Positions 1 through 64,000 of a stretch of DNA of 64,000 nucleotides are shown in pieces. The notes under the pieces are model-generated. The model saw only the letters and a list, made by a program, of their open reading frames with translations. It had not been told where the DNA came from and did no database searches. The DNA is from Haloferax marinisediminis. Lineage in GTDB: Archaea > Halobacteriota > Halobacteria > Halobacteriales > Haloferacaceae. Position numbers and translations under genes: made by a program. Location of the stretch: contig NZ_WKJP01000001.1 of NCBI RefSeq assembly GCF_009674585.1, positions 310,001 through 374,000 of the forward strand. The letters run 5' to 3'. Within the stretch, counting starts at the first letter, position 1. The number at the start of each line of letters is the position of its first letter.

Positions 1-2
1 GT

Positions 3-668
3 GAGAGCGAGGCCCGTGACGTGGTGCTTCGCCTCGACGCGAACGGAACGGGGATGACACCGACCGACCTCGAAGTCACCCTCGGCACGCTCGGCCCGGG
101 TGAGTCAGCCGAGTACGAGTACGCGATCGCACTCGCCGAAGGGACGACACCCGGACCACGGCGACTCCCGTTCGTCGTCGAGTACCGACCGCCGGGCGAC
201 GAGATGCGGGCGTTCGACCGAACCGACGTCCTCGCCACGGTGAGCGCGCGCAATCCCGCGATTGCAGTCGAACCGCGAGATGCGGTGTTCGAAGTCGACT
301 CGAACGGCCGTCTCGTCCTCGCGGTGACGAACACCGAAGACACACCGCAGACTGACGTGACGGTCCGACTCGCCGCCGAAGAACCACTCTCCAGCGAGGA
401 CGCCGTGGCGTTCATCCCGCGGATGGAAGCGGGCGAGACGAGACTCGTCGTCTTCGACCTCGAAGTGAGCGACAACGCCGTTCCGAAGACACAGGCCGTC
501 GTCGTCAACGTGAGTTATCAGGACGACGCTGGCCGGCAACTGACAACCGGACCCCAACAGGTCGCTGTCGAAATAATCGAACCGTCGACGACGTTCCCCA
601 TCATTCCGGCCGCCGTCGCCATTCTCGCACTCGCCGGCGTTGGCTACTGGTGGTACCGACGGCGGTAA
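3..668 (+). CDS. Membrane-anchored surface/S-layer-like protein, C-terminal part
   Basis: The reading frame is open to the left edge of the window, so the N-terminus is missing and the first visible GTG at 21 is probably internal. The visible part has two beta-rich Ig-like repeats with phrases such as DTPQTDVTVRLAAEEPL, typical of the COG1361 (S-layer-like, NEW3-type) extracellular domains of haloarchaea. It ends in one hydrophobic helix (FPIIPAAVAILALAGVGYWW) and an RRR tail, so the protein should be anchored at its C-terminus with the repeats outside the cell. Exact function is not recognisable. The last codons and stop are part of a 34-bp tandem duplication. Confidence 0.7.
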   Translation, partial: ESEARDVVLRLDANGTGMTPTDLEVTLGTLGPGESAEYEYAIALAEGTTPGPRRLPFVVEYRPPGDEMRAFDRTDVLATVSARNPAIAVEPRDAVFEVDSNGRLVLAVTNTEDTPQTDVTVRLAAEEPLSSEDAVAFIPRMEAGETRLVVFDLEVSDNAVPKTQAVVVNVSYQDDAGRQLTTGPQQVAVEIIEPSTTFPIIPAAVAILALAGVGYWWYRRR

Positions 669-713
669 TCGGCGTCTCGACTGGTGGTACCGACGGCGGT
701 AACCGGTGTCTCG
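646..713. repeat. 34-bp tandem duplication spanning a stop codon
   Basis: Bases 646-679 and 680-713 are the same 34-bp unit in direct tandem with two mismatches. The unit encodes the last residues of the preceding protein (WWYRRR) plus its stop and the following bases. The second copy lies after the stop and is not translated as part of that gene. Confidence 0.9.
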
Positions 714-768
714 AACGTTCTGGTCAGGTGTGAATTCGAGCTATTGTCATGGGGTGAGTGTGTCTATC

Positions 769-1341
769 ATGGATCTCCCAAGAACGATAACGAGTCCAGT
801 CACCGGTGGACGGCGCGAGTTTCTGAAACTCCCGGAGGAAACAGACGGCGCGTATCTGCAGTTCGAGACGACGTTGCAAGCGCAGACACCAGGTCCGCCG
901 ATGCACTATCACCCGACGGCGACAGAGCAGTTCGAGATTCGAGCAGGGTCACTGTACGTCACCATCGACGGCGACGACGACGTTCTCGGGAGGGGTAAGA
1001 CAGTCGTCGTTCCTGCACGAACACCGCACACGTTTCGCATCGGCCCTCTCGGCGTGCGAATCATCGTGACGGTCACCCCGCCGGGTCGATTCGCGGAGTT
1101 CCTCGTGAGTGAGTACGCGCTGATGCACGCCGGGAAACTCGAGAACTGGAGCGATGGTGACATCCTCGCCGTCGCACCGTGGCTCCACGAGTTTCGAGAC
1201 GTGACGCGACCAGCCAGTCCGATACAGTACGTCATCTGGATGCTCGCACCAGTCGGACGCGCGTTCGGGAACCCGCCGGTACCAGCGTATCCGGTCGGCG
1301 ACGAGAGAGAAACAGGGGAGACAGCCGAAACAGCGGAGTGA
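769..1341 (+). CDS. Cupin-domain protein
   Basis: A 190-residue protein with a single cupin barrel in its first half. The first cupin motif is visible as HYHPTATEQFEIRAG (His-x-His-x4-Glu-x6-Gly) and the second as VPARTPHTF, so the usual His/His/Glu/His metal site looks complete. The C-terminal third has a hydrophobic stretch (IQYVIWMLAPVGRAFG) that may be membrane-associated. The substrate cannot be read from the sequence; many cupins of this kind are dioxygenase-like or ligand-binding proteins. I start at ATG 769, where conservation-like sequence (MDLPRT) begins; a GTG at 754 is an alternative. It stands alone, convergent with uvrA. Confidence 0.75.
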   Translation: MDLPRTITSPVTGGRREFLKLPEETDGAYLQFETTLQAQTPGPPMHYHPTATEQFEIRAGSLYVTIDGDDDVLGRGKTVVVPARTPHTFRIGPLGVRIIVTVTPPGRFAEFLVSEYALMHAGKLENWSDGDILAVAPWLHEFRDVTRPASPIQYVIWMLAPVGRAFGNPPVPAYPVGDERETGETAETAE

Positions 1342-1353
1342 GAAACGAACGGC

Positions 1354-4302
1354 TCAGTCGTCGTTCGGCACTTTCGCCGGTTTGCGACGGTCCGAGCGCG
1401 GTCCCTCTTTGTCAATGTCCGGGAGATAGTCGCGGAGGTACCGACCCGTGTGTGAGTCGGGGTTCGTCGCAATCTCCTCTGGCGTTCCGCTGGCGACGAT
1501 GGTCCCACCGTTTTCGCCGCCCTCGGGGCCGAGGTCGATGATGCGGTCTGCGTTCTTCACGAGGTCGAGTTCGTGTTCGACCACGAGGACCGTGTTGCCG
1601 TTATCGACCAGGCGCTGGAGCACGTCGATGAGTTTCCGCTCGTCCTCTTTGTGGAGTCCCGTCGTCGGTTCGTCCAGCAGGTAGAGCGTGTCGCCGGTCT
1701 GTTTCTTGCCGAGTTCCTCTGCGAGTTTGACACGCTGGGCCTCGCCACCGGAGAGCGTCGTCGATGGCTGCCCGAGTTGCATGTAGCCGAGGCCGACGTC
1801 GTGGAGCAGTTGGAGGCGACGGCGAATCTGCGAGTTCGCCTCGAAGAATTCGAGCGCCTCGTCGACTTCCATCTGGAGCACGTCCGCGATGGTCTTGTCC
1901 TTGTAGCGAACGTCGAGCGTCTCGGCGTTGTAGCGGGCGCCGTTACACTCCTCACAGGGGACGTACACGTCCGAGAGGAAGTTCATCTCGATTTTGACGT
2001 TCCCTTGTCCCTTACAGGCCGCACAGCGGCCGCCCTTGACGTTGAACGAGAAGCGACCCTTCTCGTAGCCACGTTGCTTGGAGAGTTTCGTCTGGGCGAA
2101 CAGTTCGCGGACGTAGTCGAAGACGCCGGTGTACGTCGCGGGGTTCGACCGTGGCGTGCGACCGATGGGTGACTGGTCGATGAGGCGGACCGTCTCGATT
2201 TGGTCGTAGCCGTCGATTGCGTCGTGTTCGCCGGGGTCCACGGAGGTGTTGTCGTTCATCCGGCGGGCGAGTCCCTTGTAGAGAATCTCGTGCATCAAGG
2301 TGGACTTGCCCGACCCGGAGACACCGGTGATGGCGGTGAACGTCCCCAGTGGGATGGGTACGTCGAGGTCTTTGAGGTTGTGCTGGCGCGCGCCGCGGAC
2401 GACGAGTTCGCCGTCGCCCTCGCGTCGCGTCTCGGGCACGTCGATGTCTTTGCGACCGGAGAGGTAGTCGGCTGTGATGGAGTTGTCCGCCGCGACGATG
2501 TCGTCGAAGTCACCCTGTGCGACGACTTCACCACCGCGCTTGCCCGGACCGGGACCCATGTCGATAATCTCGTCTGCCCGGCGCATCGTCTCCTCGTCGT
2601 GTTCGACGACGATGAGCGTGTTTCCGAGGTCGCGCAGGCCTTCGAGCGTGTTGAGGAGTTTGTCGTTGTCGCGCTGGTGGAGGCCAATCGAGGGTTCGTC
2701 GAGGACGTAGAGGACGCCCACGAGACCCGACCCGACCTGCGTGGCGAGACGGATACGCTGTGACTCGCCGCCGGAGAGGGTCGCCGCTTCGCGGTCCAGC
2801 GTGAGGTACTCCAGCCCGACTTCGGTCATGAACCCGAGGCGGGCGCGAATCTCTTTGAGAATCTCCTGTGCGATGGTTCGCTCGCGGTCCGTAAGTTCGG
2901 CTTCGAGACCCTCGAAGTGCGAGAGCGCGTCGGCGATGCTCAGACGGTTCACTTCGGGGAGCGTCGTCCCGCCGACGCGGACGTGGCGAGACTGCTCTTT
3001 GAGGCGCGACCCGTTACACGCCGGACAGGTCGTGACGGCCATGTACTCCTCGATGTGGTCGCGCGTCCGGTCGGAGTCGGTCTCCACGTGCCGTCGTTCG
3101 AGGTTCTCGACGACACCCTCGAACGGGTGTTCTTTGTGTCGCGTCCCGTTCTTCGTCGTCCACTCGAACACCACGTCTTCGGTGGTCCCGAAGAGGAAGG
3201 CGTGCTGGACCTCCTCGTCGAGGTCTTCGAACGGCGTACTCACGCTGACGCCGAAGTGGTCGGCGACGCAGTCGATTTGTCTTCGGTAGTACGTTCGGTT
3301 GTAGCTCCACGGTTCGAAGACGTGTTTGAGCGGTTTCGACGGCTCCGTGACGACGAGGTCTGGGTCGACCTCTTTGGCCTTCCCGAGGCCCTCACACTCC
3401 GGACAGGCCCCGTGGGGACTGTTGAAGGAGAACGACCGCGTCTCGATTTCGGAGAAGCGGAACGAGGAGTTCGGGTTGCCGAGTTCTTCCGAGAACTCGA
3501 CGACGAGTCGGTCGTCTTCCTCACCCGCGAGCGACCCCGTCGAGCGCGTGTTGGACGCGAAGGGGAGGTCCTTCGGTGGGTCGGGGACGATGAGTTTGAG
3601 GACACCGCCCGCCTCTTCGAGTGCCGTCTCGACGGAGTCGGCGATGCGAGAGCGCGCTTCGGTCGAGACTTTCACCCGGTCGACGACGACGTCGATGGTG
3701 TGGTCGTAGTTCTTGTCGAGTTCGGGGGTCTCGAACGAGAGGTCGTACTCCTCGCCGTCGACTTCGACCCGGGCGTAGCCGTCGGAGACGAGGTCCGAAA
3801 ACAGGTCTTTGAACTCGCCTTTCTGGTCGCGGACGACCGGGGCGACGATTTTCGCTTTCGTCCCTTCGGGGAGTTCGAGAATCTGTTCGACCATGTCCTG
3901 TGCAGACTGCTCACCAACTTCTTCGCCCGTGATGGGGTCGTACTGCGTGCCGACCCGCGCGTACAGGAGGCGGAGGTAGTCGTGGAGTTCGGTGACCGTC
4001 CCGACGGTCGAACGCGGGTTGTTCGCCCCGTTCTTCTGGTCGATGGAGATTGCCGGAGACAGACCCTCGACGGCCTCGACTTTCGGCTTGTCCATCTGGC
4101 CGAGGAAGTTCCGGGCGTACGCCGACAGCGACTCGATATAGCGGCGTTGGCCCTCCGCGTAGATGGTGTCGAACGCGAGGGAGGACTTACCCGACCCCGA
4201 CAGGCCGGTGACGACAGTGAACGTCTCGCGAGGGATGCGGACGTCGAGGTCCTTGAGGTTGTGCTCTTCGGCACCGCGAACCTCGATGTGGTCCTTGCTC
4301 AT
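1354..4302 (-). CDS. uvrA: Excinuclease ABC subunit A
   Basis: A 982-residue, full-length UvrA, the damage-recognition ATPase of bacterial-type nucleotide excision repair, which haloarchaea acquired and use with UvrB, UvrC and UvrD. Two ABC ATPase modules are visible: Walker A GLSGSGKSS at residues 33-41 and GVSGSGKST in the second half, each with an LSGGE signature (LSGGESQR, LSGGEAQR) and LDEP Walker B strands. Zinc-binding cysteine pairs occur as CPECEGLG, CPACNGSR and CAACKGQG...CEECNG. The gene is monocistronic as far as can be seen, read leftward. The C-terminus is highly charged, as expected for a halophile. Confidence 0.97.
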   Translation of the reverse strand: MSKDHIEVRGAEEHNLKDLDVRIPRETFTVVTGLSGSGKSSLAFDTIYAEGQRRYIESLSAYARNFLGQMDKPKVEAVEGLSPAISIDQKNGANNPRSTVGTVTELHDYLRLLYARVGTQYDPITGEEVGEQSAQDMVEQILELPEGTKAKIVAPVVRDQKGEFKDLFSDLVSDGYARVEVDGEEYDLSFETPELDKNYDHTIDVVVDRVKVSTEARSRIADSVETALEEAGGVLKLIVPDPPKDLPFASNTRSTGSLAGEEDDRLVVEFSEELGNPNSSFRFSEIETRSFSFNSPHGACPECEGLGKAKEVDPDLVVTEPSKPLKHVFEPWSYNRTYYRRQIDCVADHFGVSVSTPFEDLDEEVQHAFLFGTTEDVVFEWTTKNGTRHKEHPFEGVVENLERRHVETDSDRTRDHIEEYMAVTTCPACNGSRLKEQSRHVRVGGTTLPEVNRLSIADALSHFEGLEAELTDRERTIAQEILKEIRARLGFMTEVGLEYLTLDREAATLSGGESQRIRLATQVGSGLVGVLYVLDEPSIGLHQRDNDKLLNTLEGLRDLGNTLIVVEHDEETMRRADEIIDMGPGPGKRGGEVVAQGDFDDIVAADNSITADYLSGRKDIDVPETRREGDGELVVRGARQHNLKDLDVPIPLGTFTAITGVSGSGKSTLMHEILYKGLARRMNDNTSVDPGEHDAIDGYDQIETVRLIDQSPIGRTPRSNPATYTGVFDYVRELFAQTKLSKQRGYEKGRFSFNVKGGRCAACKGQGNVKIEMNFLSDVYVPCEECNGARYNAETLDVRYKDKTIADVLQMEVDEALEFFEANSQIRRRLQLLHDVGLGYMQLGQPSTTLSGGEAQRVKLAEELGKKQTGDTLYLLDEPTTGLHKEDERKLIDVLQRLVDNGNTVLVVEHELDLVKNADRIIDLGPEGGENGGTIVASGTPEEIATNPDSHTGRYLRDYLPDIDKEGPRSDRRKPAKVPNDD

Positions 4303-4398
4303 TCGGACGTCTCTAGGGACGAGGGGACCGAATAGGCATCGGTTCGGGCCATCCGAACCGCATGTTGCGGGCCTCCCACCCGCAGTGAAAATTCGGCG

Positions 4399-4755
4399 TT
4401 AGGAGTTGAGTTTCGAACGTGCGACCGAGACGTTCGTCGGAGTGATGATAATCTGGTCGTCACCCTTCTGGACGATGTCGCCGTCGACTTCTCGTGCGAC
4501 CTGTCGAAGGTCGTCGATGATGTGTTCCATCGTGCTGTCCGACGTCGTGTGTCGAGTGATGTCTGCGATGACCATGTCACCGTCGTAGACGGCGTCTTTG
4601 ATCGCGATGACGTCCTGTTGGCCACCGATATCCGCGATGTGGACCGAAATGCCGGCCGTCCCGCGGGCGGTATCGAAGTCGTCGAGGTCGAGTTCGACGT
4701 AGTCCTCGGTCGTTCTCGAGCCACCACCACCGAGAATCTTGCTCATGATGCCCAT
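4399..4755 (-). CDS. sepF: SepF, membrane anchor of archaeal FtsZ
   Basis: A 118-residue SepF-family protein. It begins MGIMSKILGGGG, a short amphipathic segment expected to bind the membrane, followed by an acidic linker and a compact SepF core (residues about 35-118). In Haloferax SepF is known to anchor the FtsZ ring at midcell and to be needed for division. Start chosen at the ATG at 4755, which gives the family's usual length; an in-frame ATG nine bases further in (MSKILGG) is the alternative. It is read leftward, about 95 nt upstream of the uvrA start. Confidence 0.93.
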   Translation of the reverse strand: MGIMSKILGGGGSRTTEDYVELDLDDFDTARGTAGISVHIADIGGQQDVIAIKDAVYDGDMVIADITRHTTSDSTMEHIIDDLRQVAREVDGDIVQKGDDQIIITPTNVSVARSKLNS

Positions 4756-4884
4756 AGGACGTAGAGAGGTCACGACAGGGTTAGTTCTTACGTCAGACGA
4801 CTATCAGGCATCAGATACATTCTCGGCGGTGAGACTCCCCTGAGCGCCCCGACAACCGGCGTTCCCGGCCGATTCCGTCGGGTG

Positions 4885-4892
4885 TTTTTACT
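4885..4892 (+). promoter_or_regulatory. TATA-like box for the DUF1028 gene
   Basis: TTTTTACT centred 26 nt before ATG 4914, the distance expected for a leaderless archaeal transcript. Confidence 0.5.
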
Positions 4893-4913
4893 GCGCTTAC
4901 CCTGTGACACACC

Positions 4914-5591
4914 ATGACCTTCAGCATCTGCGTCCACGAAGCGTACACCGACAGCGACGGGACAGACCAGCATCGCTTCGGTGTCGCCGTGACGACCCGA
5001 CTGCCCGGCGTCGGCGCACTCTGCCCGTTCGCGAGCGAACACGGTGCCATCGCGACACAGGCGCTGACGAACGTCGAACTCGGCCGAGCGGGAACCTCGT
5101 ATCTGGCAGACGGGCTCGCGATCAACGACGCCTTGCAGGCGCTCTTGAACGCCGACGACGGGCGCACACAGCGACAACTCCACGGCGTCGACGCCGACGG
5201 AACCTTCGCCTTCACGGGCGACGACTGCCACGACTGGGCGGGACACCGTACAGGTGCCGACTTCACTGTCGCGGGGAACTTGCTCACGGGTGAGTCAGTC
5301 GTCGACGCCGTCGCCACGTCCTACGAGAAGAGTGGCCGCGACGACCCGTTGGCCAAGCGCCTCATCGACGCACTGGGCGCGGGACACGCCGAGGGCGGCG
5401 ACAAACGCGACGACCTGACGGTCCAGAGTGCGGCAGTCGTCGTCGCGACGACCGAAGACAGGGAGATGGACCCCTACTACAACGATCTCCGCGTTGACGC
5501 GACGGAGACGCCGCTCCGGGACCTCCGCGAGACGTTCGCACTGGCACGTGAGGGCTACGAAGCAGCCATCGAAAAGTACGCAGACGCGTGA
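4914..5591 (+). CDS. DUF1028 family protein (Ntn-hydrolase-like)
   Basis: A 225-residue member of the DUF1028 family. The N-terminal MTFSICVHEA and the following GVAVTTRLPGVGALCPFA and ATQALTNVELG are the typical start of these proteins, which fold like N-terminal-nucleophile hydrolases but whose substrate is unknown. There is no signal peptide, so it should be cytoplasmic. The ATG at 4914 lies 26 nt after a TATA-like box, which supports this start. It is divergent from sepF and convergent with the PUA-domain gene, whose stop codon is two bases away. Confidence 0.85.
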   Translation: MTFSICVHEAYTDSDGTDQHRFGVAVTTRLPGVGALCPFASEHGAIATQALTNVELGRAGTSYLADGLAINDALQALLNADDGRTQRQLHGVDADGTFAFTGDDCHDWAGHRTGADFTVAGNLLTGESVVDAVATSYEKSGRDDPLAKRLIDALGAGHAEGGDKRDDLTVQSAAVVVATTEDREMDPYYNDLRVDATETPLRDLRETFALAREGYEAAIEKYADA

Positions 5592-5592
5592 G

Positions 5593-6072
5593 TTAGACCG
5601 AGAAGTTGAACAGGTCGTCGCCGACGTGGTGGATGGATTCGACGACTTTCCCGGAGTCGCCGACGAGGTCGACACCGTCTTCGAGCGCGCGCCCGATTGC
5701 GAGGATTTTGCCGTGGTTCTCTTCTGCGATTGCGACGAGGTCACCGGCGGCGATGCTCTCGTCCGCTTCGGTGATGCCGGGGCGCATGACGTCGGCACCA
5801 CTGGAGACGAAGGAGACCGCACCCGCGTCGACGGTGACGACGTTCTTCGTCGGTGGGAACTGGTTCGCACCCTTGACGGTCAGGAACGGTTCGCCTTCGA
5901 CGTAGAGGACTGCCGGTTCGCCGTCGACGAGGACGACCTCGTAGTCCGCGTCAGCGAACTCGACGCCCTCGAACGCGTCGCCGTCGATTTCGACGCCGAG
6001 GAGCGACTCGATGGACTCTTTGACCGCTCGGATTTCGTCGTTCCGGAGATGGTGACGAGATTTGACCTTCAT
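5593..6072 (-). CDS. PUA-domain RNA-binding protein (Tma20/MCT-1 type)
   Basis: A 159-residue protein starting MKVKSRHHLRNDEIRAV. The first half is the pre-PUA domain of the archaeal/eukaryotic MCT-1 (Tma20) family. The second half (about 75-150) is a PUA domain with VDAGAVSFVSSGADVMRPGI and DLVAIAEENHGKILAIGRAL. Eukaryotic relatives act in ribosome recycling and re-initiation; the archaeal role is not established. I use the ATG at 6072 because sequence upstream of it loses haloarchaeal protein character and the family begins here. Monocistronic, leftward. Confidence 0.88.
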   Translation of the reverse strand: MKVKSRHHLRNDEIRAVKESIESLLGVEIDGDAFEGVEFADADYEVVLVDGEPAVLYVEGEPFLTVKGANQFPPTKNVVTVDAGAVSFVSSGADVMRPGITEADESIAAGDLVAIAEENHGKILAIGRALEDGVDLVGDSGKVVESIHHVGDDLFNFSV

Positions 6073-6274
6073 ATCGGTTCGTGGACGCTCACGGCCGATA
6101 AATCGACCGCTCCACGTCGAACGATTGCACCACATCGGCGACGGGTGGGTCGTCCACACCGAGCGATAGCGGGTCGACCATACCGAGCGACCGAGGCCAC
6201 CTCGGCGGGTCGTACGACGCGCGTCGCACAGAACCGGAACAACAGATAAGTACGGTTGGGTCCACCTCATCCAT

Positions 6275-6577
6275 ATGTGGCGCTCCCGGACCAACCGGGA
6301 CCGGAAGTCGGTCGTGTGCATCGCGTGCGGCGACTCAGTGCTCCGGTCGGCGGCGCGTGAGTACGACAAAGAGGGGAACCGCTGGGAACGACACGGAAAG
6401 CGGTTCGAACACCTCTGTAAGGAGTGTTACCGAGACCTCTGTCACCAACCACGCGAAGAACTCGAAGGCCTCCTCGTCGACATCGAAGAACACGGCATCT
6501 CACAAGAGGAGTTCCTCATTCGGTACTTCGACGCCGTCGCCGAACGGTACGAGTCGCCGGGAGAGCGCGGACGGTAG
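6275..6577 (+). CDS. Small zinc-finger protein
   Basis: A 100-residue protein with two cysteine pairs, C15-x2-C18 (VCIACGDS) and C48-x2-C51 (HLCKECYRDLC), which together should form one treble-clef or zinc-ribbon site. The remainder is a charged helical tail (REELEGLLVDIEEHG). It resembles conserved haloarchaeal small zinc-finger families of unknown function (I think DUF7562). Such proteins are often regulators or scaffolds, but nothing here proves that. It sits between the PUA gene (divergent) and the RNase R gene (same direction, about 110 nt downstream). Confidence 0.75.
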   Translation: MWRSRTNRDRKSVVCIACGDSVLRSAAREYDKEGNRWERHGKRFEHLCKECYRDLCHQPREELEGLLVDIEEHGISQEEFLIRYFDAVAERYESPGERGR

Positions 6578-6685
6578 TCGACGAGTCGCTGACTCCACTG
6601 CACGCGGCCGACCAGTGACTTCGTTTTGCAGTCTCGACGCCGCGTCCCCGACACGCATTTCTCCCTGCCCCGTTTAGACGGGTCC

Positions 6686-8005
6686 ATGTCAGACGACGCG
6701 CAGGCGTACGCCGGAACTGCCGAAGGGCAAGGCCCGGTCGAAATCGACGCCGAACTCGCGCGACACCTCCAGAACAAGCGCGAGGAACTGTTCGAGGAGT
6801 TCGAGATTCGCGACAAATTCCCACCGGAAGTTCTCTCGGAGGCACGCGCCCGCACCGAGGGTGTCCACGAGGAGATCGAAGACGAGCTCGAACACCGTCA
6901 GGACCTTCGGGACCTGACGACGTGGACGACCGACCCTGTGGACGCACAGGACTTCGACGACGCCATCAGCATCCGCGAGAACGACGAGACGTACACGCTG
7001 TGGGTCCACATCGCCGACGTGACCCACTACGTCCACCCCGGCTCAGAGATGTGGGCCGAGGCCGTCAAGCGCGGGAACACCGTCTATCTCCCCGCCTACA
7101 CGATTCACATGCTCCCGCCGGTCCTCGCCGAGACGGTCTGTTCGCTCGTCCCGAACGAGGACAGACTGGCACACACCGTAGAGATGGAAATCAAGAAGGA
7201 CACGCTCTCGTTCGAATCTATCGACATCTACAAGTCCGTTATCCACTCCGACGAGCGCCTCACCTACACGCAGTGTGAGAACCGCCTCGACGACGAGGAC
7301 GCGCCGCTGCACGACGAGAACGCACTCGTCTACGACCTCGCAGACCAACTGCACGAACAGCGCAAAGAAGACGGCTCGCTCGTCCTCAACCCGAGTCGCG
7401 ACCGCGCACACACCATCATCGAAGAGTGCATGCTGAAGGCCAACAAGGCGGTCACGCACGAACTCATGTGGAGCCGTGGTGTCGAAGCGATGTACCGCGT
7501 CCACCCGCAGCCGACGCCCGACCAGTGGGACAAGGCGCTCCGCGAGATTACCGAACTCGACGGCGTGAGCATCAAGTCCACGTCGTGGGACGAACCCCGC
7601 AAGGCCGTCAATGACGCCCTCGAGAGTGCGAACTCCCGAACCCTGAACAAGATTCAGCGCGCCGTGCTGAAGGTCATGCCTCGCGCGAAGTACATGAACG
7701 ACCCCTTCGGCGGCCACTACGCGCTCAACTTCGACATCTACGGGCACTTCACCTCGCCCATCCGCCGTCTCTCGGACCTCATCAACCACTGGATCGTCCA
7801 CGAGAACGACGTCCCAGAGGACCTCGTGGAACTCTGTGACCGTGCCTCTGACCGCCAGAAGGACGCCGAGACGGCCGAGCGACTCTACAAGCAGTTCCTG
7901 CAAGAAGTCGGCCTCGACCCCTACGCAGTGAACAACCGCGGTATCGTCACCATCGACGACGATGGCGACGTCATCGACGAGAACGGCCTCCCGCCGCGCG
8001 AGTAG
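6686..8005 (+). CDS. rnr: Ribonuclease R family 3'-5' exoribonuclease, RNB domain only
   Basis: A 439-residue RNase II/R protein. The catalytic RNB signature is clear: TDPVDAQDFDDAIS supplies the clustered magnesium-binding aspartates, and HFTSPIRRLSDLINH is the conserved RNB C-terminal motif. Bacterial RNase R is about 800 residues with cold-shock and S1 RNA-binding domains; all of these are absent, leaving mostly the catalytic domain. A catalytic-only RNase R is known in Haloferax, which lacks an archaeal exosome. The start at ATG 6686 (MSDDAQAYAG) is preferred over an in-frame upstream start because that extension is basic and unlike a halophilic N-terminus. Confidence 0.92.
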   Translation: MSDDAQAYAGTAEGQGPVEIDAELARHLQNKREELFEEFEIRDKFPPEVLSEARARTEGVHEEIEDELEHRQDLRDLTTWTTDPVDAQDFDDAISIRENDETYTLWVHIADVTHYVHPGSEMWAEAVKRGNTVYLPAYTIHMLPPVLAETVCSLVPNEDRLAHTVEMEIKKDTLSFESIDIYKSVIHSDERLTYTQCENRLDDEDAPLHDENALVYDLADQLHEQRKEDGSLVLNPSRDRAHTIIEECMLKANKAVTHELMWSRGVEAMYRVHPQPTPDQWDKALREITELDGVSIKSTSWDEPRKAVNDALESANSRTLNKIQRAVLKVMPRAKYMNDPFGGHYALNFDIYGHFTSPIRRLSDLINHWIVHENDVPEDLVELCDRASDRQKDAETAERLYKQFLQEVGLDPYAVNNRGIVTIDDDGDVIDENGLPPRE

Positions 8006-8053
8006 ACGCGCTACCTCGCTTACATTTTTCGTCACGCGCAGCGTCGTGGACGT

Positions 8054-8272
8054 ATGAACAGAGTCCAAACGACCGTCGTAGACGGTCTCTTCGCGTTCCT
8101 CGTTGGATTCCTCGTCGGCACGGCGACGAGCGGCTGGAGAACAGGGCTTCGTGCGGGCACGACGGCCGCCATCGCCTCGGCAGTCGTGACGTGGGTCGTC
8201 TACGGTGTCCTCGAAGTGGAGACGCTCGTCGAAGAGACGACTATCGACACCGAGCGAATCGTCGGCGAGTGA
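8054..8272 (+). CDS. Small two-helix membrane protein
   Basis: A 72-residue protein with two predicted membrane helices (LFAFLVGFLVGTATSGW and TTAAIASAVVTWVVYGVL) and a short acidic tail (VEETTIDTERIVGE). It is not recognisable by family. It follows rnr on the same strand by about 50 nt and may be co-transcribed. Base composition and acidic tail fit a genuine haloarchaeal gene. Confidence 0.6.
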   Translation: MNRVQTTVVDGLFAFLVGFLVGTATSGWRTGLRAGTTAAIASAVVTWVVYGVLEVETLVEETTIDTERIVGE

Positions 8273-8302
8273 CCGCCTTGCGTCGGTCCGTGAGCAGCGT
8301 CG

Positions 8303-8536
8303 CTACTGCTTGTGCGTGAACAGCAGGATGTCGTTGTCGTGTGCGGTCACACAGAGGTCGAGCATCATGCTCAGTTCGAGACTGTTGTAGTCGTCTTCGC
8401 AGACCACCAGGTCGTCGAACGGTTCCTTACAGGCCGGACAGGCGATGGCAACGGTGTTCTGGTAGGTGGTGACGCCGCCGCTGGACTCGTAGGGAGTGAG
8501 TGACGACCGAAGTTCGTCGAGTTCCTCGTCGTTCAT
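8303..8536 (-). CDS. Small protein with one CxxC motif (DUF7385-like)
   Basis: A 77-residue protein, MNDEELDELRSSLTPYESSGG..., with a cysteine pair IACPACKEPF and a further cysteine in VVCEDD. It belongs to a conserved haloarchaeal small-protein family sometimes labelled flagella-cluster protein (I believe DUF7385); its function is unknown. The start at ATG 8536 is strongly supported: a TATA-like AATTATAC is centred 28 nt upstream, so transcription should begin at or next to this ATG. An in-frame ATG at 8584 lies upstream of that box and is unlikely. Confidence 0.78.
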   Translation of the reverse strand: MNDEELDELRSSLTPYESSGGVTTYQNTVAIACPACKEPFDDLVVCEDDYNSLELSMMLDLCVTAHDNDILLFTHKQ

Positions 8537-8560
8537 GAGAGTGTTGTGTGTAGGGCGAGC

Positions 8561-8568
8561 GTATAATT
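8561..8568 (-). promoter_or_regulatory. TATA-like box deciding the start at 8536
   Basis: On the minus strand this reads AATTATAC, 28 nt before ATG 8536, giving a leaderless transcript and excluding the longer reading from 8584. Confidence 0.6.
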
Positions 8569-8587
8569 CTTCACGGTTGGACATCCG

Positions 8588-8968
8588 TCACGTTCGAACT
8601 CGGTCGTCGCCGTCCAGTCCACACGCCCAGCGGAAGTGTGGGTGAATCCACGCCAACTCTGCGACGTTCCGCTCGACCCACGTCGCCGGGTCGCTCAGTC
8701 GACGTGAGAGCACTTCGGCGTCGTCCTCGTGTGTGCCGTCACGGTCGAACGGAACCGATTCCAGCGTCTGCGAGGCCGGGTTGAAGAACACTGCTCGTTC
8801 GCTGTCCTCACCGAGTGCGACCAACCGCGACCCGCTGGCGTCCTTCTGGAGGAGCGCCTGCGCCATACGGTGTTGGTAGACCCCACGACGCGTCTCACGG
8901 AGCGTCGAGACGACGTCTCGAAACAGCGCGGTTGGGTCCGACGGTGGGACGCCGTGTCCTGTTTCCAT
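8588..8968 (-). CDS. Conserved haloarchaeal hypothetical protein
   Basis: A 126-residue acidic protein starting METGHGVPPSDPTALFRDVV. It has no membrane helix or signal peptide. The C-terminal part, WVERNVAELAWIHPHFRWACGLDG, is rich in aromatic residues. I do not recognise a family. The start at ATG 8968 is chosen because the reading upstream of it is serine/arginine-rich, non-halophilic sequence. It is read leftward, ending about 50 nt before the 77-residue CxxC gene, so the two might form a transcription unit, although the latter has its own promoter. Confidence 0.65.
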   Translation of the reverse strand: METGHGVPPSDPTALFRDVVSTLRETRRGVYQHRMAQALLQKDASGSRLVALGEDSERAVFFNPASQTLESVPFDRDGTHEDDAEVLSRRLSDPATWVERNVAELAWIHPHFRWACGLDGDDRVRT

Positions 8969-9053
8969 ACCCCTGTCGTCGGAGTGGAGTGTAAAGAGGG
9001 TCCGCCAAGGGCGGAGTGAAAGTGGTTGGTTTAGCGAAAGTGGAATCGAGGGA

Positions 9054-9266
9054 CTACGAGTCGGTGCCGGGAACGTACCGTCTGAAGAGCGGAACGAACG
9101 GTTTGAGGAGGAGGACAGCGACGCCGACGAAGACGTACAGCGTCCACGCTGCAGGCATCCCGAGTTCACGGAGTGTAAGCGTGAGACCGAGTACGAGGAG
9201 AACGTAGACCCAGAACACGAGGACGACAGGGACGTACCCGTGAGTGGGCGATGGGGTCTCGAACAC
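9054..9266 (-). CDS. Small two-helix membrane protein
   Basis: A 70-residue protein with two hydrophobic helices, VVLVFWVYVLLVLGLTL and AWTLYVFVGVAVLLL, and a C-terminal FRRYVPGTDS. No family can be named. It is read leftward between the receiver/PAS regulator and the hypothetical gene at 8588-8968. Confidence 0.6.
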   Translation of the reverse strand: MFETPSPTHGYVPVVLVFWVYVLLVLGLTLTLRELGMPAAWTLYVFVGVAVLLLKPFVPLFRRYVPGTDS

Positions 9267-9340
9267 AGTCTCCCTTCGGGTCGAAGCGACGAAATCCTTC
9301 TGGGGCGACCACGGAGCGTGTGCGCTCAGACTGGTACGGA

Positions 9341-9395
9341 GTCAGTCACCCAGTCGTCACGCTCGTCAGTCACCCAGTCGTCACGCTCGTCAGTC
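9341..9395. repeat. 24-bp tandem repeat, just over two copies
   Basis: The unit GTCAGTCACCCAGTCGTCAC+GCTC occupies 9341-9364 and 9365-9388 without a mismatch, and a third copy begins with GTCAGTC. The array lies directly after the stop codon (9396-9398, minus strand) of the receiver/PAS regulator, so it is in that gene's 3' untranslated region. Confidence 0.9.
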
Positions 9396-10985
9396 TCAGT
9401 CGCCGCCGAGTTGCTCGAGTTTTACCCGCGCGTGGTCGACGAGGAGTTCGGCGAACTCCTGGTCGTACTCGTCGAACGCGCCGACGTCGCTTGACACCGC
9501 TTGGAACGTTCCGAACGTCCCGATGGGGACGGTCATCGCCGACCGATAGTCTGTGTCTGCCGGCGTGATGTCGGACTCTCGAAGGTCGTCGACGATACTC
9601 GTCTCCTGACTGTTGTACGCTCGCACCGCGAACGTGTCGTTCGAGTCGAGCGACGTTCGCTCGTAGTAGCCGCTGTCGTCGTCTTTGAGCTTCCACGCTT
9701 CCTGAACGAGGTAGCCGTCCTGTTCGATGTCGACCGCGACGAGGTCGAAGTTCAGCACGTTCTCGGCCGTCTCGACGAGCGTCTCGTAGACGGTCTGTTC
9801 GTCGCTCGACTGCTCCATCGTTTGCGCAGCGCTGTGAAGTGCGGTCAGTGTCTGTTCACGCTCTTTCCGCCTCGTTATGTCGACGGCAGCGCCGGCCGTG
9901 GCAAATGGCTCTCCATCGTCGTCGAACAACGGTGTGATTCTCGCGAGATAGACGCGCGTACCGTACGTCGTCTCGAGTGTTTCTTCGACTTCGACTGGTT
10001 CACCCACCGACAGCGCGTGCTTGTCGTGCGCTTTGAACAGTTCGGCGATATCCGCACCGAGCAGGTCGTCAACCGGCGTGCCAGCGACGTCGAGGTCGCT
10101 GTCGATATCGAACAACTCCCGGTAGTTCTGATTCATCAGCATGAACCGGTGGTCCGTGTCGCGCATCCAGAGTGCTGCCTGCACGCTATCGAGGATTCCC
10201 TGCAGTTGTCTGGTTCGCGTCTGGAGTTGTCGTTCTCGGCGTTTTCGCTCTGTAACGTCGGTGAAGTAGACGTAGATGCTCTCGTCGGTTTTCGCCGGGA
10301 AGATTCGTTCTTCGATCCACCGAGTTGGCTTGATGTCGGACTTGGCTTCGATTATGCGTGGTTCGCCCGTCTCGATGACCTCCTTGTACCCCTCGACAGA
10401 CGCGTTCGAGTCGTCGACGGCCATGAGTCGCTGATAGTTCATCCCGACGAGTTTCTCACGCGAGAGTCCCGTCAGTTCGACCGTCTGTTCGTTGACGTCC
10501 GTGACCGTGAGGTCGGCATCCATCTCGACGAATCCGTCGGTGATTCGCATGAGCGTCTGGCGACGCCGGTGGTTGGCACGTTCCGAGCGACGGCGAGCGC
10601 GGTCCTGCGCGACGCTGTTCGTGATTCGGTTCGCGAGAACGGTGTACTGGCTGGTGCCGGTCTCTTTCTGGATGTACTCGGTCGCACCGGCCGAAATTGC
10701 ATCGGCCGCGATTTCCTCTGAGCCCTTCCCGGTGAAGAGGATGAACGGGAGTTCGGGGTGCGTCTCGCGGACCGCCTCCAGAAACTCGATGCCCGTCTGG
10801 TCGGGCATGTCGTAGTCGCTGACGATGCAGTCGACGTCGGTCTCGGACAGTCGAGCGAGGCCGTCTTCAGCACGCGTGGCCGACACGACGCTGAGATGTT
10901 CGTTCGTGCGTTCGAGATAGGCTGCCGTCAGCTCCGTGAAATACGGGTCGTCGTCGACGTGCAATACTCGAATCGTGCCAGCCAT
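9396..10985 (-). CDS. Response-regulator receiver / PAS / PAS / GAF protein
   Basis: A 529-residue signalling protein. Residues 5-120 are a receiver domain with an intact site: acidic pocket at 11-12 (HVDDDPY), phospho-acceptor Asp57 (IVSDYDMPD), Thr85 and Lys107. Two PAS domains follow (about 140-250 and 265-375), then a GAF domain (about 385-525). There is no histidine kinase or DNA-binding module, so the output is unknown; it may relay phosphorylation-dependent or ligand-dependent signals to a partner. A TATA-like box 29 nt upstream supports the ATG at 10985. No cognate kinase gene lies nearby. Confidence 0.88.
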   Translation of the reverse strand: MAGTIRVLHVDDDPYFTELTAAYLERTNEHLSVVSATRAEDGLARLSETDVDCIVSDYDMPDQTGIEFLEAVRETHPELPFILFTGKGSEEIAADAISAGATEYIQKETGTSQYTVLANRITNSVAQDRARRRSERANHRRRQTLMRITDGFVEMDADLTVTDVNEQTVELTGLSREKLVGMNYQRLMAVDDSNASVEGYKEVIETGEPRIIEAKSDIKPTRWIEERIFPAKTDESIYVYFTDVTERKRRERQLQTRTRQLQGILDSVQAALWMRDTDHRFMLMNQNYRELFDIDSDLDVAGTPVDDLLGADIAELFKAHDKHALSVGEPVEVEETLETTYGTRVYLARITPLFDDDGEPFATAGAAVDITRRKEREQTLTALHSAAQTMEQSSDEQTVYETLVETAENVLNFDLVAVDIEQDGYLVQEAWKLKDDDSGYYERTSLDSNDTFAVRAYNSQETSIVDDLRESDITPADTDYRSAMTVPIGTFGTFQAVSSDVGAFDEYDQEFAELLVDHARVKLEQLGGD

Positions 10986-11009
10986 GTGTCTGCTGTTCTG
11001 GATTGGCTG

Positions 11010-11017
11010 TTATAGTC
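11010..11017 (-). promoter_or_regulatory. TATA-like box for the receiver/PAS gene
   Basis: Minus strand ACTATAAC centred about 28 nt before ATG 10985. Confidence 0.5.
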
Positions 11018-11138
11018 ATTCTGCTCTACCTGTCCGGGTGTTGGCCTTTCGTCGCAGCGTTTGCGTCGTCCGAAAAAGCAGTTCTACCGCCGAATATTTC
11101 GGTCTGAGCGTGGTTCCAATGGGCTGCCACACAAGACA

Positions 11139-11148
11139 CTTATTATTA
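11139..11148 (+). promoter_or_regulatory. TATA-like box for a lipoprotein-signal micro-ORF
   Basis: CTTATTATTA centred 28 nt before ATG 11171, the distance for leaderless initiation at that ATG. Confidence 0.45.
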
Positions 11149-11170
11149 GTATGACACGTTTGGAGTGGCC

Positions 11171-11239
11171 ATGCCCTCCAACTGGCGAGCGCTCTTCGTG
11201 ATTGGTGTCGTGCTCCTTGCGGGGTGTAATGGGAGTTGA
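11171..11239 (+). pseudogene. Orphan lipoprotein signal peptide (22 codons)
   Basis: The ORF encodes a 22-residue peptide: a short basic start (MPSNWRA), a hydrophobic core (LFVIGVVLL) and a lipobox LAGC followed only by NGS and a stop. The layout is exactly that of a haloarchaeal lipoprotein signal peptide, but there is no mature protein. Downstream frames contain no convincing continuation. It is either the remnant of a truncated lipoprotein gene or a very short lipopeptide gene; a TATA-like box at the right distance shows it could still be transcribed. Confidence 0.5.
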
Positions 11240-11433
11240 GCTCATTCCCAGATTCAAATCCCCCACTCGGACATTCACGACTTGACACCGAAGTGTTGAG
11301 ACGGAGTCTTGACGGACTCACGTCTCTGTGGGTAGCGTCGCGAAAATGGTAGTGGACTCGCGGGGTCCCCGTGAACGAAGTGAACGGGGGCAAGCGAGTC
11401 CATCGACTAAGGGAGTGAAACGACCGAAGGAGA
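11240..11433. other. Non-coding stretch with a hairpin copying the tRNA-Ala 3' end
   Basis: I see no gene here. At 11353-11402 there is an inverted repeat: TGGACTCGC (11353-11361) pairs with GCGAGTCCA (11394-11402), with an inner CCCCGT/ACGGGG stem. The left arm with its following GGGG repeats the 3' terminal 13 bases of the adjacent tRNA-Ala gene (11434-11446). Confidence 0.7.
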
Positions 11434-11505
11434 TGGACTCGCGGGGATTTGAACCCCGGGCCTCTTCCTTGCGAAGGAAGCGATCTGCCACTGATCTACG
11501 AGCCC
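11434..11505 (-). tRNA. tRNA-Ala (anticodon CGC)
   Basis: Read on the minus strand, the 72-nt gene folds as a tRNA. The acceptor stem GGGCUCG/CGAGUCC carries the G3:U70 wobble pair that identifies alanine tRNAs. The anticodon arm is CUUCC-UUCGCAA-GGAAG (anticodon CGC, codon GCG) and the T-arm contains GGUUCAAAUCC. The discriminator base is A. A TATA-like box is present about 30 nt upstream. It follows EF-1alpha and rpsJ in the same orientation. Confidence 0.95.
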
Positions 11506-11532
11506 TCATTCCCACGGAGTCGTGGGATACAC

Positions 11533-11540
11533 TTATACCC
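11533..11540 (-). promoter_or_regulatory. TATA-like box for tRNA-Ala
   Basis: Minus strand GGGTATAA about 30 nt before the tRNA 5' end at 11505. Confidence 0.5.
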
Positions 11541-11634
11541 TATGTTTCGCTGGTCACTGGGCGTGCGATAACAGCCCGTTCCGTCTGGCGATTATGGGCG
11601 TGTGTGTCGGCGTGTCGAATCGAAGTGAGATGAC

Positions 11635-11686
11635 ACGCGCCTTAGCGCTGATACCAGCTCGGAGGCAGAGTCCTCCGGACGCGCGC
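11635..11686 (-). ncRNA. Possible structured RNA element after rpsJ
   Basis: As minus-strand RNA, 11635-11686 can form a three-way junction. A 6-bp hairpin CGGAGG/CCUCCG (11660-11677) and a 4-bp hairpin GCUG/CAGC (11647-11658) are enclosed by GCGCGC/GCGCGU at the ends. It lies 70-120 nt behind the rpsJ stop. It could be a 3' UTR structure, an RNA-processing site or chance pairing in GC-rich DNA; no tRNA fits this stretch. Confidence 0.3.
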
Positions 11687-11753
11687 CTCGACAGCCGCGA
11701 ATGTGACGGAATGCGTCACGAACGGTGTGTCCGAAGTGGACAGACCGTGTGGG

Positions 11754-12062
11754 TTAGTCTTCGAGGACGATCTCGATGCTGACGTCGTTAGGGACCTGGA
11801 CGCGCATCAGCTGGCGCAGCGCGCGTTCGTCAGCGTCGAGGTCAATCAGACGCTTGTGGACGCGCATCTCCCAGTGCTCCCACGTCGCCGTCCCTTCGCC
11901 ATCAGGCGATTTGCGGGCCGGGATTTCGAGCGTCTTCGTGGGCAGCGGGATCGGCCCGCTGAGGTTGACGCCCGTCTTGTTCGCGATTTCGCGGACGTCG
12001 TCGCAGATTTCGTCGAGGTCTTCCGGACTCGTGCCGGCGAGCCGAACGCGTGCCTGTTGCAT
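11754..12062 (-). CDS. rpsJ: Ribosomal protein S10
   Basis: A 102-residue uS10 protein, the normal archaeal length, starting [20 protein letters not shown]. The loop region [34 protein letters not shown] holds the conserved S10 residues. It is the last coding gene of the EF-1alpha-rpsJ pair, with the EF-1alpha stop only two bases before its start, so the two are certainly co-transcribed and likely translationally coupled. Confidence 0.97.
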
Positions 12063-12064
12063 CG

Positions 12065-13330
12065 TTATCGCTCGTTGACTTCGAGCACCTTGCCGGCCGC
12101 GATGGTCTGACCCATGTCACGGACAGCGAAGCTGCCGAGTTCGGCGATCTCGGAGGACGGCTCGATGCTGAGCGGCTTCTGCGGACGGACCGTCACGATA
12201 GCAGCGTCGCCGGACTTGATGAAGTCCGGGTTCTCCTCAGCAACCTCACCCGACGCGGGGTCGAGCTTCTGGTTGATCTCGGTGATGGTACACGCGACCT
12301 GCGCCGTGTGGGCGTGGAAGACCGGCGTGTAGCCAGCGGTGATGACCGAGGGGTGCTGCATGACGACGACCTGAGCCTTGAACGTCTCGGCGACCTTCGG
12401 CGGGTCGTCAGCCGGGCCACAGACGTCGCCACGGCGGATGTCGTCCTTGCCGACGCCACGGACGTTGAACCCGACGTTGTCACCGGGGCCCGCGCTGTCG
12501 ACTTCTTCGTGGTGCATCTCGACCGTCTTCACTTCGCCGCCAACGTCAGACGGCTGGAAGGAGACGTTGTCGCCGGGGTTGAGGGTACCCGTCTCGATAC
12601 GTCCAACAGGGACGGTACCGATGCCGGAGATGGTGTAGACGTCCTGGATGGGGAGACGGAGCGGAGCGTCCGTCGGTGGGGACGGTGCCGGCAGGTTGTT
12701 GAGTGCTTCGAGGAGGATGTCGCCATCGTACCACGACGTGTTGTCGGAGCGCTCGGCGATGTTGTCGCCCTCGAAGGCGGAGATCGGCACGTAGGTCGCG
12801 TCGTCGGAGTTGAAGCGGACCTGCTTGAGGAGCTTGCCGACCTGCTCCTTGACTTCCTTGTACGTGTCTTCGCTGTAGTCGACGACGTCCATCTTGTTGA
12901 CCGCGATGATGAGTTCGCCGATACCGAGCGTACGTGCGAGGAAGACGTGCTCGCGGGTCTGAGGTGCGACACCGTCGTCAGCAGCGACGACGAGAACCGC
13001 GTTGTCAGCCTGCGAAGCACCGGTGATCATGTTCTTGACGAAGTCGCGGTGACCGGGACAGTCGACAATGGTGAAGTAGTATTCGTCAGTGTCGAATTCC
13101 TGGTGTGCGATGTCGATCGTTACACCGCGCTCACGCTCTTCTGCGAGGTTGTCCATGACGTAGGCGAATTCGAATCCGCCCTTGCCTTTCTCCTCGGCCT
13201 CTTCTCGGTGCTGCTCGATGACGTGTTCCGGGACGGAACCGGTCTCGAACAGGAGTCGGCCGACGAGCGTACTCTTACCGTGGTCGACGTGGCCGATAAT
13301 GGCCAGATTCTGGTGGGGTTTGTCGCTCAT
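12065..13330 (-). CDS. tef1A: Translation elongation factor 1-alpha (aEF1A)
   Basis: A 421-residue GTPase that delivers aminoacyl-tRNA to the ribosomal A site. G-motifs are visible: GHVDHGKST (P-loop), DCPGH (switch II) and NKMD. Domains 2 and 3 follow with the expected tRNA-binding barrel sequences. Start at ATG 13330 ([18 protein letters not shown]) gives the family length; an upstream in-frame ATG four codons earlier is not needed. A TATA-like box lies about 55 nt upstream, giving a short leader that contains a small GCGC-CTTA-GCGC hairpin. Confidence 0.97.
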
Positions 13331-13381
13331 TGGTGTATTCACGCGCTAAGGCGCTCTGTGGGGAGTGTTTTTGTTGAAACC

Positions 13382-13390
13382 CCTAAAACG
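13382..13390 (-). promoter_or_regulatory. TATA-like box for the EF-1alpha-rpsJ operon
   Basis: Minus strand CGTTTTAGG. Transcription should start near 13359, leaving about 29 nt of leader before ATG 13330. Confidence 0.45.
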
Positions 13391-13521
13391 ATTTCGATAC
13401 GGTCTACGGGCCGTCTAAGCGCCGTACTGCGATTTGCGGAACCATACCACAGTCACAAACCGGTGAGTCTCTTCGACTGGTCGAGACGCCACGAGATGGC
13501 CTGTAAAGGCCGAAAATCGGG

Positions 13522-14475
13522 TTATTCGAGTCGGGAGACGTCGGACAGGACCGCCGTTGCAGTCTCCGGACCACCGGCACCACGGCCGCTAACGTTCAAC
13601 TGGCCAGCATGTTCCGTCTCCAGTTGGACGATGTTCTGCGTCCCCGTGACAGCCAGCGCGGCACCCTGTGGGACCAGTCGCGGAGCCACGCGCACGCCGT
13701 CGGAAGTCGCCTCACCGATGAGACGGACCGTGCGCCCGTCTTCCGCAGCGAGGTCCAGCGCCGTGCCGGGAACGTTCCGAATCCCTTCGACCTCCGCGTC
13801 GTTGAGTCGGTACTCTGCCTCGCCGTCGCTCAGCACGTTGGCGAGGATGACGAACTTCAGCGCGGCGTCGATGCCGTCGACGTCGAACGACGGGTCCGCT
13901 TCGGCCACGCCGAGGTCCTGCGCCTCCGCGAGGACGTGCTCGTAGTCGAGTCCCTCTGCGGCCATGCGCGAGAGGATGAAGTTGGCCGTGCCGTTGAGCA
14001 CGCCGCGTGCGGCGGTCACGTGGTCGGCGCCGAGGTCAGATATCGTCGAGAGGACTGGAATCGCCCCGCCGACGGTCGCTTCGAACTGGACGCGGCCTTC
14101 GCTCTCCGCTTCGAGTGCGCGCAGGTCCGCGTAGCGCTCTGCGACTGGCCCCTTGTTCGCCAAGACGACGTGTCGGTCGTCGGCCAGTGCGCGCTCGACG
14201 TGTGAGAAGCCGGGCTCGGCGTCACCGAGCGTCGTCGGCGTCGCCTCGACCAGCACGTCGTAGTCGGTGTCGAACAGCGCCTCTGGGTCGTCGTCGCCGA
14301 CGACGCCCTCGCGTTCTTTCCGGTCGTGGACCGTCTGCGGGTCGAGACCCGTCGGGTCAGAGACCGACGACGACGAGTCGGCGAACGCGACGACTTCGTG
14401 ACCGTACTCGCCGGCGAGGTCCAGGACGGACCCACCGACTGCACCGGCACCGAGGACCGCGAGTCGGAGCGTCAT
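13522..14475 (-). CDS. hom: Homoserine dehydrogenase
   Basis: A 317-residue NAD(P)-dependent homoserine dehydrogenase, which reduces aspartate semialdehyde to homoserine in threonine and methionine synthesis. The Rossmann motif VLGAGAVGGSVLDL is at the N-terminus, the conserved Lys is in VVLANKGPV, and the family signature appears as LNGTANFILSRM. There is no C-terminal ACT domain; that regulatory function is probably supplied by the ACT-domain protein encoded just upstream. The ATG overlaps the stop of that gene (ATGA), which fixes the start at 14475. Confidence 0.94.
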   Translation of the reverse strand: MTLRLAVLGAGAVGGSVLDLAGEYGHEVVAFADSSSSVSDPTGLDPQTVHDRKEREGVVGDDDPEALFDTDYDVLVEATPTTLGDAEPGFSHVERALADDRHVVLANKGPVAERYADLRALEAESEGRVQFEATVGGAIPVLSTISDLGADHVTAARGVLNGTANFILSRMAAEGLDYEHVLAEAQDLGVAEADPSFDVDGIDAALKFVILANVLSDGEAEYRLNDAEVEGIRNVPGTALDLAAEDGRTVRLIGEATSDGVRVAPRLVPQGAALAVTGTQNIVQLETEHAGQLNVSGRGAGGPETATAVLSDVSRLE

Positions 14476-15053
14476 GCTGACTCCTCCGTGAGCGGTTCGA
14501 TGACGTGCAACTCTTTCTCCGCTGCAATCTCGCGGACGACGGCGAGCGCCTCCTCGGTCTTGCCTGCCCGTGCAGCGAGCCTGAGGCGCGCGCTGGACGA
14601 TTCTTGCGTCCCGTCCGGTGCGGACAGCGAGAGGTCCTTCACCGTCGCGTCTGCGCACGCCTCGACGCGATGGAGCGTGTCGGAGAGGTCGGAGTCGACG
14701 AGGTCGCCGACGAGGATGAGCGTCACCTCTTCACCGAAGTGCTCCGCACCCGCGCGGATGACGTTGACACCGGCCTCGCGGAGGGCGTCGACGATGCCCG
14801 CGAATCGGTCTGGCGGACACTCGAGGTCGACTTCGACCGGGATGTGACCACGCGGGGTGAGGTTTCCGCGTTCGTGGAATATCGAAAGCAGGTTACCCCC
14901 GTTTTCGGCGATGGGCTGGAGCGCAGCGAGGAGTTGGCCGGGTTCGTCGACGAGTTCGAGTCGAACCGTGTGTGGCTTCGGCATCTCGCCACCGCCGTCG
15001 GTTTCGGCCTCTGCCTCGGCATCGCGTTCGCTGTCGATGTCTTGTGTGCTCAT
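14472..15053 (-). CDS. ACT-domain amino-acid-binding regulator
   Basis: A 193-residue protein. After a short acidic N-terminus, residues 28-100 form an ACT domain (VRLELVDEPGQLLAALQPIAENGGNLLSI) and residues about 105-190 a second ligand-binding-like half. It directly precedes hom with a 4-nt ATGA overlap. It is therefore likely a separately encoded regulatory subunit that senses threonine or a related amino acid for homoserine dehydrogenase; that role is inferred from context. A TATA-like box 130 nt upstream and a 35-codon upstream ORF overlapping this start suggest leader-based control. Confidence 0.85.
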   Translation of the reverse strand: MSTQDIDSERDAEAEAETDGGGEMPKPHTVRLELVDEPGQLLAALQPIAENGGNLLSIFHERGNLTPRGHIPVEVDLECPPDRFAGIVDALREAGVNVIRAGAEHFGEEVTLILVGDLVDSDLSDTLHRVEACADATVKDLSLSAPDGTQESSSARLRLAARAGKTEEALAVVREIAAEKELHVIEPLTEESA

Positions 15054-15157
15054 CGTCCCACCTCCGTGGGCCGTCCCGACAGTGTTGTCGGCGACGCGTT
15101 GCTCAGCCGTGGTTCCGCGTCGACGCGCCAGGAGTCGGGATACGTGCCCCTACGCAT
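15050..15157 (-). CDS. Candidate upstream ORF (35 codons) before the ACT/hom operon
   Basis: An ATG at 15157 opens a 35-codon frame (MRRGTYPDSWRVDAEPR...) whose TGA overlaps the ATG of the ACT-domain gene as ATGA. The ATG is 27 nt downstream of a TATA-like box, so it would be at the transcript 5' end. The peptide contains several Thr codons. No homologue is recognised. It may be a translated leader coupling or attenuating the operon, or a chance frame; the rare AGG codon argues for caution. Confidence 0.35.
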   Translation of the reverse strand: MRRGTYPDSWRVDAEPRLSNASPTTLSGRPTEVGR

Positions 15158-15480
15158 ATGTGATGGTCATTCGGCCACGAGGTATAAGCCTTCGCAGGTG
15201 ACACGCCTTGCCGACGACGCCCGCGTGATGGCACATCACACGGTGAAGACGCGACCCGTCGTGTATGACATGCTGAAGGTTCGACTCGCCGTGTTTCAGA
15301 TGCAGGACGAGTCACGAATGGGCGAACACGAGGGCAGACAGACGGACGGCGACAGCGGACAGACGGCCAGTTAGCGAACAGACGCGAGCGACGAACGTGG
15401 TGCCAACTGACGCACCGGAACTCGTGACGGTGCAGTCGCTGGCGGGCCGATAAACGAAAGAAGGCGCTGGAGTGCGCTGT
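15158..15480. other. Intergenic region between EF-2 and the ACT/hom promoter
   Basis: I see no convincing gene. It holds the near-symmetric TATA motif at 15181-15188, which could serve either strand, and low-complexity CAGACGG-type repeats at about 15338-15372. A 48-codon frame beginning at ATG 15228 on the plus strand is possible but lacks a promoter at the right distance. Confidence 0.6.
15181..15188 (-). promoter_or_regulatory. TATA-like box for the ACT/hom operon
   Basis: Minus strand CTTATACC preceded by a purine-rich CGAAGG (BRE-like). The predicted start is near 15158, at the ATG of the upstream ORF. The sequence is nearly palindromic. Confidence 0.5.
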
Positions 15481-17664
15481 TTAGATGTAGTCGATTGCCT
15501 GCGAGAGCTCGAGCTTCATGCCCTTGCGCTCGCGAATCTCCATAATCTTCTCGCGCTGGAGGTTGTCCGAGAGCACGCGGAAGCCAGCGTTCTCCGTGTT
15601 CCAGGAGGCGCGACCTTCCGTCGCGGAGCGGACGTCGGAGGAGAATCCAATCATCTCTTCGACGGGTGCGATACCCTCGATGACCATGAGGTCACCTTCC
15701 TGGTACATGTCGTCGACGCGGCCACGGCGACCCTGAATCTCGCCGGATGCCGAGCCCATGTAGTCGGACGGAACGTCGATGCGGACGTTCTGGATAGGTT
15801 CGAGGAGCTTCACCTGACCCGCGATGAGCGAGCGGTGGACCGCGTCACGCGTTGCAGGGATAACCTGTGCGGGACCGCGGTGAATGGTGTCCTCGTGGAG
15901 CTTCGCGTCGTGGAGACGGAGGAGCGTACCCTGAACGGGTTCCGCGGCGAGCGGACCGTCGTCGAGTGCCTCTTCGAGACCCTCGATGACGAGTTCCATC
16001 GTCTCGTTGAGGTGCTGGATACCCTTCGTGTCGTCGATGAGGATGTTCGTCCCGTGGATGTGTTCGACGTTCTGGGACGTGTCCTTGTCCATGCCGGCTT
16101 CCTGCAGTGCCTCACGGCGCTCCAGTTCGGGCATGTCCATCGAGATTTCGCCGAGCTTGATGGAGTCGACGATGTCCTGCGAGAGGGGTTCCGCCGTGAT
16201 GTAGAACTTGTTGTGGCGGTTCGGGGAGACACCCTCGACTTCGTGGGACTGACCCTGGACCTGCTCGCGGTAGACGACAATCGGCTCACCGGTGCGGACC
16301 GGGATGCCCTGGTTGTCGCGGATACGCTGCGTGATGACTTCGAGGTGGAGTTCACCCTGACCGGAGATGAGGTGCTCGCCCGTGTCCTCGTTAATCTCGA
16401 TGCGGATGGTCGGGTCTTCCTTCGCGACCTGCTGGAGCGTCTGGATGAGCTTCGGCAGGTCGTCCATGCGCTCTGCCTCGACGGACTTCGTGATGACAGG
16501 CTCGGAGATGTGCTCGATGGACTCGAACGGCGTCATCTCGACGGACGAGACGGTGGAACCGGCGATGGCGTCACGGAGACCCGTGACTGCTGCGATGTTC
16601 CCTGCGGGGACACCACGGTCGAGTTCCTCGCGCTCGCCACCCATGAAGACACCCACGGACTGGACGCGGTTCTTGCCTGCGGTACCGGAGACGTAGAGCT
16701 CCTGACCCTTGCGGATGGTACCGGAGAACAGGCGACCCGTCGCGATTTCGCCCGCGTGGGGGTCCATCGAGATGTCGGTCGCCATGAAGACGACTTCGCC
16801 GTCGTCGTCGACTTCGCGCATCTGGCGCGCGAGGTCGGTCTCGGAGTCACCACGCCAGACCGTCGGGATACGACGGGGCTGGGCTTCGAGCGGGTTGGGG
16901 AAGTGCTCTGCGACCATGTCGAGAACGACGTCCGAGAGCGGCGTGCGCTCGTGGAGTTCCTGCCGCTTGCTGGCGCGCTCGAGGTCGATGATGTCGCCGA
17001 AGGAGATACCGGTCTCTTCCATCGACGGCATGGAGACACCCCACTTGTAGAGGGCGGACCCGAAGGCGACGGTCCCGTCTTCGACGGAGACAGTCCAGTC
17101 GTAGTCCTTCTCTTCGGTCATCCCACGGATGAGTTCGTTGACGTCGGAGATGACGTCGAGGAGACGCTGCTGCATCTCCGCAGGACCTTCCTGCAGTTCG
17201 TTGATGAGGCGGTCGACCTTGTTGATGAACAGGGCCGGCTTGACGCCCTCGCGGAGTGCCTGACGCAGAACCGTCTCGGTCTGCGGCATGGCGCCCTCGA
17301 CAGCGTCGACGACGACGAGTGCACCGTCGACAGCACGCATCGCACGCGTCACGTCGCCACCGAAGTCGACGTGGCCCGGCGTGTCGATGAGGTTGATGAG
17401 GTGGTTCTGGTCGTTCCACTCGTGGGTCATCGAAACGTTTGCTGCGTCGATGGTGATACCGCGTTCCTGTTCGTCTTCTTTCGTGTCCATCGCGAGCTGC
17501 TGACCAGCAGTCTCGTCAGAGATCATGCCGGCACCCGCGAGGAGGTTGTCCGAAAGGGTCGTCTTCCCGTGGTCGACGTGAGCTGCGATGGCAATGTTCC
17601 GGATCTGTTCCGGCTTGTCCATCAGTTTCTCACATTCCTGGACGATTTTCTTTCGTCGGCCCAT
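15481..17664 (-). CDS. fusA: Translation elongation factor 2 (aEF2)
   Basis: A 727-residue GTPase that drives ribosomal translocation. The P-loop [20 protein letters not shown] and NKVDR motifs are intact. In the C-terminal domain the loop [17 protein letters not shown] carries the histidine that becomes diphthamide. Start at ATG 17664 ([16 protein letters not shown]) matches archaeal EF2; the longer reading upstream is not family-like. It is separated from its usual operon partners rpsG and rpsL by a gene on the opposite strand. Confidence 0.97.
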
Positions 17665-17853
17665 TATACAGAGGCCTACCGGCAGGAGGGTCAAAAGAGT
17701 AGTGTTTTTGCCGAGCGGATTTGCCCTTGTCAACCGTTCTACTGCCGGGGTATGAGCATTTCTGTCACGCTAGCGTGAGTGTCGTTAACACTGTCTCGTC
17801 CGTGGTCACCCGGCGGAAGAGTCATGTTGGTTGATAACATTACACACATACGA

Positions 17854-18609
17854 ATGGACCTCCGTGTGCTCGGAGGCGCCCCTGCAGACCCGTTCTTGAG
17901 CGCCGCCGACCTGTTCGAAACCGAGTTCGACCTCGAATACCCAGTGTTCGTGCACGTGCGTGACGACCCAGACTCTCGCACGTGGGCCGCCCACTATCAG
18001 GACCACCACGTCCTCAACATCTCGCGACAGGTCGCGACGAGTGCGATGAGTCGAGAACTCGCCCTCCACGAACTCTCACACATGGCCCGCAACGAGGAAG
18101 GCCACGCCTCCCACTACCAGTCCACACGAGAAGCCGTCTTTCTCGCCCTCACCGGACGCACGGTCGAACGGCGAAAACTCGCTCACTGCTACCAGATTGC
18201 GAACCACTGCAAGGACATCTACGCCGACGACCTCACGCTCGCCGTCGCGCCCGCGGACAAACTCGTTCAGTTCCTCGAATCACAACTCGCGGCCGCACTC
18301 GCGGACCGCCCACGACCGACTGGACGACCGGGGTCACAACTCGTCACCACCGGGTCGGACCCAGAGATTACGGCTGTGAACGCGGCGTTCGCGCTCGCAT
18401 TAGCTGAACGCCACGACCTCATCGCCCCAACCCACCGACTCTACGACCTCGCGCACGCCGCTGCCGACGACGCGCCGTCGGTGTCGTTGGAGACGTTCAA
18501 AGAACACTTCAGAACCCTCGCGACCGACCCCTCGAAGAGCGAGTACCGGCGCACGCTCGTGGACGTGGTGAAGAACTACGTCGTCGGGTCGAACGTCGCG
18601 GCCGACTGA
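17854..18609 (+). CDS. DUF5781-type protein with an HExxH metalloprotease motif
   Basis: A 252-residue protein, start MDLRVLGGAPADPF. Residues in LALHELSHMARNEEGHASHYQ give HExxH with a following GH, the pattern of zinc-dependent peptidases, and the flanking helices are well formed. It resembles a haloarchaeal family of unknown function (I believe DUF5781). There is no signal peptide, so any activity would be cytoplasmic. It lies on the opposite strand between EF-2 and rpsG, divergent from EF-2 and convergent with rpsG. ATG 17824 (MLVDNITHIRM) is an alternative start. Confidence 0.8.
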   Translation: MDLRVLGGAPADPFLSAADLFETEFDLEYPVFVHVRDDPDSRTWAAHYQDHHVLNISRQVATSAMSRELALHELSHMARNEEGHASHYQSTREAVFLALTGRTVERRKLAHCYQIANHCKDIYADDLTLAVAPADKLVQFLESQLAAALADRPRPTGRPGSQLVTTGSDPEITAVNAAFALALAERHDLIAPTHRLYDLAHAAADDAPSVSLETFKEHFRTLATDPSKSEYRRTLVDVVKNYVVGSNVAAD

Positions 18610-18734
18610 GAGAGAACCGCGAGACAGAACGAGTAAACGGTCAGACGAAACGCGAGCAGGCGACCAGACTGAACGCGCAGACGGCCAGACAGCGCGGCCG
18701 CTCGAGCGGAGTGAAAAACGAAGAGGGAGAGAGA

Positions 18735-19349
18735 TTATCGGGCCGCTTCTGCGACGCGCTCTTTCTCTTCTTTCTGCGAGATAGCGTACGCCTGCACGTC
18801 GTAGTCAGCGGCACCGATGAGCTGCTGCGCGAGCGCCTCGGCGGCGCTCGTCTTCGACTTGTAGGAGCCCTTGAGGGTGCCCTGTGCGATGAACTTCAGT
18901 GCTTCGTCGACACGGCGCTGGGGTGCGACGTCGACGGCCTGCGGGACCGAGATGCCACCGTACTTGAGACGGACGGTCTCCTCGCGGGGACCGGCGTTCT
19001 CGACGGCGCGGATGAGGACCTGAACCGGGTTCTCCTCGGTCTGCTCGTTGACGATTTCGAACGCTTCCTTGACGATCTTGCTCGTCTTCTGCTTGTGGCC
19101 CGTGTTATCTTCCGTCTGCATCAGACGGTTGATGAGGCGCTCGACGATGCTGATTTCGCTCTTCTGGAACTGCTTCGAGGCGTGACGGCCCATCGTGTGG
19201 GCAATCGGCGTCGCCTTGATGTAGCGGCTCATGCTGGGGTCGGTGAACTCCATCTCGGAGCAGTCCCAGACACCGAACAGAAGCGCGTTCTGGTTCGCTT
19301 CCTCGCTGCTTGCGGGGGAGTCGGGTTCGGGGGCGTCGCTCTCAGACAT
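18735..19349 (-). CDS. rpsG: Ribosomal protein S7
   Basis: A 204-residue uS7, which initiates assembly of the 30S head. Conserved segments include [25 protein letters not shown] and [13 protein letters not shown]; the C-terminus ends in the usual lysine/arginine-poor halophilic form. The acidic N-terminal extension ([16 protein letters not shown]) is typical of haloarchaea. It starts two bases after the rpsL stop, so the pair is one transcription unit. Confidence 0.97.
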
Positions 19350-19351
19350 GG

Positions 19352-19780
19352 TTAGCGCACCGGCTTCTCAGCGTTTCCACGGACGAGTTCGATCATCGAG
19401 ACACCGTTGACCTTCTCGACCTTGTAGTTGACACCCGAAAGGTCACCCATCGCGCGACCCTTCGCGCCACCGATACCGGCGATGGTCACTTCGTCGTGCT
19501 CGTCGATGAACGAGATTGCACCGTCACCGGGACAGAATGCGGTGACCTGCTTCCCGTTCTTGATGAGCTGAACACGGACACATTTCCGGATTGCCGAGTT
19601 CGGCTGCTTTGCTTCGATACCAACCTTCTCGAGGACGATGCCACGACCCTGCGGGGCACCCTCGAGCGGGTCGGACTTCTTGCCGAGACCGCGCTCACGG
19701 CGCGCGTACTCAGAGTCGGACCAGCGTCGCTTCTGCCGGTCTTTCTTGAGCTTGCGCGCGGCGTATTTGCCGTTCGCCAT
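19352..19780 (-). CDS. rpsL: Ribosomal protein S12
   Basis: A 142-residue uS12 of the decoding centre. The core [32 protein letters not shown] contains the conserved KQPNSA loop, and the second loop [12 protein letters not shown] near the C-terminus is present. It begins [21 protein letters not shown]-like box (GCTTAAGT) 30 nt upstream suggests its own near-leaderless promoter, separating rpsL-rpsG from the polymerase genes. Confidence 0.97.
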
Positions 19781-19806
19781 AGTGAACGTGATTTCCAGAT
19801 GGAGCT

Positions 19807-19814
19807 ACTTAAGC
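19807..19814 (-). promoter_or_regulatory. TATA-like box for rpsL-rpsG
   Basis: Minus strand GCTTAAGT centred about 30 nt before ATG 19780. Confidence 0.5.
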
Positions 19815-19964
19815 CTCCCTTTTCGAATCCGACGAGACGGGTTCAGCGCCGATTAGCGACCCCTAAGAACGAATCTGAGGCCGTTTCGTGAGTTCAAACG
19901 ACGGCCGCTCGTCTGCGAAGAGGGACTGAACTGCCCGGAGAGTGAGTTGTTTCGCCTTCGTGTG

Positions 19965-20846
19965 TCAATTACCCACGAGGTCCACGTCGAGGCGGCCACT
20001 GACCTCTCGACCCGACGCCGGACCGAGTGTCAGACCAACCTCGTCGAACCGCAACTTCACACGCCGCCTGAACTGTGACCGGACGTCGATGAGATTCACG
20101 TCCATCGGTGAGGCGACCCAGAACTCAGCTTTGACGGCGACAGAACTCTCCGCAAATTCGACGATGCGTGAGTTCGGCGACGGGTCGTCCAACACTCGCT
20201 CGTCTGCTCGCGCCACTTCGACGAGTTCGCGAAGCGCGCGTTCGACGTCGTCACGGTAGGCGATATCGACTCGTTCGGTGACTCGGTAGCGCTCTCTTCC
20301 GTACGGTCGAAGGAGCGCGTTCGTCGTGAGTTCGGTGTTCGGGACCGATATCGTCTCGTTGTTCATCGTCCGTACGCGTGTGACGCGAAAGTCGACTGCC
20401 TCGACGACACCTTCGCCACCGGACCAGGCAATCCAGTCACCGACGTTGAAATCCGGGTCGGCGACGAGGAAGAGACCGCTGATGAGCGCGCCGATGACCT
20501 CCTGTCCAGCGACGCCGAATACGAGCGTCAACGCCGCGATGATGAGCGCAGTGTCGGTCAACAACGACCCGTAGCCTGCGCCGACGAGACCCGCGAGGCC
20601 AGCAGCGAGGACGACCAGTGCGTGTGTGTACGTCCGCGTCGCCGTCTCCAGTGTCGGGTTGTTCTGGTTGCGAGCGCTCACGATTCGCGTGACGGTGGGG
20701 ACGAAGACGAGTCGCCCGAGGAGGTAGACGACGACTGCGCCGAAGACGAATCCCGCGCCCGCACCGGCGACGTCTTCGTACACCGTGAGCTCCCCGAGGC
20801 CGACCTGCCCGAAGAGAGCGGCCACTACTGGTCGAAGTGTCAACAT
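19965..20846 (-). CDS. Small-conductance mechanosensitive channel (MscS family)
   Basis: A 293-residue membrane protein, shorter than multi-helix relatives. Three to four hydrophobic segments occupy residues 20-130. The pore helix and beta domain are clear: QEVIGALISGLFLVADPDFNVGDWI is the MscS signature, followed by GVVEAVDFRVTRVRTMNNETISVPN. It should open under membrane tension after osmotic downshift. It lies between nusA and rpsL, a position usually empty in the archaeal str cluster. Start at ATG 20846 (MLTLRPVVAALF) is preferred over one nine codons earlier. Confidence 0.9.
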   Translation of the reverse strand: MLTLRPVVAALFGQVGLGELTVYEDVAGAGAGFVFGAVVVYLLGRLVFVPTVTRIVSARNQNNPTLETATRTYTHALVVLAAGLAGLVGAGYGSLLTDTALIIAALTLVFGVAGQEVIGALISGLFLVADPDFNVGDWIAWSGGEGVVEAVDFRVTRVRTMNNETISVPNTELTTNALLRPYGRERYRVTERVDIAYRDDVERALRELVEVARADERVLDDPSPNSRIVEFAESSVAVKAEFWVASPMDVNLIDVRSQFRRRVKLRFDEVGLTLGPASGREVSGRLDVDLVGN

Positions 20847-20904
20847 ATCTACTCCGCCGCACGCGGCGGACAAAAACGTGTGGTCGCCCGAATGCGTGGC
20901 CGCC

Positions 20905-21324
20905 CTACGTCAACTGGATGTCGTCGATGTCGTAGTGACGACGGGCCAGTTCGCGCGCGGTGTCGATGGTCTTCCCGTGAGCGCCAATCGCGACCCCGCG
21001 GTCTTCTTCGGCGACTTCGACGTAGGCGACGACGTCGTTCTGTTGTGAAATCGTCACGTGTCGAACGGCGGCCGGAGCGAGCGCGCTCGCGACGAACGCT
21101 TCCGGCGTGTCGGCGTCTTCGACGAGTTCGACGGTCCGGCCGATGCGTCGTTCGACCGACTGGACGGTTCGACCGCCCGGACCGATTGCTGTCGCCATCT
21201 CCCCCGCCGAGACGAGGAAGACGACGCGGTCGTCGAAGACGAGACAGTCGGTCGCCGTCGCGCCGGTTTCGTCCTCGAAGAGGGCGATGTATCGGCGTGC
21301 CGTATCCGACAGCGTGACTTTCAT
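20905..21324 (-). CDS. nusA: NusA-like transcription factor (KH domains)
   Basis: A 139-residue archaeal NusA, consisting only of two KH RNA-binding domains (about 30-75 and 90-139); the bacterial RNAP-binding and S1 domains are absent, as normal in archaea. Motifs IGPGGRTVQSVERRIG and IGAHGKTIDTARELA are the two KH GxxG loops. The gene follows rpoA'' with a two-base gap and closes the polymerase operon. Confidence 0.95.
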   Translation of the reverse strand: MKVTLSDTARRYIALFEDETGATATDCLVFDDRVVFLVSAGEMATAIGPGGRTVQSVERRIGRTVELVEDADTPEAFVASALAPAAVRHVTISQQNDVVAYVEVAEEDRGVAIGAHGKTIDTARELARRHYDIDDIQLT

Positions 21325-21326
21325 CG

Positions 21327-22586
21327 TTAGTCGTCCGACGGTTCGGGTGCGGCGTTGGCCTCGGCGTCTTCGACGTCGAGCGAGCCCATCCGCAGGTCGA
21401 CGTCACCGGTACCGATGGCAATCGGCTTGCCGACGATGACGTTCTCGATGACGCCGTCGAGGTCGTCCTCTTCGCCGTGAATCGCGGCGTCGAGCAGGTG
21501 GTTGACCGTAACCTCGAATGCGGCACGGGCGAGGACGGAGTCCTTCGACCCAGAGATACCGTGACGACCGATGGACTCGATGGTGCCGTCGTTGGTCATG
21601 ATGTCGGCGACGAGCATCAGGTGACGGATGTTCACGTCGTCGAGACCCTGCTCTTTGAGCGTGTTCATCGTCTCGTTGATGATTGCCTCGCGAGCGGCCT
21701 CGATACCGAGCTGCTTGTGCACCTCGTGGATGTTGTTCGAGGTCGTCCGAGAGGCGTCGACGCCCTCGATGGAGAGGACGTCACCGAAGGCCGACCCTTC
21801 GGTGTAGAGGACGAACTCTTCGTCGTCCGTCTCGTCGTTCTGCTCCTTGCGGATGACGACGCGCGAGACTTCCTCGATACCCTTGAACACGATGTCGCGC
21901 AGTTCCTCGACGAGTTGGAGGAGACGGCGGTAACTCGGGCTCTCGGGACCGAACTCGATGAGCGTGCCTTCGCGGCGCGTCTTGACACCGAGGGCGTCCT
22001 CGATGGTGTCTGCAATCTCGCTCGCGACGACGCCTTCGTCGTCGTAGGTTGGCCACCGTTCGAGCAGCGTCTCGTCGTTCAGGTTGACCTGCACGACCAT
22101 GTCGGCGACGTTCGTCGAGATATCACCGAGTGCGAGAATCTTCGTCGACTCGATGTCCCAGACGACCTGGTGGGCGAGACTCCGGTCTTGAGCGTACTCG
22201 CCGTCGAGGTAGACCGTCATCATCGGCGTGTCGGGCGTCTTGCGCGCGTCCACGAGTTCGATGAGACGGGGGAGCCCCTGCGTGACGTCGATTTCTGCGA
22301 CACCCGCGTAGTGGAACGTGTTCATCGTCATCTGCGTTCCGGGCTCACCGATGGACTGCGCGGAGACGGTCCCGACGGGGTCGAGTGGGTCGACGCGCGT
22401 GTCGATGTAGCGCGTCTCGACGGCCTGTGCGATTTCAGTGGCCTGCTCGGGCGAGACGCCTTCGCGGTCTTCGATGGTCTGGTAGATGCGGTCCTTCAGG
22501 CGTCGAGTCAGTTCTTTCGACTCGACGACGTCGGCGATGTTCTCGTCGACGTACTCGTATTGGGAGATGTCTACGTTCTCAGTCAT
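21327..22586 (-). CDS. rpoA2: DNA-directed RNA polymerase subunit A''
   Basis: A 419-residue C-terminal part of the largest polymerase subunit, split from A' as in all archaea. It contains the bridge-helix/trigger-loop region: [22 protein letters not shown] is the trigger-loop signature, and [18 protein letters not shown]-like sequence follows. The start overlaps the rpoA' stop by eight bases, so expression is coupled. The acidic C-terminus ([16 protein letters not shown]) is haloarchaeal. Confidence 0.97.
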
Positions 22587-25509
22587 CGGATTCTACCTCC
22601 GCACCGGCGCTGACGCGCGGTTCTGCGTGTTCGGAGAGGTTAGTCGGCGGTGCGCGTTCCCCGAGGAAGCGTTCTTTGTCCGCTTCGGACTTGAACTCGG
22701 ATTCGAGGACGCGGTCGGCGATGGCGTCAACGTCGATCGGCGTGTCCTCGCTCGACGACACCTTCACCGGACTCGTTCCGTCTTCACCGAACTCGAACTG
22801 GACGATGGTGCCCGACGTGTCGCGGACAGAGCCGTCGTACTGCGCTTCGAGTTCGGACAGTGCGTTGATGAGACGACGCTGCAGGTATCCGGACTTCGAG
22901 GTACGGACTGCAGTGTCGACGAGACCCTCACGACCACCCATCGCGTGGAAGAAGAACTCACGCGGGGTGAGGCCGGCGCGGTAGGAGTTCTCGACGAATC
23001 CGTGAGCGTCGGCGGAGAGGTCACCTCGCTGGTAGTGGCTCAGGGTACGACCCTCGTAGCCACGGTTGATGCGCTCGCCCCGAACTGCCTGCTGACCGAC
23101 ACAACCAGCCATCTGGGTCAGGTTGAGCATGGATGCACGCGCACCGGACTTGGACATCACGACTGCCGGGTTGTCCTCTGCGAAGTGGTCTTCGGCGATT
23201 TCACCAGCAGAGTCACGTGCCTTGCCGAGGCGCTGCATAATCTTCATCTCGAGCGTCTCGTCGACCGAGCGGCCCGGCAGCGACTCGAGTTCGCCGTTCT
23301 CGTAGATTTCGATGAGTTCCTGAATCTTGTCGTAGGCGGCGTCGATGGCCTCGTCGACCTGCGCCGTCGCCTCCTCCGGGATGGACTCGTCGTCGATACC
23401 GATGGAGAGACCGAAGTGCATGATGGCGCGCATCGCCAGCGAGGCAATCTCGTTGATGAAGATGCGCGAGCGCGTCTTCGAGTAGTCCTTCGCCAGCGTG
23501 TCGACAATTTCGCCACCGAACGCACCGACTGCGTCTTCGTCGATGGTCCCCTCGACGAGCTGTCCGTCTACGATACGGACCGTGTCGCCGACCTTCGACG
23601 TGAACTCCATGTCGAGGTCGTCGGGGAGCAGTTCGGAGAAGATCTGTTGACCCGTCCAGTAGGGTCGTCCTTCCTCGTCTTCGCCTGCGGGCTCGGGGAG
23701 CGTGTCCACGCGCGTCGCACGAAGCAGGTCGAGCGCCTGCGTCTCGACGAACTGCGGGTTGTCGTGCGTCAGCAGGTACGTTCCCGAAATGTGGTCCTGA
23801 ATGGCGCCGATGATGTTCTCACCGAAGCGCGGCGAGAGAATCTGCTCTTGGACACGCATGAGGACGCGTGCCTCGGCACGAGCCTCCTCGTTCTGGAGGG
23901 CGTGCATGTTCATCTCGTCGCCGTCGAAGTCTGCGTTGTACGGCGGGCAGACGACAGTGTTCAGGCGGAACGTCTTGTACGGCATCACGACGACTTCGTG
24001 CGCCATGATGGACATCCGGTGCAGCGATGGCTGCCGGTTGAAGATGACGATGTCACCGTCGACGAGGTGTCGGTTGACCTCCCAGCCGAGTTCGACCTTC
24101 TCTGCGAGTTCTTCGCAGTTCTTCTCGGTCACCTTCAGGCGACGGCCGTCAGGGCGACGGACGTAGTTCGCACCGGGGTGCTTCTCGGGGCCGTTGCGGA
24201 CGTACTGCTGGGCCTCCTCGATGTTCCGCTCGGTGACGTTCATCGTCTGGGTCATCTCGGTCGCGACGCGGTCCGGGACACCGACCTCGTTGAGCGAGAG
24301 CGTCGGGTCCGGCGAGATGACGGTACGCGCGGAGAAGTTGACACGCTTCCCGGACAGGGAGCCACGGAAGCGACCTTCCTTCCCCTTCAGGCGCTGACTG
24401 AGCGTCTTGAGCGGGCGACCGGAGCGGTGGCGTGCCGGCGGCGTGCCCGAAATCTCGTTGTCGATGAACGTGGTGACGTGGTACTGGAGCAGTTCCCACA
24501 AGTCCTCGATAATCAGCTGTGGCGCACCGGCCTCACGGTTCTCCATGAACCGCTGGTTGATGCGGATGATGTCGACGAGCTTGTGGGTCAGGTCGTCCTC
24601 GGAGCGCTGCCCGTTGTCGAGCGTAATCGATGGTCGAGCCGTGACCGGCGGGACCGGAAGCACAGTGAGAATCATCCACTCGGGGCGCGACCGGTCGGGG
24701 TCGATACCGAGCGTGATGAGGTCTTCGTCCGGGATGTCCTCGAACCAGTCGCGGATGTCCGAGGGCATCAGCTTGTTCATGTCCTCTTCGGTCAGGTCGA
24801 TGCCGAGGGCCTTCTCCAGCGCCTTGCGGTCGTCGCCGACAGGACGGAACTCTCCGGCGAGGACCTGATTGATGCGGTCTGCGGGAAGGTCGGCCTTCTC
24901 CGCGAGGTCGACCGGCGAGATGCCTTCGTCGTCCTCGTCGTCAGGGTCCGGCTGCATCGCGGAGGCGATGCGCTCGGAGAAGTCGCCGGCGAGCACGTTC
25001 TGGACCTCGTAGTAGGTCGTCGGCTTCTCGTGTTTGATGTCGTGCTGTGGGGAACTACAGTGGGGACAGCGGTGGGCCTTGCGGGCCTGCCGAACTGCCG
25101 ACTTCATCACGTCGCTCCAGTCGTCGCCGAGTTCCTTCGTCCGCTTGAGGCTGTCTCGGTACTCGTCTGCTTCTTCCTGCGTGAGCGCGAGGCGGCCACA
25201 CTCACGGCAGGTCGAACGGAGCAGGCGGCGGATGAGCTTCGTGAAGCCGACGTGGATGACGGGTGCGGCCAGTTCGATGTGACCGAAGTGCCCGTTACAC
25301 GACCCGGAGTGCTGGCCGCAGGTGCGGCACTGCAGACCGGGGTCGATGACGCCCAGACGTGGGTCCATGAGACCCATGTCGATTGGGTAGCCGTCGTCGT
25401 CGTAGGTGTCCGCGGTGATGACCTTCGTCGCGGACATGTCTCGGTACGTCTCCGGGTCCATCAACCCGAACTGAATACTGCCGATTTCTTTGGGTGTCTG
25501 CATTGACAT
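22579..25509 (-). CDS. rpoA1: DNA-directed RNA polymerase subunit A'
   Basis: A 976-residue N-terminal part of the largest subunit. The catalytic magnesium loop [10 protein letters not shown] is intact. The clamp zinc sites are visible as [17 protein letters not shown] near residue 60 and CRECGRL...CPHC. Either ATG at 25509 or the one at 25503 could be used (MSMQTP versus MQTP). It sits between rpoB' and rpoA'', all read leftward without gaps. I note no missing catalytic residue. Confidence 0.97.
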
Positions 25510-25515
25510 GTGTGG

Positions 25516-27345
25516 TTAGACCGCGTCCTTGAGCTCGATTCGTGGGCGAACACCGAGTGCCACCATCTCGTCGAGGAGCAACTTGAACGCGTAGCTGATG
25601 TCGATTTCGTGGATGTTGTCCTCGTCGCCGGTGACGGGGTCGTAGATACGGCGCTGGTCGCGGTCTTCGACGGCGACCATGCCGGTGTCGGCGGAGATGT
25701 ACACCTTCTCCTTGTCGGAGGAGTCGAGCAGGCGCTCTTGCAGCACCATCGCGGCGCCGTGCCCGATGACGGTGTCACGCTCCATCTCCCCGAGACGAAG
25801 GCCACCTTCGCGGGCGCGACCTTCGGTCGGCTGGCGGGTAAGCACCTGCACGGGACCACGCGAACGGGCGTGCAGCTTGTTGCTCACCATGTGGTACAGC
25901 TTGTGGTAGAAGATGATGCCGACGAAGATTTCGGCCTCGATCTTCTCGCCGGTGACACCGGAGTACATGACCTCCTTCCCGGAGGACATGAAGCCGCGTT
26001 CTTCCAGCGCGGAGCGGAGTTCGTGTTCGTCTTCGCCCTGGAAGGCGGTCCCGTCGACGCGGCGTCCTTCGAGTGCGCCGACTTTGCCACCGAGCATCTC
26101 CAGCACGTGGCCGACCGTCATGCGCGACGGCAGTGCGTGCGGGTTGAGAACGAGGTCAGGGACGACACCGTCGGCGGTGAAGGGCATGTCTTCCTGTGGT
26201 GCCAAGTGGCCCACGACACCCTTCTGTCCGTGGCGGGATGCGAACTTGTCACCGAGCTCCGGAACTCGCTGGTCACGAACGGAGACCTTGGCGAGTTTCG
26301 AGCCATCTTCGCCCTCCATGAGCGTGACGGTGTCGACGACACCGGACTCACCGGAGCGCATCGTGACAGACGTCTCGCGGCGCTTCTGCGGCGAGAGACC
26401 TGCCATGTCGTCGGGTTCTTCGAGGAACCGTGGCGGCGAGGTCTTGCCGAGGAGCACGGAGTTCTCGTCGACGACCGTCTCGGGGTTGACGAGACCGTCT
26501 TCGTCGAGGTGCGAGTAGGCGTCTTCACCGCGTGCGCCACGCACGTCCTGCGACGGAATCTCGAAGCGGTCTTCCTGTCCACCGGGGTAGCGACGCTCTT
26601 CGCCTTCGTAGGTCCGGAAGAAGTGCGAGCGAGCGAGGGCACGTTCGACAGAGCCCTTGTTCATGACGAGTGCGTCCTCGATGTTGAACCCCTCGTAGGA
26701 CATCACGGCCACGACGAAGTTCTGTGCAGCCGGGCGCTCGTCGAACCCAATCTGCTCCGTGGTCTGGGTCTTGACCATCGAGAGCTGTGGGTAGTGCATG
26801 AGGTGCTGGCGGGTGTCCGGGCGGATACGGTAGTTCGCGGCCGGAATCCCCAGCGACTGCTTCATCATCCCTGCACCCATCGTAATACGCGGCGAGGCGT
26901 TGTGTTCCGGGTACGGAATCATCCCGGCACCGATACCGAAGATGAGCTGTGGGTCGATTTCGAGGTGGGTGTGGTCTTCGTTGAGTTCGTCTTCGTCGAC
27001 GCCGACGTAGATGTCCTCTTCTTCCTCGGCGTCGATGAACTCGACGAGTCCACGGTCGACGAGGTCCTCGAAGTCGAGTTCGTCGTTTTCGAGTGCTTCG
27101 ACGTGTTCGTCCGTGAGCAGCGGTTCACCGTCTTCGACGACGATGAGGGGACGACGGGCACGCCCGGCGTCCGCGTTGATGATCACTTCGCGGGTGCGCT
27201 CCTTGACGGAGACGTTCACCATCTGGCTGACGTCGCCGCGGCGACGTGCCTCGCGAATCTGCGCTGCGAGTTGGTTGGGGTCGGGGTGCGTCCCGACGAG
27301 ACTACCGTTGACGTATACTTTCGCTTCTCGCTGTGCCTGAGCCAT
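25516..27345 (-). CDS. rpoB1: DNA-directed RNA polymerase subunit B'
   Basis: A 609-residue C-terminal half of the second-largest subunit. Euryarchaeal methanogens and halophiles split this subunit into B'' and B'. The catalytic segment [11 protein letters not shown] and the C-terminal [14 protein letters not shown]-like clamp sequence are present ([17 protein letters not shown]). Start at ATG 27345 ([14 protein letters not shown]) is fixed by adjacency to the rpoB'' stop, one base away. Confidence 0.97.
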
Positions 27346-27346
27346 G

Positions 27347-28912
27347 TTAGTCGTCTGCAGGTGTGGGGTCGATGCTGTCGATGCCGGGGATACCCTCGAC
27401 ACCCATCGACGCAAGTTCTCGTTTCAGTGCCTGTTCGTCTTCGACGTTCTGAGAGAGCTCCATCGCCTGCGCGAAGTTCTTCACCAGACCACAGTTCGGC
27501 CCTTCTGGCGTCTCAGACGGGCAGATGCGACCCCACTGGGTCGCGTGCAGGTCGCGTGCCTCGAAGTGAGGCTGCGACCGCGAAAGCGGACTGCGAAGGC
27601 GGCGCAGGTGAGACAGCACACCCATGTAGTCGGTGCGGTCGACGAGCTGGGAGACGCCGGAGCGGCCACCAACCCAGTTCCCCGTCGCGATGGGGTGTTC
27701 GAGACGTTCGGTGAGAACGTCAGACCGAACCACGGTGTTGACCGTGAGATTACGGTTACGCATGTTCGCACGCTCGAGCTGGTACTTCACGTCGCGTGCG
27801 AGCTTGTTGAGCGCCGTCCGGAACAGGTCCTTCATCAGGTCGCCGGACACCTTGAGGCGCTTGTTGGCGTAGTGGTCTTTGTCGTCGGACTCGCGGCGCT
27901 GGAGTGCGAGTTCGAAACACGCCTCGGCCATGCGGCAGAGGTAGTACGACTTGTTCATGCGCACTTCCTCTTCTTCGGCACCTTCTTCGTGGAGGTGCGG
28001 AAGGAGGTAGCGGTCGATGACGTAGTTGGCGCGCTTGAGCTGGTAGTTCTTGCCCTGTCCGCCAGCGACGCGCTTTCCGAGTGCCTCGATGGCCTGTTCT
28101 TGGGTCTGAACGTCGGCCTCTTCGAGGTTCTCGAGCATGAACTTCACAATCTCCGGGTCGTCGGAGACGCGGTGGACGATTTCCTCGTCGGATTCGAGTC
28201 CGAGTGCGCGGACGAGCGTGACGAAGTTGACGCTCCCCGAGACAGATGGGAACGACACTTCGAGGAGTCCTTCGCGGTTGCGCTCACAGAGAACGAGTGC
28301 GCGGTAGCCACGGCGCTGACTGAAGGTCTTGGCGACCTGAATCTCGTCGCCGTACTTCGTGTCGTACTCGGCGAGAATCTTGTTCGGCGCCAGGTCCTCC
28401 GAGGTCATGAGCACGCGCTCGGAGCCGTTGACGATGAAGTAGCCACCGGGGTCGACGGGGTCTTCACCGATTTCGACGAGGTCCTCGTCGGTGAGTTCTG
28501 CGATGTTACACTTCGAGGAGCCGACCATGATGGGCATCCGACCGACCTTGGTCTCTGCCGTGTCGACGACGACTTCCTCTTCTTCTTCGCCGCCGCGGAC
28601 GATGGACATCTCCATGAACACGGGGGCGGAGTAGGTGATGTTGCGCAGGCGCGCTTCCTGCGGGAAGAGCAGTTCCTCGGAACCGTCGGCTTCGCGGACA
28701 CGGGGCGTCTCGACGCGGACGCCACCGAGTTCGACGTAGACCGGTTCTTCGCCCTCTTTGTCACCGATGTCGGTCTCGATGGTCGCCTTCTCCTCGACGA
28801 CCTCGGACATGCCGCGTTCGAGGAACGCGTTAAACGAGCGGAAGTGATGTTCAGCGAGCCGTTCTTCAGAGAAGTACTTGCGAGAGACCTCGCGTCGCGC
28901 TTGTCGGTTCAT
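27347..28912 (-). CDS. rpoB2: DNA-directed RNA polymerase subunit B''
   Basis: A 521-residue N-terminal half of the second-largest subunit, with lobe and protrusion domains. [13 protein letters not shown] is the conserved protrusion motif and [19 protein letters not shown] the fork-loop region near the C-terminus. Its ATG overlaps the rpoH stop by four bases (28909-28912). It is the second gene of the polymerase operon. Confidence 0.97.
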
Positions 28913-29136
28913 TCGATCACCAGTCGGTATACGACTGCTTTGTCGGTCGTTCGCGAATTCCGGACAATCTTGATGACGTCACCGGGCTCTGCATCGTCCG
29001 GGAGCGCCGGGTCTTTCCTCTTGATTTTCGGGAGATTCGTCTTCTCGACGTTGTACTCCTGTAACACACTCTCGACTTCCTCGTCGTCGAGGACAGTGTG
29101 TTCTGGAACCAGTGTGTGTTGGCTTACGTCTACCAT
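28909..29136 (-). CDS. rpoH: DNA-directed RNA polymerase subunit H
   Basis: A 75-residue subunit H (Rpb5 C-terminal domain homologue). [27 protein letters not shown] is the characteristic core. It is the first gene of rpoH-rpoB''-rpoB'-rpoA'-rpoA''-nusA. A TATA-like box at about 29207 leaves a leader of roughly 43 nt before ATG 29136. Confidence 0.96.
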
Positions 29137-29203
29137 GTATGGTGCTGCTGGGTGCTGGAAGAAGCTGTCACGGGATACTACGGCAGATTTTGGGAGCCAC
29201 CCA

Positions 29204-29211
29204 TTTAACCC
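29204..29211 (-). promoter_or_regulatory. TATA-like box for the RNA polymerase operon
   Basis: Minus strand GTTAAATG with GGG before it. Predicted start near 29180, so rpoH would have a short untranslated leader rather than being leaderless. Confidence 0.45.
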
Positions 29212-29363
29212 TTGTTAACTGCGTCTACGAAAAGCGGGGCTATCGGAGGTCACGCACCGGAGATGCGCGAATCGTCACGTATTGGCATGGGGTATAGCGA
29301 TATAAATGTCTTCGGGGCAAGAATCGCGGTACCGCACGCCAAGGGCAATCGAGATGGTAAGTC

Positions 29364-29374
29364 TTATCTATAAA
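29364..29374 (+). promoter_or_regulatory. TATA-like box for the tRNA-Asp pair
   Basis: TTATCTATAAA about 33 nt before the first tRNA-Asp gene. Confidence 0.5.
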
Positions 29375-29403
29375 CCTCGGCTACGAATGATTGCAGACGG
29401 AGG

Positions 29404-29476
29404 GCCCGGGTGGTGTAGTGGCCCATCATACGACCCTGTCACGGTCGTGACGCGGGTTCAAATCCCGCCTCGGGCG
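29404..29476 (+). tRNA. tRNA-Asp (anticodon GUC), copy 1
   Basis: A 73-nt tRNA: acceptor stem GCCCGGG/CUCGGGC, anticodon arm CGACC-CUGUCAC-GGUCG giving GUC, and T-arm with GGUUCAAAUCC; discriminator G. It is identical over its full length to the copy 103 bp downstream. Confidence 0.96.
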
Positions 29477-29506
29477 CTCTCCGTATCCGACAACTCACTT
29501 CAGTAA

Positions 29507-29579
29507 GCCCGGGTGGTGTAGTGGCCCATCATACGACCCTGTCACGGTCGTGACGCGGGTTCAAATCCCGCCTCGGGCG
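29507..29579 (+). tRNA. tRNA-Asp (anticodon GUC), copy 2
   Basis: Same 73-nt sequence as the preceding gene. The 30-nt spacer between the two contains no obvious promoter, so both are probably processed from one transcript. Confidence 0.96.
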
Positions 29580-29734
29580 CTTTTCCGAACGTCACAGGCC
29601 AAGCGACGCGTCTCGTCGCGTCGCGACCCTCTTCGTGCTGTAAACGCCAGACAAAGGGATTTGAACCAGCGAGCAACGCGAAGCGTTGCGAGCGTGGGCG
29701 GGCGAACTATTACCCATCAACCAACAGACGATGT

Positions 29735-29845
29735 GCGTTCCCACACGTCTACGGACCTCTGACACTCGATGCAGTCGTAGATTCGTTCGAATTCGAACGA
29801 GACAACACCGGCTTTCGCCTCCCCGAGAGCCTGCTGAACTACTAG
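29735..29845 (+). pseudogene. Remnant of a DUF952-family gene (C-terminal end)
   Basis: Reading plus-strand codons from about 29735 to the TAG at 29843-29845 gives AFPHVYGPLTLDAVV followed by a short polar tail ending RLPESLLNY. This matches the conserved FPHLYGPLxLxAVV end of DUF952 proteins. The N-terminal two thirds and any start codon are missing; upstream the frame runs into repeat-like GCGAGCAACGCGAAGCG sequence. Therefore it is a decayed fragment, left next to the tRNA-Asp pair. Confidence 0.65.
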
Positions 29846-29865
29846 CCCCCTCGACGGGCGAGACG

Positions 29866-30222
29866 TTAGCCGACGATACCGCCCATCGCACCGCCAATCG
29901 CCACCCCAATCAACGCCGCCAACAACGTCCCAAAGGCGTAGCGCGCCGCCGTCCGGTAGTCACCCACGTCGAGGAGTTCGGCGACACCGACGGCGAACGA
30001 GGAGAAGGTGGTGAACGCCCCGCAGAATCCAGTTCCGGCGAGCGTCGCGAGTGGGTCACCGACCGGCGCGGTTACGACGAACCCCAGTGCGATGCTCCCG
30101 AGGACGTTGACAGTGAAGGTACTCCACTTGCCGACGATCTGTTGGTCGACGACGTGTCGGGAGACGGCACCGAGCATCCCGCCGAGGCCGACGAACACGA
30201 CGGACGTAGCCGAGAGGCTCAC
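29866..30222 (-). CDS. crcB: Fluoride channel CrcB (second of pair)
   Basis: A 118-residue, four-helix CrcB/Fluc protein. Conserved GGMLGAVSRH, NVLGSIALG and FCGAFTTFSSFAVG line the fluoride pore and the central sodium site. These channels are dual-topology dimers; two adjacent, diverged genes usually make an antiparallel heterodimer with fixed orientations. Its ATG overlaps the stop of the preceding crcB by four bases (ATGA), so expression is coupled. Confidence 0.93.
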   Translation of the reverse strand: MSLSATSVVFVGLGGMLGAVSRHVVDQQIVGKWSTFTVNVLGSIALGFVVTAPVGDPLATLAGTGFCGAFTTFSSFAVGVAELLDVGDYRTAARYAFGTLLAALIGVAIGGAMGGIVG

Positions 30223-30557
30223 AGTTTCTTCCCTCCGACGACGAGGCCCAGCGCTGCAGCGGCGAAGCCGAGTGCGTAGTTCGCGCCGACGTTGAGGAGT
30301 CCGCCCGTCATCGTGAGGCCGGCGGTCTGGACGGCAAAGGTGCTGTAGGTGGTAAACGAGGAGAGGAGACCCGTCCCGAAGAGCAACTGCACCCGGCGAG
30401 AGGAGACAGTCGTGACGAACGTCCCGAGGACGAAACTCCCGAGGACGTTCACGATGAGTGTCCCGCCGGTTCCGGGGACGCCGACGGCGACGAGATAGCG
30501 AAGGGTCGCCCCAACAAACCCGCCGGCGGCGACCAACGCCAGTTCCGAGCGGTCCAT
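30219..30557 (-). CDS. crcB: Fluoride channel CrcB (first of pair)
   Basis: A 112-residue CrcB/Fluc protein with GGFVGATLRY, NVLGSFVLG and LLSSFTTYSTFAV, the family's pore motifs. It starts 20 nt after the stop of the HerA-like ATPase gene, behind a strong Shine-Dalgarno sequence GGAGGAG seven bases before its ATG. That points to internal translation within one polycistronic mRNA. I see no fluoride riboswitch in the leader. Confidence 0.93.
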   Translation of the reverse strand: MDRSELALVAAGGFVGATLRYLVAVGVPGTGGTLIVNVLGSFVLGTFVTTVSSRRVQLLFGTGLLSSFTTYSTFAVQTAGLTMTGGLLNVGANYALGFAAAALGLVVGGKKL

Positions 30558-30577
30558 ACTGACACTCCTCCGGTGGG

Positions 30578-31627
30578 TTACTCTATGGTTTCGGAAGCGG
30601 CGCGCGAGGAGGTGGCTGTCGGGGTTGCACCACCATCACGCGTCTCGAGCGGGCGCACGCGAACGTCGTGAACGGACTCCGTCGTGTCGTCGACGACGAG
30701 TGCGCACCCACGTTGGCGCGGGAGTCGAGCTGTGAGCGACTCGTCGAAGTACGTCGGGTCGGCCGCCGCCATCGCCGACACGTCCGGGCCGGCAGTGAGT
30801 CGATGCACGATTCGGAGGTCAGCCTGCGAGAGGGCCACGTCGGGGAGTGCCGACGGACGCTGCGTCGCCAGCATGATGCCGACCCCTGGTGCGCGCCCAC
30901 GCGTGAAGATAGTTCGAATCGCAGGTTCGGCAGTCGTCCCGACGAACGCGTGCGCTTCGTCGACCAAGAGCCACGGAATCCGGTCGACTGTCCCCGCGAC
31001 GCGGGCATCGTACAGGCCGCTGGCAACGACGCGGACGACGGCACTTGCAGGTTCTGCGTCCATCCCCGAAAGGTCGAGGACGTCGGGAGTCGCGCCACAG
31101 AGCGCCGCAGGGTCCAACCCATCGGGGTCGAATACGTCCCACGACTCCGCGAGTGCGAGGTGGTTCGTCGCTGCCCGTCGCGTCGCAGGCGATGCAGTTG
31201 AATCCGCGACTGCCGCACGCATCTCCGCGAGCGAATCAGCACTGGCCGCGAGTCGCCAGACGAACGACCCAACGGGTCCAGTCGGGTCGAGGCCGAGGAG
31301 GTCTGGCCACGCACTCGGCGGAAGCGCGTCGGCACGGACTGTAGGCGAACAATGGACCGTGGCCTCGACCGGTGCATCTTCGAGACCGGTGAAGACGCCC
31401 ATCGGGTCCACGACGACCGGTGCGACGCCATCGGCGTGCGCAAGTCCTTCGGCGACGACACCGAGCGTGTGCGACTTCCCACTGCCGCGTTTGCCGACGA
31501 CGACGGCCGCGTGCGGGTGGTTCACGTCGAGTCCGACGGGGGCACCATCGCTTCCGTCGCGGGCGCGGTACGTGCCGAAGCGGCAGAGCGGTCCATCGTC
31601 GTCCGAGTGTCGACCGATGACGTGCAT
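30578..31627 (-). CDS. HerA-like P-loop ATPase
   Basis: A 349-residue ATPase of the HerA/FtsK (COG0433, DUF87) superfamily. Walker A is VVVGKRGSGKSHT at about residue 39, Walker B PWLLVDEAHAF at about 225, and a sensor/arginine-finger region MLATQRPSALPD follows. It lacks the N-terminal HAS barrel of true HerA and there is no nurA neighbour, so a DNA end-resection role is doubtful. It is the first gene of a unit with two crcB fluoride channels. Start at ATG 31627 (MHVIGRHSDDDGPLCRF). Confidence 0.82.
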   Translation of the reverse strand: MHVIGRHSDDDGPLCRFGTYRARDGSDGAPVGLDVNHPHAAVVVGKRGSGKSHTLGVVAEGLAHADGVAPVVVDPMGVFTGLEDAPVEATVHCSPTVRADALPPSAWPDLLGLDPTGPVGSFVWRLAASADSLAEMRAAVADSTASPATRRAATNHLALAESWDVFDPDGLDPAALCGATPDVLDLSGMDAEPASAVVRVVASGLYDARVAGTVDRIPWLLVDEAHAFVGTTAEPAIRTIFTRGRAPGVGIMLATQRPSALPDVALSQADLRIVHRLTAGPDVSAMAAADPTYFDESLTARLPRQRGCALVVDDTTESVHDVRVRPLETRDGGATPTATSSRAASETIE

Positions 31628-31636
31628 AGCGACTGT

Positions 31637-31694
31637 TGGCCGCGGAATGGCTCTTGAACCTCCGGACGAGCATTTATATACGAAACCGCGGCCA
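31637..31694. repeat. Inverted repeat TGGCCGCGG / CCGCGGCCA around a promoter
   Basis: A perfect 9-bp inverted repeat, 31637-31645 and 31686-31694, flanks the TATA box of the gene at 31703 in the divergent intergenic region with the ATPase gene. It could be an operator for both genes or chance in GC-rich DNA. Confidence 0.6.
31673..31680 (+). promoter_or_regulatory. TATA box for the gene at 31703
   Basis: TTTATATA centred 27 nt before ATG 31703; a strong consensus haloarchaeal promoter for a leaderless mRNA. Confidence 0.65.
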
Positions 31695-31702
31695 GACGGG
31701 GT

Positions 31703-32152
31703 ATGCTCGATACGTTCCGCTCCGATACGCGTGCCATCGAAGGCCTGCCAGTTCGTCTCGTCGTCGCCCTCGTCGTCGGCGTCGCCAGCATGAGCGTCAT
31801 GCTCAACATGCTCTCTGGAGTGCAGGGACTCGCCACCTCAGAACTCGACGTGAAACCGACGCCCGACGTGGTCACACCGGGTGAACAGGACCTGACGTTC
31901 GTCGTCGTCGACCACGAGGGTAACCCAGTCGAAGGCGCGACGGTCATCGTGAAATCCGGCACCGCTGACATCGACGGTACTGGCGTGCCACGGGCGAAGA
32001 CCGACGATGGCGGGACGGCGACCCTGTCGCTCGACGCAGAACTCGGGTCGAATCGAGAAGACGGCACGCTCGTCGTGGACGTGAAACCACCCGCCGGGAG
32101 TTCGTTCGTGGACCGACGAGAGAACACGAATATCTGGGTCGTGAAGGCCTGA
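31703..32152 (+). CDS. Membrane-anchored protein with Ig-like/carboxypeptidase-regulatory domain
   Basis: A 149-residue protein. Residues 19-42 (RLVVALVVGVASMSVMLNML) form an N-terminal membrane anchor after a short RSDTRAIEGLP segment that resembles a pilin-like leader. Residues 55-148 form a beta-rich domain with TPGEQDLTFVVVDHEGNPVEGATVIVKSG, typical of Ig-like or carboxypeptidase-regulatory folds, presumably outside the cell. I think it belongs to DUF7382. Function is unknown. The TATA box fixes the start. Confidence 0.78.
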   Translation: MLDTFRSDTRAIEGLPVRLVVALVVGVASMSVMLNMLSGVQGLATSELDVKPTPDVVTPGEQDLTFVVVDHEGNPVEGATVIVKSGTADIDGTGVPRAKTDDGGTATLSLDAELGSNREDGTLVVDVKPPAGSSFVDRRENTNIWVVKA

Positions 32153-32170
32153 ACCGTCAGCGTACGCGCC

Positions 32171-33439
32171 TCACCGCTCTGGGTGCGTCGGGGCGTCGAA
32201 TCCGCCCCGAACGAGCGGTTTGGCGATGTGTCGGCGTGCACACGGCGGCACCTCGTACCAGCCGCGTTCGAGGTCTCGGTCGACCGGACGCGCTACTTTC
32301 CCGGGTGCCTCGGTGTCGCAGTCACGACAGCGATAGCCCTGATTTCGGCCGGCGCTCTTCATCGTTCGGCCGCAGTCGGGGCAGACAGGTGTCGTTGGTT
32401 CCGTCCGAACGAGGTCACGGACCGCGAACTTCTCCAGTTTGAGCGTTCCCTCGGTCACCTCGCCGCAGACGGTGAGTCGGTCACCGACGCGCAGCGAGCG
32501 GACGCGGTTTCGGAACCGCTTCGTCGGTTCGAACGCGGCCATCGTGACCGTCGTGTCGTCCGCTTCGATGTCGAAAAAGACGTGGCCGCCAGTCCGAGTC
32601 TCCGGGTCTGTGACCACTGTTCCGGTCGTTCGATAAGCCCGCCCGTCCCGAAGTTCAGAGAGCGTTCCGTCACGGAGGTGCGCGTCGCTCCCCTGGTTCG
32701 TGAGGAACGTCGCCGACCGGTCGACGGGTTCGGACTCGATTGCGTCGGCGACGTCACGAACCACGTCTGGGTCGTCGCCGCGGATTCCGTAGAGAATCGG
32801 CCCGGGTGCGTTGGGGACGCAGACGGCCTCGTTCTCGCCGTGGTCGACGGTATCCCACGCGACCGGATAGCCGGCGTCGGCGGCCTCGAAAACGGAGTCT
32901 ACGTCCACGTCGCGCGGCGTTCCACAGCGGTGGAACTCCCGGTACGAGATGTGTTCGTACGTCCACTCGTCGAAGGCCGCCCACGCACCGATGGCGGCGA
33001 GCGCACCGATTCGACCACGACCACCGTGCCATCCCGCGCTCAGGAATCCAGACCTGTCGGCGAGCGTCTCAGCATCGTCTACGTCGTGGAAGTCGCGGAC
33101 TGCGCCGCGGGCGAAGTCAGCAACCGCCGTCGAGACTGTCTCGGGCGACCCGGGTGCGACGACGAGGCCCGGACTGGTTCGCTCGTCTTCGGTGACTGCC
33201 CACCGGTCGAGTTCCTCGCGGGCGAGGTCGAACGCCGTCCCTGCGGGGAGGTCGGTGTGGAGGGCCAACGCGGCGTTGCCACGCGTCTTGTGCTCCACGG
33301 CAGGGTTCAACCGGACGAGCAGTCGCCGTTCGACGGTTCCGCCGCGAGCCTCGATGGCCTCGGCGACGAGTGTCGCGAGGTAGGTCGTACACATCCCGAG
33401 GGTTCGGGAGTCCGTGTCGTCGAGGCCGATGACGGTCAT
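32171..33439 (-). CDS. tiaS: tRNA(Ile2) 2-agmatinylcytidine synthetase TiaS
   Basis: A 422-residue TiaS. It attaches agmatine to C34 of tRNA-Ile(CAU), converting its decoding from AUG to AUA, an essential archaeal function. The N-terminal catalytic motif TVIGLDDTDSRTLGMCT is clear, an OB-fold (about 275-345) follows, and a zinc ribbon CPDCGRTMKSAGRNQGYRCRDC lies near the C-terminus. A TATA box about 50 nt upstream lies in the divergent region shared with the HTH gene. Confidence 0.95.
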   Translation of the reverse strand: MTVIGLDDTDSRTLGMCTTYLATLVAEAIEARGGTVERRLLVRLNPAVEHKTRGNAALALHTDLPAGTAFDLAREELDRWAVTEDERTSPGLVVAPGSPETVSTAVADFARGAVRDFHDVDDAETLADRSGFLSAGWHGGRGRIGALAAIGAWAAFDEWTYEHISYREFHRCGTPRDVDVDSVFEAADAGYPVAWDTVDHGENEAVCVPNAPGPILYGIRGDDPDVVRDVADAIESEPVDRSATFLTNQGSDAHLRDGTLSELRDGRAYRTTGTVVTDPETRTGGHVFFDIEADDTTVTMAAFEPTKRFRNRVRSLRVGDRLTVCGEVTEGTLKLEKFAVRDLVRTEPTTPVCPDCGRTMKSAGRNQGYRCRDCDTEAPGKVARPVDRDLERGWYEVPPCARRHIAKPLVRGGFDAPTHPER

Positions 33440-33486
33440 CGGGGGAGATAGCCGAAGGGTGAAGTAACGCCTTTCGGGTCAGTCCG

Positions 33487-33497
33487 ACTATATAAAC
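33487..33497 (-). promoter_or_regulatory. TATA box region for tiaS
   Basis: The motif ACTATATAAAC reads GTTTATATAG on the minus strand, giving a start near 33463 and about 24 nt of leader before ATG 33439. It is nearly symmetric and could also act rightward. Confidence 0.5.
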
Positions 33498-33551
33498 AGG
33501 GCCGAGAGAAGGGAGACGAGTCCGCGAGGGCGGCGATTTCCGGGGAAAACG

Positions 33552-33559
33552 CTTTATGG
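33552..33559 (+). promoter_or_regulatory. TATA-like box for the HTH regulator
   Basis: CTTTATGG centred 27 nt before ATG 33582; supports a leaderless transcript and the ATG rather than the TTG at 33573. Confidence 0.55.
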
Positions 33560-33581
33560 GCCGAATCACTTATTGCCCCCT

Positions 33582-34556
33582 ATGTCCCGGTCAGCGCTGG
33601 TTGGTAATATCGCCGCGATGCTCCAAGATGCGGGTTTCGTCGTGAGCGACCGCATTGCCATCCGGCCGAAGAGCTTCGACCTCGCCGCCCGAAGAGGTGA
33701 GGACCTGTTGCTCCTCAAAATCCTCGGAAACATCGACGCGTTCGACGGTGTTACCGGTGCAGAGATGCGACGCCTCGGGTCGTATCTCGACGCGACGCCC
33801 CTCGTCATCGGCCTTCGGACCCGCGACGAGGATCTCAAACCCGGTGTCGTCTACTTCCGTCACGGCGTGCCGGTGTTGAACCCCGATTCCGCGATGGATA
33901 TGTTCGTCGAGGGCGTCCCGCCGCTCATCTACGCCGCGCCCGGCGGCCTCTACGTGAGCATCGACGGCGACATCCTCGCCGAAGAGCGGAAAGAACGTGG
34001 CTGGAGTCTCGGCCGCCTCGCGACCGAACTCGGCGTCTCACGTCGTACCGTCTCGAAGTACGAAAGCGGGATGAACGCGAGCATCGACGTCGCGATTCAA
34101 CTCGAAGAGCTGTTCGACCGGCCCTTTTCGAACCCGGTCGACGTACTGGAAGGAGCCGAAGACGTGCGTGAGTCCGAGCCAACTCCCGAAGACCCGGCAG
34201 CAGACCCCGACGACGAACACGTCGTCTCGGTCCTCACGCAGGCGGGCTTTACCGTCCACCCGACGTCCCGCGCGCCGTTCAAAGCCGTGAGCGAAGACGC
34301 CGGCCGACGCAAGAAGACCAACGTCCTCACCGGTCACTCGCCGTTCACCCGCTCCGCCGAAAAGCGCGCACAGATAATGTCGTCACTGGGTGAAATCACC
34401 CGCACGCGCTCTGTGTACTTCGTCGAAGAGAACCAGAAGCGCCAGTCGGTCGACGGAACCGGTATCGTTAGCTGTGAAGAACTCGCCGCAATCAACGACC
34501 CCGACCAGATTCGCGACCTGATTCGCGAACGCGCCCGCGACCCGGCCGAAATCTGA
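33582..34556 (+). CDS. HTH-type transcriptional regulator (MJ1164-like family)
   Basis: A 324-residue archaeal regulator. The N-terminal third (to about 125) is a restriction-endonuclease-like or ligand-type fold, [19 protein letters not shown]. Residues about 130-185 carry a Cro/CI-type [32 protein letters not shown]. The C-terminal domain is conserved in the family of putative HTH regulatory proteins found across archaea, but target genes are unknown. It is divergent from tiaS. The start is set by the promoter distance. Confidence 0.88.
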
Positions 34557-34637
34557 CGCGACAAACCCTCGTTCGGCACGTCCCACGCGTGCGTCGCGTC
34601 ACACACCGTTATCGTGATTCCTGACGTAGCGACAGGT

Positions 34638-34988
34638 ATGTCGAAGTCGAGAGAGGCGTCGCGGGCGGAGGTGGAGTCGCTCGCAGCAGCGGTGGCACGA
34701 GTCGTGGGGTCGTGGCCAGCCGTCGAGCGAACCACGATGTTCGGAAAGCCGTCGTTCCGAGCGAACGGGACACTGTTCGCGGTCGTCTCAGAGCAGGGCC
34801 TGTCGTTCACGTCGCTGCCGGACGATGCCCGAGTGGCAGTCGCAGCACACCACAGAATCCTCCCGTTCGAGGCGAACGGCCGACTCGTCGGGTCGTGGGT
34901 GACCGTGGATATCGAACCGAACCGAGTCCGTGAACTGACAGACGCACTCCGTGCGAGTTACGAGACGGCGTTCCGCAGAAAAGCGTAG
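34638..34988 (+). CDS. TfoX N-terminal domain protein
   Basis: A 116-residue protein with the TfoX N-terminal-like fold: ERTTMFGKPSFRANGTLFAVVSEQGLSF and LVGSWVTVDIEPNRVRELTDALRASYETA. In bacteria TfoX/Sxy regulates competence, but stand-alone archaeal versions have no known role, and no DNA uptake genes are nearby. Start at ATG 34638 (MSKSREASRAEVE). It is convergent with the glutaredoxin-like gene. Confidence 0.78.
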   Translation: MSKSREASRAEVESLAAAVARVVGSWPAVERTTMFGKPSFRANGTLFAVVSEQGLSFTSLPDDARVAVAAHHRILPFEANGRLVGSWVTVDIEPNRVRELTDALRASYETAFRRKA

Positions 34989-35029
34989 TTCGAAGGCGCG
35001 ACCGACAGCGAGGTGGCGGCGGTCGGTGC

Positions 35030-35284
35030 TTAGTTCGCTGCGCCGTAGGTCTGTTCGAGGTACTCGACGATATCGCTGCTCTCGGGCATCCCTTCGATAT
35101 CGTTCTCCTCGTCCACGAGGACCGGTACGCCCGTCTGGCCGCTAATCTCTTCGACTTCGGTCCGCTCGGGGTGCGCACGAGGGACCATCCGCGATTCGTA
35201 CTCTAAGTCGAGTTCGGCGAGTTTGTTCTTGACTTTCGCGCAGAACGGGCAACCCTCCAGTTCGTAGAGGATGAGGTTTGACAT
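35030..35284 (-). CDS. Glutaredoxin-like protein
   Basis: An 84-residue thioredoxin-fold protein with active site GCPFCAKVK near the N-terminus and the cis-proline motif TGVPVLVD. Both cysteines are present, so it could act as a dithiol reductant; haloarchaea use gamma-glutamylcysteine rather than glutathione. The C-terminal SSDIVEYLEQTYG resembles GST-type N-terminal domains. Monocistronic. Confidence 0.88.
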   Translation of the reverse strand: MSNLILYELEGCPFCAKVKNKLAELDLEYESRMVPRAHPERTEVEEISGQTGVPVLVDEENDIEGMPESSDIVEYLEQTYGAAN

Positions 35285-35390
35285 CGACCGTTGGTATGGA
35301 GGCCACTACAAAAAGCTCGGCGGAGCTGTGTATCAGCGGTGCAACTAGCGGAGCTTCAGAAAGGGGGAAGAAAATCGGGGTGACGCCGTC

Positions 35391-36797
35391 TCAGACCTGC
35401 GCTTGCAGCATGCCGGAGGTCCGGACGACGAAGTAGACGAAGAACGCGACAGCGAGTGCCCACTGGCCCGCGCTGATCTCGTCGTACTCACCGGAGGCGA
35501 CCTTCACGAGCGGGTACGAGACGATGCCCGCCGCGATGCCGTAGGCGATGGAGTACGTGAAGGGCATGATGAGGATGGTCATGCCAGCCGGAATCGTGTG
35601 CGAGAGGTTGTTCCATTCGATGTCGACGACGTTGCGGAGCATCACGACGCCGATGACGACGAGCGCGATGTGCGACGCGTAGAGCGGAACTGCGGTTGCG
35701 AGCGGGATGAGCGCGAGCGACGCGAGGAAGAGGCCGGCGACGACGAGCGCCGTCAGACCGGTGCGGCCGCCTTCTTCGACACCCGTCGCGGATTCGATGT
35801 AGGTCGTGACCGTCGAGGTTCCGAGCATGGCACCTGCGGTCGTCCCGATCGCGTCAGCCATGAGCGGCTTGTCGATGTCGGGGAGGTTGCCGTCTTCGTC
35901 GAGGAAGTCTGCGGCCTGCCCGACACCGACGAGGGTGCCTGCAGTGTCGAAGAAGTCCACGAAGAAGAACGTGAAGACGATGAGGGCGAAACTGAACGCC
36001 TCGATGCCACCGAAGCCGGAGATGAACGCACCGGCGAGGGGCGTGATGTCGTAGGTTGCGGCCGAAGAGCCAGCAACGAGACCAGCCTCGGGGGAGACGA
36101 CACCGAACGTGGTGAGCGCCCACCCGATAATCGAGGTGGCAGCGATGCCGATGATGATCGAACCGGGAATTCCTGCGGCGTAGAGAGCGAAGGTGAGGAA
36201 CAGCCCAACGACGGAGACGATTGCGACCGGGTTGGACGCGAGGTCACCGAGCGTGAGCAGCGTCGCGGGGTCGTTCACGACGATGCCCATCGCTTGCAGG
36301 CCGATGATCGTCAGGAAGAGTCCGATACCGGTCCCGACAGCCATCTTGACAGGCTGTGGGAACACTTTGATGATGGCTTCGCGTGCGCCGACGGCCGTGA
36401 GAGCGATGAAGATCAATCCCTCAACGAAGACGGCGGCGAGCGCAGTCTGCCACGAGACGCCGAGCGCGCCGATGACGGTGAACGCGAAGAACGCGTTCAG
36501 GCCGAGACCGGGCGCTTGCGCGAACGGTCGATTGGCGTAGAACGCCATCACTAATGTGGCGATGACGGCGGCGAGGATGGTTACGACCGCGAGCATCGAC
36601 TGAACCTGCCCAGGGCCGAATCCGGAGATGATGACACCCGGTTTCGCGTCTGGGATACCCGTCATGATGGCGGGATTGACGACGACGATGTAAGACATCG
36701 TCAGGAACGTCGTGATGCCGGCGATGATTTCGGTCCCTACCGAGGACCCGTGTTTATGCACGTCGAAGTAATTTGCGAGGGTTTCAGAGAGCCCCAT
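35391..36797 (-). CDS. NCS2-family nucleobase permease (AzgA type), copy 1
   Basis: A 468-residue transporter with 12-14 membrane helices. FTLMSYIVVVNPAIM-like N-terminal sequence (TTFLTMSYIVVVNPA) and FVDFFDTAGTLVGVGQAADF are signatures of the AzgA-like adenine/guanine/hypoxanthine permeases. It is about half identical by eye to the next gene (36968-38464), so the two are paralogues. A tandem imperfect repeat overlaps the transcription start and start codon. With pyrE and a phosphoribosyltransferase-type regulator nearby, it likely serves purine or pyrimidine salvage. Confidence 0.92.
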   Translation of the reverse strand: MGLSETLANYFDVHKHGSSVGTEIIAGITTFLTMSYIVVVNPAIMTGIPDAKPGVIISGFGPGQVQSMLAVVTILAAVIATLVMAFYANRPFAQAPGLGLNAFFAFTVIGALGVSWQTALAAVFVEGLIFIALTAVGAREAIIKVFPQPVKMAVGTGIGLFLTIIGLQAMGIVVNDPATLLTLGDLASNPVAIVSVVGLFLTFALYAAGIPGSIIIGIAATSIIGWALTTFGVVSPEAGLVAGSSAATYDITPLAGAFISGFGGIEAFSFALIVFTFFFVDFFDTAGTLVGVGQAADFLDEDGNLPDIDKPLMADAIGTTAGAMLGTSTVTTYIESATGVEEGGRTGLTALVVAGLFLASLALIPLATAVPLYASHIALVVIGVVMLRNVVDIEWNNLSHTIPAGMTILIMPFTYSIAYGIAAGIVSYPLVKVASGEYDEISAGQWALAVAFFVYFVVRTSGMLQAQV

Positions 36798-36839
36798 GAT
36801 GCACGACTAAGCATACCCATGATTGCACACATAAGCATT
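36793..36839. repeat. Imperfect 23-bp tandem repeat over the permease start
   Basis: CCCATGATGCACGACTAAGC+ATA (36793-36815) is followed by CCCATGATTGCACACATAAG+CATT (36816-36839). The array covers the start codon (36795-36797), the predicted transcription start and the TATA-like box, so it is placed as an operator would be. Confidence 0.7.
36828..36835 (-). promoter_or_regulatory. TATA-like box for permease copy 1
   Basis: Minus strand CTTATGTG; predicted start near 36805, leaving only a few bases of leader before ATG 36797. Confidence 0.45.
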
Positions 36840-36967
36840 GCCATCTACCGAGAAAATATATACACATTCGTGCATTAAATGGTGTATTTCGGAGAGACGA
36901 CCAACACGGCCATGACTACTTTCACACCAAACAGTACTGGAAAGATGGAGTTTTTGTTGTCCAGTTA

Positions 36968-38464
36968 TCAGGAAAGTACGCCAGACCGGACGACGAAGTA
37001 GCCGACGAACGCGGCCGCGAGCGCCCAGTGGCCGAGGCGGAGGTCTTCGACGTCACCGACGGCGACTTTCACGAGCGGATACGAGACGATGCCCGCGGCG
37101 ATACCGTAGGCGATAGAGTACGTGAATGGCATCACGAACATCGTGAGGCCCGCAGGGATGAGCGAGGTAGTGTCGTCGACGTCGATATCGACGACGTTCT
37201 GGAGCATCACCACGCCGATGACGACGACCGCGATGTGCGACGCGTACAGCGGAATCGCGGCGACGAGCGGAACCAACGGAATCGCCGCGAGGAACAAGAG
37301 TGCGACGACGAGCGCGGTCATCCCGGTTCGACCGCCTTCCTGAACACCGGTCGCCGACTCGATGTAGGTCGTCACGGGCGACGTGCCGAGTGCACCGCCG
37401 GCAGTCGTCGCCACCGCGTCGGCCATGAGCGGTTTTTCCACGTCAGGGAGGTCACCGTCTTCGTCGAGGAAGTCCGCGGCCTGCCCGACACCCGTCAGCG
37501 CCCCGGCAGTGTTGAAGAAGTCCACGAAGAACAGCACGAAGACGACGAGTGCGAACGAGACTGGTTCGACCTTCGAGAACCCGCCGACGAACGACCCGGC
37601 AATCGGCGAGATATCGTACGTCGCGCCCGCGGCAGCACCGGGGACGACGAGGTCGAACGCGCCGACGACTGGCATCGAGACTGGGGTCGTTGCGGCGGCG
37701 ACGACGAGCCCCGCGTCGAGTCCGACGAGACCGAGTTGCGTCACGACCCACCCGAGTCCCGTGGTGCCGAGAATTCCGAGTACGATGGCACCACGAGTTC
37801 CGCGCGCATAGAGACCGAACGTGAGGAACAACCCGACGACCGAGAGGATGGCAATCGGGTCGGAGGCGACGTTTCCGAGACCGACGAGTGTCGCCGGGTC
37901 GTCGACGACGACGCGCATCTCTTGCAGGCCGATAATCGCCAAGAAGAGACCGAGACCGGTCCCGACCGAGAGTTTGACCGGTTCAGGGAAGAGACGGAGG
38001 ATGTACTTCCGCGCCCCGAACGCGGTGAGTGCGACGAAGAGGACACCCTCGACGAAGACGGCCGCGAGCGCCGTCTGCCACGGGATGCCGAGCGACCCCA
38101 CGACCGTGAAAGCGAACACCGCGTTGATTCCCATTCCGGGAGCCTGTGCGAACGGGCGCTTCGCGTAGAGCGCCATGACGAGCGTCCCGATTGCGGCCGA
38201 GAGGATGGTGACGACGGCCAGCATCTGCTGGACCGTCCCAACCTCGAAGCCCGGCAGCACGATTCCCGGTTTCGCGCCCGCGATGCCCGCGAGGATGGCC
38301 GGGTTGGCGACGACGATGTACGACATCGTCAGGAACGTCGTGAGACCCGCCAGCACCTCGGTTCGGAGCGTCGTCCCGTGCGCCTCGAAGTCGAAGTACG
38401 ACCCGAGGGAGTCGACCACGCCGGCGAGGCCGACGCTATCGTCCAGTTGCTGCATCCAATCCAT
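36968..38464 (-). CDS. NCS2-family nucleobase permease (AzgA type), copy 2
   Basis: A 498-residue paralogue of the preceding permease, with the same TTFLTMSYIVVANPAIL and FVDFFNTAGALTGVGQAADF signatures and a longer central loop. Start at ATG 38464 (MDWMQQLDDSVGLAGVV). A CTTTTTACTC box about 35 nt upstream gives it a promoter of its own, although it also lies only 80 nt after gfcR. The upstream extension of the frame is basic and not family-like. Confidence 0.92.
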   Translation of the reverse strand: MDWMQQLDDSVGLAGVVDSLGSYFDFEAHGTTLRTEVLAGLTTFLTMSYIVVANPAILAGIAGAKPGIVLPGFEVGTVQQMLAVVTILSAAIGTLVMALYAKRPFAQAPGMGINAVFAFTVVGSLGIPWQTALAAVFVEGVLFVALTAFGARKYILRLFPEPVKLSVGTGLGLFLAIIGLQEMRVVVDDPATLVGLGNVASDPIAILSVVGLFLTFGLYARGTRGAIVLGILGTTGLGWVVTQLGLVGLDAGLVVAAATTPVSMPVVGAFDLVVPGAAAGATYDISPIAGSFVGGFSKVEPVSFALVVFVLFFVDFFNTAGALTGVGQAADFLDEDGDLPDVEKPLMADAVATTAGGALGTSPVTTYIESATGVQEGGRTGMTALVVALLFLAAIPLVPLVAAIPLYASHIAVVVIGVVMLQNVVDIDVDDTTSLIPAGLTMFVMPFTYSIAYGIAAGIVSYPLVKVAVGDVEDLRLGHWALAAAFVGYFVVRSGVLS

Positions 38465-38543
38465 ATCGTAACCCGTCGGGTCGATGCGAAACGGAGTAAA
38501 AAGGGTACTGAAATCCCGTCTCAGCGTCAGATGGTAGCAGACG

Positions 38544-39257
38544 TTACTCGAAGACGCTGAGTGCACCGACTGGTGCGTCGGTGAGTTCTTTCGCGCGGGT
38601 GGTTCCCTTGTCGCCGACCGCGATGAGCGCGAAGACACCCGCGATGTTGGCGTCGGCTTGCAGGGCGATATCTAAGAGGAGTTCCTGCGTCTCGCCGGAG
38701 CGGATGAGGTCGTCGACGACGAGGACGCGTTCGCCGGCGTCGATGGCACTGGCGGGGAGATAGTAGGTCAGTTCGATACCGGAGGCGAGACGCTGGCGGG
38801 ACTCGATGAAGTCCTCGACTGCCGTCTCTTTGGACTTCTTCGCGTACGCGAGGCGGGCACCGAAGTAACTCGCCATCGCCGCACCGAGTGTGATTCCGTC
38901 GGTCGCGGCCGTCAGGACGACGTCTGGTCGTTCGAATCCGAGCGTGTTCGCTGCGACGGGGGCGACGAGGTCGAGGAACGACTGGTCGAACACGACGCCG
39001 GAGTTGTCGACGTAGCCTTCGTCGTCGAAACGGACGCGGGCCTCGAGTTCGTCCGCGAGTGCGTCACGGCCGACACCTTCGACGACCTCTCGGGCGCGTT
39101 CGACCCCGGGCAAGACGTGCCCGTTGACGTAGCGGTTGAGGTCCCCGGCCGGCAGTCCAGTCAACTCAGCGAGTTCGTCGTACGTCCGGGTCTCTTTGAG
39201 CATCCGGAGCACGGAGACAGCCTGCAACTGGAGTGCGGCCTTCTCTGCTCTGTTCAT
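38544..39257 (-). CDS. gfcR: GfcR-type regulator: HTH plus phosphoribosyltransferase domain
   Basis: A 237-residue protein. Residues 1-60 form an HTH (MNRAEKAALQLQAVSVLRMLKETRTYDELAELTG) and residues about 85-237 a type I phosphoribosyltransferase fold with the PRPP loop VLVVDDLIRSGETQ. In halophiles this architecture is called GfcR, a PyrE-like regulator of sugar catabolism genes. Here it sits between pyrE and two nucleobase permeases, so sensing PRPP or a nucleotide is likely. The promoter carries two 13-bp palindromes at 17-bp spacing, suggesting autoregulation. Start at ATG 39257. Confidence 0.85.
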   Translation of the reverse strand: MNRAEKAALQLQAVSVLRMLKETRTYDELAELTGLPAGDLNRYVNGHVLPGVERAREVVEGVGRDALADELEARVRFDDEGYVDNSGVVFDQSFLDLVAPVAANTLGFERPDVVLTAATDGITLGAAMASYFGARLAYAKKSKETAVEDFIESRQRLASGIELTYYLPASAIDAGERVLVVDDLIRSGETQELLLDIALQADANIAGVFALIAVGDKGTTRAKELTDAPVGALSVFE

Positions 39258-39308
39258 GCCTTCGCGTTCGCGCTTGCACAAAAATGAATACTTCGATTGC
39301 GTTTCGTG

Positions 39309-39352
39309 CGTGAATTAGTCACAGGCGTGTATTAGACACGGACGTGTATTAC
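39309..39352. promoter_or_regulatory. Candidate operator: palindromes at 17-bp spacing upstream of gfcR
   Basis: GTGAATTAGTCAC (39310-39322) and GTGTATTAGACAC (39327-39339) are 4-5-4 inverted repeats with the same centre; a third related unit CGTGTATTAC begins at 39343, giving starts at 39309, 39326 and 39343, exactly 17 bp apart. They lie just upstream of the gfcR promoter and overlap the pyrE stop codon. Confidence 0.65.
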
Positions 39353-39879
39353 TGGTCGGCGTCTGCGAGTAAGTCCTCGGCAGTGAGGAGAGATTGTAGT
39401 TCGATGTCATGTTCGGCGAGCAGTTCGTCAGCACCCTCCTGCCGGTCGACGACGACGACGACGCGGTCCACGACGGCACCGGCGTCTCGAAGTGCTTCGA
39501 CGGCGTCGACGGCGCTCTGGCCGGTCGTCGCGATGTCTTCGAGGACGACGACGTGTTCGCCTTCCTCCAGTGCGCCTTCGATGCGCTTGGCCGTGCCGTA
39601 CTCTTTGGCCTTCTTCCGGGCGATGACGTAGGGCTTGCCCGTCTCGACTGCCGTCGCGGCGACGAGGGGAACTGCGCCGAGAGCGACGCCGGCGAGTTTC
39701 TCGTCGTCTGCGACGACCTCGGCGAACGCCTCGGCGATGAGTTTCAGACACCGGGGGTCGGTCTCGAAGAGGTACTTGTCGACGTAGTAGTTCGAGGTTC
39801 CGCCGTGGGAGAGTTCGAATTCGCCGAACTGGACCGCGTCGGCGTCACGAAGCGCCGCGATGAGTTCTGAGTTCGCCAT
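39349..39879 (-). CDS. pyrE: Orotate phosphoribosyltransferase
   Basis: A 176-residue PyrE that converts orotate and PRPP to OMP in pyrimidine synthesis. The PRPP-binding loop [18 protein letters not shown] is intact, and [12 protein letters not shown] and [12 protein letters not shown] are conserved substrate-site segments. It corresponds to the haloarchaeal PyrE2 type. A TATA-like GCTTAAGC 30 nt upstream supports the ATG at 39879. It precedes gfcR on the same strand. Confidence 0.95.
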
Positions 39880-39905
39880 CTTGTTTCGAGAGGTATCACA
39901 GAGGC

Positions 39906-39913
39906 GCTTAAGC
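39906..39913 (-). promoter_or_regulatory. TATA-like box for pyrE
   Basis: GCTTAAGC, itself palindromic, about 30 nt before ATG 39879. Confidence 0.5.
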
Positions 39914-39948
39914 GGGACGGTTCGGGTGGACGGTGCAACGCGCGTGGC

Positions 39949-40197
39949 TCACCGGTACCGGAGTTCTGCGACCAAGCCGTATACGACCGCAAGGAGACCA
40001 ACGACCGCACCGACCCACCGCAGCGGTGAGGCGGCCGTCCAGACCAGTGCAGCGGAGACGACGGTGATGCTCGCTGCGGCGAGTCGAGCGACCCACAGTT
40101 GGCGCTTTGCCGTCTTCTGGTCCAGCGCCTCGTCGATGACGAAGATTTCGATGGCACCGGTGAAGATGTGCCCCAGGAGTTCCAAGAGTAGCCCCAT
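39949..40197 (-). CDS. Small membrane protein
   Basis: An 82-residue protein, MGLLLELLGHIFTGAIEIFVIDEALDQ..., with three hydrophobic segments, the last two being ARLAAASITVVSAALVW and WVGAVVGLLAVVYGLV. No family is recognised. A 6-bp inverted repeat GGTTGT/ACAACC (40203-40220) lies immediately upstream of the ATG and could be an operator or leader hairpin. It is read leftward between carS and pyrE. Confidence 0.6.
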   Translation of the reverse strand: MGLLLELLGHIFTGAIEIFVIDEALDQKTAKRQLWVARLAAASITVVSAALVWTAASPLRWVGAVVGLLAVVYGLVAELRYR

Positions 40198-40320
40198 CGT
40201 GTGGTTGTCGTGACACAACCGGGCATTGTGGGTGTATCGGTCCGCGGCACGGCGTGGTGTACACCGGCACTGTACCGCAAGACGAGCGAAGCGAGTCCTT
40301 GCGGCTCTTCTTTGGTCCAG

Positions 40321-40437
40321 CTTTCTTCCGGGGGTTTGAGGCGACGGCTCTGCCGTCGCCGATGTCGTTTGAGACGCCTTTGGCGTCTCGTGATGCCAAA
40401 AACGCTCCGCGTTTTTGAGCAACCCCCGAAAAGAAAG
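40321..40437. repeat. 117-bp multibranched inverted-repeat element
   Basis: An outer near-perfect stem (CTTTCTTCCGGGGGTT at 40321-40336 with AACCCCCGAAAAGAAAG at 40421-40437) encloses three perfect 8-bp hairpins in a row: GGCGACGG/CCGTCGCC (40340-40360), GAGACGCC/GGCGTCTC (40371-40389) and AAAAACGC/GCGTTTTT (40398-40416). A further imperfect hairpin lies at 40275-40304. The element starts nine bases after the carS stop codon. Confidence 0.85.
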
Positions 40438-40445
40438 GTGGAGGT

Positions 40446-40997
40446 TTACCAGGGCTCGTTCTTCAACCCGAGCAGATACGCCCCCACGTTCGTGACGACG
40501 TGGAGAATCGGCGTCATCACGAGGACGACGACGAGCACGGGGAGCGTGAACGTCGCGGTGAACCACGCGGGCGCGGCGACGAACGCGAAGACGAGCGCAC
40601 CGACGACGAAGTCGAGTTGGTCGAGGCCGGGGAAGGCCGCACCGCGTTCGCGACCCGACCGACGCTTCAGGAACGAGGCACCGATGTCACCGAGCATCGC
40701 ACCGAGTGCGAGACCGAACCCGGCGGCGAGGGGGAACGTGGGAAGGTCGAATCCGACGATGCTGGAGAGGGTCGGTCCGACGGCGTTGAGAACGAGCGCG
40801 AGAAGCGTCCCGGCGAGTGTCCCGGCGGCGGTTCCGCGCCACGTCTTTCCGTCGCCGAGGATACGCCGTCCGCCCCACGACCGGCCACCGTCGATGGGGC
40901 GGCCACCACCAGCGAGAACGGCGGCGTTGTTCGGGACGTACGCAGGTAACATCGCCCAGAAAGCAGTGACGACGAGAGCGGCGAGAGAGACGGCCAT
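40446..40997 (-). CDS. carS: CDP-archaeol synthase
   Basis: A 183-residue membrane enzyme that transfers CMP from CTP to unsaturated archaetidic acid in archaeal phospholipid synthesis. The first helix and loop carry [34 protein letters not shown], the CarS signature, and [34 protein letters not shown] holds the conserved acidic and basic residues. Four to five membrane helices. It is monocistronic and followed by a large hairpin element. Confidence 0.94.
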
Positions 40998-41123
40998 ACG
41001 AGTACGTCAGGTGGGAGGAATGTAAGTTCCGACGGTTTGTTCGAGGCAGTGGCGACGGAGTCACTCGATTAGCAAACGCCGAAGATGAGAAGTCTGAATA
41101 CCAGACGGTCGATATCGTTCATC

Positions 41124-41963
41124 ATGATTCCGCCCATCGCGAGCAATTTCGTCGCGGGAGAGTCCGCGGCCGAAGCGCTCGACCACGCTCGACAGATGAA
41201 CGACGACGGCGTGGCGGTCATCCTGAACCTGCTCGGGGAACACTACCACGAACGTGGGCCGGCCGACGAGGACGCAGACGTGTACGTCCAGTTGGTCGAA
41301 GATATCGCGTCGACGGGTCTCGACGCCTGTGTGTCGGTCAAGCCCTCGCAAATCGGCCTCGACGTGGGCGACGAGGTGTTCGAAGAGAACTACCGCCGAA
41401 TCGCCGAGGCTGCCGACGAACACGACGTGTTCCTCTGGTGTGACATGGAGGACCACGAGACGACCGACGTGACGCTCGACGCCTTCGAAGAACTGGCTCG
41501 GAAATTCGGCGGCGGGATGGGCCTGTGCGTACAAGCCAACCTGAAACGAACGCCCGACGACCTCGAACGGCTGGCGGACGTCCCCGGAAAGATTCGCCTC
41601 GTAAAAGGTGCGTACGACGAACCGGCGTCCGTCGCGCACAAGAAGAAGTCGAAGGTCGACGAGGTGTACAAAGACCTCCTCGACTACCTCTTCGACGAGT
41701 ACGTCGGCGGCGTCGCCGTCGGGAGTCACGACCCGAAGATGATCGCGCACGCCCGCGACCTCGCCGCAGAGTACGACCGCGACTACGAGATTCAGATGCT
41801 CATGGGCGTCCGCGAAGACGCACAGCGCGACCTCGCCGCTGAGGGCGTCGAAGTCTGGCAGTACGCCCCCTACGGCGACAAGTGGTTCCAGTACTTCTAC
41901 CGCCGCGTACGCGAGCGCAAGGAGAACGCGCTCTTCGCCCTCCGGGCAGTCGTCGGCATCTAG
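41124..41963 (+). CDS. Proline dehydrogenase
   Basis: A 279-residue FAD-dependent TIM-barrel protein that oxidises proline to pyrroline-5-carboxylate. The C-terminal motif YAPYGDKWFQYFYRRVRER is the ProDH signature (YxPYGxxWxxYxxRRxxE), and strands such as VSVKPSQIGLD and RLVKGAYDE match the family. It lacks the aldehyde-dehydrogenase half of bacterial PutA, as usual in archaea. Start at ATG 41124 (MIPPIASNFVAG). It is divergent from carS. Confidence 0.9.
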   Translation: MIPPIASNFVAGESAAEALDHARQMNDDGVAVILNLLGEHYHERGPADEDADVYVQLVEDIASTGLDACVSVKPSQIGLDVGDEVFEENYRRIAEAADEHDVFLWCDMEDHETTDVTLDAFEELARKFGGGMGLCVQANLKRTPDDLERLADVPGKIRLVKGAYDEPASVAHKKKSKVDEVYKDLLDYLFDEYVGGVAVGSHDPKMIAHARDLAAEYDRDYEIQMLMGVREDAQRDLAAEGVEVWQYAPYGDKWFQYFYRRVRERKENALFALRAVVGI

Positions 41964-42041
41964 TCACGGTATCTCTCCCTTTTCGAACGTCTACGTGCCA
42001 CTCACCGTGAGTATCGGCAGGACGGACCGTACTAGAAATCC

Positions 42042-42049
42042 CCTTAAGC
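42042..42049 (+). promoter_or_regulatory. TATA-like box for the DUF502 gene
   Basis: CCTTAAGC about 29 nt before ATG 42075. Confidence 0.5.
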
Positions 42050-42074
42050 CCACAGGTACACGTATCGCGTATCA

Positions 42075-42728
42075 ATGTCCTCGTGGAGACGCGACTTCGC
42101 AAGCGGTCTAGTGGTCCTCGTTCCGCTACTCGTCATTTTGTACGTCTTATCTATTCTCTACACCAGCATCGTCAAGCTGCCAATCATCGAGAATATTCAA
42201 CCACCGTACGGCTTCTTCATCGCGATCATCGTCTTCCTGATGCTCGTCCTGTCTGTGGGCTATCTCATGCGGACGACCGTCGGTCGGTTGCTCGAATCGG
42301 GCCTCGACACGATGATGAACAAAGTCCCGCTGGTCCGAATCCTCTACAACGCATCTAAGCTCGCGGTCGAAACCGCGCTCACCGGGACCGAAGACCTCCA
42401 GAAGCCAGTCCGTCTGGAGACGTGGCCGGGAATCCGGATGACCGGGTTCAAGACGGGCAAGAAGACCGCAGACGGACGGGAGATTATCTTCATGCCGACT
42501 GCTCCGAACATCACCACCGGATTCGTGATGGAAGTCGACCCCGACGACATCGAGGAGACCGGCGAACGGGTCGAAGAAGCACTCACGCGTGTCCTCTCGG
42601 CCGGGTTCGCCGAGCAGGACCACATCGACCAGTACACCATCGACGTCACGGAAGAATCAGACGGGGAAACGGCCGAAGAAGTCACCATCTCCGGAGAATC
42701 GGCAGACGGCGCAGTCGCAAACGAGTAG
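42075..42728 (+). CDS. DUF502 family membrane protein
   Basis: A 217-residue protein with two membrane helices (about 8-32 and 45-66, FFIAIIVFLMLVLSVGYL) and a cytoplasmic or extracellular beta-rich domain. PLVRILYNASKLAVETALTG and IIFMPTAPNITTGFVMEV are conserved in the DUF502 family found in bacteria, archaea and plants (where a relative is called COV). Function is unknown. The C-terminal 50 residues are strongly acidic. Confidence 0.85.
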   Translation: MSSWRRDFASGLVVLVPLLVILYVLSILYTSIVKLPIIENIQPPYGFFIAIIVFLMLVLSVGYLMRTTVGRLLESGLDTMMNKVPLVRILYNASKLAVETALTGTEDLQKPVRLETWPGIRMTGFKTGKKTADGREIIFMPTAPNITTGFVMEVDPDDIEETGERVEEALTRVLSAGFAEQDHIDQYTIDVTEESDGETAEEVTISGESADGAVANE

Positions 42729-42773
42729 TCACTCAGCGGCGTCGCGTCTGCAGAAAATGTGTGGTAGTACTGT

Positions 42774-43712
42774 TTACTGCTCGTCGACGTAGGTGAACCA
42801 CTCTTCGTGGTCGTCGGTACGACGCTCCACGAGGTCGAAGAAGGCAGTCTGGAGTTCTTCGGTGACCGGACCGCGCGTGCCCTCACCGATGACGACGTTG
42901 TCCACCTTGCGGATGGGCGTCACTTCGGCGGCGCTGCCGGTGAAGAACAGTTCGTCGGCGGTGTGGAGTTCGCCGCGACTGATGATGGCGCTGTCGTCGA
43001 CTTCGTACCCGCGCTCGCGGGCGAGCGTGATGACGGTGTCGCGGGTGATGCCGTCGAGGATGCTCTGAGAGAGACCGGGCGTGTAGATTTTCCCGTCGCG
43101 GACCATGAAGATGTTCTCGCCAGGGCCTTCGGCGACGTTGCCTTCCTTGTTCAGGACGATGGCTTCGACGTAGCCGTTCCGGCGGGCTTCCTCGCCGGCG
43201 AGGAGGGAGTTCACGTAGAGACCGGTCGTCTTCGCGTTCGTCGGAATCTGGCTCGAAGCGTGCTTCCGCCACGACGAGACCATCACGTCGACACCGTTTT
43301 CGAGTGCGTCCTCGCCGAGGTAGGTTCCCCACGGCCACGCCGCGATGGCGACGTCTGTCGGGTTGTCCTTGGGGCTGACGCCGAGTGAGTCGTAGCCGTA
43401 GTAGGCGATGGGGCGGATGTAACAGCCACCGAGGTCGTTGCGCTTGATGACCTCGATGGTCGCCTCGGTGAGTTCCTCAGGCGAGTACGGAATCTCCATG
43501 TTGTACGGCTTTCCGGAGCTGTAGAGGCGTTCGAGGTGCTCCTCCCAGCGGAAGATAGCCGGACCGCGGTCGGTGTCGTAGGCGCGGGCCCCTTCGAAGA
43601 CACCCGTGCCGTAGTGAAGCCCGTGAGAGAGGACGTGAATCTGTGCGTCGTCCCAGTCCACGTATTCGCCGTTCATCCAAATCGTGGACACGTCCATGTC
43701 GTCAAATCCCAT
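42774..43712 (-). CDS. ilvE: Branched-chain amino acid aminotransferase
   Basis: A 312-residue class IV PLP-dependent aminotransferase for the last step of valine, leucine and isoleucine synthesis. The catalytic lysine is in IPTNAKTTGLYVNS, and VAEGPGENIFMVRDG and FFTGSAAEVTPIRKVD are the family's cofactor and substrate motifs. The N-terminus MGFDDMDVSTIWMNGEYVDWDDA is typical; an inner ATG at 43697 is possible. Convergent with the DUF502 gene. Confidence 0.94.
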   Translation of the reverse strand: MGFDDMDVSTIWMNGEYVDWDDAQIHVLSHGLHYGTGVFEGARAYDTDRGPAIFRWEEHLERLYSSGKPYNMEIPYSPEELTEATIEVIKRNDLGGCYIRPIAYYGYDSLGVSPKDNPTDVAIAAWPWGTYLGEDALENGVDVMVSSWRKHASSQIPTNAKTTGLYVNSLLAGEEARRNGYVEAIVLNKEGNVAEGPGENIFMVRDGKIYTPGLSQSILDGITRDTVITLARERGYEVDDSAIISRGELHTADELFFTGSAAEVTPIRKVDNVVIGEGTRGPVTEELQTAFFDLVERRTDDHEEWFTYVDEQ

Positions 43713-43803
43713 GTGAGGCCCTTCGCAGGCCCCCCTCTAAAATCATGACGAACCGACCCCCGCGTCCTTGGGGACTATGTTTTCTCAGTGGTATTTCTGG
43801 CGT

Positions 43804-44694
43804 ATGTCACTCGAATCTGTCGTCGTCACGGGCGGCACCGGAAACATCGGTCCGACCGTCGTTCGCCACCTGCGCGACCACGGATACACCGTCACGAACG
43901 TCAGTCGAAGCGGTGGTTCCGACCACGCGGACCACGACTACCGCGTGAGTGCGACCGACTCCGGTGACCTCGTCACGACGCTCGCAGCCGTCGACGCCGA
44001 CGCCATCGTCCACCTCGGAACCATCTCGACACCCACCCACGACCCCGGTCATCGCGTCTTCGAGAGCAACGTCCAATCGACGTACGTCGTCCTCGAAGCG
44101 GCAGCCACACTCGACATCGACACCGTCGTCCTCGCGTCGAGCATGAGCGCCATCGGCGGCGGGTTCGAACCCGACCCCGCGCGAATCGATTATCTACCCG
44201 TGGACGAGACGCATCGGGCGACACCGTCGAACCCGTACGGGCTCGGGAAGTACATCGCCGAAGAGACGGCGACTGGATTCGCTCGGCGAGACGACGCACC
44301 CACGACGATTGCCAGCCTTCGCTTCCCGTGGATGCCGAGCACAGACGAAGCGCGGACCACCTTCGCAGAGGGCGACCGGACACTCGCCGGCCTCCGCGAA
44401 GACGGGTTCTTCCACACGGTACGAAATACGCTCTTTTCGTATCTCGGACGAGGCGACGCCGCGCGAGTGATTCGCCGGGCTATCGAAGCCGACTTCGAAG
44501 GGCACGAACTGTTCTGGGCGGTTGCTGACGACACCTCGACCACCGTCGAGTCGGCGGAGATTGCACAGGCGGTGTACCCCGACGCAGAGATTCGGTCGCC
44601 ACTCTCGGGGCACGAATCACTCGTTTCGACGGAGAAAGCACGGCGGATGCTCGGGTGGGAACCCGAGTGGTCGTGGCGCGACGAACGCGCCTAA
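43804..44694 (+). CDS. NAD-dependent epimerase/dehydratase (extended SDR)
   Basis: A 296-residue extended short-chain dehydrogenase. The NAD-binding motif VVTGGTGNIGPTVV is at residues 6-19 and the catalytic YGLGK (Tyr-x3-Lys) at about residue 145, with ASSMSAIGGG as the serine site. The substrate, probably a nucleotide sugar or a uronate, cannot be decided. Start at ATG 43804 (MSLESVVVTGG). It stands alone, convergent with ribB. Confidence 0.85.
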   Translation: MSLESVVVTGGTGNIGPTVVRHLRDHGYTVTNVSRSGGSDHADHDYRVSATDSGDLVTTLAAVDADAIVHLGTISTPTHDPGHRVFESNVQSTYVVLEAAATLDIDTVVLASSMSAIGGGFEPDPARIDYLPVDETHRATPSNPYGLGKYIAEETATGFARRDDAPTTIASLRFPWMPSTDEARTTFAEGDRTLAGLREDGFFHTVRNTLFSYLGRGDAARVIRRAIEADFEGHELFWAVADDTSTTVESAEIAQAVYPDAEIRSPLSGHESLVSTEKARRMLGWEPEWSWRDERA

Positions 44695-44712
44695 CGGCCG
44701 AACAGGCGAGAG

Positions 44713-45396
44713 TCAGCGAAGCGCTTCGAGCAGTCGGTCGCCGTCGACGAACGCGAAGTCGTGTCGGGAGGCGTAGTCGCGGGCGGCAGTCTTCGGGAGC
44801 GCTGCGCCGCTCTCGTCGTCGAGCATCTCACAGACGACGACTGCAGGTGGGATGTCCGCCTCGTCGGCGAGGGCGAGTCCGAGTTCGGTGTGTCCCTGCC
44901 GGTCGTCGAGGAGGTTGGGCGCGCCACGAAGCAGGTGAACGTGGCCGGGTGCGCGGAACTCGTTTCCGAAGTCGACGACGTCGTAGTCGCCCTGGCGAGT
45001 CGCCTCGGCGACGGGAGCGAGACGCGAGATAGTCATCGCGCGGTCGCGGTCGGTGATGCCGGTGAACGACTCGCGGTGGTTCACCGTAAAGGAGAACGAC
45101 GACCGGGAGTCGTACGCGAGGTCGTGCGAACTCGCCGCCGGGTGGGTGAGCACCTCGTCGATGAAGGGCAACGACAGTGCCTCTGCGACGTCGTCTGGAA
45201 GGGCGACGCAGACGAGGCCGCCGGCGTCGTTGCGCATACGGGCAACGTCGCGCGGAGCGACCGAACCAGCCGGATAGACGATGTCCACTTCGCCCTCACG
45301 GTCGTCGAAGTCGTGGATGAGTACCGGTTCGCCCGCGCGGAACGCGTCGAGGACGCGTTCGACGCTGTCGTAGTCGCTTTCGGCGGAACGACTCAT
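44713..45396 (-). CDS. ribB: 3,4-dihydroxy-2-butanone 4-phosphate synthase
   Basis: A 227-residue RibB that makes the four-carbon riboflavin precursor from ribulose 5-phosphate. The acidic metal site [15 protein letters not shown] and the downstream histidine in [13 protein letters not shown] are present. Its ATG overlaps the ribK stop by four bases, so the two riboflavin genes are coupled, with the kinase/regulator first. Confidence 0.94.
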
Positions 45397-46106
45397 TCGA
45401 AATCAGCCTCCTCGACGCGAACAGTGACGCTGTCGCCGTCGGCGAGGTCCAACACGTCACGGAGTTTGTCCGGGGCGATAATCTCCAGCTGTGACTCGTC
45501 GTGGTGGGTCCGTTCGGGAACGATGATGTGGACCGGGTCGTACGTGTCGCCGTCCGCCTCGATGACCGCGGCGTAACACGTGGCCGGCCCGAAGGTTCGC
45601 TCGTCGTCTTCCCACCCGTCGATTGGGACCGCATCGAGTGCCGACATCCCTGCACGGGAGCGAATCGCGTCGTCGTCGAGACGGACGTTCAGCGTGCCCG
45701 GGAACGGTTCGTAGCCGAGGCGCTCGGTGAACTGTTCCATGTACCCCGGAAGTGAGATGTAGTGGCGACCTTCGCCCATCCCGCCGGTCACCTCGCCGTC
45801 GAGAACCACGACGGAGGGCGACTCGAAGATGCGGCGATAGTCGGCGTACTCACGCCGCAACGCGGACTCACCGGTGTCGGTGATGGTTATCCACTGCCCG
45901 TCAGAGACGACGTCGCGGTCGACGAAGTCAGCCTCTTCGAGGCGCTGGAGACGGCGAGACGCCGTCTGGTTGGAGACGCCCAGTCTGTCTGCGAGGCCCG
46001 AACAGGAGACTTTGACTGGGCCGGAGCGGCCACCGTCGAGGGCGACGAGTTTCAGCGTGGCCAACTCGTCGTATCCGACTGTAGCGGCGACTACCGATTC
46101 TGACAT
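45393..46106 (-). CDS. ribK: RbkR: HTH plus CTP-dependent riboflavin kinase
   Basis: A 237-residue bifunctional protein. The N-terminal 90 residues form a winged HTH ([24 protein letters not shown]). The rest is the archaeal CTP-dependent riboflavin kinase (DUF120) with [18 protein letters not shown] and [10 protein letters not shown]. In archaea such RbkR proteins make FMN and also control riboflavin genes. ribB directly follows with a 4-nt overlap. A TATA-like box 28 nt upstream supports ATG 46106 and a leaderless mRNA. Confidence 0.94.
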
Positions 46107-46440
46107 ACTTCAAGATTCGAATGCGCGTCCCATAAGCGTATCGTATGTGAGATGCATTCCAGAAATGAGATGGGCGGCGGCGACGGCGGCCGGGGCAGCG
46201 TCTATCGAGAGTTTCGGGCCACCGTTGGTAAGTCCGTCGGTCAGAACAATACCGCGAGAACGTGCGCATTCGCTCGGGTTCTCACGGAAGGGTGGGAGGA
46301 GGAGGGCGGAGGCACGGGACGGAGATGTTCGAGTGAGTGCTGGGCGAGAGGGTGGGGCAGGCAGACGCGAGTGTGCGGTGGTATGGCGGGTTGGGGGTGA
46401 GGGGTGGGGTGCGTCGGCGGGATAACCGGGATGAGGCGTC
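46107..46440. other. Intergenic region without a supported gene
   Basis: Apart from the ribK promoter at its left edge, I see nothing functional. The plus strand is strongly GGG/GAG-rich. Open frames here give proline/serine-rich or glycine-rich peptides with no acidic bias, unlike haloarchaeal proteins. Confidence 0.6.
46131..46138 (-). promoter_or_regulatory. TATA-like box for ribK-ribB
   Basis: Minus strand CGCTTATG about 28 nt before ATG 46106. Confidence 0.5.
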
Positions 46441-46596
46441 TCAGGACTCTGCTGCTCTCCGTTCGGCACTCACCTGTGAGATGCCGGCGTTCGCCGAGCA
46501 ACTGGGGCAGGCGTAGACGTTTCCTTGGTCGTCACCGAATACACGGATGAAGTTCCTCGACACGAACGCTTCGCAGTGGTTGCATTGGTTCGTCAT
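46441..46596 (-). CDS. 51-residue zinc-ribbon protein (DUF7563-like)
   Basis: A very short gene: MTNQCNHCEAFVSRNFIRVF, then GDDQGNVYACPSCSANAG and a short basic/acidic tail to the TGA. Two CxxC pairs (C5/C8 and C30/C33) should bind one zinc. It matches the layout of a widespread haloarchaeal family of about 50-residue zinc fingers (I believe DUF7563), whose function is unknown; similar haloarchaeal microproteins influence stress survival or biofilm formation. It is divergent from argS. Confidence 0.8.
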   Translation of the reverse strand: MTNQCNHCEAFVSRNFIRVFGDDQGNVYACPSCSANAGISQVSAERRAAES

Positions 46597-46788
46597 GGTT
46601 GTGGGGTGGGAGATGGCAGACTGTCCTGCCTCGATGTTACCGTGGATTGCTCGTACTATACCGATGCTACCAAACTAGTAAGGTATCAGTTGTAGACGGT
46701 ACTTTCGGGGGTGATTACGTGGCCGAGCGGCGACGATTCGGCGTCCCAACAGGACTGGAGTGGAACCTGCCCGGACGGTTCGGAAAGG

Positions 46789-46796
46789 CCTTTAGC
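46789..46796 (+). promoter_or_regulatory. TATA-like box for argS
   Basis: CCTTTAGC centred about 27 nt before ATG 46819; supports this start over in-frame codons upstream. Confidence 0.5.
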
Positions 46797-46818
46797 CGCC
46801 TGTCGAGAATCCGCGTAC

Positions 46819-48582
46819 ATGTTCAGACAGTTCCGTGAGGAGGTCGAGGCGGCGCTCTCTGCGGCGCTCTCGTCGCTCGACCTTCCCACCGACGACCTTG
46901 GGGTCGAAGAGCCGCCGGAGGACGTACCTGCAACCCTCGCCTCTAGCGTCGCCTTCCGACTTGCTGGCGTCGTCGGTGCTGCACCGCCACAGGTCGCTGC
47001 CGACATCGCCGAGGAAATCTCCGTCGAGGGCTACGACTACCTCAGCGCAGTCGACACGCAAGGCCCGTACGTGAACTTCCACGTGAGCGACGCCTACTAC
47101 GACGACACCCTCGACGCGGCAGCAACCGACACCGAGTACGGTCACCTCCCATCGACCGGGGAGAGCGTCGTCGTCGAACACACGAGTGCGAACCCGACGG
47201 GACCGGTCCACGTCGGCCGCACCCGTAACCCCGTCATCGGTGACGCCGTCGCAAATCTACTCGACTTCGCCGGCAACGACGTCGAACGCCACTACTACGT
47301 GAACGACGCCGGTCGCCAGATGGCCGTCTTCACGTGGGCGTACGAGACCTTCGACGAGGAAGACCTCGACGGAGAACCAGAACGCGACCGTATCGAGTAC
47401 GACCTCGTCCGCTACTACCGCAAGGGCAACGCGTACCTCGAAGATGCCGACCCCGACAAGGTCGAGGCCGCCGAAGCAAAGATTACGGAGATTCTCCAGG
47501 GCATCGAAGAAGGCGACGAAGAGACGTACGCCCGCGTCGAAGAAGTCGTCGACCAGGTTCTCGGTGGCATGCGCGAGTGTCTCGAACGCCTCCCCGCCGA
47601 ATTCGACGAGTTCGTCAAAGAGACGCGGTTCATGTTCGACGGGAGCACCCGTGACCTCGCCGACCGCCTCAAAGAGACCGAGTACGCGGTCTACGAGGAA
47701 GACGCGTGGCAACTCGAACTCGACGACTACGGCTTCGAGAAGAACCTCGTCTTCCTCCGCTCGGACGACACCTCGCTGTACACGACGCGTGACCTCGCCC
47801 ACCACGAGTGGAAGTTCGACAACTTCGACCGCGCCGTGACCGTCCTCGGTGAGGACCACAAACTGCAGGCCGGCCAACTCCGCGCCGCACTCGACATCCT
47901 CGGCAACGACGTGGACAAACTCGAGAACGTCATCTACTCGTGGGTCAACCTCCCCGGCGGCGAGACGATGTCCACCCGCAAGGGGACCGGCGTCATGCTC
48001 GACGACCTGCTCGACGAGTCCATCTCGCGCGCCCGCGACGAAGTCGAAAAGCGCCTCGAAGGTCGCGTCCGCGACGACGACCTCGATGAAGCCGACATCG
48101 ACCGCATCGCCCGACAGGTCGGTATCGGCGCGGTTCGCTACGACATCGTCTCGAAGCAACCGACGAAGACCATCACGTTCGAGTGGGACCAAGCGCTCAA
48201 CTTCGAGGCCCAGTCCGCACCGTACATCCAGTACGTCCACGCGCGCTGTTGTGGCATCGTCAACGAGGCGGCCAACGCCGGCATCGACGCCAGCGACGTC
48301 GACCCATCGGTGCTCACCACCGAGGCCGAACGCGACCTCATCCGCACGATTGCGCGGTTCCCCGCCGTCATCGAAGCGGCGGCCGACGACCTCGAACCGC
48401 ACGCAGTCGCCACGTACGCCCGCGAACTCGCCGAAGTGTTCAACACGTTCTACCGCGAGTGCCCGGTGCTCGACGCCGACGAAGACGTCGGTGCTGCCCG
48501 GCTGGCACTCGTCAAAGCGGCCCGGAACAGCGTCGCTAACGCGCTCGCTATCGTCGGTGTCGAAGCACCCGAGTCGATGTGA
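46819..48582 (+). CDS. argS: Arginyl-tRNA synthetase
   Basis: A 587-residue class I synthetase. The HIGH-type motif is [18 protein letters not shown] and the KMSKS-type motif [12 protein letters not shown]. The N-terminal Arg-S additional domain ([17 protein letters not shown]) and the DALR anticodon-binding domain at the C-terminus are complete. The start at ATG 46819 is fixed by the promoter and by the family N-terminus; sequence upstream in frame is not haloarchaeal protein. Confidence 0.96.
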
Positions 48583-48609
48583 ACACGGGCTAAAACGGCT
48601 TTTTTCGCG

Positions 48610-48747
48610 TTAGAGCAAGAGCGGCAGTGCGATTGCAGCGGACACGAGTGACCCGCCGAGCGCCCAGACTGTGATGGCGCCGCCGCCGAGTGCGAGTACG
48701 AGGAACAACACTATCCACCAGAAGGGAACGGACTCAGATTCTGCCAT
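48610..48747 (-). CDS. 45-residue membrane protein behind minD4
   Basis: A very short gene: MAESESVPFWWIVLFLVLAL, then GGGAITVWALGGSLVSAAIALPLLL. A short acidic start is followed by two hydrophobic helices. It begins 39 nt after the minD4 stop on the same strand, so it is probably co-transcribed. No family is recognised. Placement behind a cell-positioning ATPase makes a membrane accessory role possible, but this is inference only. Confidence 0.6.
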   Translation of the reverse strand: MAESESVPFWWIVLFLVLALGGGAITVWALGGSLVSAAIALPLLL

Positions 48748-48786
48748 AGGGGGCTTTCCGCAGACCCGCGTAAAAGGCCTTCCCGT

Positions 48787-50544
48787 TTAGCCGAGGAATC
48801 GCCTGAAAAAGCCGCTCTTTTCTTCGTCGTCGCCCTCGTCTTCGAGTGCTTCGACCTCTTCGACGAGCGAGGTCGTGTAGACGCCCTCTTCGTCGTCGTC
48901 GCCCGCGTCAGAACGCTCTTCAGCGACGGCGTCCGGTTCCGCTTCGGCGACGAGCGGTTCGTCTGCCGACTCCGACGGTGCCTCGGCGATGACCGCCGAC
49001 GCCTCCGCTGTCTCGTCGGCTGTTTCGGGGGAGTCGGCCGTCTCGGGGTCTTCCTCGATGGAAGCCGCATCCTCGTCAGCGGCAGAGTCGTCGTCTGCGA
49101 CGGAGGCGTCTCCGACGGACGTGTCGCTCCCACTGGTCGTCGCTTCGACCACTGCATCGCCCGCGAGCGGGTCTGCACCCATCGAATCGGCGTCGTCGAG
49201 GTCTGCAGTGACTGGGTCTTCGTCGTCGGCAGCGGTGTCAGCAGTCAGTTCGTCGTCGTCGGCATCACTCGCCAACGGGTCTTCGTCGACCGCTTCAGCG
49301 CGTCCGGTGCCGTTTCCACTTCCGAACGGAACTGCGGCGTCGAGCGCTGCTTCGGCCTCGTCTTCGAGTGTTGCCTCGGTCGTCGAACGCTCCTCGGGAG
49401 TCGGCGTCGATGCAGTCGAGCGGTCTGGCTCGGGGGTGGAACCCTGTTGGGGAATCGGCTCCGACTCTGCCGACTCCACCTGCTCAGGCACTGATTCGGA
49501 GTCGTCCTCTGCGTTGGCTTCGGGTTCGTCGTCCACGTTGGCCTCGGCTTCGGGCGTCTGCGGTTGGTCAGGTTCGGGGTCAGTGTCTGACTCAGAAGTC
49601 TGTTCAGCGACGGCCTCCGGGTCTGGCTCCGCGTCGAGCGGTTCCTCTTCGGGGACGTCGATGTCGACCGACGCGTCGTCTGTCGTCACGTCCGAATCGG
49701 GTGTGTCGTCGGTTTCGACGACCGTCTCCGCACCGTCGCGTGTGTCGTCGGTCTCGGAATCGTCAGCGTCGGCAGCGGGAGTCGAGGACGACTGCTCGTC
49801 TGTCGACTCCGCGTCGTCGGGTTGTGACTCTGGGACTGGAACCGGTTTGCCAGTGAGTGCCTCCGCGAGCGCTCGGTAGCCAGCGGCCGCGATACTCTCT
49901 GGCGAGCGCGCGACGACCGGTGTCTGGGTGTGGAGCGCTTCGCGAATCGCGGCGTCTTCGGGGACGACGGCGATGACGCCCGTGTCGAGAAGTTCGGCAA
50001 CCACGTCGGCGTTCGGGTTCGACTGGTTGACTCGCGTGAGGACGACGCCGACGATGTCCGCACCGATTCGGTCGCCGAGTTGCCGGGTCTTCTCAGTGTC
50101 GCCGAGGGCCTCGCGCTCGGTCGTCGAGACGAGAAGCACCTCGTCGGCGAGTTTCAGTGGGACGAACGTGTCGTCACTGAGCCCTGCACCGGTGTCGATG
50201 AGGACGATGTCGTGGTTCTCCTGGAGGGTCTCGATGACTGGGTGGAGTTCCTTCGCGTTCGCACTCGCGAACGCCTCCAACGCAGTCGACCCGGGGACGA
50301 CCGAGAGTCCTTCGGGCCCCTCGTAGGTGGCCGATTCGACTGTCGTGCTGCCAGTGAGCACGTCGTGGAGCGTCTCCCCATCTGGGTCGACACCGAGGGC
50401 TCCAGCGAGATTCGGCATCCCGAGGTCACCGTCGACGACGACGACGTCGTGCCCGGCCATCGAGAGGACCGTCCCGAGGTTGGCAGTCGTCGTCGTCTTT
50501 CCAACCCCGCCTTTTGCGCTGGCAATTGCGTACACCCGAGACAT
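48787..50544 (-). CDS. minD4: MinD-family ATPase with long acidic C-terminal extension (MinD4)
   Basis: A 585-residue protein. Residues 1-255 are a MinD/ParA ATPase with deviant Walker A SAKGGVGKTTTTANLG and VVVDGDLGMPNLAG. Residues about 265-555 are a low-complexity Asp/Glu/Ser/Thr/Ala-rich region. The last 10 residues KSGFFRRFLG form a basic-hydrophobic tip like a MinD membrane-targeting sequence. In Haloferax MinD4 is known to oscillate between poles and to help position archaella and chemoreceptor arrays, the extension being needed. A TATA-like box near 50584 supports ATG 50544. Confidence 0.88.
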   Translation of the reverse strand: MSRVYAIASAKGGVGKTTTTANLGTVLSMAGHDVVVVDGDLGMPNLAGALGVDPDGETLHDVLTGSTTVESATYEGPEGLSVVPGSTALEAFASANAKELHPVIETLQENHDIVLIDTGAGLSDDTFVPLKLADEVLLVSTTEREALGDTEKTRQLGDRIGADIVGVVLTRVNQSNPNADVVAELLDTGVIAVVPEDAAIREALHTQTPVVARSPESIAAAGYRALAEALTGKPVPVPESQPDDAESTDEQSSSTPAADADDSETDDTRDGAETVVETDDTPDSDVTTDDASVDIDVPEEEPLDAEPDPEAVAEQTSESDTDPEPDQPQTPEAEANVDDEPEANAEDDSESVPEQVESAESEPIPQQGSTPEPDRSTASTPTPEERSTTEATLEDEAEAALDAAVPFGSGNGTGRAEAVDEDPLASDADDDELTADTAADDEDPVTADLDDADSMGADPLAGDAVVEATTSGSDTSVGDASVADDDSAADEDAASIEEDPETADSPETADETAEASAVIAEAPSESADEPLVAEAEPDAVAEERSDAGDDDEEGVYTTSLVEEVEALEDEGDDEEKSGFFRRFLG

Positions 50545-50578
50545 AAATTCCAACTGTCGAAATCCACCCATGACAGCC

Positions 50579-50588
50579 ACATAAATGT
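50579..50588 (-). promoter_or_regulatory. TATA-like box for minD4
   Basis: Minus strand ACATTTATGT. Predicted start near 50558, just upstream of ATG 50544 and downstream of the alternative ATG at 50571. Confidence 0.5.
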
Positions 50589-50680
50589 TCTCCGACGAGT
50601 CCTCCCATCTGGGCACCGGATTTCATCCTGGTTGGACCGTCGTGTGTGTGTGGCTATCGTGTAGCGTTCCCAGTCAAAGG

Positions 50681-50688
50681 TTACTTAG
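50681..50688 (+). promoter_or_regulatory. TATA-like box for prf1
   Basis: TTACTTAG about 29 nt before ATG 50713. Confidence 0.45.
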
Positions 50689-50712
50689 CCGCTGGATAGA
50701 CTAGAAGTAGTG

Positions 50713-51957
50713 ATGAGTAGCGACGCCGAGGAGGCGAGCGAAGACCGCCGTAAGTACGAATTCAAGAAGGTCATCGAGGACCTCAAGGAGTACGAAGGCT
50801 CAGGGACTCAGCTCGTCACCATCTACATTCCCGAAGACAAGCAGATTTCTGACGTGGTCGAACACGTCATCACAGAGCACAGCGAAGCGTCTAACATCAA
50901 GTCGAAGCAGACGCGGACGAACGTCCAGGACGCACTCACGAGTATCAAAGACCGCCTCCGGTACTACGGCAACTTCCCCCCGGACCGCGGCATCGTCATG
51001 TTCTCCGGCGCCGTCGACTCCGGCGGTGGCCAGACGAACATGGTCACGAAGGTCTTAGAGAGTCCGCCGGACCCGATTCAGTCGTTCCGGTACCACTGTG
51101 ACTCGAACTTCCTCACCTCCCCGCTCGAGGACATGCTCATGGACAAGGGCCTCTTCGGCCTCGTCGTCCTCGACCGCCGCGAAGCCAACGTCGGCTGGCT
51201 GAAAGGCAAGCGCGTCGAACCGGTCAAGAGCGCCTCGTCGCTCGTCCCCGGCAAGCAGCGAAAAGGTGGTCAGTCCGCCCAGCGTTTCGCCCGCCTGCGC
51301 CTCGAAGCCATCGACAACTTCTATCAGGAAGTCGCTGGCATGGCGAACGACCTGTTCGTCCCCAAGCGCCACGAGATGGACGGCGTCCTCGTCGGCGGTC
51401 CGTCGCCGACGAAAGACGAGTTCCTCGACGGCGACTACCTCCACCACGAACTGCAAGACATCGTCGTCGGCAAGTTCGACGTCGCCTACACCGACGAATC
51501 CGGCCTCTACGACCTCGTCGACGCCGCACAGGACGTGCTGGCCGACCAGGAGGTCATGAAGGACAAAAAGCAGATGGAGGAGTTCTTCGAGAAACTCCAC
51601 CGCGGCAACGAGTCCACCTACGGGTTCGAAGCGACGCGAAAGAACCTCGTCATGGGCTCTGTCGACCGTCTGCTCATCTCCGAGGACCTGCGCAAGGACG
51701 TCGCCATCTACGACTGTGGCGGCCAAGAGGAGTTCGAGCTCATCGACCACCGTCACAACACCCCGTCACACGACTGTGAAGGCGGCGGCGAGGCCGAGCT
51801 GAAAGAACGCGAGGACGTCATCGAGTACCTGATGGACCTCGCAGACCAGCGCGGCACGGAGACGAAGTTCATCAGCACCGACTTCGAGAAAGGCGAACAG
51901 CTCTACGACGCGTTCGGTGGCATCGCCGGAATCCTCCGGTACTCCACCGGCATCTAA
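50713..51957 (+). CDS. prf1: Peptide chain release factor aRF1
   Basis: A 414-residue archaeal/eukaryotic-type class I release factor. The stop-codon-reading NIKS motif is in EASNIKSKQTRTN and the peptidyl-hydrolysis GGQ in GKQRKGGQSAQRF. Three domains of the eRF1 fold are complete. ATG 50713 is preferred to the adjoining GTG at 50710. It is divergent from minD4. Confidence 0.96.
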   Translation: MSSDAEEASEDRRKYEFKKVIEDLKEYEGSGTQLVTIYIPEDKQISDVVEHVITEHSEASNIKSKQTRTNVQDALTSIKDRLRYYGNFPPDRGIVMFSGAVDSGGGQTNMVTKVLESPPDPIQSFRYHCDSNFLTSPLEDMLMDKGLFGLVVLDRREANVGWLKGKRVEPVKSASSLVPGKQRKGGQSAQRFARLRLEAIDNFYQEVAGMANDLFVPKRHEMDGVLVGGPSPTKDEFLDGDYLHHELQDIVVGKFDVAYTDESGLYDLVDAAQDVLADQEVMKDKKQMEEFFEKLHRGNESTYGFEATRKNLVMGSVDRLLISEDLRKDVAIYDCGGQEEFELIDHRHNTPSHDCEGGGEAELKEREDVIEYLMDLADQRGTETKFISTDFEKGEQLYDAFGGIAGILRYSTGI

Positions 51958-52017
51958 ACGACTCCTCCTCGGCGTCTCTTTTCGACACCGCTCAGCGACC
52001 GACACCTCACCACGTCG

Positions 52018-53295
52018 TCACGGTCGGACGCGCGGGACGAAGTGACCAGTCTCTCGACGAACACCGACCAGAAGGGCCACTGCTGCGACGAGCGGTAAGG
52101 CCGCACACGAGAGATAAATTGGTTCGAAGCCAACGGCGTCTATCAACGGAAGGGTGACGATGGGGCCGAATCCACCCCCGATGTCACCGAACACGTTGCT
52201 CGTCCCGACGGCACGGCCCATCTCGTCGTCGGGAACCAGGTCGCCCAGCAGTGCCATCAGTGGTCCGCTCGTCCCACCCTGCCCGACGCCGACGAACAGG
52301 CAGGCGAGGGCCAACGACAGATTCGAGTCCGCGACGGTCAGCAGGACGAATCCGAGCGACGTAGCGCCCAAGAAGAACAGCAACGTGGGGATGCGAGACT
52401 GTCGCCGGTCGCTCACAGAGCCACCGACGTACATCGAGACGCCCGCGGCGACGACGGTGAGACCCATGAAGATACCCGACGACCCCTGCGCGTCGAAGCC
52501 GAAGACGCTGAGGTCGTTCTGTCCGAGAAACAGCACCAGCGTGGCGAACAGCGCACCGATGTAGACGAAGAGGACGGCGAAGTTCACCAACCCGACCGTG
52601 AGCGCAGGCAGGTCAGTGTTGACGTCCCACGGCTTGGCCGACGTGTTCCGCTCTGCTTCGACGTGCGTCTCGGGGACCGACCAGTATGCGATGGCACTGG
52701 CGAGAAATGCGAAGACAGTCGCGACGCCGAACGCCGTCAGCGTCCCCGCGAGTTCACTCAGGACACCGCCGATGACCACGCCCGTCGGGAATCCGAAGAG
52801 GACGCCCCCTCTGATGAGACCCATGTTCGCCCCACGAGACCGGCCATCACTCACGTCGGCCGCGATGGTGTACGCCGTCGCGAAGACGAGGGCGCTTCCG
52901 ACACCCCACAGCAAGCGCGCGAGCAAGAACCACGCCTCGGGGAGCGGTGCAACCATGGCGACGACGTAACCGAATGTCGCCACGCCTTGGACGAACATCC
53001 CGACGACGAACGGCGTTCGTGTCCCGATTCGGTCGACGAGGCTCCCTGCCGGTGCGTTCGCCAAGAGTCGGGAGAACCGATTCGCACTCAGGATGATTCC
53101 GACGAGGACGGGCGAGATACCGAGCACAGCGCCGAGATTGGGCAAAATCGGGAATATCACACCCCCGCCGAATCCGATGAAGAACGTACTGACGATGACC
53201 GCGCCGACGACGAGGTCACCGTCGTCCGCGGCAGCCCGGACGCGACTGGCGAGCCGGGCGACGAACCCGCCAGACGAATGCTGCGACCCTTTCAC
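52018..53295 (-). CDS. Major facilitator superfamily transporter
   Basis: A 425-residue, 12-helix MFS permease. GSLVDRIGTRTPFVVG after helix 2 is the MFS A-motif and the second half repeats it as GGSVSDRRQSRIPT. The substrate is unknown; the sequence resembles drug/multidrug or sugar efflux types. I place the start at the GTG at 53295 because a CTTTTACTC box near 53360 would put transcription start downstream of the ATG at 53391, which would otherwise add a non-membrane N-terminus. Convergent with prf1. Confidence 0.85.
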   Translation of the reverse strand: MKGSQHSSGGFVARLASRVRAAADDGDLVVGAVIVSTFFIGFGGGVIFPILPNLGAVLGISPVLVGIILSANRFSRLLANAPAGSLVDRIGTRTPFVVGMFVQGVATFGYVVAMVAPLPEAWFLLARLLWGVGSALVFATAYTIAADVSDGRSRGANMGLIRGGVLFGFPTGVVIGGVLSELAGTLTAFGVATVFAFLASAIAYWSVPETHVEAERNTSAKPWDVNTDLPALTVGLVNFAVLFVYIGALFATLVLFLGQNDLSVFGFDAQGSSGIFMGLTVVAAGVSMYVGGSVSDRRQSRIPTLLFFLGATSLGFVLLTVADSNLSLALACLFVGVGQGGTSGPLMALLGDLVPDDEMGRAVGTSNVFGDIGGGFGPIVTLPLIDAVGFEPIYLSCAALPLVAAVALLVGVRRETGHFVPRVRP

Positions 53296-53412
53296 CGCCG
53301 CACCCCGAACGCGCTCCGGTGGACTCGGCTCATCTGGTTCGCTGTTGTACGAAATAGAGTAAAAGGCGTTCGAAGGGCACCCACGTGACACCCACTGGTG
53401 GAAGCACCGAAC

Positions 53413-53796
53413 TTACAGAAACATCTCTAACTGCGAGTGCCGTCGCCCCACGTCGAAGTGCGGGTCCGGAACCGAGTGTTCGAGTCTGTCGAGGACGAGA
53501 TGGACGTCGACGCCGTTTCGTTCGGCGTACTCGGCACACTCGACGATGGCCTCGCGGTTGAGCGCCAACGAGTCGAGGAATCCGACCATCAGAGCTGCGG
53601 CGGCGCCACCCTCGCTATCTGGGAGAATGTCAGCGAGTGGCCCCACCCCTCCTTCGGTCAACCGGCCATCACTCGGATGGACTCGGAGGCAGTCGACACA
53701 CAGTCCAATCGTCAGCGACCCCTCGGGTGCGTACTCGTCGAGCGCTTCGGGGACGGCGAAGACGGCCTCGTCTCCCCCACAGTCAGGACACGACAT
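53413..53796 (-). CDS. Zinc-ribbon protein (DUF6276-like)
   Basis: A 127-residue protein with CPDCGGDEAVFAVP at the N-terminus and a second pair LCVDCLRVHP, together one zinc ribbon. The rest is helical and acidic (LADILPDSEGGAAAALMVGFLDSL). It resembles a haloarchaeal family I believe is DUF6276, of unknown function. An in-frame ATG two codons upstream (53802) is equally possible. It is read leftward, between atpD and the MFS gene. Confidence 0.78.
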   Translation of the reverse strand: MSCPDCGGDEAVFAVPEALDEYAPEGSLTIGLCVDCLRVHPSDGRLTEGGVGPLADILPDSEGGAAAALMVGFLDSLALNREAIVECAEYAERNGVDVHLVLDRLEHSVPDPHFDVGRRHSQLEMFL

Positions 53797-53871
53797 ACCC
53801 ACCGCTACGCGGGAGTGTGTTGAAAATTGGTCGGTGGGCCGACCAAGAACGTATCGTCAGTCGAGAAGCGA

Positions 53872-54552
53872 TTAGTTCGCGGCAGCGGCGGCAGCCTCTT
53901 CGGCGGCCTTCCGCTCTTCTTTCTCTTCTTCTTCCTTCTTCGCCTTGATCTTCTTCAGGCGGAAGATCTCTTCGCGCTCCTGTTCTTCGAGTTTCTGCTC
54001 GATGTACTCCTTGTTCTCGTAGAGTTCGGGCAGCAGTTTGAACTCGAGAGCGTTGACACGGCGCTTCGTCGTCTCGATCTCTTCGAGCATCTTCTTCATC
54101 GCCGTCTCGACCTCTGCGGCGAGGATGATAGATTCGAGAAGTTCCTCGTACGCGTCGGCGGCCTCGTCGATGCGGGCGGACGACCCAAGGAGGCCGTAGC
54201 CACGCTGGTCGAGGCTCTTCTTGACGCGCGACGACTCGATTTGCGGGACGACGACGCCCATGATGTTCTTCGACTGCGTCGTGATTTCGGGGTACTCTTT
54301 CAGCGCGGCGGCTGCTCCCCGAACCGCGACGTCACCTTCCATGGCGCGAGCCATGTTGATGGTGCGCTGGGCGCGGTCGTAGTCTGCGTTGAGGTTGGCC
54401 CGCACGTCCTGTGCCTGGTCGAGGATGTCCATGAACTCCATGATGAGGCCGTCACGCTTCTGTTCAAGCGTGTCGTGACCCCGCTCCGAAAGCTCGATGC
54501 GATCCTCGATCGCCATCAGGTTCTTGCGGGTTGGCTTGACGTCTTCGGCCAT
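53872..54552 (-). CDS. atpD: A-type ATP synthase subunit D
   Basis: A 226-residue central-stalk subunit D that couples ring rotation to the catalytic head. It is almost wholly coiled coil, starting [36 protein letters not shown], the conserved D-subunit N-terminus. The C-terminal 40 residues are Lys/Glu/Ala repeats. It is on the same strand as the main atp operon but separated from atpB by a LOV/Bat-type regulator gene, so it probably has its own promoter. Confidence 0.95.
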
Positions 54553-54693
54553 CTTTGGCGGGGATTGTTCGTCAGGGGTGTTAATCTTTTACTGTCTGGC
54601 CCGTCGGACCGGGTCAAATTCGTCTGTGTTGGGTGACAAGAGGCACGATTCGCCGCCCGAACTCACCACGCGTCCTGCATCTGTCCGCGCCGG

Positions 54694-56667
54694 CTAGCGT
54701 GGACCCACGTCGAAGAACCGCGAGACGAGTTTCCGCTCTGCTGCGCGAAGGTGCTGGTGGAACGTGGCGCGGGAGACGTCCATCGCCTCGGCGAGTTCGT
54801 TACCGGTGACGCCGTGCGGCCAGTCGAAAAACCCACCCAGATACGCGAGTTGGAGCGCGGTGTGTTGTCTGTCTGTGAGTTCCGCACCGACGCTGCTGGT
54901 GAACTCACGAGCGGTTCGTGGTGGAGACGAGCGCTCTCTGACGGCACGAAGTTCGACACCGCGCGCGGCCTGTTTCAGGTCGTCGAGCAGTGCTCGGCCG
55001 ACAGTTCGGTCCGGGACAGACACCGTGAACCGACTGCCAGCACGGTCTGCTTCGAGGTCGGTCAGTCGGCCCCCGGCGTCTGCCACGAGGTGAGCGAGTG
55101 ACCCGCCTTCCAAGACGACTTCGTAGAGGCCAACGTCGTCTCCGCGCGGGAGGCGCGCGATGCTGACGACACCATCTGCGTCGGCGTCTCCCTCCGCCAG
55201 TTGTGTCGGCGGTGTCGTCGAGACGAACAGACTGAGCGTGCCATCGTCGTGGAGAATGGACCCTTCGTACGCCAGTTCACACCCTGCCGCGGCGGCGAGG
55301 CCGACGAGTGGTTGTGTGGGGTCGCTCACCTCGATTTCGAGTTCGAGAACCCCCTGAGAGATGAGCGACCGTCTGCTCTCGAAGGCGTCGATGGCCGCGC
55401 CGACTGCCCGCCCGAGGGTTCCGAAGACGACGGTCACCTCTTCGTGCAGTTCGTCCACGTCGGTGTACACCGTCAACACGCCGTAGAGTGTCTCTCGGTG
55501 AATCAACGGCACCGCGATAGCCGAGCGAAACGGCACGTCCGCGCCGTCGTGTAACGGGCCGTCTGTGGCGACTGCAGACTGCACGGCCAACGTGTCCGCG
55601 GCCTGTGCGGTGACGTCGGTGAGAGTGTCGCGGTCGATTTCGAGTCCGTCGAGCGACTCCGTGTGTGTCCCCGCCCATTCGTTCGGGACGATGGCTGCGG
55701 GCGAGAGGTCACAGTTTCCAATCCACGCGCACTCGAACGAGTCGGTCGCAGCGACTCGCGTACACACGGCCGCTTCGAGTTCTTGGCGCGTCTCGGCCCG
55801 GACGAGGGCGCTCGTCACGTCTTCGAGGAGTCCCTCGATGAGGTCGACGAGCGTCTGGAGTCGCGCGCGCTCTTCGTCGACTCGTTCGGCGTACTGCTCT
55901 GCGGCCGCTTCGGCACGAACCCGTTCTGTGATGTCCGTCTGGAATCCGACGAAGTGTGTCACGTCGCCGTCCGGCCCGCTCAGTGGGGCGAGGTCGACCC
56001 GATTCCAGAACGTCTCGCCGTTCTCTCGGTAGTTCAGCAGTTCGACCGACGCCGACTCCTTCGCGTCGATGGCCTCGCGGAGTTCTGTGACGCGCTCCGG
56101 GTTCGTCTTCGGACCCTGCAAGTAACGACAGTTCCGTCCCAGCGCCATCGACTCCGAGTAGCCCGTCATCGACTCGAACGCCTCGTTGACGTAGACGAGT
56201 GGTCGGTCGGGAAGTGTGTAGTCTGCGATCGTGATTCCGACCGGTGCTTCGTCGATGGCCTGTTCTTTCAGGTCTTCGGTGATTCGACCTGCGGCCACCG
56301 TGCCGTGTCGATGCCATTCGATGGCGTTTTCGACCCGCTTGGGGAGTCGGTCGAAGAGGTTCGAATCGACCACTGGGACGACATCCGACGCGCCTGCATC
56401 GAGTGCTTGTGTCGCCGAGAGGTCGCCATCAGGAGGGACGACTGCGACGAGTGGACGTGTCGTCGCCGTGCGCACCGACGAGATGGTGTCGGTCCGGTCG
56501 GTCACGAGTACGAGGCAGTCGACCGACGCCGAATCGAGTCGGTCGAGCGCCGCATCGACTGACTGGACAACCGTGACCGAAAGCGGCGAGAGGACGTCTG
56601 TGAGGCGGTCGCGCTCCTCCTCACGGGCGACCAGTAGGACACGAGCAGCAGACGAAGATTCGCTCAT
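54694..56667 (-). CDS. LOV-type PAS / GAF / Bat HTH regulator
   Basis: A 657-residue regulator. Residues 1-115 form a receiver-like domain lacking a clear phospho-acceptor Asp. Residues about 135-250 are a PAS domain with full LOV signature: GRNC180RYLQGPKT (flavin-adduct cysteine), NYRENGETFWN and FVGFQTDIT. A GAF domain (275-430) and a Bat-associated domain follow, and residues about 600-655 are an HTH_10 (LTDRQHTALQLAYLGG). Bat proteins activate bacterioopsin genes in Halobacterium; none is seen here. It may be a blue-light sensing transcription factor. It lies between atpB and atpD. Confidence 0.88.
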   Translation of the reverse strand: MSESSSAARVLLVAREEERDRLTDVLSPLSVTVVQSVDAALDRLDSASVDCLVLVTDRTDTISSVRTATTRPLVAVVPPDGDLSATQALDAGASDVVPVVDSNLFDRLPKRVENAIEWHRHGTVAAGRITEDLKEQAIDEAPVGITIADYTLPDRPLVYVNEAFESMTGYSESMALGRNCRYLQGPKTNPERVTELREAIDAKESASVELLNYRENGETFWNRVDLAPLSGPDGDVTHFVGFQTDITERVRAEAAAEQYAERVDEERARLQTLVDLIEGLLEDVTSALVRAETRQELEAAVCTRVAATDSFECAWIGNCDLSPAAIVPNEWAGTHTESLDGLEIDRDTLTDVTAQAADTLAVQSAVATDGPLHDGADVPFRSAIAVPLIHRETLYGVLTVYTDVDELHEEVTVVFGTLGRAVGAAIDAFESRRSLISQGVLELEIEVSDPTQPLVGLAAAAGCELAYEGSILHDDGTLSLFVSTTPPTQLAEGDADADGVVSIARLPRGDDVGLYEVVLEGGSLAHLVADAGGRLTDLEADRAGSRFTVSVPDRTVGRALLDDLKQAARGVELRAVRERSSPPRTAREFTSSVGAELTDRQHTALQLAYLGGFFDWPHGVTGNELAEAMDVSRATFHQHLRAAERKLVSRFFDVGPR

Positions 56668-56728
56668 GGGGGGTAGTCGCACCCGTCACGTAAGGAGGTT
56701 GGCGCGGAGTGACTCCTCGGCGGAGGTG

Positions 56729-56802
56729 GTGAACCGACACTGGAGGGTGGAACGAGCGGGAGGCTGTGAACCGACACCGGCGGGTGGAAACAACGAGAGG
56801 CA
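56729..56802. repeat. 37-bp imperfect tandem repeat
   Basis: GTGAACCGACACTGGAGGGT+GGAA begins at 56729 and recurs as GTGAACCGACACCGGCGGGT+GGAA at 56766, 37 bp later, with about seven differences across the full unit. It lies between the atpB stop and the LOV/Bat gene start. Confidence 0.7.
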
Positions 56803-56868
56803 GCGCTGCCGCTCTCGCCGGAAAATAGAGAGAGAAATCGGGACCGAAACTGCGAACGAAAACCCGGA

Positions 56869-58275
56869 TTAGGCTTCCGCTTCGACCGTCTCGGCGTCTT
56901 CCTGGTAGTACTTCTCGATGAGCTCTTCGTCGATACGGTTGAGCTCGGACTTCGGAAGCGTCGACAGAAGATCCCAGCCGATGTCGAGCGTCTCGTCGAT
57001 AGAGCGGTTGGAGTCGAAGCCCTGGTTGACGAACTCGGCTTCGAAGCGCTCTGCGAAGTCGAGGTACTTGTTGTCACGCTCGGACAGCGCCTCGCGACCG
57101 ACAATGTTCACGAGGTCACGAAGGTCCTCACCCTCTGCGTACGCCGCGTACATCTGGTCGGAGACGTCGGCGTGGTCCTCACGGGTGAGGCCCTCACCGA
57201 TACCGTCGTCCATCAGGCGCGACAGGGACGGCAGCGGGTTGATTGGCGGGCGGATGCCCTGCGAGTTGAGGTCGCGGTCGATGTAGATCTGACCCTCGGT
57301 AATGTAGCCGGTAAGGTCCGGAATCGGGTGCGTGTCGTCGTCACCCGGCATCGTGAGGATGGGAATCTGGGTGACAGACCCTTCGCGTCCCTCGATACGA
57401 CCTGCGCGCTCGTAGAGCTGCGCAAGGTCAGTGTACATGTAACCGGGGTAACCACGGCGACCGGGGACCTCTTCGCGAGCCGCACCGATTTCGCGGAGCG
57501 CCTCACAGTAGTTGGTCATGTCGGTCAGGATGACGAGGACGTGGTAGTCCTTGTCGAACGCGAGGTACTCTGCGGTGGTGAGGGCGAGACGCGGCGTGAC
57601 CGTCCGCTCGACTGCGGGGTCGTCCGCGAGGTTCGTGAAGACGACGGAGCGCTCGAGTGCACCCGTGCGCTCGAAGTCTTCCATGAACTCGTTCGCCTCT
57701 TCCTGTGTGATACCCATCGCGCCGAAGACCACAGCGAACTCGGACTCTTCGTCGTCGCCTTCTTCCTCAGGCACAGTCGCCTGACGGGCAACCTGGAGTG
57801 CGAGGTTGTTGTGGGGAAGCCCCGATGCGGAGAAGATTGGAAGCTTCTGACCGCGAACGAGCGTGTTCATGCCGTCGATGGCAGACACACCCGTCTGGAT
57901 GAACTCCTCGGGGTACTCGCGGGAGTAGGGGTTGATTGCTGCGCCGACGATGTCACGACGCTCGTCGGGGACGATTTCTGGGCCGCCGTCGATCGGCTGA
58001 CCGGAACCGTCGAGCACGCGACCGAGGAGGTCCTCGGTCACGGGCATCTTGAGCGTCTCGCCGAGGAATCGGACGGACGCGTTCCTGTCGATACCGGTGG
58101 TGCCTTCGAACACCTGAATCGCGACGAGACCCTCACTCGATTCGAGGATCTGTCCGCGCTTGGTCTCGCCTTGAGGCGTCTCGATTTCGACGATTTCGTC
58201 GTACCCGATCGGCTCGTCAACCTCGGCGAACACCAGCGGGCCGCTGATTTCGGTGATAGTCTGGTATTCCTTCAT
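56869..58275 (-). CDS. atpB: A-type ATP synthase subunit B
   Basis: A 468-residue non-catalytic nucleotide-binding subunit of the A1 head. It lacks the P-loop of subunit A, having [17 protein letters not shown] at the equivalent place, as normal. Conserved [25 protein letters not shown]-like sequence and [15 protein letters not shown] are present. It starts five bases after the atpA stop and ends the operon I-K-E-C-F-A-B. Confidence 0.96.
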
Positions 58276-58279
58276 GGTC

Positions 58280-60040
58280 TCAGTACAGCTCGCGGAGTTG
58301 CTCGGTAATCTCTGCTTTCAGGTCCTCGATATACACATCCCAGTCTTCCTGGACACCGATACGGTTCAGCTGCGGAGCCGCGTCGATGTCTTGGATGTCT
58401 TCGACGGGGACGCCGGCTTCGAGCGCATTGAACGCCTCGTCGTTGAACGTGTGGATAGCCGTGAGGATACCGTACGTCTTCTCTGGCTCACAGAACGTGT
58501 CCGTTGGGTGGAACGCGTTCTGCTGGAGGTACGCCTCGCGGAGGTAGCGAGCGACCTCGAGGGTCAGCTGCTGGTCCGCTGGCAGGGCGTCCTTCCCGAC
58601 GAGCTGAACGATTTCGCGGAGTTCAGCTTCTTCGTCGAGGACGTCGACAGCCCACTGGCGCTCTTCTGGCCAGTCGTCGCGGACGTTCTCAACGAACCAC
58701 GGGTCGAGCTGGTCCTGGTAGAGCGAGTAGGACTCGTTCCAGTTGATAGCCGGGAAGTGACGACGTTCGGCGAGGTCTGCGTCGAGTGCCCAGAACGTCT
58801 TCACGATACGCAGGGTGTTCTGCGTGACCGGCTCGGAGAAGTCGCCGCCCGGCGGCGACACTGCGCCGATGACGGAGACCGAACCCTCGTCACCGTTGAT
58901 GGTGGTGAAGTACCCTGCGCGCTCGTAGAACTCGGAGAGACGCGCGGCGAGGTACGCGGGGTACCCCTCTTCACCGGGCATCTCCTCGAGACGCGAGGAG
59001 ATTTCGCGCATTGCCTCTGCCCACCGGGAGGTGGAGTCGGCCATCAGCGCGACGTCGTATCCCATGTCGCGGTAGAACTCCGCGATGGTGATACCGGTGT
59101 AGATACAGGATTCACGGGCCGCCACAGGCATGTTGGACGTGTTCGCGATGAGGCACGTCCGGGCCATGAGCGGGTTGCCCGTCTTCGGGTCGTCGAGTTC
59201 CGGGAAGTCCTCGATAACCTCGGTCATCTCGTTACCGCGCTCACCACAGCCGACGTAGACGACGATGTCAGCGTCGGCCCACTTGGCGAGCTGGTGCTGC
59301 GTAACCGTCTTTCCGGACCCGAACGGACCCGGAATCGCGGCCGTCCCACCTTTCGCGATTGGGAACAGACCGTCGAGGATACGCTGGCCAGAGACGAGCG
59401 GTTCGCGTGGCGTCTTCTTCTCCGTCGAAGGACGCGCACGGCGGACCGGCCACTCCTGGTGCATCGTAACTTCTTCGCCGTTGTCGAGTTCGACGACCGT
59501 CTCGGTGACGGAGAACTCGCCTGCTTCGGCGGCGACGACTTCGCCACCTTCGAAGGACGGCGGGACCATGACCTTGTGTTCGATGGTCACGGTTTCGGGA
59601 ACCGTACCTACGACGTCACCGGGGGCGACTTCGTCGCCTTCGGAGACGCTGGGTTCGAACTCCCACTTCTTTTCCATGTCGATACCGGGTGCGTCAACAC
59701 CACGGTCGAGGAACGGCGAGCCCATCTTGGACTCGAGCACGTCCAGCGGGCGCTGGACACCGTCGTAGATGGCGTCCAGCATCCCGGGACCAAGGTCGAC
59801 GGTCAGCGGTTCGCCCGTGTTCTCGACGGGTTCACCGGGACCGACGCCCGAAGTTTCCTCGTACACCTGAATGGTCGTGAGGTCGCCCTCAATTTCGATG
59901 ACCTCGCCCATCAGACCTTCGTCGCCGACGTAGACGACGTCGTTCATGCGGGCGTCAAGGTCACGGGCGGTCACGACCGGACCACTCACGCTTGCGATGA
60001 GACCGTCCTCGCGAACGGAATCTTGTGTTGCCTGACTCAT
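58280..60040 (-). CDS. atpA: A-type ATP synthase catalytic subunit A
   Basis: A 586-residue catalytic subunit. The P-loop is [15 protein letters not shown] (the A-type GPFGSGKT variant) and the catalytic Glu region is [14 protein letters not shown]. The A-type bulge domain of about 90 residues is in the N-terminal half. No intein interrupts it. Seven bases separate it from atpF. Confidence 0.97.
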
Positions 60041-60046
60041 GTTTGG

Positions 60047-60367
60047 TTATTCGTCCATCAGATCGATACCGATTGCTCTCTTGATCTGGTCGCGGAGGCC
60101 GCTCGCGCCGCCAGTGCCGCCGAGCGTAACGAGCGTTGGCTCGATACTGCGCTCGACCGACTGGCGAGCGTTACGCGAGAGGTAGTCGAGGTCTTCTTGG
60201 TACATCACGATGATGCCCACGTCCTCGTCCTCGAGCGTTCGCATAACGGCCTCGTCGAGTTCTTCGTCCTTTGCTTCCTCGGGGACGTTCTCGAACTTGC
60301 GGACACCCGCAAGTCGGAATCCCGTCGTGAAGTCAGGACTGCCGATAACTGCAATTTCCTGGCTCAT
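60047..60367 (-). CDS. atpF: A-type ATP synthase subunit F
   Basis: A 106-residue central-stalk subunit F with a Rossmann-like N-terminus (MSQEIAVIGSPDFTTGFRLAGV) and C-terminal helix. Typical length. Its ATG overlaps the atpC stop by four bases. Confidence 0.95.
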   Translation of the reverse strand: MSQEIAVIGSPDFTTGFRLAGVRKFENVPEEAKDEELDEAVMRTLEDEDVGIIVMYQEDLDYLSRNARQSVERSIEPTLVTLGGTGGASGLRDQIKRAIGIDLMDE

Positions 60368-61410
60368 TGGATGACCAGCTCCGCTTCGATTTCGTCGGGG
60401 TCGAGCCCTGCCTCGCGGCCGCGGGCGATCGCCCGAATGTTGTCAACCTCGCGCTCCTTGGCGAGGATGTACGAGATGACTGGCGTGACCGATAGCGGGA
60501 ACACGTAACCGAGTGTGTCCGCGTACTCCAAGAGCGCCGCATCGAGGGCGCGCTCGAAGCCGATGAGGCTGTCTGCCTCTTCGAGATCCGACAGTGCATT
60601 CGAGAGGCGGTCACCGTACCGACTGTCGCGAATCTTCGAGATCAGTTCGTCCGGGTTGGTCGCCAGCGACGCGAGTTCCGTCGCTCGGAACAGCGAGCCA
60701 CCCTCGATGAAGTAATCAGTTGGGTCGAGGTCGGCGCCACTACGGGCGATACGGAGCGCGTTGCGGGCGTTCCGGAAGTCGATCTCTGCTTCGAGGAATT
60801 CGCGGTACTGTTTCGTCTCTTCGCTGACGACCAGCCCATCGAGCAGTTGCTCGTAGAAGGCACGGTCGACAGCGTTCTCTAACGGGACGAGGACGCCAAC
60901 GTCTTCGTAGTCGTCGTAGGCGGCCTCAATCCCATCCGCGAAAATCGTCCCCGAGAGGAGGTCGACGACTTCCTCGATTTCGGCTGCTTCGAGCAGCCGC
61001 GAGAGGAATCGGTCGTCGAACTCGCCAGCCCGGATGAGGTCGGTTTCGACCTCGTCGCGTGGGCTCTCAGAGTAGATGCCGCGGATGATAGTTTTGACGT
61101 TCCATGCGTCGAACTTCCGGAGGTAGCGCGCGATGAGGTCGTAGAGGCGGCCGTCAGCCCAGTCGAGGATGTCGTTGAACTGGTTCGCCATGTTGGCGTT
61201 CAGTCCGTACTCGATGAGGTCGACGCCAGAGAAGCGGCTTCCCAGGGCGTTGATCTCCGTCTCGTACTCCGACTCCTCCATGAATCGGGCGATTTCGGCC
61301 GGTCCCATACGGACCAGCTTGCGGTACTCTTCGTCTCCGAACAAGGCACTGCGTCGCGCTCGCACGCGAGCGATGACGTATTCCGGATTCGAGCCGCCAG
61401 CAGCGCTCAT
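60364..61410 (-). CDS. atpC: A-type ATP synthase subunit C
   Basis: A 348-residue funnel-shaped subunit C that links the central stalk to the rotor ring. It begins MSAAGGSNPEYVIARVRARRSALFGDEEYRKLVRMG, the family N-terminus, and is helical throughout. It overlaps both neighbours by four bases. Confidence 0.95.
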   Translation of the reverse strand: MSAAGGSNPEYVIARVRARRSALFGDEEYRKLVRMGPAEIARFMEESEYETEINALGSRFSGVDLIEYGLNANMANQFNDILDWADGRLYDLIARYLRKFDAWNVKTIIRGIYSESPRDEVETDLIRAGEFDDRFLSRLLEAAEIEEVVDLLSGTIFADGIEAAYDDYEDVGVLVPLENAVDRAFYEQLLDGLVVSEETKQYREFLEAEIDFRNARNALRIARSGADLDPTDYFIEGGSLFRATELASLATNPDELISKIRDSRYGDRLSNALSDLEEADSLIGFERALDAALLEYADTLGYVFPLSVTPVISYILAKEREVDNIRAIARGREAGLDPDEIEAELVIQ

Positions 61411-61991
61411 TGGTCGTCGAATAGTCGCGCACTCACTTCCTTCAGGTTGTCCTCCCAGGTTGTGTCGAGGACCGAGTCGAAGGTGTTGTTCACCCGAACG
61501 CGCGAGTTCGTGCCTTCGACCACGACGCCACCGAGGCAGTCGCGCTCGCCGGCAACTTCGTAGCCGTCGTAGTCGGCAAGGATCTCTTCGAGCAGGTCGG
61601 CGTCATCCGCGCGACCGTAGACGTGGACTTCGTCCTCGTCTTCGAACTCGACCGAGGCAGCGTCGAGAAGCGTGCGCGTGAGTTCTTCACGACGCTCGCC
61701 TTCGAGCTCGACGAGTTCGTCCTCGACCTGAGAACGAACGCGCTGGAGAACGTCACGGCGTGCGCCGAGACGTGCCTGCTTCGCTTCGAGTTTCGCGCTG
61801 GAGAGCGCCTGTTCGCGCTCACGTTTGATCTGGTTCTCGACGGAGACCTCACGCTCTTCGACGAGCGCTTCGGCTTCCGTTTCGGCCTCGGAACGAATCT
61901 CGTCGGCTCGTTCTTCGCCGGCCTCTTTGATTTCCTCCGCACGTGCGCGGGCTTCGTCTCGGATGTCCTCAACGACGTTGTCCAAACTCAT
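61407..61991 (-). CDS. atpE: A-type ATP synthase subunit E
   Basis: A 194-residue peripheral-stalk subunit E. The N-terminal half is a long coiled coil (DEARARAEEIKEAGEERADEI) and the C-terminal half a globular domain with DCLGGVVVEGTNSRVRVNNTFDSVLD. Normal length. It lies 21 nt after atpK. Confidence 0.95.
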   Translation of the reverse strand: MSLDNVVEDIRDEARARAEEIKEAGEERADEIRSEAETEAEALVEEREVSVENQIKREREQALSSAKLEAKQARLGARRDVLQRVRSQVEDELVELEGERREELTRTLLDAASVEFEDEDEVHVYGRADDADLLEEILADYDGYEVAGERDCLGGVVVEGTNSRVRVNNTFDSVLDTTWEDNLKEVSARLFDDQ

Positions 61992-62012
61992 GATGGGAAA
62001 GGAAGGGGTGGT

Positions 62013-62270
62013 TTAGACCAGGAAGACGACGACCAGCGCGAGGATGACGAGGGTTTCGGGAAGAACCGTAAGGATCAGCCCGTTAACGAAAAGGTCCTCG
62101 TCCTCAGCGATGGCGCCCATCGCAGCGGCACCGATGCCACGCTCTGCGTATCCTGCGCCGAATGCGGCGAGACCGACCGCCAGGGCCGCGGCGGCGGAGG
62201 CGGTGATTGCGGGGCCAGAAGCTGCTTCACTCTGCAGTGCAGTCATGAGGGGTTCAATTGCTTCAATCAT
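62013..62270 (-). CDS. atpK: A-type ATP synthase proteolipid subunit K
   Basis: An 85-residue rotor-ring proteolipid with two membrane helices. GAGYAERGIGAAAMGAIAEDEDLFVNGLIL holds the conserved motif; the ion-carrying glutamate is in the second helix. It has a single hairpin, not the duplicated form of some methanogens. A TATA-like box at 62331-62340 indicates its own promoter inside the operon. Confidence 0.94.
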   Translation of the reverse strand: MIEAIEPLMTALQSEAASGPAITASAAAALAVGLAAFGAGYAERGIGAAAMGAIAEDEDLFVNGLILTVLPETLVILALVVVFLV

Positions 62271-62330
62271 TGTGTGTTCCTAAGTACCGGATTGTCGTCT
62301 CCGAACGTTCGTATGTGTAGCAAGGCGTCT

Positions 62331-62340
62331 CATAAAGGTT
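62331..62340 (-). promoter_or_regulatory. TATA-like box for atpK
   Basis: Minus strand AACCTTTATG. Predicted start near 62308, about 38 nt before ATG 62270; it would allow extra expression of the proteolipid needed in many copies. Confidence 0.5.
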
Positions 62341-62447
62341 CCCAAAACAATCGACGGAAATCGCGGGATTCGGGCGGTTATAGGGCGAGTTCAGACGGGT
62401 GCTGCCGCTGTCAGAACTGGTCGAAAGAAAATCACCGACGAAGACAG

Positions 62448-64000
62448 TTAGTCTTCGGTGGTGAACTGGCGTTCGTAGCCGAACGGTTCGTACTCGCGGC
62501 CACCGCCCTCGAAGAACTTGCCGAAGAACTCGACGTACTCGAGACGCACGGCCTGCAGACCGGCGCTCGTGACACCGAGTGCAAGGACGAGTGCGTGTCC
62601 GAGGAGGAGGACGACGAGCCCTCCGACCAGACCTGCTGCACCGGAGTGCATCAGGCCGGGGAACAGGATGACTGCTCCTTCGTAGTGTTCGAGTGCGTAC
62701 TCCGGCCCGTAGTTGAGCAGGAAGTGGAACTCACCGTGGTGCTCGTACGCCCCGAAGAACAGCAGGTTGACTGCGAACGCCATTCCGGCCTTCGCCAGCA
62801 ACACTGCGGCAAGACGAGTGTACGACAGCACGTTCGAGAGGACGTTGATGAACTCGACGACCTCGATCGGCTCGGCAATCGCGAGGAGCGCGAGGCCGAC
62901 GAAGAACAGGCCAAGGCCAGCCCAGCCGACGATCTCCGGGAATCCGGAGAAGCCGAGCGGGACGACGCCTTCGCTGCTGAACGTCGTGAAGATGAAGTTC
63001 GGCGGGATGTCGCCGAGCGCAGGGCTGAAGATCCAGATCCACAGGCCGTTGAGCATCAGAATCCACGAACCGGCTTCGAGGACCGCTTCCTTCACACCGT
63101 GGAGGTCAGCGAGGTCGACGAAGTCGAAGATGTACCCGATGTTGAGGTGGATGATACCGATGACGACGCTCACAGTGAGCCAGCCGAGTGCCCACTCAGC
63201 GGTCGCCGGCGACAGACCCTTCTCGATGGGTGCGTGCTCGAGACCGACCACACCGACCCAGAAGTACTCGGTGATGAGGTGCAGCCCGAAGATTTCGCCA
63301 TACAGGATGCCGAACAGCGTCGTAGACACACCGGCCGCGATGGTGACGCCACCCATGCTCTTGAGCGCGTTGCTGTCGAAGTTCGTGTAGAGGAAGTACC
63401 CGATTGCGGTGTACAGCAGTCCGTACCCGAAGTCACCGATCATGAACCCGAAGAACAACGGGAACGTCAGGAACAGGATGACGGTCGGGTCGAGTTCGAA
63501 GTAGCTCGGTCGGCTCACTGCCTGCACGAGCAGTTCGAACGGCTTGACCGCACCACCGTTGCTCTGGACCGTCGGCGGTTCGTCGTTGGCCATCGTGAGC
63601 GTGCCGCCGTCGGTCGCCGTAGCGGTGCCGCCGGTTTCGCGGACGTCTTCGGTCGCGTGGTCGTGACCGTCGTGGGTGAACGACGCACGTTCGAGTTCTT
63701 CGATGTCGACGTGCTCACCGACGATACTCTTCAGTTCACTGGCGAACTCGTTGTACTGTCCAGTCGGAATCCATCCCTCGGCGACGAAGGCGTTCTCCGT
63801 CGTCGCGAACGAGAGTGGTGCTTCGGTCTTCTGAACGTCGATTGCGAGACGCTCCTCGGCCGCGAGGAGGAACTCGCCTTCCTCGACCTTCAGGTCGTTG
63901 AGTTCAGACTCGACCGTGTCGAGCTTGGACTCGATTTCGCGTTTCTCCTGTTCGAGGTTGCGGACGTGGTCCTCGGGGCTTCCCTCGGCGTCCGGAATCT
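62448..64000 (-). CDS. atpI: A-type ATP synthase subunit I (partial)
   Basis: The frame runs to the window edge, so the N-terminus is missing. About 517 codons are visible; the ATG at 63593 is internal, since DVRETGGTATATDGGTLT precedes it in frame. The visible part has a coiled-coil, cytoplasmic segment with alternating acidic residues and then seven or so membrane helices (FPLFFGFMIGDFGYGLLYTAIGYF, SNVLSYTRLAAVLLAKAGMAFAVNLLF). The conserved arginine facing the rotor is in SYTRLAAVLLA. It is the stator a-subunit. Confidence 0.94.
   Translation of the reverse strand, partial: IPDAEGSPEDHVRNLEQEKREIESKLDTVESELNDLKVEEGEFLLAAEERLAIDVQKTEAPLSFATTENAFVAEGWIPTGQYNEFASELKSIVGEHVDIEELERASFTHDGHDHATEDVRETGGTATATDGGTLTMANDEPPTVQSNGGAVKPFELLVQAVSRPSYFELDPTVILFLTFPLFFGFMIGDFGYGLLYTAIGYFLYTNFDSNALKSMGGVTIAAGVSTTLFGILYGEIFGLHLITEYFWVGVVGLEHAPIEKGLSPATAEWALGWLTVSVVIGIIHLNIGYIFDFVDLADLHGVKEAVLEAGSWILMLNGLWIWIFSPALGDIPPNFIFTTFSSEGVVPLGFSGFPEIVGWAGLGLFFVGLALLAIAEPIEVVEFINVLSNVLSYTRLAAVLLAKAGMAFAVNLLFFGAYEHHGEFHFLLNYGPEYALEHYEGAVILFPGLMHSGAAGLVGGLVVLLLGHALVLALGVTSAGLQAVRLEYVEFFGKFFEGGGREYEPFGYERQFTTED

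Follow-up and report, generated by a model that had tools for sequence, protein, structure and literature searches.

A haloarchaeal family of gene-end elements with T-runs around a variable palindrome, and its branched copy after carS in Haloferax marinisediminis

The multibranched inverted repeat that follows carS in the window (the whole 64,000-nt stretch of Haloferax marinisediminis DNA analysed here) belongs to a family of elements, hitherto without a name, that occurs at gene ends in haloarchaea. The family members share a layout of CCACCTTTTT, a variable palindrome and AAAAA-n-CTGGACC-AAAAA, usually followed by a GC hairpin. Judging from the sequences of the copies, we suggest with a probability of about 0.55 that the family could be a two-way terminator module that also spreads and accretes hairpins. 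A conserved palindromic module of this kind, placing T-runs on both strands right at gene ends across a whole archaeal class, would offer haloarchaeal genetics a defined part for terminating transcription. The family and the repeated gene ends that accompany it appear undescribed in the literature searched, most subscription journals being outside it; the first-pass annotation of the sequence knew of no named haloarchaeal element with such a shape.

The family unit at this site occupies positions 40275–40441 on the minus strand and starts 4 nt past the carS stop codon. The first-pass annotation had delimited it as 40275–40437, which is correct at 40275 and 4 nt short at the other end. Read on the minus strand from 40441 to 40275, the unit consists of CCACCTTTCTTTTC-GGGGG, three perfect hairpins, CCCCC-GGAAGAAAGCTGG, the linker ACC, an AAAGAAG run and an imperfect 30-nt hairpin. 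The gene and the parts of the element are as follows.

40446–40997, minus strand: carS, encoding CDP-archaeol synthase (NCBIfam NF003114, E 4.7e-66), the gene preceding the element.
40428–40441, minus strand: left end CCACCTTTCTTTTC, with a T-run just past the carS stop codon and the proposed carS termination site; the left end of the family, CCACC plus T-run, is invariant.
40420–40431, minus strand: inner part of the left arm of the outer stem (CGGGGGTT).
40365–40421, minus strand: 57-bp insertion with two hairpins, missing from the corresponding position in the sister species G013 and G005, with which it was compared directly.
40397–40417, unstranded: hairpin a, 9 bp with a 3-nt loop.
40371–40389, unstranded: hairpin b, 8 bp with a 3-nt loop; a compensatory C-G to G-C change is found in G026.
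40340–40360, unstranded: hairpin c, 9 bp with a 3-nt loop, the ancestral inner hairpin, present in G013 and G005.
40316–40338, minus strand: right arm of the outer stem, CAAACCCCCGGAAGAAAGCTGGA.
40303–40320, minus strand: conserved linker CTGGACC and outer A-run (CCAAAGAAG), which on the plus strand reads as a second T-run.
40275–40304, unstranded: flanking imperfect hairpin (CCGCAAGGACTCGCTTCGCTCGTCTTGCGG), also found beside many family copies.

The three consecutive perfect hairpins described in the first-pass annotation are borne out, with arms of 9, 8 and 9 bp, and the fourth, imperfect hairpin was located beside them. The enclosing stem, for which 16–17 bp had been given, has about 17 pairs in the minimum-energy fold; it is imperfect, with 40316–40338 pairing to 40420–40442 at 78% over 23 bp. 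The structure in the window is real and more than chance. As RNA, it folds with a z-score of −6.5 on the plus strand and −6.1 on the minus strand, and none of 200 shuffles was as stable on either strand; as DNA, the z-score is −6.5, again with 0 of 200 shuffles equally stable. The first-pass annotation had pictured a cloverleaf-like form as RNA or a complex cruciform as DNA. Perfect hairpins with 8-bp arms are 3–6 times commoner in the window than after block shuffling, and no other three of them were found side by side in the window.

Further copies were identified by pattern searches, on which all genome-wide counts are based. The right-end probe AAnCTGGACCAAA has 2–12 matches in 13 of the 14 Haloferax genomes (6 in the window genome), against 0–1 matches per Haloferax genome for its reversed control. 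The two-ended pattern CCAnCTTT...AAAnnTGGAnCAAA was found at well over 100 places in 31 of the 59 relatives, and its reversed control gave one match. Among the matches listed for AAAAAnCTGGACCAAAAA in GTDB genomes are members of Haloferax, Halobellus, Halorientalis, Halorhabdus, Natrinema, Natrialba, Haloarcula, Halococcus, Halorussus, Halarchaeum and others, and in these matches CCACCTTTT nearly always lies on the left. The copies in relatives rule out a unique curiosity of the window strain. The ends of the element are invariant (27 invariant columns across 32 diverse copies, which were partly chosen by those ends), and the interiors vary, the simplest being a 15-nt hairpin and the largest branched structures 120–130 nt long. 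Most interiors fold better than shuffles, with a median z-score of −2.4 and 56 of 100 copies below −2. The outer stem covaries: CCACC usually faces CTGG with one mismatch, CCAGC faces GCTGG, and in other genera CCACC faces GGTGG or TGTGG. RNAalifold predicted zero pairs on a MAFFT alignment of the 32 copies, because interiors of variable length were misaligned; this outcome was given no weight in either direction. Since other copies exist, stems compensate (both the outer stem and stem b), and presence and site of the copies differ between genomes, the lone and freely decaying structure that the first-pass annotation had considered as the counter-case was not what was found.

The copies lie at gene ends. 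By a simple ORF heuristic for gene orientation, the neighbouring genes converge at 25 of the 48 copies with both neighbours assigned, point the same way at 20 and diverge at three. The stop codon of a gene ending just left of a copy is typically 1–4 nt before CCACC, other copies directly adjoin tRNA-Pro, and both orientations relative to the abutted gene occur. Copies at gene ends carry a T-run on each strand, and therefore each strand has a T-run just past a gene end. At carS, whose orthologs are present in 57 of the 59 relatives, the T-run TTTCTTTTC, interrupted by a C, lies 9 nt past the stop codon. The first-pass annotation had given a distance of nine bases from carS to the element, which by the limits above starts closer to the gene. 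Because this run comes before the hairpins on the carS strand, the hairpins are probably mostly outside the carS mRNA, and their earlier assignment to its 3' UTR is doubtful. Beyond the element, a small membrane-like ORF and pyrE have the same direction as carS, and no convergent gene uses the second T-run at this site. The element follows carS in nine of 15 Haloferax species, and it is dispensable there since the other six have none or only a remnant. The carS genes of G020, G021 and G027 (other genera, one of them from another family) are also followed by a copy, and that of G038 by a similar structure.

Termination in archaea is usually described as a bare T-run. The intergenic termination motif of H. 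volcanii is a T-stretch, and a T5C insert ended 95% of transcripts in this organism in vivo (PMC7237163). The element resembles this signal in the T-run shortly past the gene stop codon; the known signal is a T-run only, whereas here paired T-runs on both strands surround a palindrome with invariant CCACC and CTGGACC (compare PMC7237163). In contrast to the intrinsic terminators of bacterial type, in which a hairpin is followed by a U-run, the T-run of the element precedes the hairpins on the carS strand. By analogy with the known Haloferax terminator, the carS transcript would be released at TTTCTTTTC, and transcripts from the other side would stop at the runs around CTGGACC. RNA polymerase coming from either side would meet a T-run because the palindrome has one at each end. 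The stem and hairpins beyond the T-run could form in read-through RNA or in extruded DNA and back up termination, or they may be merely tolerated. The etfA loci of Haloferax, which were collected by protein and not by motif, bear on the relative roles of these parts: five species lack the far arm, and with it the palindrome, and have the gene-proximal TTTTTGGTCCAGATTTTTG intact right after the gene; one species has nothing. On this evidence, the palindrome seems to be less important than the T-runs. In each of these settings the T-run lies ahead of the hairpins, which are thus more likely to fall beyond the mature mRNA than within its 3' UTR. A T-run alone would account for termination but not for the invariant CTGGACC and CCACC.

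In addition to its proposed role in termination, the element can disperse, and its interior gains hairpins, as it did here with a 57-bp double hairpin. In the sister species G013 and G005, the element at the matching carS site contains hairpin c as its only inner hairpin. Relative to it, the window copy is longer by 57 bases (40421–40365); these hold hairpins a and b and are a recent insertion in the window lineage into a one-hairpin ancestor, which gave the cloverleaf. By this comparison the three-hairpin form is not the defining shape of the family. The two-hairpin unit of a and b, with linkers ATCACGAGACG and CGTCTCnAACGACATC, was found once in G026, which belongs to another family, inside an element copy behind a different gene, a short ORF resembling prefoldin beta; the compensatory change in stem b listed above is in this unit. 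A separate double-hairpin module of ~52 bp was observed inside the CTG/TGGACC linker of the element at four loci, L005/L026 (carS of G010), L009, and L284 and L285 (etfA of G000 and G010), where one hairpin repeat is nested in another.

The family can disperse, because one relative (G018) has four near-identical copies, with 91–98% identity, of a 171-bp unit made up of the element and a long flanking hairpin; the copies are sharply bounded and lie at unrelated sites (L317–L320). These copies point to recent dispersal. A possible, if somewhat unlikely, explanation of the whole family is a small mobile repeat that would be mobilised in trans and have no host function; its T-runs would be incidental, and its copies would accumulate at gene ends since insertion at other places harms the host. 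The G018 copies, the differing presence of the element among Haloferax species at carS and etfA, and the position of about half of the copies beside repeated gene ends are consistent with it, as are the nested hairpin insertions, which resemble mobile repeats of Haloquadratum (PMC3119063). On the other hand, the carS and tRNA-Pro copies occur in more than one genus with their ends kept, gene-proximal T-runs outlast the palindrome, and copies are few per genome (2–12 in Haloferax) and few on plasmids. No family end and no transposase relative were found at 30 TnpB/IS605-type loci (98 kb) of eight genomes. Descent from an IS605-type parent as a PATE was rejected, as no parent is present near these 30 loci.

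PATEs and SMRs are the closest described elements, and neither definition fits fully. PATEs, the palindrome-associated transposable elements of Haloquadratum, are derived from IS605-type transposons and are likewise short, non-coding and dispersed, with palindromes near their ends and nested repeats (PMC3119063). Unlike the family, whose ends are near-inverted repeats with CCA(C)CTTTTT facing AAAAAn(C)TGG in almost every copy, PATEs do not have inverted end repeats, and their IS605 origin contrasts with the 30 IS605 loci examined here, none of which carries the ends of the element. SMRs, the small mobile repeats of Haloquadratum, whose means of moving is unknown, are ~80–110 bp long with inverted terminal repeats unrelated to known transposons, and have no target duplication (PMC3119063). 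Inverted ends are present here too, the relation to transposons being compared with the IS605 type only; no target duplication is visible at the four G018 copies, and of the 102 copies tested, 57 have repeats beside them, mostly gene ends. SMRs differ little from copy to copy and have other mobile elements of a single species as their targets, whereas the family has diverse interiors, with only the G018 set nearly identical, and occurs class-wide at gene ends. The REP/BIME elements of enterobacteria are also dispersed intergenic palindromes, often at gene 3' ends, but they differ in sequence, domain and end structure. We know of no REP feature that corresponds to the repeated gene ends.

The repeats beside the element were found by an automatic test in the 102 copies with a clear left end; a few of the 57 positive cases are weak (e.g. 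L042). Typically, the gene end is present twice: a damaged version (A, ~30 bp to >100 bp) directly adjoins CCACC on its left side, and the intact one (B) lies to the right. Examples are etfA, thiolase and ornithine carbamoyltransferase, named from reading the sequence. In most cases, and at many genes with no relation to one another, A is longer by 1–2 bases at a point exactly 3 nt ahead of CCACC. The A/B arrangement was seen at L071, L073, L103, L137, L214, L215 and others, and at the etfA loci L282–L295, often as tandem units; several loci have two or more units ~100 bp apart. No copy of the carS tail is present beside the window element. Tandem duplication of the gene tail together with the element was rejected as the sole origin of the repeats, as it leaves the constant left edge unaccounted for. 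In-frame TGA codons at two etfA loci were also set aside, being upstream of the true start. Copy A of etfA in G012 and G013 has a common derived change near the junction, and elsewhere the G013 copy agrees with its own gene; this fits an old event, after which gene conversion may have kept the repeats similar. Recombination between the repeats would leave behind half-elements.

We speculate, while considering it rather unlikely, that the element could couple termination with remodelling of gene ends: a triplex-capable palindrome with mirror-symmetric purine runs would, wherever it enters, repeat the adjacent gene end (~30 to >100 bp) and leave a scar of 1–2 nt at 3 nt from the left end, and the repeat would be kept alike by gene conversion and occasionally deleted to give a half-element. 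The repetition of gene ends, together with an identical small scar at many genes that are not related, points to an undescribed DNA process amenable to testing in Haloferax volcanii. In G025, the sequence in front of the element repeats the 3' ends of adjacent tRNA genes in fold-back form, both inverted and direct (L324, L326, L327).

An element acting at the DNA level would be a cruciform, a triplex (H-DNA) or a protein-binding site with an effect on topology, replication or recombination, and the two A-runs around CTGGACC would be triplex mirror halves. The lengths of the T-run, the inner A-run and the outer A-run change together (rho 0.81, 0.64 and 0.69; n=101), although they may be linked through shared ancestry, and the motif used to gather the sequences included part of the runs. 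The carS copies of three Haloferax species, the window copy among them, and one G020 copy have a C or G interrupting all three runs, which read TTTCTT, AAGAAA and AAAGAA; the outer purine run is the mirror, not the copy, of the inner run across CTGGACC (40303–40336 in the window, minus strand, and L006). The AAGAAA/AAAGAA arrangement has the symmetry expected of a triplex, as read from few loci whose sequences were partly collected by motif; the interrupted form comes from two loci only. The invariance of CTGGACC, not needed for a terminator, and the repeated gene ends, which suggest provoked recombination, would also agree with a DNA-level role, which we nevertheless regard as improbable.

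Least probable of all is a structured RNA, either a stabiliser in the 3' UTR of carS mRNA or a small RNA: the fold is very stable and stem b shows a compensatory change, but the fold energy fails to separate RNA from DNA, sister species differ in the number and sequence of inner hairpins, and Rfam has no match within the element even at E 5. A known RNA family was rejected, with no Rfam match above the gathering score; the best one, sR39 (11.5 bits against a gathering score of 50), is outside the element. Of the roles raised in the first-pass annotation, the terminator and the mobile repeat gain support, and the RNA stabiliser does not, because the inner hairpins are constant neither in number nor in sequence and lie beyond the T-run on the carS strand, and copies occur in both orientations to genes.

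Plasmid-borne and virus-borne origins were considered and rejected: haloarchaeal plasmids gave three matches, and the 30 viral contigs that contain the 18-mer include no GC-rich one and just a single one with a left end. Inverted pairs of elements ~300 bp apart, enclosing no obvious gene, were seen in three genera (L312, L313, L314). Outside haloarchaea, a short version of the form CCACCTTTTT-hairpin-AAAAAGCTGGACCAAAAA was observed in a viral contig (L254, GC 0.44) and in a Woesearchaeota contig (L133, GC 0.46), in the latter apparently directly after a tRNA.
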